64,000 bases of DNA from Erythrobacter sp. (GTDB lineage Bacteria; Pseudomonadota; Alphaproteobacteria; Sphingomonadales; Sphingomonadaceae). The stretch spans positions 1-64,000 of the forward strand of contig JASBTD010000038.1 of NCBI GenBank assembly GCA_030148605.1, written 5' to 3'. The number at the start of each line of letters is the position of its first letter. The first letter of the stretch is position 1. Positions 1 through 64,000 of the stretch are shown piece after piece. The translations under genes and the position numbers were made by a program. The notes beneath the pieces are model-generated. The model did not search any database, was not told where the DNA came from, and saw only the letters and a list, made by a program, of their open reading frames with translations.

Positions 1-107
1 GCATCCAATGCCGCAGCAACATCAAAAATCCACCTTGCGCGGGAGGCGTCCATAGATTCGTTCCTTCGTCACTACGACGAAGCCCAAATCCTCCTTAAAT
101 CACAACC

Positions 108-1145
108 TCAAATCTGTGCCATAGGTGCTGACGGGGGACACCTGCCGCCATATGACCCACGATTGAGAACCAGCTGTCCCAGACGCGCAAAGTCTCTCGG
201 CGTCGCGTCAATGCAGCAGTAGCTTAAAACGTTGCCTCCTCTAGCTTGAGAATTATCTCTCCACCATTCTGCGTCCATTCCAATTGGTGAGAATAGGTTA
301 CGCTCAGCCCATTCAGAAAGGTGATCGCTTTGCCCGCGCGAGAGGACTTCTCCTAATATCATGGTGTCACAATTTGAATAAACCCATGCTCCAGCTGGAT
401 AGGGAGCTGTACCGTTTTGCCACCATGGGTACTGGGTTCCAGACTGCGCCAAACCTCGGTTGAGGCATGGTGTCATTTGATCATTAACCCATATTATGTT
501 GCCGCCATTTGCATACTCTGAACCGCACTCCCTCGCCTCCCTGCTGGTAGGGTCAGAGCACATCGGAACCAGTCCAGAGCGCATATCAAGAACATCTCTC
601 AGAGTTATGCTTGATCTTGCATCCGTTGCTAACTCATTCAGATAGAGCCCAACGGTGTCTTGGGTAGATCGGACAATGCCCTTATCAATGCCAATTCCAA
701 AAAGTATCGAGGTGAAAGATTTTGCCACTGACCAGGATGTTGCAGTGCTATTTTTGTCGCGGACCCCATACCGATTCAGCAAATCAGCCGCCGAGAGGTC
801 GACAATCCTAGAAGCTGCGAAGTCTGCTTCCTGCTGTGAGATGCCGCGGTATTTTTCGAAGGCGATTTTGCCGTTTTTTACTACAACAAAGGCTTGTCCA
901 TAGGTTCCGTCTCGAAGCGCAAAACTTGCCGCCTCCTCTAATTTTTGTGAGGAAAGACCAACCTCTTCCGGAGTTGCCTCTTGCCATGCCAGTGGATCTG
1001 GAGACGGTGATGCAATTGGCGCTGGCTGAGTGCTAACCGGCTGTGGGCTTTCGGAGTTATCTTCTCCGCCACACGCAGACAGCGACAGGAAGGCGAGCGC
1101 TGGAAAAAAAAAGAGATTTCTGCAGCCTTGGTTCCTTAACATCAC
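108..1145 (-). pseudogene. Serine hydrolase / class C beta-lactamase-like lipoprotein, apparently C-terminally truncated
   Basis: Lipobox-like N-terminus (LSACGG), SxxK motif (SVAK) and YSN motif present; ORF stops just after 'LNRGSYGGR', before the expected third (H/K-x-G) motif. Confidence 0.55.
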
Positions 1146-1326
1146 CCACTCCCTGATCGCACACCGCTCACCCGAAATATAAACTTAGCATGCTTCGCCA
1201 GGGAAGCAGTTTCAATCTCGAAGCGATGTTAAACGCCAAGAGCGGCGGCATCACAATCGTCATCCAAGTCCTTGCTTCAAGACAGATACCAGCTAGAAGC
1301 CCTTACAGCTAAGGTGGAGCTAGACC

Positions 1327-1500
1327 ATGGTAAATTGGCTGAGGGCACTCAAGGAGCGCAACGCAAAAAAGTTATGTCTCCAACCGACCAGTGACAATTC
1401 GATTTTAGACATTTGCGCGGGATGTGGCGTCAAGCTATTTCGCAACCAGCAAGGGCAATGGAAGCCCGCTCAATTACAAGTCTGCCCGTTTGGAGAGTGA
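1327..1500 (+). CDS. Small CxxC protein (57 aa), hypothetical
   Basis: ATG..TGA reading MVNWLRALKERNAKKLCLQPTSDNSILDICAGCGVKLFRNQQGQWKPAQLQVCPFGE; below the ORF-track length cutoff; ends 2 nt before the probable TTG start of the next lipoprotein gene. Confidence 0.35.
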   Translation: MVNWLRALKERNAKKLCLQPTSDNSILDICAGCGVKLFRNQQGQWKPAQLQVCPFGE

Positions 1501-1502
1501 CA

Positions 1503-2063
1503 TTGAAGATCCTTAAAGGTTCAGTTCTCGCAATAACCGCATGCATTTTAATCTCGGGGTGCGCAAGCGGCTCTGCTCTGCAGCCTGACCGTTCAATATT
1601 TAGCCTAGATAACAACTACCAGCGCCATTACTATGCGATGCCAATCGAAGAGACCTTTGAACATACAGTCTCGGTCTTTAAAGATGCGGGATACAAACTC
1701 GATGTAACAGATCGAGCCACAGGTCAGATCAGTGGTCGCCGAGGACCGAGTGGCGATAAAGGATCGGCAACCGACAAAGATCTCAAATTTTACGCTCTCG
1801 TTTTGCCGAAGGGGAGCAACAGCGAACTCAGTATGAAGATTGTACAAGTCATAAGGAGCGGAGCCTTGGGCACTTCCAAAGCCGAGCTGATCGTCAATGA
1901 CCCACAGATGTACCAGTATATTTTTAGACGCATCGAAAATTCTGCCACCGAGCCCTCGACCAAACCGACCAACTCCAACACCAATGCCGGTTATACCGAG
2001 CCACCTGCGACAAGCGGTTACATGTCTGAGCAAGGATCATATGAAAGATCACGGGATTGGTAA
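1503..2063 (+). CDS. Hypothetical lipoprotein
   Basis: Signal sequence with lipobox (KILKGSVLAITACILISGCAS); TTG start proposed inside ORF 1413..2063. Confidence 0.55.
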   Translation: MKILKGSVLAITACILISGCASGSALQPDRSIFSLDNNYQRHYYAMPIEETFEHTVSVFKDAGYKLDVTDRATGQISGRRGPSGDKGSATDKDLKFYALVLPKGSNSELSMKIVQVIRSGALGTSKAELIVNDPQMYQYIFRRIENSATEPSTKPTNSNTNAGYTEPPATSGYMSEQGSYERSRDW

Positions 2064-2225
2064 GTCACCCTGCCCCCGATCATTATAAAAATAGTCTTTC
2101 ATAATCACCCAAGCCGAACCCCTTGGGATCGTTAGGCTTTCGACCAACCAACGGATTTGGCTTTATTTTTTTTCATTATCTTATTTATCGAAAGGGCTCC
2201 TTTCTAATGAAGCAGGAGCCCTTTC

Positions 2226-2804
2226 ATGTCTCTGACCAAGCAAGCCAAGACCCTCACAGAAGTCCAGCAGCGTACAGTTCTTTCCTATGTGAAAGATACC
2301 CGGCACCCCTCCCGCAATGAGCTGATGTTCCTGCTTTCCGCGGATGCCGGTCTACGTGCCAAGGAGATTGCATCGCTCGAATGGTCGATGGTGACCGATG
2401 CCTCTGGTGAACTGACCGATACCATCCGCCTTCAGAACAAAGCCTCAAAGGGAAGCTCTGGCGGTGTGGTCTATATGTCTGCTCGATTGGCAAAGGTATT
2501 CGCTCGGTTTCAAGCAGACACCCCCCACGCCAGCGGCATCGTTATACGTTCACAGACCGGCAAGCCCATGTCAGCTCAGGTGGTGGTGAACTGGTTTTTT
2601 GATACTTATCGTGCCCTGGGCTTTGAGGGTTGTTCCTCGCACAGTGGCAGGCGCACTGCCATTACCCGTTGGGCACGTAAGATCAGTTCCGTAGGCGGAT
2701 CGCTTAGAGACGTTCAAGCCCTAGCCAGACATTCCTCACTCGCCATGACCCAAAGGTATATCGAGGTGAGCGAGGATGCCTGTCGTAGGGTTGTCGAGCG
2801 CTAG
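2226..2804 (+). CDS. Tyrosine recombinase, catalytic-domain-only (192 aa)
   Basis: R (GLRAKEI), HxxR (HSGRRTAI), ARHSSLAMTQRYIE motifs of the lambda-integrase family; no N-terminal core-binding domain. Confidence 0.85.
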   Translation: MSLTKQAKTLTEVQQRTVLSYVKDTRHPSRNELMFLLSADAGLRAKEIASLEWSMVTDASGELTDTIRLQNKASKGSSGGVVYMSARLAKVFARFQADTPHASGIVIRSQTGKPMSAQVVVNWFFDTYRALGFEGCSSHSGRRTAITRWARKISSVGGSLRDVQALARHSSLAMTQRYIEVSEDACRRVVER

Positions 2805-3439
2805 TTTACCTCAAGCTCAAGGGCATTCGCGATAGACCGATAATCGGGGAAGTCTCTATCAACGATAGCTTCGAGCTTGGACTGCTGGTAGCTCAAGCCC
2901 AGCTCCTGCAATCGCAAGCCAAGGCTTTCCTTGAGCCGAGATTTCAACGGCTCAACCTCATCGCCAAGGTCATCAAAATCGATTTTGACGAACCGGGACT
3001 GGATAGCAGGGATAAGACGTTCAACCTCATTCGCGGTAAAGATGAACCGGACAAGGGCGGAATAGTCTTCCGTCACCGTACGCAAAGCAGCCTGAACGTC
3101 CTTGGACAGATAATCAGCCTCTTCAATCACGCAGATCTTAGGCTCTCCCGTCACAGCGATAGAGCTACAGAACGCATCGAGCTTTTTCAGGGCATCCTTG
3201 ACGTCTGGCTTGGACGATCCGTTCACTCTGATCGTCAGAGCGCCAAGGCGCTTCACGATGATCCGTGCCAAGGACGACTTACCCGTCCCAGGCGATCCAA
3301 AAAGCAGCAGGTTAGGAACCAAGCCGGCATTAAGCCACGCATCAACAGTGCTGAGCGTTGAGGCAGGCAGGATTACCTGATCAAGCTGGGTTGGACGAAG
3401 GCGCTCCGTGAGAAGCAAGCTGTAAGTTTCAATCTTCAT
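2801..3439 (-). CDS. AAA+ clamp-loader-like ATPase (RFC small subunit / T4 gp44-like), short form
   Basis: Walker A GSPGTGKSS, Walker B ICVIEEADYLS, sensor-1 FIFTANE, SRF arginine finger; 212 aa. Confidence 0.7.
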   Translation of the reverse strand: MKIETYSLLLTERLRPTQLDQVILPASTLSTVDAWLNAGLVPNLLLFGSPGTGKSSLARIIVKRLGALTIRVNGSSKPDVKDALKKLDAFCSSIAVTGEPKICVIEEADYLSKDVQAALRTVTEDYSALVRFIFTANEVERLIPAIQSRFVKIDFDDLGDEVEPLKSRLKESLGLRLQELGLSYQQSKLEAIVDRDFPDYRSIANALELEVN

Positions 3440-3459
3440 GTCTATGACCTTTCTTAGGA

Positions 3460-3765
3460 TTACGAACCAAGCACGAGCGTGATGCCGTCTCGGGGTGAGT
3501 AGGCGATGTTTTCGAGGTAACAGGAGTGCGGGTCTTGCCGCAGAAGCTCGCCACAGACGGCAAGCAGATCATCCAAGACAATACTGCGATTGCGGACCTC
3601 AACCCTAGGCTGAGTGTCAGCTAAGTTCGTGACAGGATAAACCCCATCAGGAGCTTCGACTGAGAACGAACCTATATCGAGGTAGATGCGATATTCTCGC
3701 CCAGCCTTCGTTTCGTCAGCTTTGCCTATTGCGTTAAACGTCAGATATTTAGCAAATTTCATCAT
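3460..3765 (-). CDS. Hypothetical protein, upstream of clamp-loader-like gene
   Basis: AAGGAG then ATGATG within ORF 3460..3840; 20 bp from the next gene on the same strand. Confidence 0.5.
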   Translation of the reverse strand: MMKFAKYLTFNAIGKADETKAGREYRIYLDIGSFSVEAPDGVYPVTNLADTQPRVEVRNRSIVLDDLLAVCGELLRQDPHSCYLENIAYSPRDGITLVLGS

Positions 3766-3871
3766 ATGCTCCTTAAAATCAAGAAAGCGGAATTGCCTCT
3801 TGATGTTTCCATTAGAAAGGAATTCTGATATTAACGGCATGGGATTCTTAATGGATGTTTAGGTCGTTAGC

Positions 3872-4606
3872 ATGAAGCGCGAGTTCGCACGCAATTTCGT
3901 CGGAAAGCATCCGCTATTCCGCAAGAGCCACTCCGAGAACGGCGTGCGCTGGCAGGACAATATCTATTACCTGTGGTGGGAGTACCTGAGGCGTCATGAG
4001 GGCTATAAAGCCTGCTGTGATCGTGGAGGCTCGGGACCCTACGCTCGGCTCTATGCAGACTTTGGAAACGTCCACTCCCAGGACTTCAAGACATGGTGGC
4101 GAGCTAATGGCGTCCACCTGTTTGCAGAGCCTCCTGCCCCTGTTGGGGTTTGGGCTTTATCTGATGAAGAGGTGCTGGATCTGGTTCAGGCAGGTCGTGA
4201 CGAGAACACTCTGATCGTTGCCATACCGCTCGACTTCAAACGCCGATCAATCACGGCAGGGATCAACAAAATCCTGAAAGAGAGCCAGACACGCCAGCGA
4301 GGCGAAAAACGCATCAAGACCAGCAAGGCACGCTACCCTCTGGCTCAGGCTTTTGATGTGATGGCGCTGAAGACGACGCTCGAGTGCTACGATCTCAAGC
4401 AAGCCAACCCCTCAATGCCGCTATGGCAAATCGCACAGGAGGTTGGGGTATCAACGCGACTGACAGCGGAAGAGCTTAGAACCAACGATGCCGCAGCCAA
4501 GGACAAGAAGCTCTCCATGACCGCTGGTGTCAGCCGTAAGCTTAAGCAAGCCAAGCGGCTGATCGAGAACGTAGGTCGAGGAAAGTTTCCTATTGCGAAT
4601 CAGTAA
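3872..4606 (+). CDS. Hypothetical protein, island-associated
   Basis: 244 aa ORF, divergent from 3460..3765; W/Y-rich N-terminus (YYLWWEYLRRHEGY) and HTH-like 'PLWQIAQEVGVSTRL'. Confidence 0.55.
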   Translation: MKREFARNFVGKHPLFRKSHSENGVRWQDNIYYLWWEYLRRHEGYKACCDRGGSGPYARLYADFGNVHSQDFKTWWRANGVHLFAEPPAPVGVWALSDEEVLDLVQAGRDENTLIVAIPLDFKRRSITAGINKILKESQTRQRGEKRIKTSKARYPLAQAFDVMALKTTLECYDLKQANPSMPLWQIAQEVGVSTRLTAEELRTNDAAAKDKKLSMTAGVSRKLKQAKRLIENVGRGKFPIANQ

Positions 4607-5145
4607 TCTGAAAAATTCATCCTCTGCCGCCAACGCAATCCTTGGACCCTACCCGGCTTATCAAAGTTACCTTCTTGCGCCATTATTGCGCATATGAAAC
4701 TTTGCAGTTTAGGCGATACATTAGCCACCGAGCAATTTTTTAGAGCGCCACCAGGAGATACCTCGCCGCTTATTATAAATTCGATATCCCCATCTCCTCT
4801 ACTCATATTTTTTAATTCTTTGAAAAACTGACCCCAACCACGTATAGAACTACCATTCACATTCATTTTTAAGCTTGGAGATGTATTATTGTATCTTTTT
4901 TCCAAATAAGCTTTTCTAAAACTTATCAATGGGTAGGTTTCCACAATCTCTTTGTCGCTTTTTGTGCAACTATTCATAAAACGATTATTATTATAATCTT
5001 TCAATTGTTCTATATTATCTAGAAAAATCTGCGTTTTAATATTGAAAACTTCTGTAGAATAAGCGGCTTTATATAAATTATTATTATCCACAACTTCAAA
5101 ACTGCTATCACTATATTTTAATGCCGAAATACTTATCAGGTTCAT
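4600..5145 (-). CDS. Hypothetical protein with divergent TonB_C-like C-terminus
   Basis: C-terminus 'EFIISGEVSPGGALKNCSV...LQSFICAIMAQEGNFDKPGRVQGLRWRQRMNF' resembles TonB C-terminal-like domains; visibly AT-rich. Confidence 0.5.
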   Translation of the reverse strand: MNLISISALKYSDSSFEVVDNNNLYKAAYSTEVFNIKTQIFLDNIEQLKDYNNNRFMNSCTKSDKEIVETYPLISFRKAYLEKRYNNTSPSLKMNVNGSSIRGWGQFFKELKNMSRGDGDIEFIISGEVSPGGALKNCSVANVSPKLQSFICAIMAQEGNFDKPGRVQGLRWRQRMNFSDY

Positions 5146-5924
5146 TTTGCGAAAACCGAACCACTCTGCACTATTTTTTTAGTTGATCCAAATTTATGAG
5201 AATTCCAATTTTTTGGATTAATATTATTTAACGAGAATATATAATTTTCTGGTACCTCAATATTCCAATCTCCCCCTTTTTCTGCATGACTTGAATTATT
5301 ATATATGTATATATTTAATGAGAATTTGGCAATTTCCAATGGGTACTTTTTGTTTTCGGCAATCGCATTTATTCTATTTTCCGAAGAATTAACTTTTTCG
5401 TATTGTTCTTGTATTCCATAAAAATATATCTTTCCCTCTCCCCTTGAGTCACCTATTCTATATCCGTTTATGGCGGCAAGTGCAGGAAGCCGACCCTTTG
5501 TGTTGCCATAGAACGAGGCGACCCTAGAAAACGTTATTGAGGCAGGGATATCATAAGGTAGTTTCATTAGGATATCTTCTAGCCCACTAAACACGTGCAA
5601 CTCTTCCATATCGCCGCATATGCTTGTCGAAGTGGAAGCCACAATGCCGAGACCCTCTGCAAGCCCAGGATATGTGTTGCGCATCCTTGTGCTGCCCATA
5701 CTCTTTAGCGCTGCCAGTGCCTGCATTCCTTCAGCCGTCTCTTGGGCTCGGTCCGCCTTCTCAGCGGCTACCCTTTCGGCTTCTTTTTGCTGTCGCTGAA
5801 CTTCCGCACGCTGCTGCTGCTGCCTCTTGATGGCGTCGTAGTCCTGCGCAAAGGCTGGAGGCGATACTAAGGCTACGACAATAAGTGCAGAGACAATACT
5901 CTTGGTGATAATTTTGCTAGCCAT
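5142..5924 (-). CDS. Secreted hypothetical protein
   Basis: Signal peptide (ALIVVALVSPPAFAQ), Q/E/A-rich coiled-coil segment, 4 bp overlap with the downstream gene. Confidence 0.55.
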   Translation of the reverse strand: MASKIITKSIVSALIVVALVSPPAFAQDYDAIKRQQQQRAEVQRQQKEAERVAAEKADRAQETAEGMQALAALKSMGSTRMRNTYPGLAEGLGIVASTSTSICGDMEELHVFSGLEDILMKLPYDIPASITFSRVASFYGNTKGRLPALAAINGYRIGDSRGEGKIYFYGIQEQYEKVNSSENRINAIAENKKYPLEIAKFSLNIYIYNNSSHAEKGGDWNIEVPENYIFSLNNINPKNWNSHKFGSTKKIVQSGSVFAK

Positions 5925-6418
5925 CAGAATTTCACCTCAAATTCCCTATCTACATCGCCCAATCTTAGATATACTATCCTGCCACAGCGCGAGGGAACAT
6001 CTAGGGTTATTCGCTGCCCAATGTTGATCGTTGCGGTATCCCAATAATCCACTTCGGGCTCATCAGTGATATTAAGCATCCCGCTACGTGAAGGGGCGAG
6101 AAGACATTCGCTTCGCTTATTCACGACAACCCACTTCAAAGTCAGAGGTCCAGAGGACACATTGTGCAACCAGTACCTCCGGGGAAATCCGCAGCATCCG
6201 TTGAATACATTATCTGGTCCTTCAAGTTCAATTTCTTTATAATTTTCTTCATAACCGTAGTCCATCGGAGCCTCGTCCTGCGCGTAGGCAGTTTCATCCG
6301 GAGAGCTTGATGCGGCAGCTGCATTAGAGTTGGTCTCCTTGCCCTCGCATCCAGCCAACGAGAAGCACGCTAAAACCAGCATGACGGATTTAATAAAGCT
6401 CTTACCCAAACCCCTCAC
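5924..6418 (-). CDS. Hypothetical lipoprotein
   Basis: Lipobox (VLACFSLAGCEGK); overlaps 5142..5924 by 1 nt; the frame is open upstream into an integrase remnant. Confidence 0.55.
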   Translation of the reverse strand: MRGLGKSFIKSVMLVLACFSLAGCEGKETNSNAAAASSSPDETAYAQDEAPMDYGYEENYKEIELEGPDNVFNGCCGFPRRYWLHNVSSGPLTLKWVVVNKRSECLLAPSRSGMLNITDEPEVDYWDTATINIGQRITLDVPSRCGRIVYLRLGDVDREFEVKF

Positions 6419-6559
6419 CTCATCTTCGTCAGCTCACTGGCAGAAGCCAGATTGCTGGTATGCCCGTAAAAGCTCTCGAGCATCGCCACTGACGTCCCCA
6501 TATTCCGTGCCAGAATATATTGGTTCACCCCATTCTCAAGACGGAACTTTACCGCGTAA
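6416..6559 (-). pseudogene. Remnant of a tyrosine recombinase C-terminus
   Basis: Minus-strand translation LYAVKFRLENGVNQYILARNMGTSVAMLESFYGHTSNLASASELTKM parallels TYATFRLQEGVNHYMLAQNMGTSVQMLEKFYGHTSNVTAAAELMKT of the neighbouring integrase. Confidence 0.8.
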
Positions 6560-6570
6560 AGTAAGCTAAA

Positions 6571-7836
6571 TCAGCTCTCCAGCCAGCCCAAAGCGTCATC
6601 AGTCATAGCTAGCTTTCCACCCTTAGTCCGCGTGGTTTTCATAAGCTCAGCAGCCGCAGTCACGTTGGATGTATGACCGTAAAACTTTTCCAACATTTGG
6701 ACAGAGGTGCCCATGTTCTGAGCAAGCATGTAGTGATTGACGCCCTCCTGTAGACGGAACGTCGCGTAGGTGTGCCTCAAGCTGTAGATGCTTCGCTTCT
6801 GACCGAAGCTGTCAAACTCCACTCCGGCTTCAGAACACAATCGGTTGAAGGACTTTTTGAACGACCCAATCGGCTTGCCATTGTTGCCGCAGAACACGTA
6901 GCTGTCGGGTGGGACTAAGCTGTGGTTTTTGAGATCAGAGTTTGGCTGTCCGATATCCTGCTTCCTGTCTTCAAGAATGCGAGCCAGCCACTTTTTCACG
7001 TCGGCGGTTCTTGCAACCACCTCTCGCCTCCCTGTCTTTCCAGTCACCATCAAGGCAAGGGACTCAGTTCCATCGGATGCTTGGATTGGGCGAATATCGC
7101 GCCACTTGAGCTCCCGCGCCTCGCCCACGCGAATGCCCGTGTTTGCCAGGATCAAAACATAATAGACCAGCAAGTTTCTGTCGCGGCGAACGGAGGGGTG
7201 TTTCGCCTTGATCAAAAACGTTCGCATGTATCTGGTCAGTTTACCCCAGTCGGCTGGATCAAAGTGAGGTCTGCGGTTGTGCTTCTGTTTGACCGTCGGG
7301 AATTGCGGCAGCGAATCGGTGTAACCCCTCTCGATTGCCCATTTCAGAAAGTGCCGGAAATCCCCAAGCAACCGAATTAGGGAGTTGGGTGACAAAGTCG
7401 ATCGTTTGGATTGCTCGGAGACAGTTTCGATCATCTCTGAGATCAGCGCTGTGTCTAGATCGTCAAAGGTTTTCGCTTTGAAAATCGGCACCAACCGACG
7501 GGCGATCTGAACTTTGGTCCGGATCGTAAACTGGTCTATCTGCTTCTCGTGGTGGGCGATGTATGCCTTGAGCGCCTCAGCAATCCTGCGATTGTTGACC
7601 TTCACGCCGCTTAGAGCTTTGACGAGGTTCTCGTTATAGAGCTGCTCGGCACGGCTGAAGGCAAGGTGCTCGTCCGTCGTCTTGCTAGATTTCCAGACGT
7701 ACCCTTTGATGCCGGGCACCTTTAACCGGATGTACCACGTCGGCTTTTTATATTCTGCACGACGATACAGATAGATAGCGCCATCACGAAACGTGCGGCT
7801 GTCCAGTTCCTGCGGTTCCGTGCGAGTGCGTGCCAT
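6571..7836 (-). CDS. Tyrosine recombinase / phage-type integrase adjacent to tRNA-Thr
   Basis: GIRVGEARELKW, LRHTYATFRLQ, NMGTSVQMLEKFYGHTS motifs; ends beside the 3' end of the tRNA. Confidence 0.92.
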   Translation of the reverse strand: MARTRTEPQELDSRTFRDGAIYLYRRAEYKKPTWYIRLKVPGIKGYVWKSSKTTDEHLAFSRAEQLYNENLVKALSGVKVNNRRIAEALKAYIAHHEKQIDQFTIRTKVQIARRLVPIFKAKTFDDLDTALISEMIETVSEQSKRSTLSPNSLIRLLGDFRHFLKWAIERGYTDSLPQFPTVKQKHNRRPHFDPADWGKLTRYMRTFLIKAKHPSVRRDRNLLVYYVLILANTGIRVGEARELKWRDIRPIQASDGTESLALMVTGKTGRREVVARTADVKKWLARILEDRKQDIGQPNSDLKNHSLVPPDSYVFCGNNGKPIGSFKKSFNRLCSEAGVEFDSFGQKRSIYSLRHTYATFRLQEGVNHYMLAQNMGTSVQMLEKFYGHTSNVTAAAELMKTTRTKGGKLAMTDDALGWLES

Positions 7837-7897
7837 AAACGTTTATAAACCGTTTATGGGGTTTTTTAAAAGCCCGAAGACCTAAGTCATTGAAAAA

Positions 7898-7972
7898 TGG
7901 TGCTGCTGGGGAGGATTGAACTCCCGACCTCACCCTTACCAAGGGTGCGCTCTACCACTGAGCTACAGCAGC
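7898..7972 (-). tRNA. tRNA-Thr (GGT anticodon), CCA encoded
   Basis: Reverse complement folds as a cloverleaf: GCTGCTG...CAGCAGC-A-CCA acceptor, CACCC-TTGGTAA-GGGTG anticodon arm, GGGAG-TTCAATC-CTCCC T arm. Confidence 0.96.
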
Positions 7973-8061
7973 GTTCCGAATGCCGCGCGCCTATTGTCGC
8001 GCACGCGCGGAAAGTCAAGCCAAGCTTGAAGTGACACGCGCTTAGATGCAATGCGTTTCGC

Positions 8062-8208
8062 ATGGGTGAAGATACGGACAAGAAAATGTCGCGCGAAGAG
8101 CGCCTGGCGGCCAAATTGCGCGAAAACCTGCGCCGCCGGAAGTCGCAAGCACGCGAAATGACCGAATCGAGTGCTGACAGGCTTTCCAATAGGCGCGACG
8201 ACAGCTAA
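8062..8208 (+). CDS. Small basic hypothetical protein (48 aa)
   Basis: [48 protein letters not shown]; short ORF not in the track. Confidence 0.5.
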
Positions 8209-8281
8209 CGCGTTTTGCTCGTTTGTTTGCCCGCTGACGCGGGGACGGCGCCAGCGCTCTCCCCCGCCCAATGGAGATAAA

Positions 8282-8968
8282 ATGCCCAAGCTTATTCTTG
8301 TTCGTCATGGCCAGAGCCAGTGGAACCTCGAAAACCGCTTTACCGGTTGGTGGGATGTGGACCTGACAGAGCAAGGTGTTGCAGAAGCCAAGGCCGCCGG
8401 CGCGCTGATGAAGGAAAAGGGCGTATTCCCGGACACTTGCTTCACTTCGGTCCAGACCCGCGCGATCAAGACACTCAATCTGGCGCTGGAGGAAATGGGG
8501 CGGCTGTGGCTGCCGGTAACCAAGGACTGGCGGCTGAACGAGCGGCATTATGGTGGGCTGACCGGCCTCAACAAGCAGGAAACGCGCGAGAAGCATGGGG
8601 ACGAGCAAGTCCATATCTGGCGCCGCAGCTTTGACGTGCCGCCGCCGCCGATGGAGCCGGGCAGCGAGTTCGATCCGGGCAATGATCCGCGTTATGAAGG
8701 GATCGATGTTCCCTACACAGAAAGCCTGAAGCTCACTATCGAGCGCGTGCTGCCCTATTGGGAAAGCGATATCCTACCTGTGCTGGCAAGCGGCAAGAAC
8801 GTGATCATTTCCGCACATGGCAACAGCTTGCGCGCGCTGGTGAAGCATCTGTCGCAAATCTCGGATGAGGACATCACGGGGCTGGAGATTCCCACCGGCC
8901 AACCGATCATCTATGACTTTGACGACAATATGGTGCCGGGCGAGCGCTATTACCTGAAAGACAGCTGA
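8282..8968 (+). CDS. gpmA: 2,3-bisphosphoglycerate-dependent phosphoglycerate mutase
   Basis: [27 protein letters not shown] signature; ATG at 8282 within ORF 8171..8968. Confidence 0.96.
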
Positions 8969-8985
8969 GCAAAGCGAGACGGATT

Positions 8986-9468
8986 ATGGGGGGTAAGGTC
9001 GCAATCGTGATGGGCAGCCAGTCTGACTGGCCGACCATGAAGCGCGCCGCCGAAGTGCTGGAAGAGCTTGAAGTCGAGCACGAAGCACGGATCGTTTCCG
9101 CGCATCGCACGCCTGACCGGATGAGCGCCTTTGCCAAAGGTGCAGAGGGCGAAGGCTTTGATGTCATCATCGCGGGTGCGGGCGGCGCGGCGCATCTGCC
9201 CGGCATGATTGCCAGCATGACGCATTTGCCGGTGCTGGGCGTGCCGGTCCAGTCCAAGGCGCTGAACGGGCAGGACAGCCTGCTGTCGATCGTGCAGATG
9301 CCCGCCGGTGTCCCGGTTGGCACGCTGGCCATCGGGGAAGCAGGCGCGACCAACGCGGGCCTGATGGCAGCCGCGATCCTTGCCTTGAGCGATGAAGACC
9401 TGTCGGACCGCTTGCAGGATTGGCGAGCCGCGCGCAGCGCCGCCGTGGCGGAGCATCCGCAGGACTGA
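8986..9468 (+). CDS. purE: 5-(carboxyamino)imidazole ribonucleotide mutase
   Basis: [37 protein letters not shown] signature. Confidence 0.96.
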
Positions 9469-10550
9469 TGATCAAGCCATCCATGATCACACCGGGCAGC
9501 ACAATCGGCATTCTGGGCGGCGGCCAGCTGGGCCGGATGATGGCAGTTGCAGCCGCGCAGCTGGGCTATCACGTGATCGGCTATTCCCCGCCGGGTGACA
9601 ATGTTGCGGCGGAAGTCTGCCATGATTTCTTCGAAAAAGGCTGGGGTGACAAGGCGGCGCTCGCTGCCTTCGCGAGCAAATGCGATGTCGTGACCTGGGA
9701 ATTCGAGAATGTGCCATTGAGCGCGGTCGCGATGATCCCTGACAACTTGCTCGCGCCGCATCCGCGCGCGCTGGAAACCGCGCAGGACCGGCTGAAGGAA
9801 AAGCGCTTTGTCGAAGGGCTGGGTGGCAAGCCCGCCCCCTATATGGCAGTCGATTCGGATCAGGATCTGGCCCGCGCGGTCGAGCGGATCGGCGCACCCG
9901 GCATCCTCAAGACCGCGCGTGACGGCTATGACGGCAAGGGCCAATGGCGGATCGGTTCGGTTCGCGAAGCCGACAGCGTGCGCTTTCCCGGGCGGCCCTG
10001 CGTTTATGAAGGCATGGTCGATTTTCTGGCCGAGTTCTCCGTGATCCTGGCGCGCGGGCAGGATGGCGAAGTACGCTTCTGGGATTCCACCGCCAATGTG
10101 CATTCAGGCGGGATGCTGGAGGTTTCGACGCTGCCCGCCGGAGATGCCGTAGAGGCGCAAGTAGCAGAAGCACGCCCAATCGCCCGCCAGACCGCTGAAG
10201 CCTTGAACTATGTCGGCGTGCTGACGCTGGAATTCTTCGCCACGTCAGCAGGACCGGTGTTCAACGAAATGGCTCCGCGAGTGCACAATTCGGGCCACTG
10301 GACCATCGAAGGCGCGGCCACCAGCCAGTTTGAAAACCATATCCGCGCGATCTGCGGATTGCCGCTGGGCTCGACCGCGACCCGCTTCGAAACCATCGAG
10401 ATGCGCAATATCGTGGGCAGTGATGCACTTACCGCACATGAAGTGCTGGCAGAGGATACCGAGGCGCATCTGCATCTTTATGGCAAGGCCGAAGCGCGTG
10501 AAGGGCGCAAGATGGGCCATGTCACGCGGGTTGGCCGCGCCCGGGCTTGA
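9468..10550 (+). CDS. purK: 5-(carboxyamino)imidazole ribonucleotide synthase
   Basis: IGILGGGQLGRMMA, ATP-grasp motifs; ATG overlaps the purE stop. Confidence 0.95.
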   Translation: MIKPSMITPGSTIGILGGGQLGRMMAVAAAQLGYHVIGYSPPGDNVAAEVCHDFFEKGWGDKAALAAFASKCDVVTWEFENVPLSAVAMIPDNLLAPHPRALETAQDRLKEKRFVEGLGGKPAPYMAVDSDQDLARAVERIGAPGILKTARDGYDGKGQWRIGSVREADSVRFPGRPCVYEGMVDFLAEFSVILARGQDGEVRFWDSTANVHSGGMLEVSTLPAGDAVEAQVAEARPIARQTAEALNYVGVLTLEFFATSAGPVFNEMAPRVHNSGHWTIEGAATSQFENHIRAICGLPLGSTATRFETIEMRNIVGSDALTAHEVLAEDTEAHLHLYGKAEAREGRKMGHVTRVGRARA

Positions 10551-10553
10551 AGC

Positions 10554-11054
10554 GTGAGCGACGGCCTGTTCCTGATCTATGCGCGCGCCAGCAATGGCGT
10601 GATCGGCAAGGACGGCAAACTGCCCTGGCATATCCCGGCTGATCTGAAGCGCTTCAAGGCGCTCACCATGGGCAAGCCGATGATCATGGGCCGCAAGACC
10701 TTTGACAGCTTTCCTTCGCCACTACCCGGCAGGCGCCATATCGTGCTGACCCGCGATCGCGACTGGCAGTCGGAAGGAGCGGAAGTGGCGCATTCGCGCG
10801 CTGAAGCGCTGCAGCTGGCAGGCCAAGGCCAAATCGCTGTGATCGGCGGCGCGGAAATCTATGCCCTGTTCGAACAGGAAGCCGAACGCGTCGAGCTGAC
10901 CGAAGTGCATAGCGAGTTCGAAGGCGATACATATATGCCTGCACTTGATGAAGCCGTGTGGCAGGAAGTCGCGCGCGAGGATCATCCGGCTGAAAATGAC
11001 AGGCCGGCATATTCCTTCGTGACGCTAGAACGGCGAAGGGAGAGCGCCAAATGA
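10554..11054 (+). CDS. folA: Dihydrofolate reductase
   Basis: NGVIGKDGKLPWHIPADLKRFK...MGRKTFDS; GTG start. Confidence 0.94.
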   Translation: MSDGLFLIYARASNGVIGKDGKLPWHIPADLKRFKALTMGKPMIMGRKTFDSFPSPLPGRRHIVLTRDRDWQSEGAEVAHSRAEALQLAGQGQIAVIGGAEIYALFEQEAERVELTEVHSEFEGDTYMPALDEAVWQEVAREDHPAENDRPAYSFVTLERRRESAK

Positions 11055-12259
11055 TCCGCAAGACTATCTATTCGCTGCTTGGCCTGATCGGCCTTGCGGC
11101 GATCGCATTCTTCATCTTCGCGCCAGGCTATATCGAAGAGCAGACCAATATGATCGATGGTCAGCCGCTGATCGAAGTGAGCGAGGAAGCAAAGGCGCTC
11201 CACGCCACACTGACCATCGTCGATCTGCATTCGGACACGCTGCTGTGGAAGCGCAACATGCTGGATCGGGCGGATCGCGGGCATATGGACCTGCCGCGCC
11301 TGCAAGATGGCAATGTCGCGCTGCAGATCTTCTCCAGCGTCACCAAATCGCCCGACAACCAGAATTACGATTCGAACCCGTCTGACACCGACCAGATCAC
11401 CGAGCTGGTGATCGGCCAGTTGCAACCGACCGAAACCTGGACTTCGCTGCTCGAGCGCTCGCTGTGGCATGCCAAGCGGCTGGAAAAGGCTGCCGCCGGA
11501 TCGGAAGGGCAATTGGTCACTGTCCGGTCCGCTCAGGATATCGATGCTTTGCTTGAAAACCGCCAGGCTGGCGAAGGCCCGGTTGGCGGGTTGTTCAGCG
11601 CCGAAGGCTTGCACAGCCTTGAAGGCGATATCGCCAATCTCGACAAGCTCTATGCCGCAGGCATGCGCATGGCGGGCCTTACGCATTTCTTCGACAACGA
11701 GCTGGCCGGTTCGATGCATGGGCTTGAGAAAGGCGGGCTGACTGACATGGGCCGCGATGTCGTGCGCAAGATGGAAGAGCTGGGCATGGTGGTCGATATC
11801 GCGCATTGCAGCCGCCAATGCGTGGCTGAAGTGCTCAGCCTGGCACGCCGCCCCGTGGTCTCCAGCCATGGCGGGGTGCAGGCCACTTGCGAGGTCAACC
11901 GCAACCTCACCGATGACGAGATTCGCGGCGTTGCCGCCACCGGCGGCGTGATCGGCGTGGGCTATTGGGAAGGCGCAATCTGCAGCACCGATCCGCGCGC
12001 TGCCGCAAAGGCGATGAAACATATTCGCGATTTGGTCGGCATCGCGCATGTCGCGCTGGGCAGCGATTATGACGGGGCGACCACGGTGCGCTTCGACACA
12101 TCCGAGCTGACTCAGGTCACGCAAGCGCTGATGGACGAAGGTTTCAGCGAAGCCGAAATCCGCGCGGCGATGGGCGAGAACGCACTGCGGGTGCTAAGCA
12201 CCGGCCTGATTCCACTGGCCGAGCTGCCTGCCACTGAAGCGAGCGAGCCCGCCGCATGA
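11051..12259 (+). CDS. Membrane dipeptidase (peptidase M19)
   Basis: DLHSDTLLWKR, DIAHCS, SSHGGVQATCEVNRN, GSDYDGA motifs. Confidence 0.9.
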   Translation: MIRKTIYSLLGLIGLAAIAFFIFAPGYIEEQTNMIDGQPLIEVSEEAKALHATLTIVDLHSDTLLWKRNMLDRADRGHMDLPRLQDGNVALQIFSSVTKSPDNQNYDSNPSDTDQITELVIGQLQPTETWTSLLERSLWHAKRLEKAAAGSEGQLVTVRSAQDIDALLENRQAGEGPVGGLFSAEGLHSLEGDIANLDKLYAAGMRMAGLTHFFDNELAGSMHGLEKGGLTDMGRDVVRKMEELGMVVDIAHCSRQCVAEVLSLARRPVVSSHGGVQATCEVNRNLTDDEIRGVAATGGVIGVGYWEGAICSTDPRAAAKAMKHIRDLVGIAHVALGSDYDGATTVRFDTSELTQVTQALMDEGFSEAEIRAAMGENALRVLSTGLIPLAELPATEASEPAA

Positions 12260-13191
12260 GATGGCTCGACCATCGCGATTCTGTGCCGGAGGCGCTGCGC
12301 GGTGCGGTGATCGCGCTGGGCAATTTCGACGGCTTCCACAAGGGGCATCAGGCGGTTGCGGGCGAGGCAATCGAGTGGGCGCATGCCGAAGGTCGCCCTT
12401 CGATCATCGCGACCTTCGATCCGCATCCGGTGCGTTTCTTCCGCCCCGATGTGCCGCCGTTCAGGCTCACCACGCTGGAACAGCGGCAGGAGCTGTACCT
12501 CGCGGCAGGTGCTACCGCGATGCTGGTGTTCCATTTCGATCGCGAGCTCGCCAGCACCAGCGCGGAAGATTTCATAACCGAAATCCTTTGCCAGCGCTTC
12601 GGCGCGCATGGCGTAGTGACCGGGGGCGATTTCACCTTCGGCCAGGGCGCGAAGGGCAATGTCGATCTGCTGCGCGAGCTGGGCAGCCAGCAAGGCCTGC
12701 ACAGCCGCGTCGTCGAAGCAGTCGAAAGCGACGGAGTAATTTCCTCCAGCCGCATTCGCGAAGCGCTGCGAAATGGTGATCCGCAATTGGCCGCGCAGCT
12801 GCTCACCCGCCCCTTCGCGATCCGCGGGATCGTGGAGCATGGCGACAAGCGCGGGCGCGACATCGGCTATCCCACCGCCAACCTCGCAATCGATAAATAT
12901 CTGCGCCCCAAATATGGCGTTTATGCGGTGACCGGGCGCATACTCAGCACCGGCGAAGAGCTGAAAGGTGCGGCCAATATCGGCGTGCGCCCGCAGTTCG
13001 AGCCGCCCAAGGAATTGCTCGAACCCTATTTCTTCGACTTTTCAGGCGACCTTTACGGGCAGGAGATCGAAGTCGCCTTCCATCACTTCCTACGGCCTGA
13101 AGCGAAGTTCGACAGCCTGGATGATCTCATCACGCAGATGGAGAAGGATTGCGCCGAAGCTAAGCGGCTATTAGGGGACGTTTCAAATTGA
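12256..13191 (+). CDS. ribF: Bifunctional riboflavin kinase/FAD synthetase
   Basis: GNFDGFHKGHQ, ISSSRIREAL, RDIGYPTAN motifs. Confidence 0.94.
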   Translation: MRWLDHRDSVPEALRGAVIALGNFDGFHKGHQAVAGEAIEWAHAEGRPSIIATFDPHPVRFFRPDVPPFRLTTLEQRQELYLAAGATAMLVFHFDRELASTSAEDFITEILCQRFGAHGVVTGGDFTFGQGAKGNVDLLRELGSQQGLHSRVVEAVESDGVISSSRIREALRNGDPQLAAQLLTRPFAIRGIVEHGDKRGRDIGYPTANLAIDKYLRPKYGVYAVTGRILSTGEELKGAANIGVRPQFEPPKELLEPYFFDFSGDLYGQEIEVAFHHFLRPEAKFDSLDDLITQMEKDCAEAKRLLGDVSN

Positions 13192-13198
13192 GCCTCCC

Positions 13199-13314
13199 CC
13201 GTTCGCATCGAGCGGAGGTTCGAGCCCAGCCGAGAACCGAAGTCGAGAGACATACGCCTGCCGTGTCTCGACGGGCGCATCTCGCGATGGCTCGATGCTG
13301 CTCGACACGAACGG
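13199..13314. repeat. Palindromic repeat copy A (ribF/ileS intergenic)
   Basis: Starts CCGTTCG, ends CTCGACACGAACGG; right half 13264-13314 matches the reverse complement of 14780-14830 at 45/51 by hand alignment. Confidence 0.85.
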
Positions 13315-13327
13315 AAATGCGATTGCA

Positions 13328-16282
13328 ATGAGCGACGAAACCAAGCGCGACTACAGAGACACGGTTTTCCTGCCGAAGACCGATTTTCCCATGAAAGCCG
13401 GCCTTCCGCAGAAGGAGCCGGGCATTCAGGCGCGCTGGCAGGACGAAGGCCTTTACAAGCAACTGCGCGAGAGCCGCGCGGGCCGCGAGAAATTCATCCT
13501 GCATGATGGCCCGCCTTACGCCAATGGCGACATGCATATCGGCCATGCATTGAACCATATCCTCAAAGACATGGTCTGCCGCACGCAGAATCTGATCGGC
13601 AAGGACGCGCCCTATGTGCCGGGCTGGGATTGCCACGGGCTGCCGATCGAATGGAAGATCGAAGAGCAGTACCGCAAGAAGAAGCTCGACAAGAATGCAG
13701 TCGACCCCAAGGAATTCCGCGCCGAATGCCGCGCCTATGCGCAGCATTGGGTCGATACGCAGCGTGAGCAGCTGAAGCGGCTCGGCATCATGGGCGATTG
13801 GGACAATCCCTATCTGACCATGGATTTCGCGGCCGAAGGCACGATTGTGTCAGAGTTGCTGAAATTTGCCGAAAGCGGCAACCTCTATCGCGGGTCAAAG
13901 CCGGTGATGTGGAGCCCGGTGGAGCAGACTGCGCTGGCCGAGGCCGAAGTCGAATATGAAGACCTGACCGACAGCCCGCAGATCGATGTGGCGTTCGAGA
14001 TTATCGAAAGCCCAATTGAGGAGCTGGTCGGCGCGCATGCAGTGATCTGGACAACCACGCCGTGGACGATCCCTGTGAACCAGGCTTTGGCTTACGGGCC
14101 CGATGTTGAGTATGTAGTCCTGGAATTTGAGGGGAAACGCCTTCTTATCTGTGCAGAGCAGGTAACTGAGACATTTTTCCGGATTGCTCACCAGAAAGAG
14201 GGCAATTTTCTTGGCGAGAAGCCCGGTGTCGATCCAGACAACTGGACCTGGGGCGACGACCCTAAGGTGTACAAAGGCTCCGATCTTGTTGGAACCTATG
14301 CACGCCACCCGATGCATCACCTCGGCGGGTTCTACGCGACGCCTCGTCCCTTCCTTGCGGGCGATTTTGTCACCACCGAGAGCGGCACAGGCCTCGTCCA
14401 TATGGCGCCCGATCATGGCGAAGACGATTTCGCGCTGTGCAAGGAACACGGGATCGAGCCGGTCTTCGCTGTAATGGACGACGGTCGTTATCGCGATGAT
14501 TGGCTGTGGCTGGGCGGGCATGACGAGCGCCGCCGCGCGGTGATCAACAAGCAATTCAATGCCCCCGATGGCCCGATCTGTTCGGACCTGCGCGAAGCAG
14601 GCGCACTGCTTTCGGCCTCCGCCGATTACGAGCACTCCTACCCGCACTCATGGCGCTCCAAAGCCAAGGTGATCTATCGCTGCACACCGCAATGGTTCGT
14701 GCCGATGGACAAGCCTCTCTCGACTTCGGATCTCGACACGCTCGATCCTGCGCTCGAGACGAACGGGGATATAGAAAATCCGTTCGTGTCGAGCAGCGTC
14801 GAGCAAGGTCGAGACGCGCCCGTCGAGACACAAGCTGACACGCTGCGCAGCCGCGCCATGTCGGAAATCGCCCGCGTCCGCTTTGTGCCGGAAAAGGGGC
14901 GCAACCGCATCGGCTCGATGGTCGAAGGTCGGCCCGACTGGGTCCTCTCCCGCCAGCGCGCCTGGGGCGTGCCGATTACGCTGTTCGTGAACCGCAAGAG
15001 CGGCGAATACCTCGTCGATGAAGCCGTGAACGCGCGGATCGTTGCCGCCGTGCACAAGGAAGGCGTCGATGCGTGGGAAGAAGCGCGCGCGCAGGAATTC
15101 CTCGGCCCGGACTACAAGGCCGAAGACTATGAAATGGTCACCGACATTCTTGACGTGTGGTTCGATTCGGGCTGCACGCACAGCTTCGTGCTGGAAAGCG
15201 GCAATTGGCCGGACCTGCGCTGGCCCGCCGATCTCTATCTAGAGGGCTCTGACCAGCACCGCGGCTGGTTCCAGTCGTCGCTGCTGCAAAGCTGCGCCAC
15301 GCGCGGCCGCGCGCCCTATGATCAGATCCTCACCCACGGCTTCACCATGGATGCCAAGGGCAAGAAGATGTCGAAGTCGCTCGGTAACACCATCGACCCC
15401 TTAAAGGTGATGGAGCAATATGGCGCGGATATCATCCGGCTGTGGGCGCTGTCGGTTGATTTCACCGAGGATCACCGCATCGGCGATGAAATCCTCAAAG
15501 GCGTAGGTGATCAATACCGCAAGCTGCGCAACACCTTCCGTTACCTGCTCGGCGCGCTCGACGGCTTCGTTGGCGATATGGGCGATGCCGGCGAAATCCC
15601 CGAGCTGGAGCGCTATGTTCTGGCACTGCTGGCGGATCTCGATGGCAAGCTGCGCAAGGCAGTCGATAATTACGACTACAATGCCTACACGCGGCATCTG
15701 GTCGATTTCTGCAACGAAGACCTCTCAGCCTTCTTCTTCGATATCCGCAAGGACAGCCTCTATTGCGACGGGCCGGACAGCAATACGCGCAACGCCTATC
15801 GCACCGTGCTCGACCTGCTGTTCCACGCGCTGGTGCGCTATGCCGCGCCGGTGCTGGTCTATACCGCGGAAGAAGTGTGGAGCACGCGCTACCCGGATGG
15901 CGGCAGTGTGCATTTGCTCGAATGGCCGAAGGTGCCGGGCGTTACCGCTGACGGCGCGAAGTGGGACAAGCTGCGCGATTTGCGCGAACGCGTGAACGAG
16001 GCGATCGAGCCCTTGCGCCGCGACAAAGTGATCCGTTCCAGCCTGGAGGCCGAAGTCACTGTGCCTGCTGATGCCGTGCCTGAAGGCTTCAGCGACGCAG
16101 ATCTGGCAGAGCTGTTCATCACCGCGTCAGTCACACGCGGGCAGAGCGACACGGTGACTGTGACCAAGACCGACCACCACAAATGCGGCCGTTGCTGGCG
16201 CCTGCTGCCCGAAGTTTCGGAAGATGGCGAGCTATGCGGCCGGTGCGAGGATGTTGTCAGCCAGATGGATGCAGCTGCATGA
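13328..16282 (+). CDS. ileS: Isoleucyl-tRNA synthetase carrying an internal repeat-derived insertion
   Basis: HIGHALNHILKDM, KMSKSLGN, C-terminal zinc motif CGRCWR...CGRC; start ATG 13328 preferred over 13295, which lies in repeat A. Confidence 0.95.
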   Translation: MSDETKRDYRDTVFLPKTDFPMKAGLPQKEPGIQARWQDEGLYKQLRESRAGREKFILHDGPPYANGDMHIGHALNHILKDMVCRTQNLIGKDAPYVPGWDCHGLPIEWKIEEQYRKKKLDKNAVDPKEFRAECRAYAQHWVDTQREQLKRLGIMGDWDNPYLTMDFAAEGTIVSELLKFAESGNLYRGSKPVMWSPVEQTALAEAEVEYEDLTDSPQIDVAFEIIESPIEELVGAHAVIWTTTPWTIPVNQALAYGPDVEYVVLEFEGKRLLICAEQVTETFFRIAHQKEGNFLGEKPGVDPDNWTWGDDPKVYKGSDLVGTYARHPMHHLGGFYATPRPFLAGDFVTTESGTGLVHMAPDHGEDDFALCKEHGIEPVFAVMDDGRYRDDWLWLGGHDERRRAVINKQFNAPDGPICSDLREAGALLSASADYEHSYPHSWRSKAKVIYRCTPQWFVPMDKPLSTSDLDTLDPALETNGDIENPFVSSSVEQGRDAPVETQADTLRSRAMSEIARVRFVPEKGRNRIGSMVEGRPDWVLSRQRAWGVPITLFVNRKSGEYLVDEAVNARIVAAVHKEGVDAWEEARAQEFLGPDYKAEDYEMVTDILDVWFDSGCTHSFVLESGNWPDLRWPADLYLEGSDQHRGWFQSSLLQSCATRGRAPYDQILTHGFTMDAKGKKMSKSLGNTIDPLKVMEQYGADIIRLWALSVDFTEDHRIGDEILKGVGDQYRKLRNTFRYLLGALDGFVGDMGDAGEIPELERYVLALLADLDGKLRKAVDNYDYNAYTRHLVDFCNEDLSAFFFDIRKDSLYCDGPDSNTRNAYRTVLDLLFHALVRYAAPVLVYTAEEVWSTRYPDGGSVHLLEWPKVPGVTADGAKWDKLRDLRERVNEAIEPLRRDKVIRSSLEAEVTVPADAVPEGFSDADLAELFITASVTRGQSDTVTVTKTDHHKCGRCWRLLPEVSEDGELCGRCEDVVSQMDAAA
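14720..14833. repeat. Palindromic repeat copy B inside the ileS coding sequence
   Basis: Inverted arms CTCGAGACGAACGG (14753-14766) and CCGTTCGTGTCGAG (14780-14793); encodes STSDLDTLDPALETNGDIENPFVSSSVEQGRDAPVETQ. Confidence 0.85.
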
Positions 16283-16800
16283 ACGCGCTGTTCACCCGCA
16301 ACCGCTTGATCGGGCTGGGTATTGCGGCATTCATCTTTGCCAGCGACCAGTTCGTGAAATGGCTGGTAATCGGGCCGCTTGAACTGCGCCAGCGCTTCAA
16401 TATCGAGCTGCTGCCGTTCTTTGACCTGACCTATGTCGAGAATCGCGGGGTTTCGCTGGGACTGTTCGAAGCGACCTCTGCCGAAATGCGCTGGATCCTG
16501 GTGGGCGTAACCGCGCTGATCGCGATTGTCGTGGCGGTGTGGATGATGCGCGAGCGGTTGCTCGGCGATATCGTGGGCCTGAGCCTGATCCTGGGCGGCG
16601 CGCTGGGCAATATCGTTGACCGTACCAAGCTGGGCTATGTCATCGACTATGCCGATCTTCATATCGGGGATTTCCGCCCCTTCCTTGTTTTCAATGTCGC
16701 CGATGCCGCTATCACCATCGGCGTGGTAATTATCCTTGTGCGCAGCTTCTTCGTCAGCGACAATGCGCGCGAAGCCGAAGATGCGCCGCAAGCGCTGTGA
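16279..16800 (+). CDS. lspA: Lipoprotein signal peptidase
   Basis: SDQFVKWLV, NRGVSLGLF, GGALGNIVDRTKLGYVIDYADLH; overlaps ileS stop. Confidence 0.93.
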   Translation: MNALFTRNRLIGLGIAAFIFASDQFVKWLVIGPLELRQRFNIELLPFFDLTYVENRGVSLGLFEATSAEMRWILVGVTALIAIVVAVWMMRERLLGDIVGLSLILGGALGNIVDRTKLGYVIDYADLHIGDFRPFLVFNVADAAITIGVVIILVRSFFVSDNAREAEDAPQAL

Positions 16801-17226
16801 GTGGAGAATTTCGTAATGCCTAGCCTCAAGACACCTGTGATCCTGATCGCGACCAGCGCCATGCTGGCCGGATGCGGCGGCGGCGGATTTCTCAATCGCG
16901 AGCGGCCCGATGAATTCGCTGTGCAGCGGCAAGCTCCGCTGGTGGTGCCGCCTGATTTCAACCTGGTGCCGCCCGCGCCCGGCGCGCCGCGCCCAAGCGA
17001 GAACACTGCGCAAGAACAAGCTCTCGAAGCGCTGTTCGGCGGCCCGGCGGCGCGTTCTGCGGTGGAAACCAGCGCGCTTGACCGTGCCGGCACAGCGGCA
17101 CCCGGCATCCGTTCTTCAGTCGGCGATCCTGAGACAAACACTGTCGCCAAAGGTCGCGTGACGCGCGACATCATCGCTGCGCCAGAGGGCGACGGAGCAT
17201 CGGCCCGAGCAGTTATTCCTGGCTAA
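16801..17226 (+). CDS. DUF3035-like lipoprotein
   Basis: Lipobox (MLAGCGGGG) and 'RPDEFAVQRQAPLVVPPDFNLVPPAPGAPRP' pattern. Confidence 0.75.
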   Translation: MENFVMPSLKTPVILIATSAMLAGCGGGGFLNRERPDEFAVQRQAPLVVPPDFNLVPPAPGAPRPSENTAQEQALEALFGGPAARSAVETSALDRAGTAAPGIRSSVGDPETNTVAKGRVTRDIIAAPEGDGASARAVIPG

Positions 17227-18505
17227 CCAGCAGTTTGTCGATTCGGCGGCCGTCCATATCGACCACTTCGAAGCGCCAGCCCTTATCGTGGAAATGATCG
17301 CCCTCGACGGGCACCCGCTTGAGCACGGACAGCACGTAACCGGCCGCTGTGCCAAATTCGCGGTCATCTGCGTATTCGATGCCCAGCCGGTCAGCCAGCG
17401 CATCGGCAGAGAAAGCGCCTGATACCAGCAGCGAGCCATCCTCGCGCTCGGTCAGCAGCGGAGTGTCACCTTCGTCCTGGTCGCTGGCAAATTCGCCGAC
17501 GATCGCTGTCAGCAAATCGACCGGCGTGACGATCCCGTCCAAGTGGCCATATTCGTCATGCACCATCGCCATCGCGACTTCGGATTGCTGAAGCACGCGC
17601 AGCGCATCCATGGCATCGAGCTGGTCAGGCACCACTTCCGCCTTGCGCATCAACCGCTTGAGCGAGACTTTCCTGCCAGCAACCATCGCGCCCAATACTT
17701 CGCGCACTTTTACCACGCCCAGAATCGTGTCAGGCGAGCCGTCTGCAACAGGCAGCAGGGAATGCGGGCTGTCTTCGATTGCCTTGCGGATCGCATCTTC
17801 ATCAGAAGCAATATCGATCCAGTCGACTTCGGTGCGCGGTGTCATCACTTCGCGCACGGGGCGCTCGGCAAGCCGGACCACCCCCGCCAGAATCTGATGC
17901 TGATCGGCTTCGATCACGCCAGAGCGCGTGGCATCGGCAAAGATCATGTGCAGCTCTTCAGCAGTAACCGACGGCTGCCCGCCGGAACGAACCCCCAGCA
18001 AGCGAATTAGCAAGGCGGAAGACGTATCCAGCATCCAGACCAGCGGCGCAGCGAGCGTTGCCAACAGCGCCATCGGCCGCGCCATGACCAGTGCAATCGG
18101 TATGGCATGGCGCAGTGCCAATTGCTTCGGCACCAGCTCGCCCACTACCACGCTTAGGTAAGTCGTGATCGCGATGACGAGAATGAACGCAGCCTCGCCT
18201 GAGATATCGGCGGGCACGCCCAGCAGGGCCATGCGTTCTCCGACCGGGCCTTCGAGGCTGGCACCCGAGTAGGCACCGGTGATGATGGCAATCAGCGTGA
18301 TCCCGATCTGAACGGTCGACAGGAACTTGCCCGGGTCTGATGCCAGCCGAAGCGCGACCGCCGCACTGGCTGAACCCTTGTCGCGCTTGGAACGCAAGCG
18401 GGCAGTTTTAGCAGAGACGATCGCCAGCTCCGACATGGCGAATACGCCATTGAGCACGATCAGCCCGGCAATGATGAGCAAGTCGGTCCATGGAAAGGGT
18501 GTCAC
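17213..18505 (-). CDS. Hemolysin/CorC family protein (CNNM + CBS + transporter-associated domain)
   Basis: NGVFAMSELAIVSAKTARL, VMTPRTEVDWID, MVHDEYGHLDGIVTPVDLLTAIVGE. Confidence 0.9.
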   Translation of the reverse strand: MTPFPWTDLLIIAGLIVLNGVFAMSELAIVSAKTARLRSKRDKGSASAAVALRLASDPGKFLSTVQIGITLIAIITGAYSGASLEGPVGERMALLGVPADISGEAAFILVIAITTYLSVVVGELVPKQLALRHAIPIALVMARPMALLATLAAPLVWMLDTSSALLIRLLGVRSGGQPSVTAEELHMIFADATRSGVIEADQHQILAGVVRLAERPVREVMTPRTEVDWIDIASDEDAIRKAIEDSPHSLLPVADGSPDTILGVVKVREVLGAMVAGRKVSLKRLMRKAEVVPDQLDAMDALRVLQQSEVAMAMVHDEYGHLDGIVTPVDLLTAIVGEFASDQDEGDTPLLTEREDGSLLVSGAFSADALADRLGIEYADDREFGTAAGYVLSVLKRVPVEGDHFHDKGWRFEVVDMDGRRIDKLLVSQE

Positions 18506-18667
18506 GCCATCACCGCTAGCATAATTGGCCGATCATGCCAGCTTCATTGCACAGCAAGCCGTAAGCGCCTAGAAACGCTGGCATAGCGGTTGATGCCTGA
18601 GGGGAAAGGCAGATCGCGGGGGCGAGATGTGGCACGCTGCCACATCTGGACTGGAGGAGATTATCCA

Positions 18668-19366
18668 ATGAAGACATCCCGTGTAGTTCTTTCAAGCCTT
18701 GCGGCGGCATCGCTTCTGGGCACCAGCGCCTGCGTGACAGACCCCAATACCGGCGAACAGAAAGTCTCACGCACCGCAATTGGCGGTGTTGGCGGCGCGG
18801 TACTTGGCGGCCTGCTGGGCGGCGCAATTGGGGGCAAGACCGGCCGCATTGTCGGCGCAGTCGCGGGCGGCGCAGCTGGCGGCTATGTCGGTTATCGCAT
18901 GGACCAGCAGATCAAGGAGCTGAAGGAAGAAACAGAAGGCTCCGGCATTGATGTGACTGAAGTCGACAATGGCGAAGCGATCCTGCTGAACCTGCCAAAT
19001 GAAGTGACCTTCGATGTTGGCAGTGCCACGCTGAACCCGGGCTTCCGCAGCACGCTCGACACTGTGGCTGAGAATTTGGTCAAATATCCCAACAGCCTGG
19101 TCGATGTGTATGGCCACACCGATTCGACCGGTTCGGACGCGTTCAACCAGACACTGTCGGAACGGCGCGCGCAAACGGTTGCCAACTACCTGCAATCGCG
19201 CGGCGTGGCGCAAGCGCGCATCCGCTGGCAGGGCTTTGGCGAAACCCTGCCTGTTGCCAGCAATGACACAGAAGCCGGCCGGGCGGCGAACCGCCGGGTG
19301 GAAATCAAGATCATTCCGTTTGACGAACAGGATGTGCGCGAGGCTCAGTCCCAACAGGGTTACTGA
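18668..19366 (+). CDS. OmpA family lipoprotein with glycine-zipper
   Basis: LLGTSACV lipobox; GGxxG repeats; VDVYGHTDSTGSDAFNQTLSERRAQTVANYL OmpA motif. Confidence 0.9.
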   Translation: MKTSRVVLSSLAAASLLGTSACVTDPNTGEQKVSRTAIGGVGGAVLGGLLGGAIGGKTGRIVGAVAGGAAGGYVGYRMDQQIKELKEETEGSGIDVTEVDNGEAILLNLPNEVTFDVGSATLNPGFRSTLDTVAENLVKYPNSLVDVYGHTDSTGSDAFNQTLSERRAQTVANYLQSRGVAQARIRWQGFGETLPVASNDTEAGRAANRRVEIKIIPFDEQDVREAQSQQGY

Positions 19367-19385
19367 GATCTCGACTTTCTGAAGT

Positions 19386-19419
19386 GAAGGGCTGGCCGCT
19401 TGGTCAGCCCTTCTTTTTT
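19386..19419 (+). terminator. Rho-independent terminator after OmpA-family gene
   Basis: GAAGGGCTG...CAGCCCTTC stem followed by TTTTTT. Confidence 0.85.
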
Positions 19420-20210
19420 CAGCCCTTTGTTCTTGGGGCAAGCTCTGCGGCACGATCCGCCAGCCTTGCTACAGCTGCGCCGTGGATCTCAGGCGCGCAT
19501 ACCAGCACGCCGAACGCGCGCGGCTCGCGCTTGTTGTAAGCCAGCGGCTGGCCGAAAGTGTCACTCACTTCCGCCCCTGCTTCGCGCGCGATCAGCGTGG
19601 CGGCAGCAACATCCCACTCAAAACCCCAACGCAGCGTGGCCACCAGGTCGGCTTCATCGGCAGCGACCATGCCGATACGCAGTGCGATCGAATTGGGCTT
19701 TTCGACCATCACCAAGTCGCTGTCAGCACTAGGCAATTGATCGATCGGCACACGGGCACCAGAAAACTCGCGCCGCTGCGAGGCCTTGAGCGGGACTCTA
19801 TTGCGCCAAGCGCCTTGCCCCGCAATTGCCAGCCATTCCTCGCCGCGCGCAGGCGCGCCCATCATTCCGATCAGTGGCCGCCCGCGGCTGACCAGCGCCA
19901 CCGATACGCACCAGCCGCTGCGCCCGCGCAGGAAGTCTCGCGTGCCATCGATCGGATCGACCAGCCAGATCAGGTCGCGGTCGATCCGCTCCGGCGCATC
20001 AGCGGTTTCTTCCGAGAGCCACCCGGCTGACGGCAGCAGCGCGCCCAGCTCGCGCTTGAGGAAAGCATCAACCGCAAGATCAGCGGCGCATACCGGCGAG
20101 CCGGGCTCTTTCTCCCAACTTTCGACTTCATGCCCTGCACCCGGCCACAGGTCATGCGCGATCCGCCCCGCTTCGCGGACAATCGCTTCAAGGCGCGCAT
20201 GGTCGATCAC
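19419..20210 (-). CDS. cysQ: 3'(2'),5'-bisphosphate nucleotidase / inositol monophosphatase family
   Basis: DPIDGTRDFLRGRSGWCVSVALV and WDVAAATLIAREAGAEVSD motifs. Confidence 0.85.
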   Translation of the reverse strand: MIDHARLEAIVREAGRIAHDLWPGAGHEVESWEKEPGSPVCAADLAVDAFLKRELGALLPSAGWLSEETADAPERIDRDLIWLVDPIDGTRDFLRGRSGWCVSVALVSRGRPLIGMMGAPARGEEWLAIAGQGAWRNRVPLKASQRREFSGARVPIDQLPSADSDLVMVEKPNSIALRIGMVAADEADLVATLRWGFEWDVAAATLIAREAGAEVSDTFGQPLAYNKREPRAFGVLVCAPEIHGAAVARLADRAAELAPRTKG

Positions 20211-20345
20211 TGGCGGTTGTGCCCCTCAATTTGACAGTCCCGCACCTGCACGCCGAAAGTCTACTTTTCAAGCCGCGCAATCCATGCTTAGGCGCATCGC
20301 AAACGAATCCGGCACCAGTTGCAGAGATAAGGACACGTCCTCCCC

Positions 20346-21545
20346 ATGAATATTCACGAATACCAGGCCAAAGAACTGCTCGCGAAATATGGCATCGGCA
20401 TCCCTGCCGGTCATGCGGCATTGACGGTGGAAGAAGCGGTCGAAGGGGCGAAGAAACTGCCCGGGCCGCTCTATGTCGTGAAGGCACAGATCCACGCCGG
20501 CGGGCGCGGCAAGGGCAAGTTCAAGGAAGTGGGCCCTGATGCGAAGGGCGGCGTGCGGCTGGCCAAGAGCGTCGAGGAAGTCGAAGCCAATGCGAAGGAA
20601 ATGCTCGGTAACACGCTGGTGACGATCCAGACAGGCGATGCCGGCAAGCAGGTCAACCGCCTCTATGTCACTGACGGGGTGGACATCGCCAAGGAATACT
20701 ACCTTTCGATGCTGGTTGACCGTGCGTCAGGCCGCGTGGCGATGATCGTTTCGACCGAAGGCGGGATGGACATCGAGGAAGTCGCGCATTCGACCCCTGA
20801 GAAGATCACCACCATCACCATCGATCCGGCGCAGGGCTTTATGCCGCATCACGGCCGCGCGGCGGCCTTCGCGCTCAAGCTGACCGGCGATCTCAACAAG
20901 CAGGCGCAGAAGCTGACCAAGCAGCTTTACACCGCCTTCATGGACCTCGATTGCGAGATGCTGGAGATCAACCCGCTGGTCGAGACGGAAGACGGCCAGT
21001 TGCTGGTGCTCGACACCAAGATGAGCTTCGACGGCAATGCGCTGTTCCGGCACAAGGATGTAGAAGCATTGCGCGACGTGACCGAGGAAGATCCGGCCGA
21101 AGTCGAAGCGAGCGAATATGACCTCGCCTATATCAAGCTCGACGGGAATATCGGTTGCATGGTCAATGGCGCAGGCCTGGCCATGGCGACGATGGACATC
21201 ATCAAATTGAACGGCGCTTTTCCGGCGAACTTTCTGGATGTTGGCGGCGGCGCCACCACCGAGAAGGTCACTGCAGCGTTCAAGATCATCCTGAAAGACC
21301 CGGCGGTTGAAGGCATCCTCGTCAATATTTTCGGCGGGATCATGCGTTGTGACACGATTGCAGAGGGCATTGTCATCGCAGCGAAGGAAGTTGATCTCAG
21401 CGTACCGCTGGTGGTTCGCTTGGAAGGCACCAATGTCGAGAAGGGCAAGGAAATCCTCGCCAATTCAGGCCTGCCGATCGTTCCGGCAGACGATCTGGGC
21501 GACGCCGCGAAGAAGATCGTGGCCGAGGTCAAGCAGGCGGCGTAA
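20346..21545 (+). CDS. sucC: Succinate-CoA ligase (ADP-forming) subunit beta
   Basis: [46 protein letters not shown]. Confidence 0.97.
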
Positions 21546-21569
21546 ACCAGCTTCCAATGCTAACGGTTC

Positions 21570-21606
21570 AAGGCCCTGTCAGTGCAGACTGGCAGGGCCT
21601 TTGCTT
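21570..21606 (+). terminator. Rho-independent terminator after sucC
   Basis: AAGGCCCTGTCAG...CTGGCAGGGCCTT stem then T-rich. Confidence 0.85.
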
Positions 21607-21614
21607 TGATCGCT

Positions 21615-22139
21615 TCAGTCCATCGCCTCAAACCGGAAAACCAGTTCGCCGCCCGATTGCATGCGCACGGCCGCAAGCAAGCCGCGCGTTCCGTCTTCCG
21701 CGTCATCGCACCTAAGAGTAAGTGCATGGAAATAGGCCGCACATTCCTCGACTGCGACGAGCCGGAAGGTAAGCATGTCATCCTTCTCTTCCCAGCCGGT
21801 CAAATCCGCGTTGAAATGCTTCAGCCGCAGCACCAGCGTGCCGTTCTCTTCCATCAGGTAGAGATGCTCGGTGAACATGATGGATTCGGCTCCATCCTCG
21901 CCTTTCGTGGTTTGCACGAATGTGCCCACCATGGTGCCGCCTGCAGGCGGCAGCCAGCTCTCCATCGCGGGCGCGCCCTGGATGCCCTCGCCCGCCCATT
22001 GGCCGACCAGCCAGTGCATCTGATCAAGGCTGGCAGGAGGCGATTCGAAACCATCCTCGCCCACGCGCGTTTCCTGAGCAGGCAATGGTGCTGCCGTCAG
22101 CGTTGCCGCTGTCAACGCAGCGAGTGCCAGCTTGTGCAT
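21615..22139 (-). CDS. DUF6265-like secreted protein
   Basis: Signal peptide; 'LDQMHWLVGQWAGEG...SWLPPAGGTMVGTFVQT'. Confidence 0.65.
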   Translation of the reverse strand: MHKLALAALTAATLTAAPLPAQETRVGEDGFESPPASLDQMHWLVGQWAGEGIQGAPAMESWLPPAGGTMVGTFVQTTKGEDGAESIMFTEHLYLMEENGTLVLRLKHFNADLTGWEEKDDMLTFRLVAVEECAAYFHALTLRCDDAEDGTRGLLAAVRMQSGGELVFRFEAMD

Positions 22140-22279
22140 TGATTCCTCCCATGGATCACCCGCACGCTAAGCCTCACGAAAAGGCTAGTCCAGCCAATGC
22201 GCGCAAACCCTTGACCTGAAGCCCCGCGAGCGCGAGGGACGTTGACGCAGTTTGAGAGATTCTCGCGGGCTTGCCTCAC

Positions 22280-22308
22280 TTGACGTTTACGTAAACGCAA
22301 GCTAGGTG
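22280..22308 (+). promoter_or_regulatory. Candidate etfBA promoter with a LiuR-like palindrome in the spacer
   Basis: TTGACG (22280-22285)-17 nt-TAGGTG, containing the perfect 14-bp palindrome CGTTTACGTAAACG (22284-22297). Confidence 0.5.
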
Positions 22309-22340
22309 GGCGCCACGTTTATTGAGAGGAAGGATATCCC

Positions 22341-23093
22341 ATGAAAATCCTCGTGCCCGTCAAACGGGTGATCGATTATAATGTTAAGCCGCGCGTCAAG
22401 GCGGATGGTTCGGGCGTTGACCTGGCCAATGTCAAGATGAGCATGAACCCGTTTGACGAGATCGCTGTCGAAGAGGCGATCCGAATCAAGGAAGCGGGCA
22501 AGGCCGAAGAAATCATCGCGGTTTCTGTCGGCCCTGCGAAAGCGCAGGAAACGCTGCGTACTGCGCTGGCCATGGGTGCAGACCGCGCGATCCTTGTCGA
22601 AGTGGATGATGGCGTCGATGTAGAGCCGCTCGCGGTCGCCAAGATCCTGAAAGCCATTGCCGAGGAAGAGGGCCCGGGCATCGTGATGCTGGGTAAGCAG
22701 TCGATCTCTGACGACAGCAACCAGACCGGCCAGATGCTGGCTGCCCTCATGGGCCGCCCGCAAGGCACCTTCGCCAACACCGTAGACGTCGATGGCGACA
22801 GCGTGACTGTGAAGCGCGAAGTCGATGGCGGTCTGGAAACGGTCAAGCTTTCGCTGCCCGCGATCATCACCACTGACTTGCGCCTCAACGAGCCGCGCTA
22901 TGCTTCGCTGCCCAACATCATGAAGGCAAAGAAGAAGCCGCTCGATGCGAAGTCGCCGGGTGACTACGGCGTGGACATCACACCGCGCCTTACCACCACC
23001 AATGTCTCCGAACCGCCGGTTCGCCAGGCCGGTGAGAAGGTCGAAGATGTCGATGCACTAGTCGCCAAGATCAAAGCGCTCGGCATCGCTTAA
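22341..23093 (+). CDS. etfB: Electron transfer flavoprotein subunit beta
   Basis: [20 protein letters not shown]...[17 protein letters not shown]. Confidence 0.97.
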
Positions 23094-23107
23094 GGATTTC
23101 CCCTCTG

Positions 23108-23174
23108 CCGTTCGTGTCGAGCATAGTCGAGACACGACCAGGCCAGCGGTTCTCGACGTGCTCGAACCGAACGG
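23108..23174. repeat. Palindromic repeat copy C (etfB/etfA intergenic)
   Basis: CCGTTCGTGTCGAG...CTCGAACCGAACGG, same termini as copies A and B. Confidence 0.85.
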
Positions 23175-23198
23175 GGTTTAGGATTGAAGGGAAATGAG

Positions 23199-24128
23199 AT
23201 GAAGACACTAGTTTGGGTCGAACACGACAATTCATCGGTGAAGGACGCTACACTGGCTGTAGTGACCGCAGCATCGAAGCTGGGCGAAGTGCACTTGCTC
23301 GTCGCCGGTTCAGGCTGCGCAGGCGCGGCCGATGAAGCGGCCAAGATCGCGGGTGTGGGCAAGGTCCACCTGGCGGATGACGCGGCTTACGAGCACGCGC
23401 TGGCTGAAAACGTTGCGCCGCTGGTGGCCGGGCTGATGGACAACCATGACGCGTTCCTCGCGCCGGCGACCACTACCGGCAAGAATATCGCGCCGCGCGT
23501 CGCAGCACTGCTCGATGTGATGCAGATTTCGGACATTCTGTCGGTTGAAGGCGAGAAGACCTTCACCCGCCCGATCTATGCCGGAAACGCGATTGCAACG
23601 GTTGAAAGCTCGGACGCAAAGCTCGTCATCACTGTACGCGGCACTGCGTTTGAAAAGGCCGCCGCGGAAGGTGGCAGCGGCGCGGTTGAAGCCGTATCCG
23701 GCCCGGGCGATGCTGGCACGTCCAGCTTCGTCGGCGCGGAGATCGCGGAAAGCGAGCGTCCGGAACTGACCAGCGCCAAGGTGATCGTATCGGGTGGCCG
23801 CGCGCTGAAGGATGCAGAGACTTTCGAACAGGTCATCACCCCGCTCGCTGACAAGCTGGGCGCAGGCATCGGCGCATCGCGCGCTGCGGTGGACGCCGGC
23901 TATGTTCCGAACGATTACCAGGTCGGCCAGACCGGCAAGATCGTGGCGCCTGAAGTTTACATCGCAATCGGTATCTCCGGCGCGATCCAGCACCTGGCGG
24001 GCATGAAGGACTCGAAGACCATCATCGCCATCAACAAGGACGAGGACGCCCCGATCTTCCAGGTTGCGGACATCGGCCTTGTGGCAGACCTGTTCAAGGC
24101 TGTGCCGGAACTGACAGAGAAGCTGTAG
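23199..24128 (+). CDS. etfA: Electron transfer flavoprotein subunit alpha
   Basis: [49 protein letters not shown] signature. Confidence 0.97.
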
Positions 24129-24156
24129 GCTACAGAATTTCTGAAGCTTGAATGAG

Positions 24157-24196
24157 ACCTCCGATGGGCTATCCAGCCTGTCGGAGGTTTTCTTTT
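24157..24196 (+). terminator. Rho-independent terminator after etfA
   Basis: ACCTCCGA...TCGGAGGT stem followed by TTTCTTTT. Confidence 0.8.
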
Positions 24197-25087
24197 ATGC
24201 GTGCATTGGGACTTGTCCTAGCAGCTGGGTCAATCAGTATCGCTGCGCCTGCGATAGCTGATGTCGACACCGTGATCCTTGAGCCCACCTCGCCGTGGCA
24301 CGCTTCATACAATGACGGCTTGTGCAGACTGGGGCGAATGTTTGACCTTGATGGTCAAGAACATTTGCTGGTCATAGACCAACGATGGCCGAGCGAAGAA
24401 TTTGACATAACGGCGGCGGGGCCAAGCCTTTCCGAACTCAAGACGAACAGCGACACACAGCTCATATTCGCCGATGACACGCAACTCCGTTCGAATGCCC
24501 CTGCGGTAAGACAGCAAATCGACAAATGGGGCGCGGCCATTGTGCTACTCGATGCGAGAATTCGGAACCCGGCAGCGGCGTCGCAAGCTGACAAGAACCT
24601 CACTGAGATTAGAGCGACAGATGGCAGGCTAGATATCGAAGCCGCAAGACAGACTCGGTATATTGCTATCGGGCAAGAGAACATGCGCGTCCTGTTTGCC
24701 ACCGGAAGTCTTGCAGACCCATTCTCTGTGCTGAACGATTGTACGTCACACGTTCTGAGCACCTGGGGGCTCGACGCGGAAAAACATAGGTCAGCTAAAA
24801 GCTTGCCCCGATTGGAGAACGCCAAGGCGACCTCCAGTAGGATGACGGAATACTATCCATCAAGCGCACTTCGAAATGAGGAAGAGGGAAGAGTGGAACT
24901 CAACGTGATCGTTGAGATTGACGGAACAGTCAGTGAGTGTCTGATTCTTGCCAGCTCGGGGTCCGAGGCCCTTGATCAAGCCGCCTGTTCGGGCTTTCGA
25001 CGCGCAAGATTCAGTCCCGCGTTGGACGCGGAGGGCCAGCCAATGCGGTCATATCTAAGCACCGCCATAACGTATCGGTTGAATTAG
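24197..25087 (+). CDS. Secreted protein with TonB C-terminal-like domain
   Basis: Signal peptide [74 protein letters not shown]; upstream ORF start discounted because it lies in the terminator. Confidence 0.75.
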
Positions 25088-25094
25088 CTCCGCG

Positions 25095-26387
25095 TCACAT
25101 CCACCCGACGATAAAGTGCAGCGTCATTCCCACAAGGCCGCCCACAAGCGTGCCATTGATGCGGATGAATTGCAGGTCGCGGCCCACCGCGCTTTCAATC
25201 CGCCCGGTGATAGTGACAGCATCCCAGCGCTTCACAGTCTCTGAAACCAGCTGAACGATCTCCCCGCCGTAACGCGTCGCAACGCCCACCATGGTTCGCC
25301 GCGCAAGCCGGTTGATCTGTAGCTGCAGTCGCTCATCCTGCTGCAAGGCGCCGCCCATTTCGACCAGCAGCTTGCGCATTTCCTCGCCCAGCGCATTTTC
25401 CGGATCGCGCGCACGCCGGATCAGCGACTGGCGAATGCGCTCCCACACGCCCATCCACCATTCGGCAACCGCCGGGTTCTCGATCAGGTCGCGCTTCATG
25501 CTTTCGATCCGCTCGCGCGTAACGGGATCATGCTGCAGATCATGCGCGAGCTTATCCAGCCCTTCCTCGATTTTGCTGCGGATGGGGTGTTCGGGATCAA
25601 CCAGCACTTCGGCCAACAGCTTGTAGAGCCCGTCGAGCACCGAAGTGGAAATCCGCTCATCGAGCCCGGTCCAGCGCATCACCGCATTGGCGCGCGATTC
25701 GATGATGTCACGCACTGTGTCTTCATTGTCTTCCAGCGTCAGGCCCGCCCAGCGGATGAAGCCATCCATCAGCGGCATGTGCCGCCCGTCGGCAATCGCG
25801 CCTTCGAGCATGCGGCCCAGCAGTGGTGAAACATCGATCTTGGCGAACTGGTTGCCTAGCCCGGTGCGCACCTGATTGCCCAGCCGGTCAGGATCGAGCG
25901 ATTCCAGCACTTCGGCGAGCATTTCGGACACGCCGCCGGTCAACCGTGCGGCCCCGTCCTTGTCGCTGGTCGTGCGCGCCGGATCGGTCAGGAACTCGCC
26001 AATAGCCCTGGCGACATTCATCCCTGCCATGCGCCGCGCGACGACAGCCGGAGTGAGGAAATTCTCGCGCAGGAATTGCGCCATCGTGTCAGCGATCCGG
26101 TCCTTGTTTTCCGGAATGATCGCAGTGTGCGGGATCGGAATGCCTAGCGGGTGGCGGAACAGCGCGGTCACGGCAAACCAGTCTGCCAGCCCGCCCACCA
26201 TCGCCGCTTCGGCAAAGGCGTTGACATAGCCCCAGGCCGGATGGGTGCCGACAAGGCCGTGCGTGGTGAAGAACAGCACCGCCATCGCGCCCAGCAAGCC
26301 GGTGGCGGTCCAGCGCATGCGCCGGGCGCGATCCGCCGTCAGCGGTTCGCCGCCGAATCTGTAGGGAGCAGGTGCGCTGGTCGCCAT
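25095..26387 (-). CDS. DUF445 family membrane protein
   Basis: EAAMVGGLADWFAVTALFRHPLGIPIPHTAIIP...NGTLVGGLVGMTLHFIV. Confidence 0.85.
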   Translation of the reverse strand: MATSAPAPYRFGGEPLTADRARRMRWTATGLLGAMAVLFFTTHGLVGTHPAWGYVNAFAEAAMVGGLADWFAVTALFRHPLGIPIPHTAIIPENKDRIADTMAQFLRENFLTPAVVARRMAGMNVARAIGEFLTDPARTTSDKDGAARLTGGVSEMLAEVLESLDPDRLGNQVRTGLGNQFAKIDVSPLLGRMLEGAIADGRHMPLMDGFIRWAGLTLEDNEDTVRDIIESRANAVMRWTGLDERISTSVLDGLYKLLAEVLVDPEHPIRSKIEEGLDKLAHDLQHDPVTRERIESMKRDLIENPAVAEWWMGVWERIRQSLIRRARDPENALGEEMRKLLVEMGGALQQDERLQLQINRLARRTMVGVATRYGGEIVQLVSETVKRWDAVTITGRIESAVGRDLQFIRINGTLVGGLVGMTLHFIVGWM

Positions 26388-26417
26388 ACTCAGCCGCCTA
26401 GCACATTGTGCCTGGCA

Positions 26418-29400
26418 TTACTCGGCAGGAGTCGCCTCCGGTCCGCTTTGCGCGCCATGGCCGCGTTCGCTCTCGCCCGGGCGGTAGGTAAGGAAGCGCT
26501 CGCGCATCCATGGGCCGACACGTTTTTCAAGACCGTCTGCCAGGCTGAAGCCAGCCGGCACGATCAGCAGCGTGAGCAGCGTCGACAGGATCAGCCCGCC
26601 TATCACCACCGTGCCCATCGGTGCGCGCCATGCGCCATCGCCGGTGAGCGAAATCGCGGTTGGCACCATGCCCGCAGTCATCGCGACTGTCGTCATCACG
26701 ATCGGTTGCGCACGCTTGTGGCCAGCTTCCATGATCGCATCGAGCTTGCGTGTGCCCCTGGCCATCTCTTCGATCGCAAAGTCAATGAGCAGGATCGAGT
26801 TCTTGGAAACGATACCCAGCAACAGCAATGTCCCGATCAGAACCGGCATCGACAGCGGCTGACCCACCAGCCAGACGAGGAATATCCCGCCCAGTGGCGC
26901 AAGTGCGAGCGAGGTCATATTGACCAATGGGCTCATCAACCGCTTGTAGAGCAAGACCAGCACCGCAAAGACCAACAGGATGCCGGCAACCAGCGCGACC
27001 GAGAAGTTCTCAAGCAGTTCCTGTTGCAGCTCGTCTTCACCCACTGCATCGCGGATTACCCCTTGCGGGAGATCGCGCAAGGTTGGCAGCGCATTGACCT
27101 GTTCCATCGCATTGCCGCGCAGCACGCCTGTGGCCAGGTCTGCGCCGACAAACACGCGGCGGTTCTGGTTATAGCGCTGGATACGCGTCGGCCCGGAACC
27201 AAAGGAGATATCGGCCACAGAGCCAAGCGGCACTGAAGCGCCCGACTGAGTCGGAACCGGCAGGTTCTGCAGCGTGGTGAGGTCGCGCCGATCGCCTTCT
27301 GGCAAACGCACGCGGATCGGGATCTGGCGATCAGAGAGCGAGAACTTGGCAACGTTCTGCTCGATCTCTCCCATAGTGGCGATGCGGATCGTCTGGCTCA
27401 ACGCCACCGTCGAGACACCAAGCTCTGCCAGCAAATCGGTGCGCGGGCGGATGATGATCTCTGGCCGCGGAATATCCGCGCTGATCCGCGGAGCAACGAC
27501 GGAGCTCAGACCCTTCATCTCTTCAACCAATTGCGCGGCGGTGCTGTTAAGCAAGTCCGGATCGGAACCCGCCAGCATGATCGTCAAATCGCGGCCACTG
27601 CCACCGCCGCCGGGGCCGTTCTGGTTCTGGAACCGCACGCGCGCGTCAGGGATCCGGCCAAGCACAGGTGCGAGCTCGCGCTGGAATTCGATCGAGCTAC
27701 GCTCGCGGTCATCCCGCAGCGTGATGTAGATTGTCGCCTGGCCTTCGCGCACACGCTCCAGCGCACGCAGCACTTCCTGCTGCTCATAAAGCAGGTCGGC
27801 AACCTGCTCCGTCACGCGTTCGGTTGTTTCAAGCGTGGTGCCCGGCACCATCTCGATTTCAACCTGCGCGTTCTCATCATCAATCTCCGGATTGAACTGG
27901 AACGGGGTTTGCCCGAACAGCAGGATGGTGAGCAGGAAAGAGAAATAGCCCAGGCACAGCATCCACACGCGATGGTCGAAGAAACGGGCGTAGAGATACT
28001 GCCAGCTTTGCGCCAGCCGCGTGCCGAACATCCGCGTCACAAAGCCAAGCAGCGCAAACAGCAGCAATATGGCGATGAAGCCAAGTGCGGTTGCGATCAC
28101 GAGCTGCAGCAGCAGGATCGGCTTTTCAATCACGTCATAGAAGAAGGAGTGTTCGCTCGGAGCAATCCCACCAGCGATTGTGCTCGCCACGCCAAGCCCG
28201 TCGAGCGCATTAAACGACATGAAGACGGCTGCTCCGGACAAGATCAGCGCCAGAAGCATGACGAAGAATAGCGAAATGACGTAAAGCCAGCGATGCTTCG
28301 GTCCTGGCAGCCCTTCGCGGCGCGCATTCATCTTGCCGCGATTGAGCGACCAGCGCAGGACTTGCATATAGCGGTCCATCCACTTGCCTTCGCCATGCGC
28401 GGCGTGGCCCTTGGCTTCGAGGAAGTAAGCAGCCAGCATCGGCGTGATCATACGCGCGACAGCCAGGCTCATCAGCACGGCGATCACCACGGTCAGGCCG
28501 AAGTTCTTGAAGAACTGCCCCGTCACACCCGGCATCAAGCCCACGGGCAGGAACACTGCAACGATGCAGAAGCTCGTCGCCACCACCGGCAGGCCGATCT
28601 CGTCTGCCGCATCGATCGAGGCCTGATAGGCCGATTTGCCCATGCGCATGTGGCGCACGATATTCTCGATCTCCACGATCGCGTCATCGACCAGCACGCC
28701 TGCGACCAGCCCCAGCGCCAATAGCGAGAGGAAGTTCAGGTTGAACCCCAGCAGATCCATGAACCAGAAAGTCGGGATCGCGGAAAGAGGGATGGCGACG
28801 GCGGAAATCATCGTTGCCCGCCAATCGCGCAGAAAGAAGAACACCACGATCACAGCCAGGATCGCGCCTTCGACCATCGCAGCGATCGAGCTTTCATACT
28901 GGCTTTCAGTGTATTTGACGGTGTTGAAAAGCGGTATGAACTTTACGTTCGGATTGGCTTCCTGGATTTCCGCGATGATCTCTTTCGCTTCATCGAACAC
29001 GGTAACGTCCGAAGCGCCTTTTGCGCGCGACATGAAGAAGTTCACCACTTCCTTGCCGCGCACCTTGCTGATCGAAGTGCGCTCGCTGTAGCCATCGCGC
29101 ACGCGTGCGACATCGGCCAGTTTTACAGAGCTGCCGTTGCCTAGGCGGATCTGGCGCTGTGACAGCTCATAGGCGCTTTCGGTATTGCCGAGCACGCGCA
29201 CCGATTGGCGCGTCCCGCCAACTTCCGCCATGCCGCCCGCGGCATCGATATTGTCAGCACGCAACACCTGATTGATCTGGCTTGCGGTCACGCCGAGCGA
29301 CTGCATTTTCTGCAGGTCCAGCGTTACTTCGATCTCGCGATCAACCCCGCCAAACCGGCCCGCTTCCGCCATGCCGGGGATCGACAGCAGTCGCTTGGCC

Positions 29401-29891
29401 ACAGTGTCATCGATGAACCAGCTAAGCTGTTCGATCGTCATGTCGTCAGCTTCGACGGCATAGATGCCCAGGAAGCCGCCGGCGATGTCCACCCGGCTTA
29501 CGCGCGGCTCCAGAATCCCGTCAGGCAAGCTGCCACGCACTGTGTCGACCGCGTTCTTCACGTCAGCCACGGCAACATTGGGATCAATTCCGATCTCGAA
29601 TTCGACAAAGGTGCTCGAATTGCCTTCGCTGGCAGTCGAGCTGATATTGCGCACGCCATTGAGCGAGCGGACCGCGGATTCAACCTGCTGCGTGATCTGG
29701 TTCTCGATCTCGGTCGGCGCAGCCCCCGGTTGCGAGATGTTCACCTGTACGCCCGGGAATTCGACATCCGGGTTGTTGACCACATCCATCCGCGCAAAGC
29801 TCAGCATGCCGGCGAGCAAGAGCGAAACGAAGATGACCAGCGGTATCGTGGGGTTGCGGATCGACCAGGCTGAAATATTGCGGAAGTTCAC
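26418..29891 (-). CDS. RND efflux permease (AcrB/HAE family)
   Basis: 1157 aa; NPTIPLVIFVSLLLAGM, VDDAIVEIENI, GIVSKNSILLIDFAIEEM. Confidence 0.94.
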   Translation of the reverse strand: MNFRNISAWSIRNPTIPLVIFVSLLLAGMLSFARMDVVNNPDVEFPGVQVNISQPGAAPTEIENQITQQVESAVRSLNGVRNISSTASEGNSSTFVEFEIGIDPNVAVADVKNAVDTVRGSLPDGILEPRVSRVDIAGGFLGIYAVEADDMTIEQLSWFIDDTVAKRLLSIPGMAEAGRFGGVDREIEVTLDLQKMQSLGVTASQINQVLRADNIDAAGGMAEVGGTRQSVRVLGNTESAYELSQRQIRLGNGSSVKLADVARVRDGYSERTSISKVRGKEVVNFFMSRAKGASDVTVFDEAKEIIAEIQEANPNVKFIPLFNTVKYTESQYESSIAAMVEGAILAVIVVFFFLRDWRATMISAVAIPLSAIPTFWFMDLLGFNLNFLSLLALGLVAGVLVDDAIVEIENIVRHMRMGKSAYQASIDAADEIGLPVVATSFCIVAVFLPVGLMPGVTGQFFKNFGLTVVIAVLMSLAVARMITPMLAAYFLEAKGHAAHGEGKWMDRYMQVLRWSLNRGKMNARREGLPGPKHRWLYVISLFFVMLLALILSGAAVFMSFNALDGLGVASTIAGGIAPSEHSFFYDVIEKPILLLQLVIATALGFIAILLLFALLGFVTRMFGTRLAQSWQYLYARFFDHRVWMLCLGYFSFLLTILLFGQTPFQFNPEIDDENAQVEIEMVPGTTLETTERVTEQVADLLYEQQEVLRALERVREGQATIYITLRDDRERSSIEFQRELAPVLGRIPDARVRFQNQNGPGGGGSGRDLTIMLAGSDPDLLNSTAAQLVEEMKGLSSVVAPRISADIPRPEIIIRPRTDLLAELGVSTVALSQTIRIATMGEIEQNVAKFSLSDRQIPIRVRLPEGDRRDLTTLQNLPVPTQSGASVPLGSVADISFGSGPTRIQRYNQNRRVFVGADLATGVLRGNAMEQVNALPTLRDLPQGVIRDAVGEDELQQELLENFSVALVAGILLVFAVLVLLYKRLMSPLVNMTSLALAPLGGIFLVWLVGQPLSMPVLIGTLLLLGIVSKNSILLIDFAIEEMARGTRKLDAIMEAGHKRAQPIVMTTVAMTAGMVPTAISLTGDGAWRAPMGTVVIGGLILSTLLTLLIVPAGFSLADGLEKRVGPWMRERFLTYRPGESERGHGAQSGPEATPAE

Positions 29892-29905
29892 TAGGCCTCT
29901 CCGGT

Positions 29906-31093
29906 TTATTCTTGCAGCTGCGGCGCGACCGTTTCGCCATCGGACAGGAACCCGCCAGCGCGCAGCACCACTTGCTCGGTGCCATCAAGCCCGCTGACGA
30001 CAGCAATCCCGCTGTCGGTTACCAGCCCGGTCTCGACACTGCGGCGGCGCGCTTTCTTCTCTTCATCGACTATATAGACGAAGCTGCCCTCCTCGTCAGA
30101 CAGGATCGCGGATTCAGGCAGCATAGGTGCGTTCACGACCCCGCTGCTGATCTCGGCAGTGGCAAAGCCGCCCGGGCGAAGCGCCGGGGAATAGGCGAGC
30201 GCGATACGCACAGTGCCCTGGCGTGTGCGCTCATCGATAAAGGGTTCGATCTGCCAGATTTGCCCTGTGAAGCTCTCATCCGAACCGACCGGCCGGATTG
30301 TCGCTTCGCGGCCAACGTTAAGCCGCGCCAGCTCCGCATCACCAACCTGTGCAAGCACTTCCATTTCGCCGCCCTGGGCAATGCGGAACAAGGGGCCAGA
30401 GCCGGCCCCAACCGTCTGGCCCGGTTCGACGCTGCGTTCGAGCAGCAAGCCGGCCGCCGGTGCGACGATATTCAGCCGCGCATTCCGTGCGAGCAGCTCG
30501 TTATACTGCGCCTCTGCAACAGAAACCCGCGCGCGCGCCGCATCGCGCGTTGCAGTTAGCCGGTCGACATCGGCTTGCGACACAAAGCCACGCTCGACCA
30601 GCTGCAAAGCGCGGTCAAGGTTTGCTTGCGCCAGATTTGCATCCGCCTTTGCCACTTCGATCTGAGCAGCCGCACTGCGTGCCTGTTGCGACTGGACTGA
30701 ACGATCGATCGATGCAAGCACTTGGCCTGCACGGACCCATTGGCCTTGCTCGACCGGCACAAAAACCACCCGCCCGCCTTCGCCGACCACGCCAACCGGC
30801 ATTTCGCGCCGCGCAGCGAGAGTTCCGGTAGCGATCAGCGATCCATCGATCTGCGTGCGCCCCGGCGTGATCACTGTCACACTGGGGGCTTGCGAGCGAT
30901 CATCACCTGCGCCTGCACCCGCAGTTTCGCCGTTGGACAGGAAGAAATAGAGCGCCGCCAAGATTGCCACGATCAAAAGCACCCCAGCAACGAGCCATTT
31001 CAGGCGCGCGGGGCGACGGACTTCGCCGGACAGGTCATAATCCGACTGGATGGATTCTGCGGTCTCGGACCGAATGGTTGATTCGTAATTCAT
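29906..31093 (-). CDS. RND efflux periplasmic adaptor
   Basis: HlyD/MFP features: VPVEQGQWVRAGQVLASID..., IVAPAAGLLLERSVEPGQTV; start at MNYEST. Confidence 0.9.
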   Translation of the reverse strand: MNYESTIRSETAESIQSDYDLSGEVRRPARLKWLVAGVLLIVAILAALYFFLSNGETAGAGAGDDRSQAPSVTVITPGRTQIDGSLIATGTLAARREMPVGVVGEGGRVVFVPVEQGQWVRAGQVLASIDRSVQSQQARSAAAQIEVAKADANLAQANLDRALQLVERGFVSQADVDRLTATRDAARARVSVAEAQYNELLARNARLNIVAPAAGLLLERSVEPGQTVGAGSGPLFRIAQGGEMEVLAQVGDAELARLNVGREATIRPVGSDESFTGQIWQIEPFIDERTRQGTVRIALAYSPALRPGGFATAEISSGVVNAPMLPESAILSDEEGSFVYIVDEEKKARRRSVETGLVTDSGIAVVSGLDGTEQVVLRAGGFLSDGETVAPQLQE

Positions 31094-31248
31094 CGCGCTT
31101 CCTTCTGCGCGCAGTGTGTTATACACATAAGTCACCGCACGCAACTGTTCTTAGTCCCAGCTTTCCGAAGCGACAATGCGCAAGTCGACCAGCGACTTAC
31201 TCTAACGACGAGGGGCTTTGCATCTGGTTCCCCCGATCCTGACAAAAA

Positions 31249-31275
31249 AGCGGAGCGGCTTTCACCGCCCCGCTT
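31249..31275 (-). terminator. Candidate terminator of the GlsB/YeaQ-like gene
   Basis: AAGCGGAGCGG...CCGCCCCGCTT stem; T-run on the minus strand. Confidence 0.65.
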
Positions 31276-31301
31276 CTGATTTAGCGAATATTTGCCGTGG
31301 T

Positions 31302-31562
31302 TTAGCGCATGCGGCCGCGCTGGACCATATTCACGATACCGAGCAGCACGACAGCGCCGATCGTTGCAGTGATCAGATACATCACCCATCCGGCGTCGGT
31401 TGTGAGGAATCCCGTCACATTGCCGATGCCGCTGCCGATCATGCCGCCGACGATGCCGACGACAATGTTCCAGAAGATGCCCATCGAGGCATCGCGGTTC
31501 ATCACCAGGCTCGCGAGCCATCCTGCGATGCCGCCAAGAATAATCGTTGCAATCCAACCCAT
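31302..31562 (-). CDS. GlsB/YeaQ/YmgE family membrane protein
   Basis: GWIATIILGGIAGWLASLVMNRDASMGIFWNIVVGIVGGMIG. Confidence 0.88.
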   Translation of the reverse strand: MGWIATIILGGIAGWLASLVMNRDASMGIFWNIVVGIVGGMIGSGIGNVTGFLTTDAGWVMYLITATIGAVVLLGIVNMVQRGRMR

Positions 31563-31660
31563 ATTGAAATCCTCCTCTTCCTGCGCGCCCTTATGCCCCT
31601 GCATCAGGTCAGGATGCAAGTCTGGCTCGGGCGGCAGGGGTGCAGGCCATTGAAACTCGC

Positions 31661-31698
31661 ACGAAAAAGGCGCGGGAAGGCCACCCCTCCCGCGCCTT
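31661..31698 (-). terminator. Terminator downstream of sciP
   Basis: Perfect 11-bp stem AAGGCGCGGGA/TCCCGCGCCTT; TTTTTC on the minus strand. Confidence 0.85.
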
Positions 31699-31723
31699 GC
31701 GCGTAACTTTATGCTGTCTCAGC

Positions 31724-32023
31724 CTAGTATTTGAGCTGGCGCTCGTAGAGATCGCGATAATGCTGGATGCGCGTGACACGCAGGCCCTGCATGCCGGACC
31801 GGTCGACCGCACGCTGCCACGAAGCAAATTCTTCCAGCGTCAGATTATAGCGCTCAAGCACTTCGTCGATAGTCAGCAGCCCGCCATTGACGGCGGCCAC
31901 GACTTCAGCCTTGCGGCGCACGACCCAACGCTTGGTCTCAGGCGACGGCAAGTCCTCGATCGTCAAGGGCTCACCGAGCGGGCCGATGACCTGTGCAGGA
32001 CGGATATCTTGGTTTTCAATCAT
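31724..32023 (-). CDS. sciP: CtrA inhibitor SciP (DUF1153)
   Basis: GPLGEPLTIEDLPSPETKRWVVRRKAEVVAAVNGGLLTIDEVLERYNLTLEEFASWQ. Confidence 0.9.
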   Translation of the reverse strand: MIENQDIRPAQVIGPLGEPLTIEDLPSPETKRWVVRRKAEVVAAVNGGLLTIDEVLERYNLTLEEFASWQRAVDRSGMQGLRVTRIQHYRDLYERQLKY

Positions 32024-32326
32024 CTAAATCTCTCGGTCGCCTTCATTCGCGTCACTCTCGGCGAAAATCTCCGTGCCATGACAAGATTTTCGTCCCTCTA
32101 AAGCATCAGGGTTAACAGGCCGTTTGCCTTCTTCGCCTTTCGAAAAATAACCCGCAGCCGCGTCGCCAAAGCTCGCATTGAGCAAGCAGCTGTCCTGCCG
32201 CAAAACCTCGCGCAAATCGCGCGCGGCATTGATCCGCGCGGTCAGCTCGTGCCAGCCGAACGCACGCAAAGCCTTGCCGCGTGGGCGGCCTGAAGCTTCA
32301 ATCGGAGTGACTCGTGTCTCAAACAT
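32024..32326 (-). CDS. Hypothetical protein
   Basis: ORF directly upstream of sciP on the same strand; no recognised family. Confidence 0.3.
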   Translation of the reverse strand: MFETRVTPIEASGRPRGKALRAFGWHELTARINAARDLREVLRQDSCLLNASFGDAAAGYFSKGEEGKRPVNPDALEGRKSCHGTEIFAESDANEGDREI

Positions 32327-32477
32327 CGTGCATGCTGTTTAGCGCACGCCGGTCAAGAACAGGTAAAGCCCGCCTTTACCGAACATTAGGAATGGATAAC
32401 GGGGTCTTGCGCCGCAGAAGGCGGCCGATGTCACGCTGGATTCCGCGCCAGCCAATGTGTATGGGCGCTCCTCAATC

Positions 32478-33632
32478 ATGAGTATCGCGATCGATCTTGC
32501 ACCCGGGCTGACGCCTGAGGCCCTGTTCGACTTGCCTAAGCCGGCGAGCGAAAGCCGCATTGTCGTGGCGATGAGCGGCGGGGTCGATTCGTCAGTCGTG
32601 GCCGCGCTGGCAGCCGCCAGCGGGGCAGAAGTGATCGGGATCACGCTGCAGCTGTATGATTATGGCGCGGCAACAGGGCGCAAGGGTGCATGCTGTGCGG
32701 GTGATGACATCTCGGACGCGCGCAATGTCGCAGACCGACTGGGCATCGCGCATTATGTGTTCGACCATGAAAGTGCGTTCCGCGAAGACGTGGTCGAGCA
32801 GTTTGCAGACGAGTATATGGCAGGCCGCACGCCAGTACCCTGCATCCGCTGCAATATGGGGCCCAAGTTTACGGACCTTTTCACTATGGCGCGCGAGCTG
32901 GGCGCGGATTGCCTCGCAACCGGCCATTACGTGCGCCGGGTAATGGGCGCTGCCGGGCCTGAATTGCACCGCGCGCTCGATCCGGCGCGGGACCAGTCTT
33001 ATTTCTTATACGCCACGACCGAGGACCAGCTTGATTACCTGCGCTTCCCCTTGGGCGGATTGCCTAAAGCGCAGGTGCGCGAACTGGCGGAGCAAGCCGG
33101 TCTGCGCAACGCCGCCAAGCCGGACAGCCAGGACATCTGCTTCGTGCCGGATGGCGACTATGCGAAGATCGTCAAGGCAATGCGGCCTGAAGGCGGGATT
33201 TCCGGCCCGATCGTGCATGCGCAGACCGGCGAAACGCTGGGCGAGCATAAAGGCATCGTGCATTATACTGTCGGCCAGCGCCGCGGGCTTGAGATCGGCG
33301 GACAGGCAGAGCCGCTCTACGTGGTCGGCCTTGACGCCAATGCGCGTGCCGTGATGGTGGGGCCCAAGCGCATGCTGGCCGTCTCCGCAGCCACCATCAT
33401 CGAAACCAACCGCATTGGTCCGCTGCCCGATGCTCCGCTGTCAGCCAAGGTCCGCAGCCTGGCCAAGCCGGTGCCGGTCACGCTCGACGAGCCGCTGGGC
33501 GATGGCGCGACGACAACCATCCGCTTTGCCGAGCCGGAATTCGGCGTGGCGCCGGGGCAGGCCGCAGTGATTTATGCTGGCGAGCGTGTGGTCGGCGGCG
33601 GCTGGATCGAGGAAACGACTAGAGCAGCCTGA
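32478..33632 (+). CDS. mnmA: tRNA 2-thiouridine(34) synthase
   Basis: [52 protein letters not shown]. Confidence 0.95.
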
Positions 33633-33635
33633 TCG

Positions 33636-34004
33636 TCACTCATCCCATTTCTGCAGCACGCAGCCATAGCCTTCGCGATAGAAAGCCGTGTCTTCGGCGA
33701 TCAGCGGGAAGCGTGCCGTGACAGACCTGGCTTCGGCATCTTCCACCAGCGTCACCAGCTCCATTCCTCCGATCTTGTCCTTCGCGCAGTCTTCCAGGCT
33801 GCGCCCAGCCACGAATCGGCACGAGCATGCCACGCGCGCGGAATAGGCCGTTGCAGCCTGAGTGTAGCCTTGCGCCGGCGCGCGATAGTGCCATGCCAGC
33901 GCCCCAATAAGCGCGAGCAACAAAAGCAAGAGCCACATTCCGCGACTAGTCCCGCCAGTTGATCCTGCTTTCGACTTTACCATTGCCAATCCCGCCATTG
34001 CCAT
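33636..34004 (-). CDS. Hypothetical membrane-anchored protein
   Basis: TM segment (MWLLLLLLALIGALAWHY) and conserved-looking cysteine-rich segment; start uncertain within ORF 33636..34250. Confidence 0.5.
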   Translation of the reverse strand: MAMAGLAMVKSKAGSTGGTSRGMWLLLLLLALIGALAWHYRAPAQGYTQAATAYSARVACSCRFVAGRSLEDCAKDKIGGMELVTLVEDAEARSVTARFPLIAEDTAFYREGYGCVLQKWDE

Positions 34005-34032
34005 CCGAAGGTTTCTGCGCAAGTGAAGCTCC

Positions 34033-35169
34033 ATGAATATGAAGCGGTCGCTGCTCACTATCGCCACTCTCGCTGCACTGCCAGCCCTCTGGTCCTGCGG
34101 CGAGGTGCCACAAGCCCCGCCGCCGCTGACGGAGGCCGCGCTGGCAGCGGTTACTGAAGAGGCTGGCGCGCCGAAGCGCGAGCTGGCGCGCGAGGTTGAC
34201 GATATCTTCCGGCTCGGCGGCCTGGGAGAGACCCGCGCCTTCCTCGTCATGCAGAATGGTTCGATCGCAGCAGAGCGTTATGGCGAAGGTTATGGGCCTG
34301 ACACGCGCTTTGTCAGCTGGTCGATGGCGAAGACTGTCACCGCAGTGATGATCGGCATGCTGGTGGCGGATGGCCGCTTGCGGCTTGATGAGAGCGCGCC
34401 GGTTGAATTGTGGCAGCGCCCGGGCGATCCGCGCGGCGAGATCACCTTGCGCCAGCTGCTGCAGATGCGCAGCGGATTGCGGCACACGGAATCGGGTGAG
34501 CCTCCCTACGAATCGAGCGAAGTGCGCATGCTGTTCCTAGATGGTCGCGACGATATGGCGCGTTGGGCGAAAGAGCAGCCGCTTGAAGCCGAGCCAGGCG
34601 CGAAGTTCGAATATTCGTCCAGCACCAGCGTGATCCTGGCCGATATTGCCGCGCGTGCGCTGACCGATAGCGAAGACCCTGATACGCGCCGCGAGGCGGT
34701 GACAGATTTCCTTGAAGCGCGGCTGTTCGGCCCGCTCGGCATGACAAGCATGGTGCCTGAGTTTGACGCAGCGGGCACGCTGATCGGCGGTTCGCTGATC
34801 CATGGCACTGCCCGCGATTGGGCCAAACTGGGCGAGTTCCTGCGCCGCAAGGGTGAAGGGCCGGGGGGCGAGCAATTGGTGCCCAGCCGCTGGATCGACC
34901 GGATGGTCGCGCCCAGCCCGCGCAGCCCGCACTATGGCCTGCAGACCTGGCTCAACCGTCCGATGAATGATCCGGAGGAAGAGCATCCGCTGTTTCCCGA
35001 TCGTGCGCCGCATTCCATGTTCTCGCTGATCGGACATATGGGGCAGTATGTCCTTGTCTCGCCCGAGCAGCGGCTGACAGTGGTGCGGCTGGGGCATTCG
35101 AACCGCGAAGAGCGCATCGCCATGCTCCAGCAAGTGGCCGATGTGATGGAGCTTTATCCGGTCAGGTGA
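34033..35169 (+). CDS. Serine hydrolase (beta-lactamase family)
   Basis: SWSMAKTV (SxxK), YSSSTS, HMGQYV motifs. Confidence 0.88.
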   Translation: MNMKRSLLTIATLAALPALWSCGEVPQAPPPLTEAALAAVTEEAGAPKRELAREVDDIFRLGGLGETRAFLVMQNGSIAAERYGEGYGPDTRFVSWSMAKTVTAVMIGMLVADGRLRLDESAPVELWQRPGDPRGEITLRQLLQMRSGLRHTESGEPPYESSEVRMLFLDGRDDMARWAKEQPLEAEPGAKFEYSSSTSVILADIAARALTDSEDPDTRREAVTDFLEARLFGPLGMTSMVPEFDAAGTLIGGSLIHGTARDWAKLGEFLRRKGEGPGGEQLVPSRWIDRMVAPSPRSPHYGLQTWLNRPMNDPEEEHPLFPDRAPHSMFSLIGHMGQYVLVSPEQRLTVVRLGHSNREERIAMLQQVADVMELYPVR

Positions 35170-35929
35170 CCGCTCGGCATTCTCCGCCCAGCCAGAGCCT
35201 GTCACCATCGATCCGGCATTCGAACCTGCCACCCAGTATGCTGGCCTGAAATGCAGAGAGCTGTTCGCGACCGAACCGCGCGCACCAATAGGGTGCAAGC
35301 GCGGCGTGGGCCGAGCCGGTGGCGGCATCCTCGCGCCCGCTGGAGAACACCCGGCTGATGATGTCGGCGTCTGCGCCACCCGGCGCGGTTGCGCTCACTT
35401 GCAGGTTTCCGAGCGGGCTGATTGCGGCAAGGTCCGGCCTTAGTGCACGCACAGCAGCGGCAGTATCGAACACCGCCAGCGCATAGCCCGCCGCGTTCCA
35501 GCGGATCTCGCCAGGTGCCGCGCCCAGCGCCGCCGCCAGCTCCGGCCAATCGCGCCGCTCCGTCATGATCGCAGGCAAGCACAGCTCGTAACGGTTGGCA
35601 CCTTCCGCTTTGCGGACCGTCACTTCGCGACCGTCTGCCGTGCGCAGCTGTGCCGCATCCTTGCCCGACCGGGTCAACAGCACATGGCCTGCCGCCAGCG
35701 CACCGTGCCCGCATAGTGCAATCTCGCGCTTGGCATCGAACCAGCGGATTGAATGCATTGCCGTTGCTTCCTCGCGCTCGACAAACGCCGTGGCAGGGGC
35801 ACCAATCTCAGTCGCGCGGGCCTGCATTTCGACATCGGGCGGCAACTCATCGCACAGCACCACAGCCGCGCGATTGCCGCGCACGCCTCGGCCCGTGAAC
35901 GCGTCGATCGATACCGGCTGAGAGATCAC
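35162..35929 (-). CDS. PhzF family isomerase
   Basis: DAFTGRGVRGNRAAVV; ALCGHGALAAGHVL; EDAATGSAHAALAPYW. Confidence 0.9.
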   Translation of the reverse strand: MISQPVSIDAFTGRGVRGNRAAVVLCDELPPDVEMQARATEIGAPATAFVEREEATAMHSIRWFDAKREIALCGHGALAAGHVLLTRSGKDAAQLRTADGREVTVRKAEGANRYELCLPAIMTERRDWPELAAALGAAPGEIRWNAAGYALAVFDTAAAVRALRPDLAAISPLGNLQVSATAPGGADADIISRVFSSGREDAATGSAHAALAPYWCARFGREQLSAFQASILGGRFECRIDGDRLWLGGECRAVT

Positions 35930-36843
35930 GAGGGTCTGTCTGGCAACAATTCTTCCGCCGCTACGCCTTCTTCATTGACCAGTCCCTTGGGATCGGGGTG
36001 GATCAACACTTCCACCCCCGGGAAGTCACGCGAAATGCGCGCTTCGACCTCGTCCATCAGATCGTGCACTTCGACGATATTGAGATGCGGGTCGACCGCC
36101 ATGTGGAATTGCACGAAGTCATCCGCGCCGCTGGTGCGGGTGCGCAGATCATGCACGCCGCGAATATCGGGATGCCTGGCCAGCACCGCGAGGAATTCCT
36201 CGCGCCGTTCCTCCGGCCATTCGTGGTCCATCAAATGGTCGATCGCTTCGCCGCCTGCGCGCCACGCCCCCCATGCCAGCCATGCTGCAATGCCCAGCCC
36301 GAACAGCGGATCTGCCGCGCTGAACCCCATGAACTGATCCAGCACCAGCGCCGCGATCACCGCGAGATTGAGAAGCAGGTCAGACTGGTAGTGCAAGTGA
36401 TCGTTCTTGATCGCGAGCGAGCTTGTCTTGCGGATCACATGGCGCTGCCATGCGAGCAGCGCGAAAGTGGCAATGATCGCGATCATGGACACAGCAATGC
36501 CTTCTTCCGCCGCCGCGGTTTCGCCGCCGTCGATCAGCCGGGTGATCGCACGCAGCGCAATGCCGCCCGCAGACAGCGTGATCAGCATGACCTGGAATAT
36601 TGCCGCCAGCGCTTCAGCCTTGCCATGGCCGAAACGGTGGTTCTTGTCTGCCGGTTGCGCGGCGACCCACACGCCGACGAGCGTCGCAATGCTCGCGACA
36701 AGATCCAGCGCGGTATCGGCAAGGCTGCCGAGCATGGCAGTCGAATCGGTGCGCCAGGTGGCCCATAGCTTCAAGCCGACCAGAAACAGCGCGGTCGCGA
36801 TCGACGCGTAAGCTGCGCTGCGGGTAAGCGAACCTCTGCTCAT
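35926..36843 (-). CDS. Cation diffusion facilitator transporter
   Basis: LADTALDLVASIATLVGV, HRFGHGKAEALAAIFQ; 4 bp overlap with PhzF. Confidence 0.92.
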   Translation of the reverse strand: MSRGSLTRSAAYASIATALFLVGLKLWATWRTDSTAMLGSLADTALDLVASIATLVGVWVAAQPADKNHRFGHGKAEALAAIFQVMLITLSAGGIALRAITRLIDGGETAAAEEGIAVSMIAIIATFALLAWQRHVIRKTSSLAIKNDHLHYQSDLLLNLAVIAALVLDQFMGFSAADPLFGLGIAAWLAWGAWRAGGEAIDHLMDHEWPEERREEFLAVLARHPDIRGVHDLRTRTSGADDFVQFHMAVDPHLNIVEVHDLMDEVEARISRDFPGVEVLIHPDPKGLVNEEGVAAEELLPDRPS

Positions 36844-37481
36844 GGGTAAAGCAACGTGCTGGACCAGCTGCCGTCCGCACTGCGGTTGAACTGGCGCCGG
36901 TCATGCAGGCGGTTGGCGCGATCGAGCCAGAACTCGATCCGCTGCGGGTTGAGCGTGAAGCCGGTCCAATGCGGCGGGCGGGGAACCTCGCCAGCCGATT
37001 TGCACGCATCTTCCATATCCTCGACCCGCTTCACATAGGTTGCGCGGCTATCAAGCGGGCGCGACTGGTCGCTGGCGGCGGAACCGACCTGGCTGACGAA
37101 GGGGCGCGAGTGGAAATAGGCATCAGCCATCTCGCTCGACACCTCTGCCAGCGGGCCTTCGATCCGGATTTGGCGGCGCAGGCTCTTCCAGTGGAACAGC
37201 AGGGCCGCCTGCATGTTGCTGCGGATCTCTGCACCCTTGCGGCTCTGCGCATTGGTGTAGAAGGTGAAGCCGTCCGGCCCGTGACCTTTCAACAGCACCA
37301 TGCGCACCGACGGCGCGCCATCGGGCGTGGCGGTGGCGAGCGCCATGGCATTGGCATCATTGGGCTCGGCCTCCCGCGCCTCGGCAAACCACGCGCTGAA
37401 CAGCGCCAGTGGATCGCTGTCCGGGATCTCGCTTTCGCTCAAGCGGGCGAGCTGGTCTGGAGATGGCTCTGGCACGTTCAA
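36840..37481 (-). CDS. pdxH: Pyridoxamine 5'-phosphate oxidase
   Basis: VRMVLLKGHGPDGFTFYTNAQSRKG, RQIRIEGPLAEVS, RIEFWLDRANRLHDR. Confidence 0.95.
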   Translation of the reverse strand: MNVPEPSPDQLARLSESEIPDSDPLALFSAWFAEAREAEPNDANAMALATATPDGAPSVRMVLLKGHGPDGFTFYTNAQSRKGAEIRSNMQAALLFHWKSLRRQIRIEGPLAEVSSEMADAYFHSRPFVSQVGSAASDQSRPLDSRATYVKRVEDMEDACKSAGEVPRPPHWTGFTLNPQRIEFWLDRANRLHDRRQFNRSADGSWSSTLLYP

Positions 37482-37677
37482 ATCCTACAGCATGGAACAC
37501 ATGGAACACAGTCCTATAGCGAAAAATCCGGCCCGTTCACCCCGTGAGATCGGGCAAACTTGCGAACGGTTCGCAAAGGGAAGATTCTGGTCCATATCGA
37601 TTGACAGTTAGCCGCTTGAGCGGGCGTAGGAAAGCTTGGCGCTTGCCACTCGGCGCTGTCATAACTAGCTAACACGC

Positions 37678-38652
37678 ATGAGCGATCCTTATTCAACCCT
37701 TGGCGTGGCACGCACCGCTTCCGAAGCGGAGATCAAGAGTGCGTATCGCAAGCTCGCCAAGGAGCTGCATCCGGATCGCAACAAGGACAATCCCAAGGCG
37801 GCCGAGCGCTTTTCCGACGCGACCAAGGCCTATGACCTGTTGAGCGACAAGGAAAAGCGCGCGCAGTTCGACCGCGGCGAAATCGACGCCGAAGGCAATC
37901 CCGCCAATCCCTTTGCCGGAATGGGCGGTGGATTTGGCGGAGGGGGTTTCCGCGGCGGTGGCGGCGGGCAACAGGGTTTCCGCCCGGAAGACTTCCAGGG
38001 TTTCAGCAATGACGGGCTGGATTTGGGCGATTTGTTCGAAGGCCTGTTCGGTGGCGGTGGCGGCGGCCAGCGCCGCACATCCGGCATGGGCGGCGGCTTT
38101 GGCAGCCAAAGGCGCCCTCCACCCCCGCCGCAGAAGGGCCCCGATGTGCATTACCGGCTGGCGGTGCCGTTTGTTGATGCGGCATCGCGCGCCGATCAGC
38201 GCATTACGCTGGCAGACGGCAAGACGATCAGCCTGAAATTGCCCGCCGGTGTCGAAGACGGCACGCAAATGCGGCTTAAAGGCAAGGGCAAGCCCGGCCC
38301 CGGCGGCAATGGCGACGGGCTGGTGATGGTCGAAGTCGGCTCGCACCCCTTCTACAAGCGCGATGGTGACAATATCCGCATGGACTTGCCGATCACGCTT
38401 GATGAAGCGTTGAACGGTGCGAAGGTCAAATGCCCCACCGTCGATGGCCCGGTCATGCTGACGATCAAGCCCGGCACCAATGGCGGCACTGTGATGCGGC
38501 TTAAAGGCAAGGGCTGGAACACCAAATCGGGCGGGCGCGGTGACCAGTTGGTGACGCTGGAAATCCAGATGCCGGACCAGCCCGAGGAGCTTGCCAAGCG
38601 GCTCGAAGGCTGGAAAGACGAAAGCAATCCGCGCGCCAAGCTGGGTATGTAA
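37678..38652 (+). CDS. DnaJ/CbpA-like co-chaperone
   Basis: J domain DPYSTLGVARTASEAEIKSAYRKLAKELHPDRN; Gly-rich region; C-terminal DnaJ domain. Confidence 0.93.
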   Translation: MSDPYSTLGVARTASEAEIKSAYRKLAKELHPDRNKDNPKAAERFSDATKAYDLLSDKEKRAQFDRGEIDAEGNPANPFAGMGGGFGGGGFRGGGGGQQGFRPEDFQGFSNDGLDLGDLFEGLFGGGGGGQRRTSGMGGGFGSQRRPPPPPQKGPDVHYRLAVPFVDAASRADQRITLADGKTISLKLPAGVEDGTQMRLKGKGKPGPGGNGDGLVMVEVGSHPFYKRDGDNIRMDLPITLDEALNGAKVKCPTVDGPVMLTIKPGTNGGTVMRLKGKGWNTKSGGRGDQLVTLEIQMPDQPEELAKRLEGWKDESNPRAKLGM

Positions 38653-38654
38653 CA

Positions 38655-39641
38655 TTGAGCCTGGGTAACCTGCCCGATCCCATTGAACGCGAAGTGCACT
38701 CGCTGTCGCCGGAAACACGGCGGCACGAAGCAGAGACATTGCGCGCCCGGATGATCGACCGGCTCGGCCCGGGAACGCGCATTTTCGAAGTCGTCAAACG
38801 GACGGCGCTTGGCACATTCAATGATGGCTTCATCCACGCCGGCAACCTTGCCTATCTGGCGATGCTGGCGATCTTTCCCTTTTTCATCCTGGGTGCCGCG
38901 CTGTTCGCGCTGATCGGTGGCGCGGGCGAGCAGACCGCCTTGATCGACACTATCGTCAACGCATTCCCGCCAACTGTTGCGCGCACGATCGAGCCGGTCG
39001 CGCGTGACGTGATGGAGGCCCGCCACGGCTGGCTGTTGTGGGTCGGCGCATTGGTTGCGCTGTGGACTGTGTCGAGCCTGGTGGAAACCATTCGAGATAT
39101 CCTGCGCCGCGCCTATGGTACCCAGCCAACCCGCGCTTTCTGGAAATATCGCCTGATCTCCGCCGGGTTCACGCTCGGCGCGGTCGTATTGCTGGTGCTG
39201 TCGCTTTTCGCCCAGGTCGCGATCGGCACTGCCGAGCATCTGATCGAACTGCGTTTCCCGGAACTTGCCGGATCGCTGGCAGAATTGCGCCTTTCGCGCG
39301 CAGTGACAGCGGCCGGCCTGTTCGGTTCGCTATACCTGCTGTTCTACACGCTGACCCCCATGGCATATCGCAGCCGCCGCTATCCCAAATGGCCTGGCGT
39401 CGCCTTTGTCACTGTGTGGTGGCTGCTGGTTTCCACGGCACTGCCGCATGTCTTGCGCAGCTTTTTCACATACAGCCTGACTTACGGCAGTCTGGCCGGG
39501 ATCATGATCGCGCTGTTCTTTTTCTGGCTGATTGGGCTAGGGATGGTTATCGGCGCTGAGCTGAACGCGGCCCTGGCAGTAACGCCGGAAGAGGAAGAGG
39601 CGGCGAAAGCGCTGCAAACGGACGAGGAGGACACCGAATGA
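38655..39641 (+). CDS. YihY/virulence factor BrkB family protein
   Basis: GNLAYLAMLAIFPFFILGAALFAL; multi-TM protein; TTG start. Confidence 0.88.
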   Translation: MSLGNLPDPIEREVHSLSPETRRHEAETLRARMIDRLGPGTRIFEVVKRTALGTFNDGFIHAGNLAYLAMLAIFPFFILGAALFALIGGAGEQTALIDTIVNAFPPTVARTIEPVARDVMEARHGWLLWVGALVALWTVSSLVETIRDILRRAYGTQPTRAFWKYRLISAGFTLGAVVLLVLSLFAQVAIGTAEHLIELRFPELAGSLAELRLSRAVTAAGLFGSLYLLFYTLTPMAYRSRRYPKWPGVAFVTVWWLLVSTALPHVLRSFFTYSLTYGSLAGIMIALFFFWLIGLGMVIGAELNAALAVTPEEEEAAKALQTDEEDTE

Positions 39642-40462
39642 CAGGCTTGATGGCGGGAAAGCGCGGGCTCATCATGGGGCTTGCCAACAACAAGTCATTG
39701 GCGTGGGGGATCGCGCGCAAGCTGCATGAAGCAGGCGCCGAACTGGCCTTTTCCTATCAGGGTGAAGCACTCAGGAAACGTGTCGAACCTTTGGCGGCAG
39801 AGCTTGGCAGTGACTTCCTGATTGATTGCGATGTTTCAGACATGGCCGCGCTTGATGCCGCCTTTGCCACGCTCAAATCGCGCTGGGAAACGATCGACTT
39901 CGTGGTCCATGCGATCGGCTATTCGGACAAGAACGAGCTGCGCGGGAAGTATCTCGATACCTCGCTCGACAATTTCCTCATGACCATGAACATCTCGGCC
40001 TATTCACTGGTCGCGGTGGCGCAGCGCGCCTCTGAAATGATGCCACCGCTCGATGAAGAGGGCAATGGGGGCGGATCGATTGTGACGCTGACCTATTACG
40101 GCGCGGAAAAGGTGATGCCGCATTACAATGTGATGGGGGTTGCCAAGGCAGCGCTGGAAACCAGCGTCAAATATCTTGCCAATGACCTTGGCCCCAAGAA
40201 CATCCGTGTAAATGCGATCAGCGCGGGACCGATCAAGACTCTGGCCGCGAGCGGGATCGGCGATTTCCGCTATATCCTCAAATGGAATGAACTGAACTCG
40301 CCGCTGCGGCGCAATGTGACGATCGACGATGTCGGCGGTGCAGGGCTCTATTTCCTGTCCGACCTGTCATCAGGCGTAACCGGTGAAACGCATCACGTGG
40401 ATGCAGGGTATCACCTTGTCGGCATGAAGCAGGAAGACGCGCCGGACATCGCGCTGGGGTGA
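39638..40462 (+). CDS. fabI: Enoyl-[acyl-carrier-protein] reductase
   Basis: GKRGLIMGLANNKSLAWGIA; YYGAEKVMPHYNVMGVAKAALE. Confidence 0.96.
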   Translation: MTGLMAGKRGLIMGLANNKSLAWGIARKLHEAGAELAFSYQGEALRKRVEPLAAELGSDFLIDCDVSDMAALDAAFATLKSRWETIDFVVHAIGYSDKNELRGKYLDTSLDNFLMTMNISAYSLVAVAQRASEMMPPLDEEGNGGGSIVTLTYYGAEKVMPHYNVMGVAKAALETSVKYLANDLGPKNIRVNAISAGPIKTLAASGIGDFRYILKWNELNSPLRRNVTIDDVGGAGLYFLSDLSSGVTGETHHVDAGYHLVGMKQEDAPDIALG

Positions 40463-40645
40463 AGGATGGTAAGGGGCATTATCGGCTTTTTTTGATCTCA
40501 TGATGCACGTTATCGGGCATTTACCGATTTTGCTGAGATTCTCTATTTTCGTAGCATTGCGTGCGTGCGTGCGCGTGCGCGAAAGTTGGGTCTTCCGTCG
40601 ATTTTTCGCCCTGCATACTATTGAAATAAAATGATAAATTGGCAA

Positions 40646-40716
40646 ATTCCCTGAAGCTTGTTCTCAGGAAATTTGCGACCCGACTTCAGGGAATTTCTTC
40701 GCACCGCTCAGGGAAT
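40646..40716. repeat. Iteron-like repeats TCAGG(G/A)AAT with 22-bp spacing
   Basis: TCAGGAAAT at 40664, TCAGGGAAT at 40686 and 40708, plus inverted ATTCCCTGA at 40646-40654. Confidence 0.6.
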
Positions 40717-40885
40717 GGGGCGCCCTGTCGTTGGGACCCGCCGGCGGCGCCCACGCGCGGCGCATTGCCTCTCGCGCGAATTGGTGCTATCTAGGCCTCA
40801 CTACGCAAGGTTTGCGCCGCCACGGTGACGTGGAGAGTGTTCGCGAGCCGGCTGGCATCCCCACAACTTGTATGGAGAGCCTCTC

Positions 40886-41812
40886 ATGGCCGGCAAGAAA
40901 CGCGCGCCCGTTGGTCGCGGAAATTACGAAGTTGGATATTGCCGGCCGCCGGTCGACACGCGCTGGCAGAAGGGCCAGTCGGGCAACCCGGGCAGACAGT
41001 CCAAGTCTCCTCCTCCGCCTGACCCCGGGCCGCCGCTTGGCGACCCCATGAAAGACGCCGTCCTGAAGGTCATGGGCGAGACGGTCTCCCACGAGGTGAG
41101 GCCAGGCAAGCGGATGCGTATGCCCCGCGCCGAGGCGCTGGTGCGCGAGTTGGCCAGTCGCGCGGAATACGACCCGCGCGCCTTCAAGCAAATCACCGAA
41201 ATGTACGCCGAGGCGCACCGTATGCAGACGGCGCTTCGCAGGGAGATCGAGCAGGAGGAGGAGCTCCGCCGGCAGCGCGAAGTTGATGAGGAAATGCGCC
41301 GAGAGGCGGCTCAGCTACGCCTTGAGGAAGAGAAACGATATATGCGCGCCCTAAAGCGCGAGGAGAAAATGGCCAGGGAGAGGGCCGCCGCCGAGGCCGC
41401 GCAGGTGGCCCAGGCGGCCGAGTTGGAGAGGCTCTGCCTAGCCGCCAAAATCGAGGCGGCGCGAAAGACTGTCGTGGGTGAGGGCGGCGGCGCGGGCGTT
41501 GGGGAGACGCAGGCAGACGCTGTCGGCGCGCGCGAGGCCGGGGGGGATGACCACACCTATGAAGATGCTCGTCTCTGCGAGACTTCCGACGCGCGCCCGC
41601 GCGCCAGGCCTGCGGCGCCGCGTGTGCCGGGGGACGCGCCTACAGTGGCGGTGTCGGACGGCGCGGGCATGGAGACTGTGCCTGCCGAGCCCACTGGCCC
41701 CGTGAGGCGCCGCCATTCACGCGAGCCGATGATACCGGCCGCGAGGCCGTGTGCGGGCCACGGCTATGGCATCGCCGGGCAAGCGTCGCCACCGCCGCCG
41801 AGGTTCAGCTGA
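40886..41812 (+). CDS. DUF5681-like protein
   Basis: RWQKGQSGNPGR motif; Arg/Glu-rich coiled coil; GGAG before ATG. Confidence 0.7.
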   Translation: MAGKKRAPVGRGNYEVGYCRPPVDTRWQKGQSGNPGRQSKSPPPPDPGPPLGDPMKDAVLKVMGETVSHEVRPGKRMRMPRAEALVRELASRAEYDPRAFKQITEMYAEAHRMQTALRREIEQEEELRRQREVDEEMRREAAQLRLEEEKRYMRALKREEKMARERAAAEAAQVAQAAELERLCLAAKIEAARKTVVGEGGGAGVGETQADAVGAREAGGDDHTYEDARLCETSDARPRARPAAPRVPGDAPTVAVSDGAGMETVPAEPTGPVRRRHSREPMIPAARPCAGHGYGIAGQASPPPPRFS

Positions 41813-41880
41813 GTTTGCCGCCCGGCTGCGGGCCAAGGTCAAAGTTGCCTTGCCCATTGCCGTCGGTCGGGAAGGGGGTG

Positions 41881-41925
41881 TCAAGCATCACTTGACATGC
41901 CAAGCGATGCTTGATATATGGGCGC
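41881..41925 (+). promoter_or_regulatory. higBA-type promoter with overlapping operator
   Basis: TTGACA (41892)-17-TATATG (41915); inverted repeat TCAAGCATC (41881-41889)/GATGCTTGA (41906-41914). Confidence 0.7.
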
Positions 41926-42210
41926 ATGGATATCGAAAGCATTTCCCACAAGGGCCTGCGCCGGTTTTTCGAGACTGGGAACGCCAAGGGCCTGGTTGGC
42001 GATGTGCACCGTCTCCGCAAAATGCTGGCGTTTATCGATGCTGCCGCCAGCTTTGATGAACTCGCTGTCCCGCCCAATTACGGGTTACACGAGCTGGTTG
42101 GCGACAAAGCTGGGCGTTGGGCAATGACCGTTACCCGAAACTGGCGACTGACCTTCATCAAGCTCGATGAGCACAGCGTCGCTGAACTTGACCTAGAGGA
42201 CTACCACTGA
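41926..42210 (+). CDS. higB: HigB/RelE-family toxin
   Basis: HKGLRRFFETGNAKGLVGDVHRLRKMLAFIDAA...GRWAMTVTRNWRLTFI; followed by an antitoxin-like gene. Confidence 0.88.
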   Translation: MDIESISHKGLRRFFETGNAKGLVGDVHRLRKMLAFIDAAASFDELAVPPNYGLHELVGDKAGRWAMTVTRNWRLTFIKLDEHSVAELDLEDYH

Positions 42211-42512
42211 TGGCCCTGACCATGCACCCCTCGCTGGCGGTTCATCCGGGCGACTGGCTGAAGAGCGAAGTTGTCGAGCCGCATGGCGTCAGCATCAACC
42301 GGCTAGCGGCCAGCTTCCACGTGTCTCGGCAGGCTCTCAGCAACCTGTTCAACGGGCGCGCGGCCCTGTCTGCCGAGATGGCCATCCGGTTCGAGAAGGC
42401 CTTCGGCATCAAGGCTGATACGCTGATGCGGATGCAGACCGCCTATGACATGGCCCTGGCCCGGGCTCATGCCGACGACATCGTCGTCGATGAGGTTCTG
42501 GCGGCGGCCTGA
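42210..42512 (+). CDS. higA: HigA-family antitoxin (XRE)
   Basis: HPGDWLKSEVVEPHGVSINRLAASFHVSRQALSNLFNGRAALSAEMAIRFEKAFGI. Confidence 0.9.
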   Translation: MALTMHPSLAVHPGDWLKSEVVEPHGVSINRLAASFHVSRQALSNLFNGRAALSAEMAIRFEKAFGIKADTLMRMQTAYDMALARAHADDIVVDEVLAAA

Positions 42513-42740
42513 TCGCATCAAGTCGCAGCCTGAACCTCATCCGGTTGGGCTGCTCAAAAACCCCCGCCCTTTGGTGCGCTGATCCTACTGTCCAAAACCG
42601 CAAACGAGTGGATAGACGTCAGACGCACTTCACGGCGTTGCGGGGTGCGGCTCTGCGATTTCAACCAAGAAAGCGGAGACGTTGACCTATTACGCTGCGC
42701 GTTTTCGTTCGGAGCGTGAAAACGCCATACGCTTGCTGCG

Positions 42741-43001
42741 TCAGCGTTCCTTGTCTCGATCGCCGCCCTGAGCGTGAATGCGAATGCCTGGTGCGTCGTT
42801 GGGAGCCCCAATGAACTCGATGCCTGCAGCCTCGAGGGCGGACTTAAGGCGGTAGATGGTGTTGAGGTTTGCAGCTTCGACTTGGTCGACCGCCTCTATG
42901 CGTTTGATTGTGCGATCGCCCACATCAGCTTTGAACGCCAGCTCTTGGATTGTCCAACGCAGTGCTGCGCGCGCCATCCGAATCTGCCGGCCATCAATCA
43001 T
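42741..43001 (-). CDS. XRE-family transcriptional regulator
   Basis: IRMARAALRWTIQELAFKADVGDRTIKRIEA HTH. Confidence 0.85.
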   Translation of the reverse strand: MIDGRQIRMARAALRWTIQELAFKADVGDRTIKRIEAVDQVEAANLNTIYRLKSALEAAGIEFIGAPNDAPGIRIHAQGGDRDKER

Positions 43002-43014
43002 TGACAGCTCCAAT

Positions 43015-43035
43015 AATGACCCCTAAAGGGCCATT
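43015..43035. promoter_or_regulatory. Near-perfect 21-bp palindrome in divergent region
   Basis: AATGACCCCTAAAGGGCCATT, between the XRE and integrase genes. Confidence 0.55.
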
Positions 43036-43036
43036 T

Positions 43037-43951
43037 ATGATCTCAAACAGGCAATATTTATCACTCAACTGGCGCTCCGAATTCCAAAGCCTTGAAGGCG
43101 CATATTCGCCGGCGACAATGCGCAGTTACCGCGCCGATGTCGAGGCCTTCGAGGATTGGTGCGCCGGTCAAGGCATCGATCAGTCCTTCCCCGCCAGCGT
43201 CGAAACCGTGTGCCGGTTTCTCGAGGATCAGGGCGCATGCAGGGCGCCGTCGACTGTTCGGCGGCGCCTCTATGCCATTCGCAAGGTCCACAGGCTCTTG
43301 CGTCTACCGGACCCCACGCATGACGAAGACATAAACCTAACGTTCAGGCGCGTCCGGCGCGCGAATGCGGTGAGGCCGCGCCAAGCCAAGGGCCTGACAC
43401 GGCAATATCTCGACAAGTTTTTGGAGAGTGAGCCCGACAGCCCATGGGGGCTGCGCAACCGCGCGATGCTGTCGCTCGGCTACGAATTGCTGACTAGGCG
43501 CTCGGAACTCGTTGCACTGCGCAACTCCGAAGTCACCTTGCGCGCGGATGGCACGATGCGCGTTCTTATCCGGCGTAGCAAGGCAGATCCGTTTGGAGAG
43601 GGGCGGGTGGCCTTTACGTCCGTGCGGACAGCTGACTTGCTGAGGGAGTGGCTTGTATATCGCGGGCCGCACATCGAGTGGCTGTTCTGCCCGATCTACA
43701 AGGGTAAGGTTGTCAACCGCTGCCTTGAGACCACCACGGTCAAGCGTATTGTCAAAGGCGCAGCGGAGCGCACTGGCTTGAGCCCGGACCACGTCGCGGC
43801 ATTTAGTGGGCACTCGATGCGTGTTGGTGCGGCGCAGGATCTGTTAGGGCGCGGCTTCGACACCGCCGCGATTATGCGCGCGGGCGGCTGGAAGTCTGTT
43901 AATGTGCTCGCGCGGTACTTGGAGAAAGCGGAGCAGAATGTTTGGGCATGA
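43037..43951 (+). CDS. Tyrosine recombinase / site-specific integrase
   Basis: LLTRRSELVALRNSEV, GHSMRVGAAQDLLGRG, MRAGGWKSVNVLARYLEKAE. Confidence 0.9.
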   Translation: MISNRQYLSLNWRSEFQSLEGAYSPATMRSYRADVEAFEDWCAGQGIDQSFPASVETVCRFLEDQGACRAPSTVRRRLYAIRKVHRLLRLPDPTHDEDINLTFRRVRRANAVRPRQAKGLTRQYLDKFLESEPDSPWGLRNRAMLSLGYELLTRRSELVALRNSEVTLRADGTMRVLIRRSKADPFGEGRVAFTSVRTADLLREWLVYRGPHIEWLFCPIYKGKVVNRCLETTTVKRIVKGAAERTGLSPDHVAAFSGHSMRVGAAQDLLGRGFDTAAIMRAGGWKSVNVLARYLEKAEQNVWA

Positions 43952-43955
43952 GATG

Positions 43956-45701
43956 CTAAAGCTGCACAGATTTCAAGTAGCAGGACGCCCATATTGAGCC
44001 GGTTGGGCTACGGGAGCAAGCCTTGGTGGCTTTCTGCTCAAGAGGCCTCAATTCCCCATGGGGGAAGCGCAGGATCACCACCGGCCAGCCGCCGGCCACG
44101 CCCCGCTTGGGGAGGAACTCGGCGACCTGCTCGCCTCGCGCGATGAGTTTCTCGTATTGTGCCCATTCCTGCGGGAACCGCTCCTTCTCCGCAGCATAGC
44201 GGGCCTGCTGGCTGAGCACTGCATAATCGGCACGGCAGGTGTCGATCCTATCGGGCGCGACGGTCCCGAAATCGATGTTCGTGCGCCCGCTGCGCGCAGA
44301 TTCAACCAACGAGTTGTCGATCCGCCCATCAAGCAACTCGCGTGCATCCCTGCAGCCGAGCACGCCGAGCGGGAAGACGAAGTCAAACGGACTATCGACA
44401 AGGTCGAAGGCGAAATGCTCGATGAAAATCGTGCTGTCCGGTGCGGCATTGGCGCGCAGCCAGGCCGTTGCCATCAGCCGCGTGTCGTTCATCCGCTCGC
44501 GCCCGTCGGCAAGCGAGGCGAGTACCAGCGGCACAAACACCGCGGCCAGTAGCGCGCCCGCGGCAAGCGGCGCGGCGGCGGGGCGCAGCGCGGTGCCAGC
44601 CCATGCCGCGATCCGCACCAGCGCAAGCCCCGTCAGCATAGCCAGCAGCGGCACCACCGCGAGGATCCAGCGTTCCCACACGATGTTCTGGCTGCTGGCG
44701 AGCACGAACATGGCGACACCCGGGACCAGCGCGACGGCAACGAATTCGCGGTGCCGTGCCGCCAGCCCGGCGCCGATCGGTGCCAGCGTCAGCCCGGCGA
44801 GGCCGAGCCCGCGTGGAAATGGCCCGCTCGCGTACCACCATGCATTGTCGAGCAGCCCGCCACCGGTCGCGCCGAGGTGGTAGGGCTGTACCTCGCCGTA
44901 GAGATTGGCGATGACCGTGTTCCACTCGATCAGCAGGAAGGGCGAGATCGCGACCATCGCAGCTAGCGTGCCGACCGCTGCAGCCACCATCAGAATCAAC
45001 GTGCGCCGGCCGGTCTCCACTCCGCTCCGCCAGCGCAGCACCAGTGCACCGGCGAGCGACAGGAAGGCGAGCGCGAAGGGCCACTTGGTGGTGATCGCCA
45101 GGGCCACGCACAGCACCCCGCCCGCTAGCGAACGCAGGGTGCCGCGGCGCCCATAAGCAAGCGCGCAGAGCATCGCCGCCAGCATGAAGACGGTCGCCAT
45201 CATGTCCGAGCGCACCACCTGCGAATAGGCGATATGCACCGGGCTCGCTGCAAGGATCGCTGCCGTCGCCAGCCCCGTCGGGCGGTCGAACAGGCGGCTC
45301 GCAAGGCGGCAGGCGAGCGCGATTCCCGCCACCGCGACCAGCACGATGGCGATGCGGTGCGGCAGCACGAGGATGCCTGGATCAGCATAGATCGCCGTGG
45401 CGAATCCCTCGATGCTCTCAAAGCGCCCGGTGGCGAGGCCTAGCCCCAGCACCGCGACATCGATCAGCGCGAGCAGATACATGGTAGTGGTCGCCGGATG
45501 GCCGAACCATTGCGGGTTGAGCTGCCCGCCCTCGATCATCCGGTAGGCGCCCAGTTCGAACATAAGCTCGTCCTGGTCGGTCAGCGCCGGCAGGCCGAAA
45601 GCGACCGTATCGAGCCGGACTACCAGCGCCGCAAGCAGGATTGCAGCGAGCAGGATGCGATGGAGCGAAGGAGTGGGGAAGCGAAGGGCGGTGGGGGCCA
45701 T
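43956..45701 (-). CDS. Glycosyltransferase family 39-like membrane protein
   Basis: Multi-TM, LTDQDELMFELGAYRMIEGGQLNPQWFGHPATTTMYLLAL. Confidence 0.75.
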   Translation of the reverse strand: MAPTALRFPTPSLHRILLAAILLAALVVRLDTVAFGLPALTDQDELMFELGAYRMIEGGQLNPQWFGHPATTTMYLLALIDVAVLGLGLATGRFESIEGFATAIYADPGILVLPHRIAIVLVAVAGIALACRLASRLFDRPTGLATAAILAASPVHIAYSQVVRSDMMATVFMLAAMLCALAYGRRGTLRSLAGGVLCVALAITTKWPFALAFLSLAGALVLRWRSGVETGRRTLILMVAAAVGTLAAMVAISPFLLIEWNTVIANLYGEVQPYHLGATGGGLLDNAWWYASGPFPRGLGLAGLTLAPIGAGLAARHREFVAVALVPGVAMFVLASSQNIVWERWILAVVPLLAMLTGLALVRIAAWAGTALRPAAAPLAAGALLAAVFVPLVLASLADGRERMNDTRLMATAWLRANAAPDSTIFIEHFAFDLVDSPFDFVFPLGVLGCRDARELLDGRIDNSLVESARSGRTNIDFGTVAPDRIDTCRADYAVLSQQARYAAEKERFPQEWAQYEKLIARGEQVAEFLPKRGVAGGWPVVILRFPHGELRPLEQKATKACSRSPTGSIWASCYLKSVQL

Positions 45702-45850
45702 CGGGAGCGCATAAGCCTTGACCTAGCCTGGCACAAGAAGCAATCGAACCGGCGATGCAGTTGACTGGCTGGACAGGTACGCCGCCATCGCATAGGGCAT
45801 GATGCGCACTTACAGCCGGGCAACAATCGCCCGCACTTTAAGGATTAAGC

Positions 45851-46984
45851 ATGGGTTCGCAGCTTGTCGCACAGATCGAAGAAGCCGCGGCTTGGGTGGC
45901 ACGGAACCGCTCGTCCGAAGCTCTATTCGAACGGCTGACGCAAGGCGGGTGCATGATCTGTGGGGCAGGCGGCTATGGCCGCCAGGTCGCCGCGGCTCTG
46001 CACGAAAGGGGCATCGCCGTTCATGGCTTCATCGACCGCAATGCCACGCCGGGCGCCACACTCGACGGCGTGCCCCTAATAACGCGCGGCGATGTAGTCG
46101 CTGCCGAGGCTTCAAAGCGGACGGCGATCATCGCGATCAACAATTTCCATACCCCGATCGAGGAGGTGGTCGTCTGGGCTGGCAGCCTGTTCGGCGACAC
46201 GCTCTTCGTCCCCGAACTGCCTGATGTGATCGGCCCGGCTCTGGGCAATTATTGGCAGGGTGCGCGGGATCTCGTGACCCGCAATGCCGACAGCATCTCA
46301 CGTCTTCACGAACGGCTTGCCGATGAGACCTCGCGCAACATTCTCGCCTGTCTGGTTGCCTATCGCCAGAAAGCGGCGCCGCAGTTCCATCCGCCGGTGG
46401 ACCGCGAGAACCAGTACTTCGCCCGCGACCTGCTCCTGCCCCTGGAGGAGCCTCAAGTGATCGATTGCGGTGCTTGGCCAGGGGACATGGTCGGCTTGGC
46501 CCGCGCTGCCGGTCAGCGCATCGCCGGCTGGTATGCCTTCGAACCCGATCCGCAGAACCATGTCGCGCTCGCCACGGTCGCGCGTGAGGCGGGGATCGAG
46601 TTTGCAGCCTTGTTCCCCTGCGCTGTCGGCGAAAGCCCCGGCATGGTTTCCTTCGCGGCCGGGTCTGCCGACGCCTCGCACGCGGTTGACCTGGCGACGG
46701 CGGCTGCCAGCCTGGTGCCGATCGTGCGGGTCGACGACGTGGTCGAGGCCCAGCGTATCGACATGGTCAAGCTCGACATCGAAGGCTTCGAGGCCCAAGC
46801 GCTGAAGGGCATGGCGCGCACGCTGGAGAAGCACCGGCCACGCCTCTGCATGGCGATCTATCACAAGCCGGCCGACTTGTGGGAGCTGCCGCTCGCGATC
46901 GCCGAGCAGTTCCCTGAGGCCCGGCTGGCCATTCGCCAGCACGGCTACAACGGCTACGACACGGTGCTCTACGTGGACCTCTAG
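45851..46984 (+). CDS. FkbM family methyltransferase
   Basis: VIDCGAWPGDMV...; VRVDDVVEAQRIDMVKLDIEGFEAQALKGM. Confidence 0.88.
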   Translation: MGSQLVAQIEEAAAWVARNRSSEALFERLTQGGCMICGAGGYGRQVAAALHERGIAVHGFIDRNATPGATLDGVPLITRGDVVAAEASKRTAIIAINNFHTPIEEVVVWAGSLFGDTLFVPELPDVIGPALGNYWQGARDLVTRNADSISRLHERLADETSRNILACLVAYRQKAAPQFHPPVDRENQYFARDLLLPLEEPQVIDCGAWPGDMVGLARAAGQRIAGWYAFEPDPQNHVALATVAREAGIEFAALFPCAVGESPGMVSFAAGSADASHAVDLATAAASLVPIVRVDDVVEAQRIDMVKLDIEGFEAQALKGMARTLEKHRPRLCMAIYHKPADLWELPLAIAEQFPEARLAIRQHGYNGYDTVLYVDL

Positions 46985-48027
46985 AGCGGTTTCCGCTCAC
47001 TCCGGTTCATATCCGCATGATCTGAAGCAATTGGCGCACTCGTCTGGCTGGACGATGTTGACGAGCCTTCCGATCAGGTCCCACAGGCCGCGGAAGGTGC
47101 GTTCGCCCGCCTTGCGCAGTATGGCCTTGAGCCGTGATAACGCCTTCTCAATCGGGTTGAAGTCAGGGCTGTAGCGCGGGAGGAAGCGCAGGGTGGCGCC
47201 GACTGCTTCGGTCTTCTCCTTCACGGCCAGGCGCTTATGGCTGGAGAGATTGTCCATGATGACGATGTCACCGGGTTGGAGCTCGGGCACCAGCACCTTG
47301 GTGACGTGGGCTTCGAACCAGTCCCGTTGATCGGTCCGTCGAGCACCATGGGCGCGCGACCATGCCAGTCATGCGCAGGCCTGCGCCCAGCGTAGTGGTC
47401 TTGCGGGGACCATGCGAGAAGCCCATGCGCAGCCGCTCGCCTCTCTTGGAGCGGCCATGGCTGCCGGTCATGTTCGTTGCAGTCCACGTCTCATCTATGA
47501 AGACCAGACGCTCAGGGTCAAGATCGAGTTGGCCCTCGAACCAGCGCTGGCGCTACCTCAGGACTCTTGCTCGATCGCATGCCTGGTCTTTTTCTGCGCG
47601 TGATCCCGTGACGCGCGAAGAAGCGATGCACGGTGCCGATGCCCACCGGCACACCGCGCTCGATCAGTCGCGCCTGGATCTCGGTCAGGGTAATGTCCTC
47701 CTACTCCGCGAGCAGCGCCCTGATAAAGTCCCCGTGTGCCTCGATCCTACCTGAGTGCCGGTCACCACTGCGAGGCTTGGCGACCGCCCTGCCATACCGA
47801 AGTGCAAGGCGCCTCCAGCGAATAGCGCTCGAAATGCTTACATCAAAATGGGCTGCAGCCGCTCGGCAACTCATGTCGCCATCAATCGCCGCAACGACTC
47901 GATCCCGAAGGCCCTGTGAAAGCGTCCGCGCCATCCATGTTGGCCTCCCTCGTCCAGCAAAAAGGATGAATCAGAACCGCGCTCGCAAGGGATCCCCGCC
48001 GGGTCAGAACGTGGGGAAAACGCTCTA
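46982..48027 (-). mobile_element. Degenerate IS630-family element
   Basis: Ends TAGAGCGGTTTCC / GGAAAACGCTCTA; transposase pieces in several frames (47701..47934 N-term HTH, 46997..47296 DDE C-term 'SPDFNPIEKALSRLKAILRKAGERT'). Confidence 0.88.
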
Positions 48028-48035
48028 ATCAGGCA

Positions 48036-49385
48036 TCAGGCTTCGGTCTGGGGTCGGGGCGTAAACAGCGGCGTATGGTTGCGCAAGCCGCGCAGATCGA
48101 TTTCGCGCCACACGTCGCCGATCGTCCCCAGCGACAGACCGATGCCGATAAGGATCAGTAGCCCCGGGCGCAGGAAGAAGCCGACGCCCACACCGACCTG
48201 CAGCTCGACGAGCTGCCCGGACAGCCAGGACTCGCGCCAGATCGTTGGGATCAGCCCAAGCACGATCTCTCCTGGCAGGCACAGCAGATAGCAGGCGACG
48301 AGCGCGATCGGGCGGGCGATGCCTTTCCACGGTTCCATGAACACCAGCAGGATCACCATGATCTGGGTGTAGCCGCCCGCCTCGGAGGAAATCAGCGCCA
48401 GACAGATCCCGAGCGCCGCGAGGCGGTGAGGGGACACCGCCTCGGGCCGGAGGTAAGCCGCGAAAAGCGCCGCAAGCAGGAGGGCCTGTCCGCTCCGCAT
48501 TAGGATCGTGATCACCACTAATCCGGTTTCGGCAAGATCCGAGCCGACCACGCGCATGATTGGGAACACCTCGCCCGAAAGCAGCGAGCTTAGCGGCTGA
48601 TAAGTCACTGAATAGTAAATGTCGAGCACCTGCGAGGCGACGAAGCCGCTCGAGTAATTATATATGTTTGTGTAGATTTCGATCGGCGACCCCGATCCGT
48701 GCAGCAGGTAGGATACGAGGTAGACTAGCAAGGTCGCAATCGCCACCCCCTCGGTCCAGCGCCAGCGCCGTTTGAGCACCTGTACCGCGAAACCTGCCAC
48801 CAGGTAGACCTTGAAATTGATCGCCAGCCCCGCCGCCAGCCAGCGCAGTCGGGCCGAGGCGAGCAGCGGCCCGAGGGCGAGCAGCATGCAGGTGAAGGTC
48901 AGCAGCAGCACATTGCCGCGTTCCAGCGCGAAGAGCATCGGCATGCCCATGCCCAGCGCGATGGTGCGCGGCAGCACGGTGCGCCGGTCGATCTTGCGGA
49001 AGGTCAGCCAGCAAAGCACGGCATTGAGCACGAACACCGCCAGGATCACGGTGATCCCCAGCCAGTCGCAATCGCGCGAGGGCAGGCCCTCATTGGAGAC
49101 ATAGCAGTGATCGAGGCCGAAGAAGCGCAACACCACGAAAGTCAGCGGCGGATAGATTGTCCGCCACGAATCATAGGAGCCCGGATCGCGCGCCCAGTAG
49201 GCGGTGTTGAACCAGTCCATGAAGGTGTCGCTGGGTTCGTAGAAGAACGGCTGGGGCAGGTAGCCGTTCTGGTCGAACAGGTAGGCGACCCGCACCAGCA
49301 GCCCGAGAATGGCGAGGGCGAACAGCATCTCCGTCCACCAGCCCAGCCGCGAAGGTGCAGCGCCGCCGGCGCGCGCCTCGCTCAT
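48036..49385 (-). CDS. GT87-like polyprenol-phosphate-sugar-dependent glycosyltransferase
   Basis: Multi-TM, YPPLTFVVLRFFGL, ERGNVLLLTFTCMLLALGPLL, INFKVYLVAGF. Confidence 0.6.
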   Translation of the reverse strand: MSEARAGGAAPSRLGWWTEMLFALAILGLLVRVAYLFDQNGYLPQPFFYEPSDTFMDWFNTAYWARDPGSYDSWRTIYPPLTFVVLRFFGLDHCYVSNEGLPSRDCDWLGITVILAVFVLNAVLCWLTFRKIDRRTVLPRTIALGMGMPMLFALERGNVLLLTFTCMLLALGPLLASARLRWLAAGLAINFKVYLVAGFAVQVLKRRWRWTEGVAIATLLVYLVSYLLHGSGSPIEIYTNIYNYSSGFVASQVLDIYYSVTYQPLSSLLSGEVFPIMRVVGSDLAETGLVVITILMRSGQALLLAALFAAYLRPEAVSPHRLAALGICLALISSEAGGYTQIMVILLVFMEPWKGIARPIALVACYLLCLPGEIVLGLIPTIWRESWLSGQLVELQVGVGVGFFLRPGLLILIGIGLSLGTIGDVWREIDLRGLRNHTPLFTPRPQTEA

Positions 49386-49792
49386 CGGGAGCCGACCTGA
49401 AAGACGAGGTGGCGCAGCACGAAGTAATTGACCACCGACACCGCCACCGCCGCCGCGATCCCGGCGACATAAGGATTGGCGATGAACTGCGCGATCCCCG
49501 CCAGCGCGCCGAGGCCGAGCAGGTAATGCCCGCCATAGGACAGCACGAAGCGCAGCTTGGCCGGGCTGCTCCCGCGAAAGACGTGGCGCGAATAGGTGAC
49601 ATAGTTGAAGGCCATGCCCATTACGTGCGCTGTCGCCTGGGCGAGATACATGTTCATCCCCAGCGCCACCAGCAGCAGGTAGGCGCCGATCCCGAAGGCG
49701 GTGTTGAGCGCCGCGGCCTGGTAGAATCGCACCAGCTCGCGAATCCGCGCCCAGTGGGGAGCAGCCCCGATCTTACTGATCTTCTGGAGCAA
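49382..49792 (-). CDS. GtrA family protein
   Basis: FYQAAALNTAFGIGAYLLLVALG...HVMGMAFNYVTYSRHVFRG. Confidence 0.85.
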   Translation of the reverse strand: MLQKISKIGAAPHWARIRELVRFYQAAALNTAFGIGAYLLLVALGMNMYLAQATAHVMGMAFNYVTYSRHVFRGSSPAKLRFVLSYGGHYLLGLGALAGIAQFIANPYVAGIAAAVAVSVVNYFVLRHLVFQVGSR

Positions 49793-50768
49793 AATTGATC
49801 CGTTCTTTCTCGATCACCAGCGGCGTGCGGCGGGTGCGTTCCGAGACGATCCGCAGATTGTCGCCGAGCAGGCCGAGAAAGCCGAACAGCAGCGCAAATT
49901 CGAACTGCACCACCGCCCCGATCAGCCAGCCGGCGATCGGGCGTCCGGCGAAGAAGGCCAGCAGCGCGCCCAGCAGCATCAGCCCGGCCATCAGCATCCC
50001 GAACACGCCGATATAGATCGGCGCGCGCAGCAGCCGCTTGGACGAGCCCGACAGCGCCGACATGGCGAAATCGAACAGCGCGAAGAAATTGTTCTTCGAT
50101 GCCCCGGCGGCGCGCGGCGGGCGGGCATAGGGGATGGCCTTGATCGCAAAGCCGGTTTCCACCAGCATGCCGCGAAAGAACGGCTCGGGCTCGGCAAGCT
50201 CGCGGGTGTAATCGACCACCCGCCGGGTGTAGAGCCCGAAGCCGGTCGCCTGCGGCACCACCGGGTAATCGCCGAAGGTCTGCGCCAGCCAGTAGGACAG
50301 GGCCCGGAACTGGCGGTGGAGAAAGCCGACCTTCTCCTCGCGCCGCACCCCCAGCACGATGTCATAGCCCTCGCGCCAGCCCGCGATCAGCTCGGGGATC
50401 AGTTCGGGCGGGTCCTGGAAATCGGCGCACAGGCCGATCACCGCCTTGCCCGATGTCTGGAAAATCGCGTGGGTGGGCGAGCGCATCTGGCCGAAATTGC
50501 GGCTGTTGACGATCAGCTTCACCCGCCGGTCGCGCGCGCAGACCTCGCGGATCAGCTCCACCGTGCGGTCGGTCGAGGCATTGTCGATCAGCACGATCTC
50601 GAAATCGTGGATGCCCAGCGCCTCGAGCTGTCCGCTCGCCGCGGCGATGATCGCCTGGGCGCTCTCTTCCTCGTTGTAGCAGGGGATGACCACCGAGATC
50701 TCCGGCGGGCTGGCGGGCCGCGGGTGGCCGGTCTCGAGCGTGCGGGCCATGGCGCTGTCCTGTTTCAT
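49773..50768 (-). CDS. Glycosyltransferase family 2 (DPM/GtrB-like)
   Basis: SVVIPCYNEEESAQAII...NRSFGQ-like 'NSRNFGQMRSPTHAIFQTSGKAVIGLCADFQDPPELIPEL'. Confidence 0.9.
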   Translation of the reverse strand: MKQDSAMARTLETGHPRPASPPEISVVIPCYNEEESAQAIIAAASGQLEALGIHDFEIVLIDNASTDRTVELIREVCARDRRVKLIVNSRNFGQMRSPTHAIFQTSGKAVIGLCADFQDPPELIPELIAGWREGYDIVLGVRREEKVGFLHRQFRALSYWLAQTFGDYPVVPQATGFGLYTRRVVDYTRELAEPEPFFRGMLVETGFAIKAIPYARPPRAAGASKNNFFALFDFAMSALSGSSKRLLRAPIYIGVFGMLMAGLMLLGALLAFFAGRPIAGWLIGAVVQFEFALLFGFLGLLGDNLRIVSERTRRTPLVIEKERINFAPEDQ

Positions 50769-51874
50769 GCCGCCTCCGCCTCGCCCGCGGCCCGGCCGGT
50801 GCCGATCGGCATGCGCCAGGCGTAGAACTCGATCCCCAGCCCCAGCAGCAGCACCAGCACGGCGAGCACGCCAAAGGCGATGTTGAACTGGCGCGAGGTG
50901 TCAATGTAGGCGCTCTCGAGGATGCGGATATTGGCGGTGGAGGTCAGCTCCTCGACCGCGGCGCCTTCGAGCAGGCGCTTGTAGCTCTCGTAGAGCGACA
51001 GCGACAGGTCGAGCTCGCGGCGCAGGCGGTCCACCTCGGTGGATTCGCGCACCACCCGGCCGACCGAGTTCTCGTTGTCGGGCGAGAGCGAGCGGGCCTC
51101 GGCAAGCTGCTTGCGCAGGGCATCGATCTCGGCCTTGATCTGGCGGACGTTGAGGTGATCGTCGCTGTAGAACTCGCGCGCCGCGTTGAGCTGGGTTTCC
51201 TTGCCGATGATCATGTCTTCAAGCTGCGGCACCCGCGCGCCGATCGCGCCGATGGCGGATTCGGGCGAGCTGTAGCGGGTCCGCATCCGGAAGGTGTCGT
51301 AGCGGGCCTGCGCCTTGGCGAGCCGGTCGCTGGCATCCTCGACCAGCTCCTCGAGCACGCGGCGCTTGTAGGCGGTCTGCTCGCGCGAGACCTCGGCCAG
51401 CTCGTCGCGGATCGCCACCGCATAGGCGGCGACGATGTCATGGGCGAGATCGGCATCCTCGTTGAGCAGTTCGACCTGCACGATGCCGCCGCGCAGCGCC
51501 CGCAGATCGACTTCGCGCTCCAGCCAGCGGGTCGTGGCGACCGCGTTCATGTCGAGCCGCTCGGTGAGCTTGGCCTCCGCGATCACCTTTTCGCGCACCG
51601 CATCGCTGCGCCCGATCAGCAGGCTCACCTCGACGGCGGTCTGCTGGCCGAACACGTTCTGCACCGCGCCCAGCTGCGTGAGCGCGCTGGCGAGGCCGAG
51701 GCTGCCCGGATCGGTCGGGGTGAGGGTCACCGCCGCCCGGTATTTCTCCGGGAACAGGGTGAGCGCGACGAGGATCGCCACCAGCACCGCAAACAGCGTG
51801 CGGCGCCACAGCGGCCTGCGGATCACCGGCGCCCGGGCGAAGCTGTCGAACAGCGAAGGCGGGGGCTTGACCAT
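50765..51874 (-). CDS. Wzz/KpsE-like polysaccharide chain-length/export protein
   Basis: Two TM ends, coiled coil, ALTPTDPGSLGLASAL-type periplasmic region. Confidence 0.75.
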   Translation of the reverse strand: MVKPPPSLFDSFARAPVIRRPLWRRTLFAVLVAILVALTLFPEKYRAAVTLTPTDPGSLGLASALTQLGAVQNVFGQQTAVEVSLLIGRSDAVREKVIAEAKLTERLDMNAVATTRWLEREVDLRALRGGIVQVELLNEDADLAHDIVAAYAVAIRDELAEVSREQTAYKRRVLEELVEDASDRLAKAQARYDTFRMRTRYSSPESAIGAIGARVPQLEDMIIGKETQLNAAREFYSDDHLNVRQIKAEIDALRKQLAEARSLSPDNENSVGRVVRESTEVDRLRRELDLSLSLYESYKRLLEGAAVEELTSTANIRILESAYIDTSRQFNIAFGVLAVLVLLLGLGIEFYAWRMPIGTGRAAGEAEAA

Positions 51875-53748
51875 CAGTTCACCGCCAGCACCGTTGCCGC
51901 CGCGATGCCGAGCTGGAACAGCACGGTGCTGATCTGGGCGATCTTGGCGAGAATGTCGGTCTCGCGGGTCTTGACCGGCACGAACACCACGTCGCCCGGC
52001 AGGGCCGGGGCGGACAGGGCGCCGCGATCCTTGGTCAGCACCGCGCCATTGGCGCGCACCACGAAGATGTCGCCCTTGTCGGCGGCGTCGATGGTGCCGC
52101 CCGACAGGTCGATATATTCGCGGATGCGGCGCGGCTTGGCGCCGATCATGAACGAGCCGGGGCGATAGACCGCGCCGAACACGCCGATGCTCGACGGGCG
52201 GGGGGGAATGTAGATGCGGTCGTTGTTTTCCAGCACCAGGTTGCCCGGCGGCATGGTGTCGCTCGGGCTGATGTCGAGCACCAGGCGGCCATCGGGCTCG
52301 GTGTCGCGCAGGTTGGCAAGGAAGCTGCGCGCGGCGGTCATCTGGCGTTGCTGCTGGTCGGGCGAGACGCTGTTGTCGATGGTGACGGGCGAGGCGGCGA
52401 GGGTCAGTTCGACTTGGTCGATTGCGTAGTTGAAGCTTTCGCGCTGCTGGACGCGCACCGAGTTGCGCACCAGCTGGGTGCCATAGGGGAACGCCCGCGA
52501 GGTCAGGCCGCCGGCCTGTGCGATCACTTCGGAAAGCGGGGTCTGCGGGGGGACGTAGTAATTGCCGGGCCGTGCCACTTCGCCCTCGATCCGCACGATG
52601 ATCGATTGCCCCGCGACCGGCTGGCGCAGGCTGCCCAGTTCGAGGATCTGGACGATGTCGCCTTCCACCGCTGGAACGCGCGGGGCCTCGCCCATGGCGA
52701 TCTCGCGCGGGCCGGGCTCACCCTCGGGCACGGCGCGGTAGAGTAGCAGACGCGCCGGATCGCCGAGGCTGCTCACCCCGCCGGCCAGCGCCACCATGTC
52801 GGCGAGCGTCTCGCCCGCGCGCAGTTCGAAGATCGCCTCGTTGTTGGCGCTGCCGAAAACCGCCACCTGCCGCCCCACCGGGGGGATAAGCAGGACGTCC
52901 TCGTTCTCGAGCACGAAATCGTTGAGCCGGTTGCCGCCGAGCAGCAGTTCGTAAAGGTCGAAGGTGCCGAATTCGCGCCCGTCGCGGATCAGCTTGACCG
53001 AGCGCATCGAGCCCCCCGCGCTGGGCCCGCCGGCCTGCAGCACGGCATTGGCGAGGCTCGAGAGGCTCGAGACGGTGTAGGCCCCGGGATTGTTCGCGAA
53101 ACCTGTGACATAGACGCGGATGCCGCGCAGTTCCTCCACCCGCACGCCGACGCGGAAATTGCGGTACTGCGTGCCGATCGCCCGCATCATGAAGTCCTTG
53201 AGATCGCCGGTGCGTACCCCGGCGAGCTTGATCATGCCGACGCTGGGCAGGTAGATCTCGCCATTGGTGTCGATCGTCCGCTCGACGCTGCCTTCGACCG
53301 AGCCCGACAGCGAGATGTCGATCATGTCGCCCACGTTGAGGCGGTAGTCGGGCGGGACGGTGGCCGTGGCGGGCACCGCGAAATCGCGGTTCTCGGGCAG
53401 GATCAGATCGGCCCCGAAGACCGGCAGGCTGCGCCCGAGGACGCGCTGGACATATTTCTCGAACTCGCTCGGCTCGGCCTTTTCGAGCATGCGCCGGCTG
53501 CGATCGAGCAGGCTGTCCTCGCCAGCTTCCTCCTTGCCGGACTGGACGATGATCGAGGGATTGGCCCCGGCATCCTCGATCTCGGTCGGGCCGATGCCGG
53601 TGGAGCGTTCCGCCGGCGGGCTGTTGGATTGCCCTTCCGGGCTTTCTTCGCGCACCTGCGCGGCGGCAGGGCCGCCCGCCAGCGCCAGACCGAGCGCGCC
53701 TGCGAGCGCCAGGCTTGTGGTGAATTTCACGAAATCAGACAGGTTCAT
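51874..53748 (-). CDS. SLBB polysaccharide export protein (Wza/KpsD-like)
   Basis: Internal M plus signal peptide MNLSDFVKFTTSLALAGALGLALAGGPAAAQ; DYRLNVGDMIDISLSGSVEGSVERTIDTNGEIYLPSVG; SLBB repeats. Confidence 0.85.
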   Translation of the reverse strand: MNLSDFVKFTTSLALAGALGLALAGGPAAAQVREESPEGQSNSPPAERSTGIGPTEIEDAGANPSIIVQSGKEEAGEDSLLDRSRRMLEKAEPSEFEKYVQRVLGRSLPVFGADLILPENRDFAVPATATVPPDYRLNVGDMIDISLSGSVEGSVERTIDTNGEIYLPSVGMIKLAGVRTGDLKDFMMRAIGTQYRNFRVGVRVEELRGIRVYVTGFANNPGAYTVSSLSSLANAVLQAGGPSAGGSMRSVKLIRDGREFGTFDLYELLLGGNRLNDFVLENEDVLLIPPVGRQVAVFGSANNEAIFELRAGETLADMVALAGGVSSLGDPARLLLYRAVPEGEPGPREIAMGEAPRVPAVEGDIVQILELGSLRQPVAGQSIIVRIEGEVARPGNYYVPPQTPLSEVIAQAGGLTSRAFPYGTQLVRNSVRVQQRESFNYAIDQVELTLAASPVTIDNSVSPDQQQRQMTAARSFLANLRDTEPDGRLVLDISPSDTMPPGNLVLENNDRIYIPPRPSSIGVFGAVYRPGSFMIGAKPRRIREYIDLSGGTIDAADKGDIFVVRANGAVLTKDRGALSAPALPGDVVFVPVKTRETDILAKIAQISTVLFQLGIAAATVLAVN

Positions 53749-54567
53749 TTCAAAATCCGCAGTTGTGGCTTTGCCGGGCCCACTAGCCCGACCGAAGTTG
53801 CAAGCCTGATAGCAGCCATCGCCGTCAAAACCAGCACCCCGTACGCCTATCGTCCCGCCGCCGCGATCCGCCGCGGCGGCTGGGCGAGGGGTGGGGGCGG
53901 CCGCCAGCCGCGCGTGGAGCGCCCGGGCGAGCGCCGAGCAATCGGCGAAGCGGTGCGCGGCCGGCACGCCGGCATCCGCATTGCCATAGCCATATTCGAC
54001 GAACAGGCACTCCATCCCGAGGCTGCGGGCGAGCGCGATGTCGACCTCGCTGTCGCCGACCATCACGCAGGTCTCGGCGGCAAGGCCGATCTGCCGCACC
54101 GCTTCGGCCAGCATGTCGGGCTCGGGCTTGGGCGGCAGGCGCTCCGAACTGCCGACGATGGCGGCGAAGTGATGAGCAATGCCCAGTTCGCCCAGCACCT
54201 TTTCGCACAGGTGCTGCGGCTTGTTCGAGCAGATCGCCAGCCGCAGCCCGGCCGCGCCGAGCCCGGCGAGCATCTCGGCCACCCCGGGATAGATGCTTTC
54301 CGCCGGGGTGCGGGTCGCCGCGTAGCGCTGGCGGAAGGTGGCAAGATCCGCATCGAGATCGTCGCAATCCGCGCCCAGCAACCCGCGCACCAGCGCCGCC
54401 CCGCCGAAGCTGGCGAAGGGCAGCGCCTCGGCATAGGCCATCCGCCGCGGCGAGCCGCGCTCGGCGAGCATCGCGTTGGTGATCGACAGCGACATCGGCA
54501 CACTGTCCACCAGCGTGCCGTCGAGGTCGAAGATCACTCCGGCCAGGGGTGCGCCAAGCCCGCTCAT
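53749..54567 (-). CDS. HAD-superfamily phosphatase (Gph-like), in frame with the downstream export gene
   Basis: GVIFDLDGTLVDSVPMSLSITNAML; MVGDSEVDIALARSLGMECLFVEYGYG; no stop before 53748. Confidence 0.8.
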
Positions 54568-56423
54568 TCCTGCAGCGGGATCAGCATGTTCTCGAGCAGT
54601 TCCTCGTGCGGGAGGAACGGCGAGAGATCTTCGAGTGGCGCGGTCACCATCGTCCCGTCGGGCAAGCGCTTGGAGGACAGCTTGGGGGCGAAGTTTTGCT
54701 CCTTGTCGACCATCACCTCGCAGATTGCCGGGCCAGGCGCGGAGAGCGTCTCGGCGATGGCGGCGGCGATGTCAGAATGGTCGCTGGTGCGGCGATAGGC
54801 AAAGCCGAAGGCGGCCGCGACCTTGCCGAAATCGGGGAAGGTCACGCCCGAATCCGGCCCGCAGCCGACCGAGAAGCCGTTGAAATGGGCCTGCTGCGAC
54901 TGGCGGATCGAGTGGTAGCCGGAATTGTTGTAGAGGAAGATCTTGGCCGGGATGTTCTGCCCGACGATGGTCTGCAATTCCTGCAGGTTCTGCATGATCG
55001 AACCATCGCCGGCCATGCAGATGATCCGCTGCGAGCCTTCCGGCATGGCATGCCAGGCGCCGATCGTGGCGGGCAGGTCATAGCCCATCGAGGCCGCGCC
55101 CGAGTTCGAATAGAGCCGCTGCCCGCGCTTCAGCCGCGCGGCCTGCACCGTTACCACCGCGGCGGTGGCATCGGCCATGACGATCACCTCGTTTTCTGCC
55201 AGTTGTTCGAACAGCACCTCGGTGAAGCAATAGGGGTTCACCACGCAGGTGGTCTGCCAGTATTCGGGCAGCACCGGGTAGTAGCGCCGTCGCCGCTCCA
55301 TCGCCCAGGCGAGGTATTCGCCATGCGCGGCCGGGGCCTGGTAGCCGTCTAGCGCCCGTTCGAGCGCGGGCAGGAAATCCCTGAGGTCGGCATGCACCGG
55401 CATGTCGATCGACAGGGTCGGCTTGGCGAGTTCGGCGGCATCGACATCGACCATGATCTTCTTCGCCGCGCGCGCGAAGGCGGCGAAATTGTAGCTGATC
55501 TGGCGGATGTTGAGGCGGCAGCCGAGCACCAGCACGCAGTCGGCGTTCTGCACCGCGAAATTGCCCCCCCGGTCGCCCACCGTGCCGGGGCGGCCTACAT
55601 AGAGCGGGTGGTCGTCCTCGACGACGTCCTGCGCGTTCCAGGCCGGGGCGATCGGGATGCCAAGCTTTTCGACGATCCGGCGGAAAGTTTCATATTCCCC
55701 GCTGATCCGCACCCCCGTGCCGGGTAGCAGCACCGGACGCTCGGCCGCGGCGATCGCCGCGACCACCCCGCGCGCCGCCGCATCGAGCGCTTCGCCGCGC
55801 AGCCAGCCATATTCGGCCGGCAGGGCGAAGGGCCGGCCATAGCCCTCGCGCACCGGGTCGAAGCCGTGCAGCGTGTCGGGATCGATCGGCGCGGCCTGGA
55901 TGTCGATCGGGATGTCGAGCCACACCGGGCCGGGCCGCCCGGTCTCGGCCAGCCACAGCGCCTTTTCCAGGAGGTAGCGGATGTCCGCCGGGTCCATCAC
56001 CGTCACCGCGAACTTGGTGATCGGCGTGACCATGGCGACGATGTCGACCTCCTGGTCGCCGAGTTGGCGCAGCCGGGTGGGCGCGCGGTGCGCCATGGTC
56101 TCGCGCTTGACCTGTCCGGAGACGACCAGCATCGGGATCGAGTCGGTATAGGCGCCGTGCACGCCATTCAGGGCATTGATCCCGCCCGGGCCGGTGGTGA
56201 CATTGACCACCGGCAGCCGGCCCGACAGGCGGGCATAGCTTTCTGCCGCCATGGCGAGCGCCTGTTCGTGATGGCAGCACACATAGCGCAGCCGGTCGAC
56301 CCGGCCCAGCGCATCGTTGAGATGCATCGCGCCGCCGCCGGTTAGCATGAAGACGTGGCGTACTCCGTGATCGGCCAACCGCAGGGCAACGTAATCGGAC
56401 AGGCGCACCTTGGCCATTCTCAC
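54564..56423 (-). CDS. ThDP-dependent enzyme, acetolactate synthase/YerE-like
   Basis: CCHHEQALAMAAESYARLSGRLPVVNVTTGPGG; GDGSIMQNLQELQTIVGQNIPAKIFLYNN. Confidence 0.85.
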   Translation of the reverse strand: MRMAKVRLSDYVALRLADHGVRHVFMLTGGGAMHLNDALGRVDRLRYVCCHHEQALAMAAESYARLSGRLPVVNVTTGPGGINALNGVHGAYTDSIPMLVVSGQVKRETMAHRAPTRLRQLGDQEVDIVAMVTPITKFAVTVMDPADIRYLLEKALWLAETGRPGPVWLDIPIDIQAAPIDPDTLHGFDPVREGYGRPFALPAEYGWLRGEALDAAARGVVAAIAAAERPVLLPGTGVRISGEYETFRRIVEKLGIPIAPAWNAQDVVEDDHPLYVGRPGTVGDRGGNFAVQNADCVLVLGCRLNIRQISYNFAAFARAAKKIMVDVDAAELAKPTLSIDMPVHADLRDFLPALERALDGYQAPAAHGEYLAWAMERRRRYYPVLPEYWQTTCVVNPYCFTEVLFEQLAENEVIVMADATAAVVTVQAARLKRGQRLYSNSGAASMGYDLPATIGAWHAMPEGSQRIICMAGDGSIMQNLQELQTIVGQNIPAKIFLYNNSGYHSIRQSQQAHFNGFSVGCGPDSGVTFPDFGKVAAAFGFAYRRTSDHSDIAAAIAETLSAPGPAICEVMVDKEQNFAPKLSSKRLPDGTMVTAPLEDLSPFLPHEELLENMLIPLQE

Positions 56424-56486
56424 CGCATTCCTTCAATAATCGGGCTCGCGCACCCGCCGGGCGCGCGAGCCCTGCAAGCCGCTCGG

Positions 56487-57614
56487 TCAGCCGGCCGCGC
56501 CGGCCTTGACCATTTCCAGTTCGGGCAGATCGCGGGCGAGGCCGCGGGTCGGCACCAGCGCGACCACCTCGGGATCGTTGCTGTAGCTGGCCGAGATGTC
56601 CTCGAGCAGCACCGGGGCATGGGCCGGCAGCGGCGCCTGGAGCGCTTCGCCGGTCTCGAACTCGCGGGTCGAGATCTGGCCCTGCAGCAGCGGGATCGCG
56701 AAATAGACGTCATCGGCGGTCAGCACCTGGCCGGCCGGCAGGTCGCGCTTGGCATAGACGCCGCGCACCAGCGCATCGAGATATTCGCGCTCGCCCTTGG
56801 GCACCTCGCGCCGCACCGTCGCCTGGCCGCCGCACATTTCCTTGGCCTTGTGGAAGGCCTTGAACCACACGTCGGCCTGTTCGGGACGGGTGCAGTAGGG
56901 GCTGACCGGCACGCCTTCGTAGTCGATGTCGATGTGCCGCTCGAAGGTGCGCGCGCCCTTGCCGTAGGCGATCAGGATCGAATCGTGCCAGTCGCGCTGT
57001 TCGTGGGTCGACAGGCCGATGGTGATGCCTGGGTAGCGCGCCTTCAGGTAATCGATCTGGTTGAGCTCGAGATCGCTGTCTTCCGACGGGTAGAGCGACA
57101 CGCAGTGGTTGAGCGCGAAGGGGATGTTGCGCGAGGTAAAGAACTCCACCAGGTTGTCGAGGTGATGCTCGCCCGCGCCGCCCGAGGAGGCGATCACCGG
57201 CTTACCAGTCGAGGCCATCTTGCGCAGCAGGGTCTTGTCGCGGATGTCGGAGCTCGCAATCTTGAGGATGTCGACGCCGAATTCGACGCACTTGTCGACC
57301 GAGACCTCGTCGAAAGGGGTTGCCATCGTGAGCATCCCCTTGGCCCGGGTCGCCTCGACCATCTTGCGCAGCTGCTCCCACGGCATCTGGGTCGCCAGCG
57401 TCTTCTTGATGTAGCGCACATCCGAGCTGTCCCGGTAATCTTTGTGGACGAAATTGTCGACGTCGCGGAACTGCAGCTTGATCGAAGCCTTCACCCCATT
57501 GCGCGCAACGACTTCGGCAAAGTCATCGATTATCTTCATGCCACGCTCGATCTTGCCCCAATGATTATTGGCAAGCTCAAGCACGAAAAGATCATCAAAA
57601 ATCGCATTTGTCAT
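56487..57614 (-). CDS. NeuB-family (N-acetylneuraminate synthase-like) protein with C-terminal SAF-type region
   Basis: LELANNHWGKIERGMKII, ILKIASSDIRDKTLLRKMASTGKPVIASSG, TIGLSTHE, C-terminal 'VYAKRDLPAGQVLTADDVYFAIP'. Confidence 0.85.
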   Translation of the reverse strand: MTNAIFDDLFVLELANNHWGKIERGMKIIDDFAEVVARNGVKASIKLQFRDVDNFVHKDYRDSSDVRYIKKTLATQMPWEQLRKMVEATRAKGMLTMATPFDEVSVDKCVEFGVDILKIASSDIRDKTLLRKMASTGKPVIASSGGAGEHHLDNLVEFFTSRNIPFALNHCVSLYPSEDSDLELNQIDYLKARYPGITIGLSTHEQRDWHDSILIAYGKGARTFERHIDIDYEGVPVSPYCTRPEQADVWFKAFHKAKEMCGGQATVRREVPKGEREYLDALVRGVYAKRDLPAGQVLTADDVYFAIPLLQGQISTREFETGEALQAPLPAHAPVLLEDISASYSNDPEVVALVPTRGLARDLPELEMVKAGAAG

Positions 57615-57661
57615 AAATTTTCCTTCTATAAAATCCCACTAGTTTCCGTGGATTTAAGAAA

Positions 57662-58561
57662 TCAGTGGCTTGTCTGCCTAAGCCATGCCACGGTGTCTGA
57701 TACGCATTGATCGGCACAGCGAAGCTCGGTCGCTGTCTGGATGGCGAGAGTTTTCGTATCGGGAAAATGGCCGAGATAGGCGCTCGGGCGCTCCACGTTC
57801 ACATCACCCCGTTCGATTGCAATGTCCTCCCCGAGCGCATCACGAACCTTGCGCGCTATATCCTCCATCTCGAGCACTTCTGCACCGCACAAATCGATCG
57901 CGCGGCTCCGTCCGATTAACGCCAGTCCCGCATTTAGCACCAGCCGGCACAGATCGTCCACATGGATAAGGGAACGGAAAACAGGAATTTGCGCGCTAAT
58001 CGAAATCCGCCGCGAGCGCAAAGCCTGCTGAATAAAATTCGAAACCGCGTAGGACTCCAGCTTGTTTACATAGGGGCCGGCGATGTTGAAAATCCGCCCT
58101 GTGAGCACCGGAAACCCAGCTGCCTCGCCCCGGGCCAGAAAGCGCGCCTCCTGCCGTAGCTTGGCTATGCCGTAGGGATGAAGATCAACCCCCTCGGCCG
58201 CCAGCTTGGCCGCGCCCGAAGAGGCGACGAAGACGCTCGCCGGACGGCCTTCGCAGGCGGCCAGCACCGTGTCATCAATGGCAAGGTTGGTATCGAAAAA
58301 GACCCGCTCGCCAAGCTTTTCGGCCTTTTCCTTGGTGAGGTAGGCAAGGTGCACAAGGTGGGCGCCCGCCACATCGTCCGGCCGGATCGCGTCAAGCTCA
58401 CGCACAGGCAAGGTGCCGCCTCCGGGCAGGGCCAGCGCACGCGCGGTCGAGCCGAAGAGCGCCACACGGTCAGCAAGACCTTCGCCCCAACGCGCCGCGG
58501 CATGCGCCAGCAGCGCCTGTCCGATCCAGCCGGTCGGCCCGGTGATGACAAGGCGCTGCAT
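57662..58561 (-). CDS. NAD-dependent epimerase/reductase (SDR)
   Basis: LVITGPTGWIGQALL N-terminus; HPYGIAKLRQEA. Confidence 0.75.
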   Translation of the reverse strand: MQRLVITGPTGWIGQALLAHAAARWGEGLADRVALFGSTARALALPGGGTLPVRELDAIRPDDVAGAHLVHLAYLTKEKAEKLGERVFFDTNLAIDDTVLAACEGRPASVFVASSGAAKLAAEGVDLHPYGIAKLRQEARFLARGEAAGFPVLTGRIFNIAGPYVNKLESYAVSNFIQQALRSRRISISAQIPVFRSLIHVDDLCRLVLNAGLALIGRSRAIDLCGAEVLEMEDIARKVRDALGEDIAIERGDVNVERPSAYLGHFPDTKTLAIQTATELRCADQCVSDTVAWLRQTSH

Positions 58562-58589
58562 CGCTTACATTCCCTGCTTCTGCAGTCTC

Positions 58590-59939
58590 TTACCGGCGAA
58601 CGTACTTCGTGAGAGTGTCGACCATGTAGCCAATCTCGCTTTCGCCGAGGCCCGGATAGACGCCCATCCAGAAGGTGTTTTCGGTAACGATGTCCGAATT
58701 GGTTAGATCCCCCACCACACGGTAATCGCGTCCCTTCATATAGGGCTGACGGGTGATGTTGCCACCGAAAAGCAGGCGGGTTCCGATCTTCATGTCATTA
58801 AGGTGCTTGACGATATCATCACGCGTGCAGGGCGTGCCTTCGCGCACCGTCAGCGGATAGCCGAACCAACTTGGGTTCGAACGCGGCGTCGTCTCGGGCA
58901 GGATCAGCACGTCTTCCAACGGGCGCAGAAGTTCACTCAGCAGCGCGAAGTTGCGGCGGCGTGCGGCGACGAATTCATCGACCCGGTCCATCTGCGCTAA
59001 CCCGACCGCAGCCTGCATGTCGGTGATCTTCAAGTTGTAGCCGCAGTGACTGTATGTGTACTTGTGGTCGTAGCCGAACGGCAGATCTCCCAACCGACGG
59101 CAGAAGCGCTTGCCGCAGGTGTTGTCGACGCCCGGCGCGCACCAGCAGTCGCGGCCCCAGTCGCGCATTGACTCCATCACGCGTTTGAGCCGTGGCTTGT
59201 CGGTGAACACCGCGCCGCCTTCCCCCATGGTGATGTGGTGCGCGGGATAGAAGCTCAGCGTGCCCATGTGACCGAAGGTGCCGACATGCTGATCGTCATA
59301 GGTCGCGCCCAGCGCGTCGCAGCAATCTTCGACCACAAAAAGGTTGTACTTCTCCGCCACGCGCATCACTTCGGCCACGTTAAACGGGTTGCCAAGCGTA
59401 TGCGCAAGCATAATAACCTTGGTCTTTTCGGTGATCGCCTCTTCGATCCTTTCCGCCTTAATGTTGTAAGTCGGGATGTCGACGTCGAGGAACACCGGCA
59501 CTACGCCGTACTGGAGCGCCGGGTTGATGGTGGTGGGGAAGCCGGTCGCGACAGTGATCATCTCGTCACCCGCCTTGACCGCGTCATTGCGCAGATAATG
59601 ACTGGTCAGCGTCGAAAATGCTACGAGGTTTGCCGACGAACCCGAGTTCACCGTCAGCGCGTGTTCGACGCCAATGTATTTCGAGAGCCGCGCTTCGAAT
59701 TCGGTATTGAACCGACCCGTTGTCAGCCAGAAATCAAGCGCGCTTTCCGCCAACAGTTGCATATCCTTGGCGCCATAAACCTTGCCCGAAACCGGCACCG
59801 GGCTTTCGCCGGGCACAAAAGGTCTGGGCACGTGGTGCACTTCGGCATACTGGCCGACTAGGTCGACGATCAGCTTGCGGAACTGGGGCTCGTCAAGAGC
59901 AAGTAGCTGTTCGGGGGTGCTGGGAAGGGGACTGTTCAT
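58590..59939 (-). CDS. rfbH: CDP-4-keto-6-deoxyglucose 3-dehydrase (lipopolysaccharide biosynthesis protein RfbH)
   Basis: PLP Lys replaced by His (SFYPAHHITMGEGG); C-X57-C-X1-C-X7-C iron-sulfur signature counted by eye. Confidence 0.92.
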   Translation of the reverse strand: MNSPLPSTPEQLLALDEPQFRKLIVDLVGQYAEVHHVPRPFVPGESPVPVSGKVYGAKDMQLLAESALDFWLTTGRFNTEFEARLSKYIGVEHALTVNSGSSANLVAFSTLTSHYLRNDAVKAGDEMITVATGFPTTINPALQYGVVPVFLDVDIPTYNIKAERIEEAITEKTKVIMLAHTLGNPFNVAEVMRVAEKYNLFVVEDCCDALGATYDDQHVGTFGHMGTLSFYPAHHITMGEGGAVFTDKPRLKRVMESMRDWGRDCWCAPGVDNTCGKRFCRRLGDLPFGYDHKYTYSHCGYNLKITDMQAAVGLAQMDRVDEFVAARRRNFALLSELLRPLEDVLILPETTPRSNPSWFGYPLTVREGTPCTRDDIVKHLNDMKIGTRLLFGGNITRQPYMKGRDYRVVGDLTNSDIVTENTFWMGVYPGLGESEIGYMVDTLTKYVRR

Positions 59940-61024
59940 TATTTATCACTTTCTTGCAGAACGGCATTCATCCTCACTTGATAATTCGCCAAGTGCCGAC
60001 GCGAAACAGCAGCAACATCCTCGCCAGCGACTTGAGCCTTATGCCATTCAATTATTTGATCAATAGTTTTGTCGAGATCAAGCGCTGGCCGCCAATTAAG
60101 TTCCCGTTGCGCCTTCGAACAATCGAGTTTCAAAACCCCGGCCTCGTGCCGCCCTCCGTCGCCGGTCAGCTCGAAACTCCCGCTGCCCCAGCGCTCCAGC
60201 ATCCTCTCAACTATCCACGAAACCGGTCTGGCATCGGCCGGTGAGGGGCCGAAGTTCCAGGCATCAGCAAAGCGTGTATCGCCGAAGGCTAGGCGCTGGG
60301 CGATCAAAAGGTAGCCGCCTAACGCCTCGAAGACGTGCTGCCATGGTCGGATCGCGTGGGGTGATCGGATCGATACTCGCTCGCCGGCGATGATCGCGCG
60401 CATGATATCGGGAACAAGGCGGTCCTTCGCCCAGTCGCCACCGCCGATCACGTTGCCGGCCCGAACAGAGGCAAGCAGTGCCGCGCCAGGCGCGGAAAAG
60501 AACGACTGGCGATAGGAGGCGATCACGATCTCTGCTGCCGCCTTGCTAGCACTATAGGGGTCGTGTCCGCCGAGATGATCTGTCTCGCGATAGGGCCAAG
60601 CCCACTCGTTGTTGCGGTAGCACTTGTCGCTGGTCACCGCGACGATCGCCGCAAGCCCCTCCACCCGACGACAGGCATCCAGTACGTTGGCGGTCCCTTG
60701 TACATTAGCGGCGAAGGTTTCGCGCGGTTCTTCGTAGGACAGGCGCACAAGCGGTTGCGCAGCGAGGTGGAACACCACCTGCGGCGCTGATTCGGCCACC
60801 ACCGAATCAACGATTGCGGGATCGCGGATGTCGCCCTCGACGTGGCGCAAGAAGCTCGTCGCACCGATCTGGTTGTAGAGGCTAACCTCATCGGCGGACA
60901 ACGCAAGGCCGGTGACGTCCGCTCCCATCTCAGAAAGCCACAGGGCCAACCAGGTCCCCTTGAAGCCGGTATGGCCTGTCACCATTACCCGGCGGCCGGA
61001 CCAGAATTTTGGGTCTACCAGCAT
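59939..61024 (-). CDS. rfbG: CDP-glucose 4,6-dehydratase
   Basis: FWSGRRVMVTGHTGFKGTWLALWLSEMGADVTG; YSASKAAAE. Confidence 0.93.
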   Translation of the reverse strand: MLVDPKFWSGRRVMVTGHTGFKGTWLALWLSEMGADVTGLALSADEVSLYNQIGATSFLRHVEGDIRDPAIVDSVVAESAPQVVFHLAAQPLVRLSYEEPRETFAANVQGTANVLDACRRVEGLAAIVAVTSDKCYRNNEWAWPYRETDHLGGHDPYSASKAAAEIVIASYRQSFFSAPGAALLASVRAGNVIGGGDWAKDRLVPDIMRAIIAGERVSIRSPHAIRPWQHVFEALGGYLLIAQRLAFGDTRFADAWNFGPSPADARPVSWIVERMLERWGSGSFELTGDGGRHEAGVLKLDCSKAQRELNWRPALDLDKTIDQIIEWHKAQVAGEDVAAVSRRHLANYQVRMNAVLQESDK

Positions 61025-61785
61025 TTCCAGGGGGCACCTTTGGTCCAGAGTTCCTCGAGATAGATTTTGTCTCGCAAGGTATCCATTGGGTGCCAAAAGC
61101 CTTCGTGCCGATAGCCCCGCAGTTCGCCGTCGGCCGCCAACCGCTCCATCGGTTCGCGCTCCCAAGTCGAATTCGGGCCCTCAACATAGTCGTCCAGAAC
61201 CGACGGGTCGCCGACGAAGAAGCCACCATTGATCAACCCGCCGTCGCCAGCCGGCTTCTCGCAGAACCCGGTTACCCTGTCGCCCGCGAATTCGAGCGCT
61301 CCGAAGCGGCCTGGAGGGGCCACCGCGGTGACCGTCAACTTGGCGCCGTGTGCCTTGTGGAAGGCCAGCAGCGCGGTAATGTCGATATCGGCCAGCCCGT
61401 CGCCATAGGTGAAGCAGAACGGCTCTCCGTCTGGAATATAGGGGCGCACAGCCTTCAACCGACCGCCAGTCATAGTATCCGCACCAGTATCGACCAGCGT
61501 AATCCTCCAGCCTTCGTTGCGGTTACGATGTACATCAATCCCGTTCGTTTTGAGATCGATCGTGACATCGGCGAGATGCAGAAAGTAGTTCGCAAAATAC
61601 TCTTTAATCAGGTAGCCTTTGTACCCGAGGCAAATTACGAAATCCTTCACGCCATGGAAGGAATAGATCTTCATGATGTGCCAAATAATCGGCATTCCGC
61701 CGATCTCTACCATAGGCTTCGGACGAACGGACGTCTCCTCCCCAAGCCGGGTTCCGAGCCCTCCGGCTAAAATTACTGCTCTCAT
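61015..61785 (-). CDS. rfbF: Glucose-1-phosphate cytidylyltransferase
   Basis: MRAVILAGGLGTRLGEETSVRPKPMVEIGGMPIIWHIMKIYS. Confidence 0.94.
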   Translation of the reverse strand: MRAVILAGGLGTRLGEETSVRPKPMVEIGGMPIIWHIMKIYSFHGVKDFVICLGYKGYLIKEYFANYFLHLADVTIDLKTNGIDVHRNRNEGWRITLVDTGADTMTGGRLKAVRPYIPDGEPFCFTYGDGLADIDITALLAFHKAHGAKLTVTAVAPPGRFGALEFAGDRVTGFCEKPAGDGGLINGGFFVGDPSVLDDYVEGPNSTWEREPMERLAADGELRGYRHEGFWHPMDTLRDKIYLEELWTKGAPWKCW

Positions 61786-61977
61786 TTCATTATTCCTAGG
61801 GGCACTCAGTTCAAAGGACAAGACTGCTCTGTTGCTAATAAGGTACGATCTTACCTATAATTGACGAACATAAGTTGCAACACTTATTTCAAAAATGACA
61901 TGGTTTCTTGGAAGCGTTTCCAGCGGCTATGGCTATGGCAAGCGATACGGAGAAGATTATGAGGAGGCGCGCGGATA

Positions 61978-63195
61978 GTGGCTGCGTCGCCTTCTAAGAC
62001 AGTCAAAATCCAAGTTATCGCGCTTGTCGCGCTCATTGCCGCCTGGCAATCCTATCAGTTTGCTGTCACTGTCAATCTCAGGGTAGCTGATCCTGAAGCT
62101 GCTCTTCAGCGCCAACCCGACGACGCTTTCGCACTTGCCAAGGTTGTTAAAAACAAAAGCAGAGCCGCAGAAGAGTATGTGTCCGATGCGGCAGACACAA
62201 GCGCGGCAATCCAAAGCCTAGTCAAGACCCCGCTAAGCCGGTCATCGCTGAGAATTATCGGCATGAACTCTGCAGCGGCGGGGGAAGCGCAGACGGCTTT
62301 TGCAGCCATGTCGCTTGCAGACAGGGTCTCGCGGCGTGATACGACGGCTCAGATCTGGTTGCTTGAGCGCGCAGCCGCGAGCGACAACTTCGATGCCATC
62401 CTGCGTCACTATGATGCGGCCATGTCGGTCTCACCTGAACTTGGCCCCATATTGCTGCCAATAATGGTCGACGCCCTGCAGTATAGGCAAGTCAGAGAGG
62501 GAATGCGGACTTACGTTTTACGGCAAGCCCGCTGGATGCCCGGCTTTCTCAGTCTTGCTGCACGTGATGCATCGTTAGATAATTTGGTTGATCTGATGAG
62601 GCCGGTCGCAGGAGCATTGTCCGGCGAAGAATATGAGCCGAGCGTCGCACAGATTATTTATCGCCTTGCAGCAAACTCAGGCGAGGATGCAGCTATGGAG
62701 CTGGCAGAGGCGGTGTGGGGCGATTTTGATGCTGAGAAATTTTCTGACAGCTCGCCAAGTGAAGCGAACCTCGACAGAAGGCTAGGGCTGCTAGCGTGGG
62801 AACTCGGTGAAGACAGCGGCATACAAAGCCGGCTCAACGTCAACGGCGCAATTGAAGTTACGATGCGGCCCCTGTCTCGCGGCGTTGTAGTGCGGCGACA
62901 TTTTCCAGTTGAGGGGGGGCAGACTTACAATTTGATGCAAAGGGTGAATTTCAAGGGTGAAGGCGGTGCGCGCCTCGCGTGGCGCGGGGACTGCGTGACA
63001 AATTCTGGGAGCGAGCGCATCTGGGAGCAGGCCCTACCCACCTCTATGGATGCAGTGACATATCAATCTGAAATTGCCATCCCATCCCAATGCAACATTT
63101 TAGCACTCTCGCTCACAGGTAATGGCGCAGATGGCCAGCTACCCACAGATGCCAGTATAAGTGAATTCTCTTTTTCGAATAACTCGGCGGGCTGA
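61978..63195 (+). CDS. Hypothetical, TM-anchored helical-repeat protein
   Basis: GTG start, N-terminal TM helix, long alpha-helical region, C-terminal beta-type region. Confidence 0.5.
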   Translation: MAASPSKTVKIQVIALVALIAAWQSYQFAVTVNLRVADPEAALQRQPDDAFALAKVVKNKSRAAEEYVSDAADTSAAIQSLVKTPLSRSSLRIIGMNSAAAGEAQTAFAAMSLADRVSRRDTTAQIWLLERAAASDNFDAILRHYDAAMSVSPELGPILLPIMVDALQYRQVREGMRTYVLRQARWMPGFLSLAARDASLDNLVDLMRPVAGALSGEEYEPSVAQIIYRLAANSGEDAAMELAEAVWGDFDAEKFSDSSPSEANLDRRLGLLAWELGEDSGIQSRLNVNGAIEVTMRPLSRGVVVRRHFPVEGGQTYNLMQRVNFKGEGGARLAWRGDCVTNSGSERIWEQALPTSMDAVTYQSEIAIPSQCNILALSLTGNGADGQLPTDASISEFSFSNNSAG

Positions 63196-63250
63196 TCGAT
63201 TAGAGGGCTGCGCTCTTGTATCTCTTAAATAAGAGGAGTAACTCTTTGTG

Positions 63251-63559
63251 ATGCAAAATTTTGTAAATCTTCTTGTGGCCTTGCGCCGGCTTCCCCCGCT
63301 GGGGGACTTGACCGGCGATGAAGAGCGGCTTCTTTTCGAGATCAAGGCGCTATGCGCAAAAAAAGATGAGCTCTTTCTCAAGGACATTTACACTTTGCTA
63401 GCGAACAAATCCGCGTCAACGACATACCGAAACTTTAAGGGTCTTGAGCGCAAGGGTTTCATCGAGATTGCAGTCGATGATGCTGATGGACGTATGCGTC
63501 GAGTTACTCTGACGGCCCCGGCTGAAACTTTATTTGCAAAACTCAAAGCCCAATCGTGA
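63251..63559 (+). CDS. Small winged-helix (MarR-like) protein
   Basis: LFLKDIYTLLANKSASTTYRNFKGLERKGFIEIAVDDADGRMRRVTLTAPAETLFAKL. Confidence 0.55.
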   Translation: MQNFVNLLVALRRLPPLGDLTGDEERLLFEIKALCAKKDELFLKDIYTLLANKSASTTYRNFKGLERKGFIEIAVDDADGRMRRVTLTAPAETLFAKLKAQS

Positions 63560-63572
63560 TTGTAGACCGTTG

Positions 63573-64000
63573 ATGTTTAACTTAGCGAATTATTGGTGGA
63601 CCCCAGACACAACATCACTCGGGCTAAGGAAAATCATCTTAATCGGGTTATCATTCTCAGCACTTTACATAGGTATGGTTTTCCTGCTCACCCAGTCAGA
63701 GCAATACGTTTTCGAATTGCAGGGAAACACCTGGTTTTTTTATCCCCCCGCCTTTGTTCGATTGGCCGCATTCTTAATTTTGGGGTTCTGGTCTGTCCCC
63801 TTCATTTTTTTTTCTCAGTTGATCTTAAATCCGTTTGGCTTTGAATGGCTCCAGCATGCTTTTCTTGCCTTGACTACAGCGGGCGGGGCGCCTCTTGGCG
63901 CCGCATTAGCGGCAAGGGCGCTCGGACTTACGCAAAATTTGTCAAACCTTAACGGCGTGAGACTTTTGCTCATTTCGTTATTCGCAGGCTTGTTCAACGC
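63573..64000 (+). CDS. Partial membrane protein running off the window
   Basis: ATG 63573 open to the window end (MFNLANYWWTPDTTSLGLRKIILIGLSFSALYIGMVFLLTQSEQYVFELQGNTWFFYPPAFVRLAAFLILGFWSVPFIFF...); absent from the ORF track for lack of a stop. Confidence 0.6.
   Translation, partial: MFNLANYWWTPDTTSLGLRKIILIGLSFSALYIGMVFLLTQSEQYVFELQGNTWFFYPPAFVRLAAFLILGFWSVPFIFFSQLILNPFGFEWLQHAFLALTTAGGAPLGAALAARALGLTQNLSNLNGVRLLLISLFAGLFN

Follow-up and report, generated by a model that had tools for sequence, protein, structure and literature searches.

An in-frame palindromic repeat in a sphingomonad isoleucyl-tRNA synthetase gene, at a putative tolerated landing site for palindromic DNA

How does a dispersed palindromic repeat come to lie in frame within an essential enzyme, and is the place where it lies exceptional? 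This question is raised by the ileS gene (13328..16282, + strand), encoding isoleucyl-tRNA synthetase, in a 64,000-nucleotide stretch of DNA, here called the window. The window lies on contig C32 of a draft genome of 2.6 Mb in 66 contigs, whose nearest named relatives are Erythrobacter- and Altererythrobacter-like. Its ileS is the single full-length copy listed for this genome and lies between ribF on one side and an lspA-like gene (named by eye) on the other. The gene matches TIGR00392 with 783 bits, its translation contains HIGH-type (MHIGHALNH) and KMSKS motifs, and there is no interruption along the whole reading frame. The start codon is likely the ATG at 13328. The first in-frame ATG of the open reading frame, at 13295, falls within a repeat just upstream of the gene, and so automatic annotation may append 11 mostly repeat-derived N-terminal residues (MLLDTNGNAIA).

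Within this gene, between a conserved 5' loop border (TPQWFVPMDKPL, 14684..14719, + strand) and a conserved 3' border (LRSRAMSEIARVRFVP, 14843..14890, + strand), we find an in-frame insert of 38 codons (14720..14833, + strand; STSDLDTLDPALETNGDIENPFVSSSVEQGRDAPVETQ), immediately preceded by TPQWFVPMDKPL and followed by DTLRSRAM. The whole palindrome, which is long but imperfect, spans 14716-14831 and is in frame and stop-free. It comprises a left arm (CTCTCGACTTCGG...CTCGAGACGAACGG; 14716..14767, + strand), a spacer (GGATATAGAAA region; 14768..14778, + strand) forming the unpaired hairpin loop of the RNA fold, and a right arm (CCGTTCGTGTCGAGCAGC...GTCGAGACAC; 14779..14831, + strand). The folded insert reaches -63 kcal/mol, as against -41.8 +/- 3.6 for shuffled sequences (z -5.9), with 0 of 200 shuffles as low. 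A preliminary description of this DNA had reported a head-to-head palindrome (CTCGAGACGAACGG, 13 nt, CCGTTCGTGTCGAG) within ileS, a frame open and free of stop codons across 14720-14833, and 45/51 identity of the right half to the upstream repeat. The palindrome is present in the sequence with a strong RNA fold, the ileS frame is intact throughout, and the reported identity agrees with the 47/53 nt (89% over 53 nt; E 3e-13 genome-wide) that we obtained between the right arm and the reverse complement of 13263-13315, the alignment scoring 82 against a maximum of 48 among 1000 shuffles. The in-frame palindrome is thereby confirmed as real and far beyond chance, and from the open frame, the essential nature of the gene and the frame bias described below we infer that its peptide is translated. 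Misassembly of repeat DNA into ileS might be suspected in a 66-contig draft when the element is itself a repeat; with the frame intact, the flanks normal and the same arrangement recurring in independent assemblies, including the single-contig genomes G039 (L186) and G083 (L146), such an artefact is highly improbable.

The intergenic gap between ribF and ileS contains an element of the same family (13197..13315; RNA z -3.7), which is matched not only by the right arm but also by the left, at 83% to the reverse complement of 13197-13250. As the left arm too matches this element, the ileS insert and the upstream element are circular permutations of each other, with GTTCG at the inner ends of the former and at the outer ends of the latter. 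A third copy in the window is intergenic, between etfB-like and etfA-like genes named by eye from their translations (23108..23174; RNA z -4.1); neither this copy nor the left-arm match figured in the preliminary description. A further copy is found on contig C51, in the gap from pheS to pheT (pheS named by eye). Pooled repeat queries gave 53 matches in the window genome, so that the proposed check for dispersed copies by a BLASTN-type search came out in favor of a genome-wide repeat. The only Rfam match in the window was a tRNA. The window element is thus an inverted dimer of hairpin units scattered between genes, as are REPs and REPINs, and it combines an in-frame gene insertion with intergenic copies, as do the Rickettsia palindromic elements.

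The latter are palindromes of about 100 bp that occur in intergenic DNA as well as within open reading frames; they are tolerated in surface regions of proteins and have no known transposase. The likeness drawn earlier to these elements appears fair as to mode of action, since here too palindromic repeats occur both intergenically and in frame within proteins; the elements described here belong to another lineage (Erythrobacter-like and other Sphingomonadales), have other sequences and are represented by several families at a single site. REPINs and the REPs mobilized by RAYT transposases are dispersed, mostly intergenic palindromic dimers of short hairpin units (PMC3116915, PMC2817692). Our elements share with them the dispersed dimers of hairpin units, but differ in that neither the window genome nor most carrier genomes gave a RAYT match and in that the copies amount to tens of matches rather than hundreds. 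A search for the RAYT domain (PF01797, Y1_Tnp), in which control genomes such as E. coli were positive, gave no match in the window genome and matches in 5 of the 21 genomes searched; its absence from the window genome led us to reject RAYT as the mobilizer. G019, a close relative, has several Y1 transposase matches (L255, L260, L262-L265).

To place the insert in context we compared 173 distinct ileS sequences, which remained after removal of duplicates from 80 GTDB loci and 114 genomes of the window's genus. Across the Sphingomonadales sampled, the loop that separates QWFVPMDK from LR is hypervariable both in its length and in its composition. Distant alphaproteobacteria in the comparison mostly lack it or have a short one. 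Its states in Sphingomonadales are short (e.g. DKELDGGGT), one of the non-palindromic types A, B, C and D, or palindromic. In each of the six nearest relatives of the window ileS the loop is of type A, which contains WEGEGGAIDP, is about 36 aa long and is unrelated to the insert. The preliminary count of about 38 extra codons therefore holds against short-loop synthetases, such as that of S. aureus, which has zero residues at the insertion point in our alignment, but not against the closest relatives, over which the 36-residue loop leaves a net gain of about 9 codons. The E. coli enzyme is likewise of the short-loop type. The expectation that most homologues would show a 38-aa gap was wrong in detail, many relatives having other sequences of similar length, whereas the view that the segment is not conserved synthetase protein is borne out by its absence from ileS in the closest relatives. 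The hypervariability of the loop could in itself suggest an ordinary fast-evolving, low-complexity segment whose likeness to repeats is due to chance or to composition. Against this stand the DNA identity to intergenic repeats, the self-complementarity, the codon-shuffle z scores given below and the use of differing frames of the same repeat, which leave that reading only the faintest chance.

The window insert is one instance of a wider pattern that the preliminary description did not see, namely the targeting of this loop by multiple families. Palindromic DNA occupies the loop in 33 of the 173 distinct ileS genes, a count that takes in two half units and a copy of which part is deleted, and in 21 of the 100 near-complete ileS of the genus. 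By eye on the DNA, these inserts fall into four sequence families. F1, with the core CCGTTCGTGTCGAGC...GTCGAG, is found in the window, L186, L193 and L079; F2 has the core CTTCGACAAGCTCAGG; F3 consists of CGTC-tagged REP dimers (CGTCACCCCAGCGAAAGCTGGGG...TGACG) encoding the peptide VTPAKAG...PASAGMT; and F4 is made of CCCCTCCCC-type DNA encoding PSPLQGRGLGEG...LSPEGEG. F1 and F2 are alike in general design and may form one superfamily. Mean codon-shuffle RNA z scores range from -3.4 to -6.6 in the four palindromic classes and from -0.7 to 0.1 in all others. Searches with pooled insert queries brought up numerous dispersed matches in almost every carrier genome; the L079 genome gave zero matches to a pooled query from which its own insert had been left out. 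Palindromes are rarer at other places in ileS, with six at two sites. Taken together, these sequence comparisons point to the IleRS loop as a natural tolerated landing site for palindromic repeat DNA.

On an ileS tree built without the loop, palindrome presence requires 18 changes among the 100 congeners, at least 11 of these being forced by supported branches, and 28 over all 173 sequences. The 18 changes compare with a mean of 19.3 for shuffled labels, that is, palindrome presence is not clustered on the tree. The non-palindromic loop types also switch often (73 changes over all states), and this frequent switching suggests that ileS segments are exchanged between species. It could accordingly be argued that there were few true insertions and that the patchiness stems mostly from homologous exchange, with the loop behaving as a cassette. 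The switching of types A, B, C, D and short is in keeping with this, as are near-identical inserts in non-sister species (L184, L196 and L203; L186 and L193) and the joint change of the loop and the codons that follow it. On the other hand, four unrelated families with varied orientation, arms and spacers at one site require at least four events, or about 20 by sequence clusters, and in L182 the palindrome is an addition to an otherwise intact type C loop. We regard predominant exchange as possible though not probable. Because exchange may move inserts, the safe minimum is about four independent origins, one for each family, the distinct insert sequences giving about 20. In alignments of close pairs the palindrome mostly replaces the older loop, L182 being the exception, so that an apparent insertion may often be a replacement or exchange; no clear target-site duplication or common target was seen at the ends in these alignments. 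L252 has a full palindrome and L253 a palindrome without the left arm, both in frame.

Each of 30 ileS inserts was read in all six frames, and the frame in use was set against the remaining five. In 26 of the 30 it was lowest or second-lowest in the share of bulky hydrophobic residues (Wilcoxon p = 3.5e-6), and it was more disordered by the TOP-IDP scale (p = 2.8e-6). The bulky-residue bias recurred in a set of 43 palindromes, most of them in glyS and other genes and a few lying upstream of the true gene start (p = 3.2e-7), all these p values being optimistic as related copies are not independent. By KD hydropathy alone, the frame in use did not stand apart from the rest (p = 0.12). The window insert is less typical, with 27% bulky residues and a rank of fourth among its six frames. 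One and the same repeat is used in different frames in different genomes. The frame bias is evident in these sequences and would be explained by a filter on surviving insertions. Consistent with such a filter, an AlphaFold2 model of the 984-aa protein, built from 27 family sequences and of moderate quality (mean pLDDT 77), has pLDDT < 50 at residues 468-501, between a strand at 454-459 and a helix at 506-516; the insert loop is thus predicted to be disordered and is probably solvent-exposed. The earlier suggestion of an essential gene tolerating a dispersed repeat in a loop gains support from the copies in the genome, the absence of the insert in the closest relatives and the predicted disorder.

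Based on these observations we propose that the window insert is very probably a selfish REP-like palindromic dimer (F1) lodged in a hypervariable, probably exposed and disordered loop of IleRS that joins the QWF strand to the next helix, where it survives because its peptide is harmless. Elements of this kind would land at many places across the genome, and their insertions would survive only where length and frame fit and where a peptide rich in Gly, Pro, Ser, Ala and Glu does no harm. The IleRS loop, several GlyS loops and a few others would be such compatible places, with selection by tolerance making the hotspot. Some inserts are probably carried further when strains exchange parts of ileS by homologous recombination.

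Of the 33 palindromic loops, 13 are followed by AGA or AGG as the codon for the conserved Arg, versus 2 of the 140 others (p = 4e-9), as for example in L137, L182, L184, L186, L192, L205, L213 and L214. In the window the Leu-Arg codons lie at 14843-14848, and the Arg codon is itself neither AGA nor AGG. The outward flanks of CGTC-type copies elsewhere are purine-rich. We considered and rejected a TTGAGAG flank as part of the element, the flanks of other copies being varied with only their purine-richness in common. The codon shift together with the purine-rich flanks suggests either a flank preference or a co-inserted tail.

Palindromes also occur in other genes. Among the best-scoring non-ileS copies whose surroundings were inspected, 11 lie inside recognizable genes, namely five glyS (L172, L173, L275, L280, L287), pheS, polA, dnaE2, carA, ligA and an Fdh/Nas-like reductase; reading frames without protein-family support (L281, L283, L277, L292, L016, L018, L158) were left out of this count. 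The valS gene of L177 (G121) has an in-frame F4 palindrome between WPDAAKP and LSRHYP; this site and the ileS loop are not homologous. A striking share of the verified intragenic copies lies in synthetases (ileS, glyS, pheS, valS), and one may ask whether the palindromes are selected for, with an mRNA hairpin or the extra loop tuning synthetase expression, translation speed or folding. The copy between pheS and pheT in the window genome, the still strong hairpins and the AGA/AGG skew, by which the sequence adjoining the insert is not neutral toward it, would fit such a role. Palindrome presence is nevertheless labile and unclustered on the tree, most relatives have no palindrome, the carriers differ in insert sequence, length, orientation and family, and DNA polymerase I, DnaE2, LigA, CarA and the reductase are carriers as well; furthermore, the purine-rich flank beside other CGTC-type copies means that the codon shift may be a by-product of insertion. 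Selection for the palindromes is thus quite unlikely. A related proposition, that the repeats are preferentially delivered to or kept in aminoacyl-tRNA synthetase loops of Sphingomonadales, by targeted insertion or through a hairpin or peptide that modulates production, we hold to be rather unlikely too; were preferential targeting true, evolution would have made the frame of these elements compatible with proteins, and synthetase genes would serve them as a habitat.

In-frame REPs tagged with CGTC or GTAG have been described in tRNA synthetases of Erythrobacter litoralis, Sphingopyxis alaskensis and Xanthomonas oryzae (genus names expanded here from abbreviations), with DNA pol I, DnaE2 and DNA ligase also among the hosts (BMC Genomics 2013, PMC3733652). 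That study suggests flexible linkers or loops as possible insertion sites, reports CGTC REPs without transposase association, and describes recB as struck at nearly the same position in two species, with the other cases at different sites. The F3 inserts of other genomes resemble its CGTC REPs in their CGTC ends. The window element instead has GTTCG-type (CCGTTCG) ends and a long imperfect stem; it does not have the structure of the CGTC-tagged superfamily, in which CGTC ends a stem of 8-9 bp that is closed by a loop of 4-5 nt, nor is there a GTAG at its arm ends as in the GTAG-tagged superfamily. It is therefore a new member of the known in-frame REPs, from a family whose ends are GTTCG and which has neither the CGTC nor the GTAG tag. 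In-frame REPs are known from Rickettsia and other bacteria, and those in synthetases of related genera were described in 2013. In contrast to the recB case, a single loop is here struck by four families in dozens of species, and this multi-family hotspot appears to be new: neither recurrent colonization of one loop by four families nor a frame filter was found in the literature searched, which covered little subscription content, and a search by the F2 core sequence returned only papers that look unrelated. In-frame palindromic repeats had been viewed as scattered curiosities; one essential-enzyme loop that is repeatedly filled, with relatives bearing other loops as controls, amounts to a natural replicated experiment on selfish DNA becoming protein, which bears on the sites, frames and peptides that are tolerated. 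For annotators, it is a warning that many of these loops derive from repeats and that the 'extra segments' of sphingomonad IleRS and GlyS should not be taken for conserved parts of the protein.

In 30 glyS genes from congeners we identified recurrent sites at NQKYFVCT|LANAF, LARWLVESDIV|LADMAEQ and RLNL|ELLDFF, and one near the C terminus. The glyS of the window genome (L295, contig C57) has three in-frame palindromes at three of these sites, two of F3 and one of F2, and each of these sites is also filled in other species. Of the two additional ileS sites, one precedes RPRPFLPGD and the other precedes EKW close to the C terminus (L253, L066, L074, L082, L091), and the ileS of L253 (Sphingomonadales bacterium BRH_c42) has palindromes at all three sites. 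In 25 of 141 loci the ribF-ileS intergenic region, too, contains palindromes or inverted repeats of another kind, and these belong to varied families.
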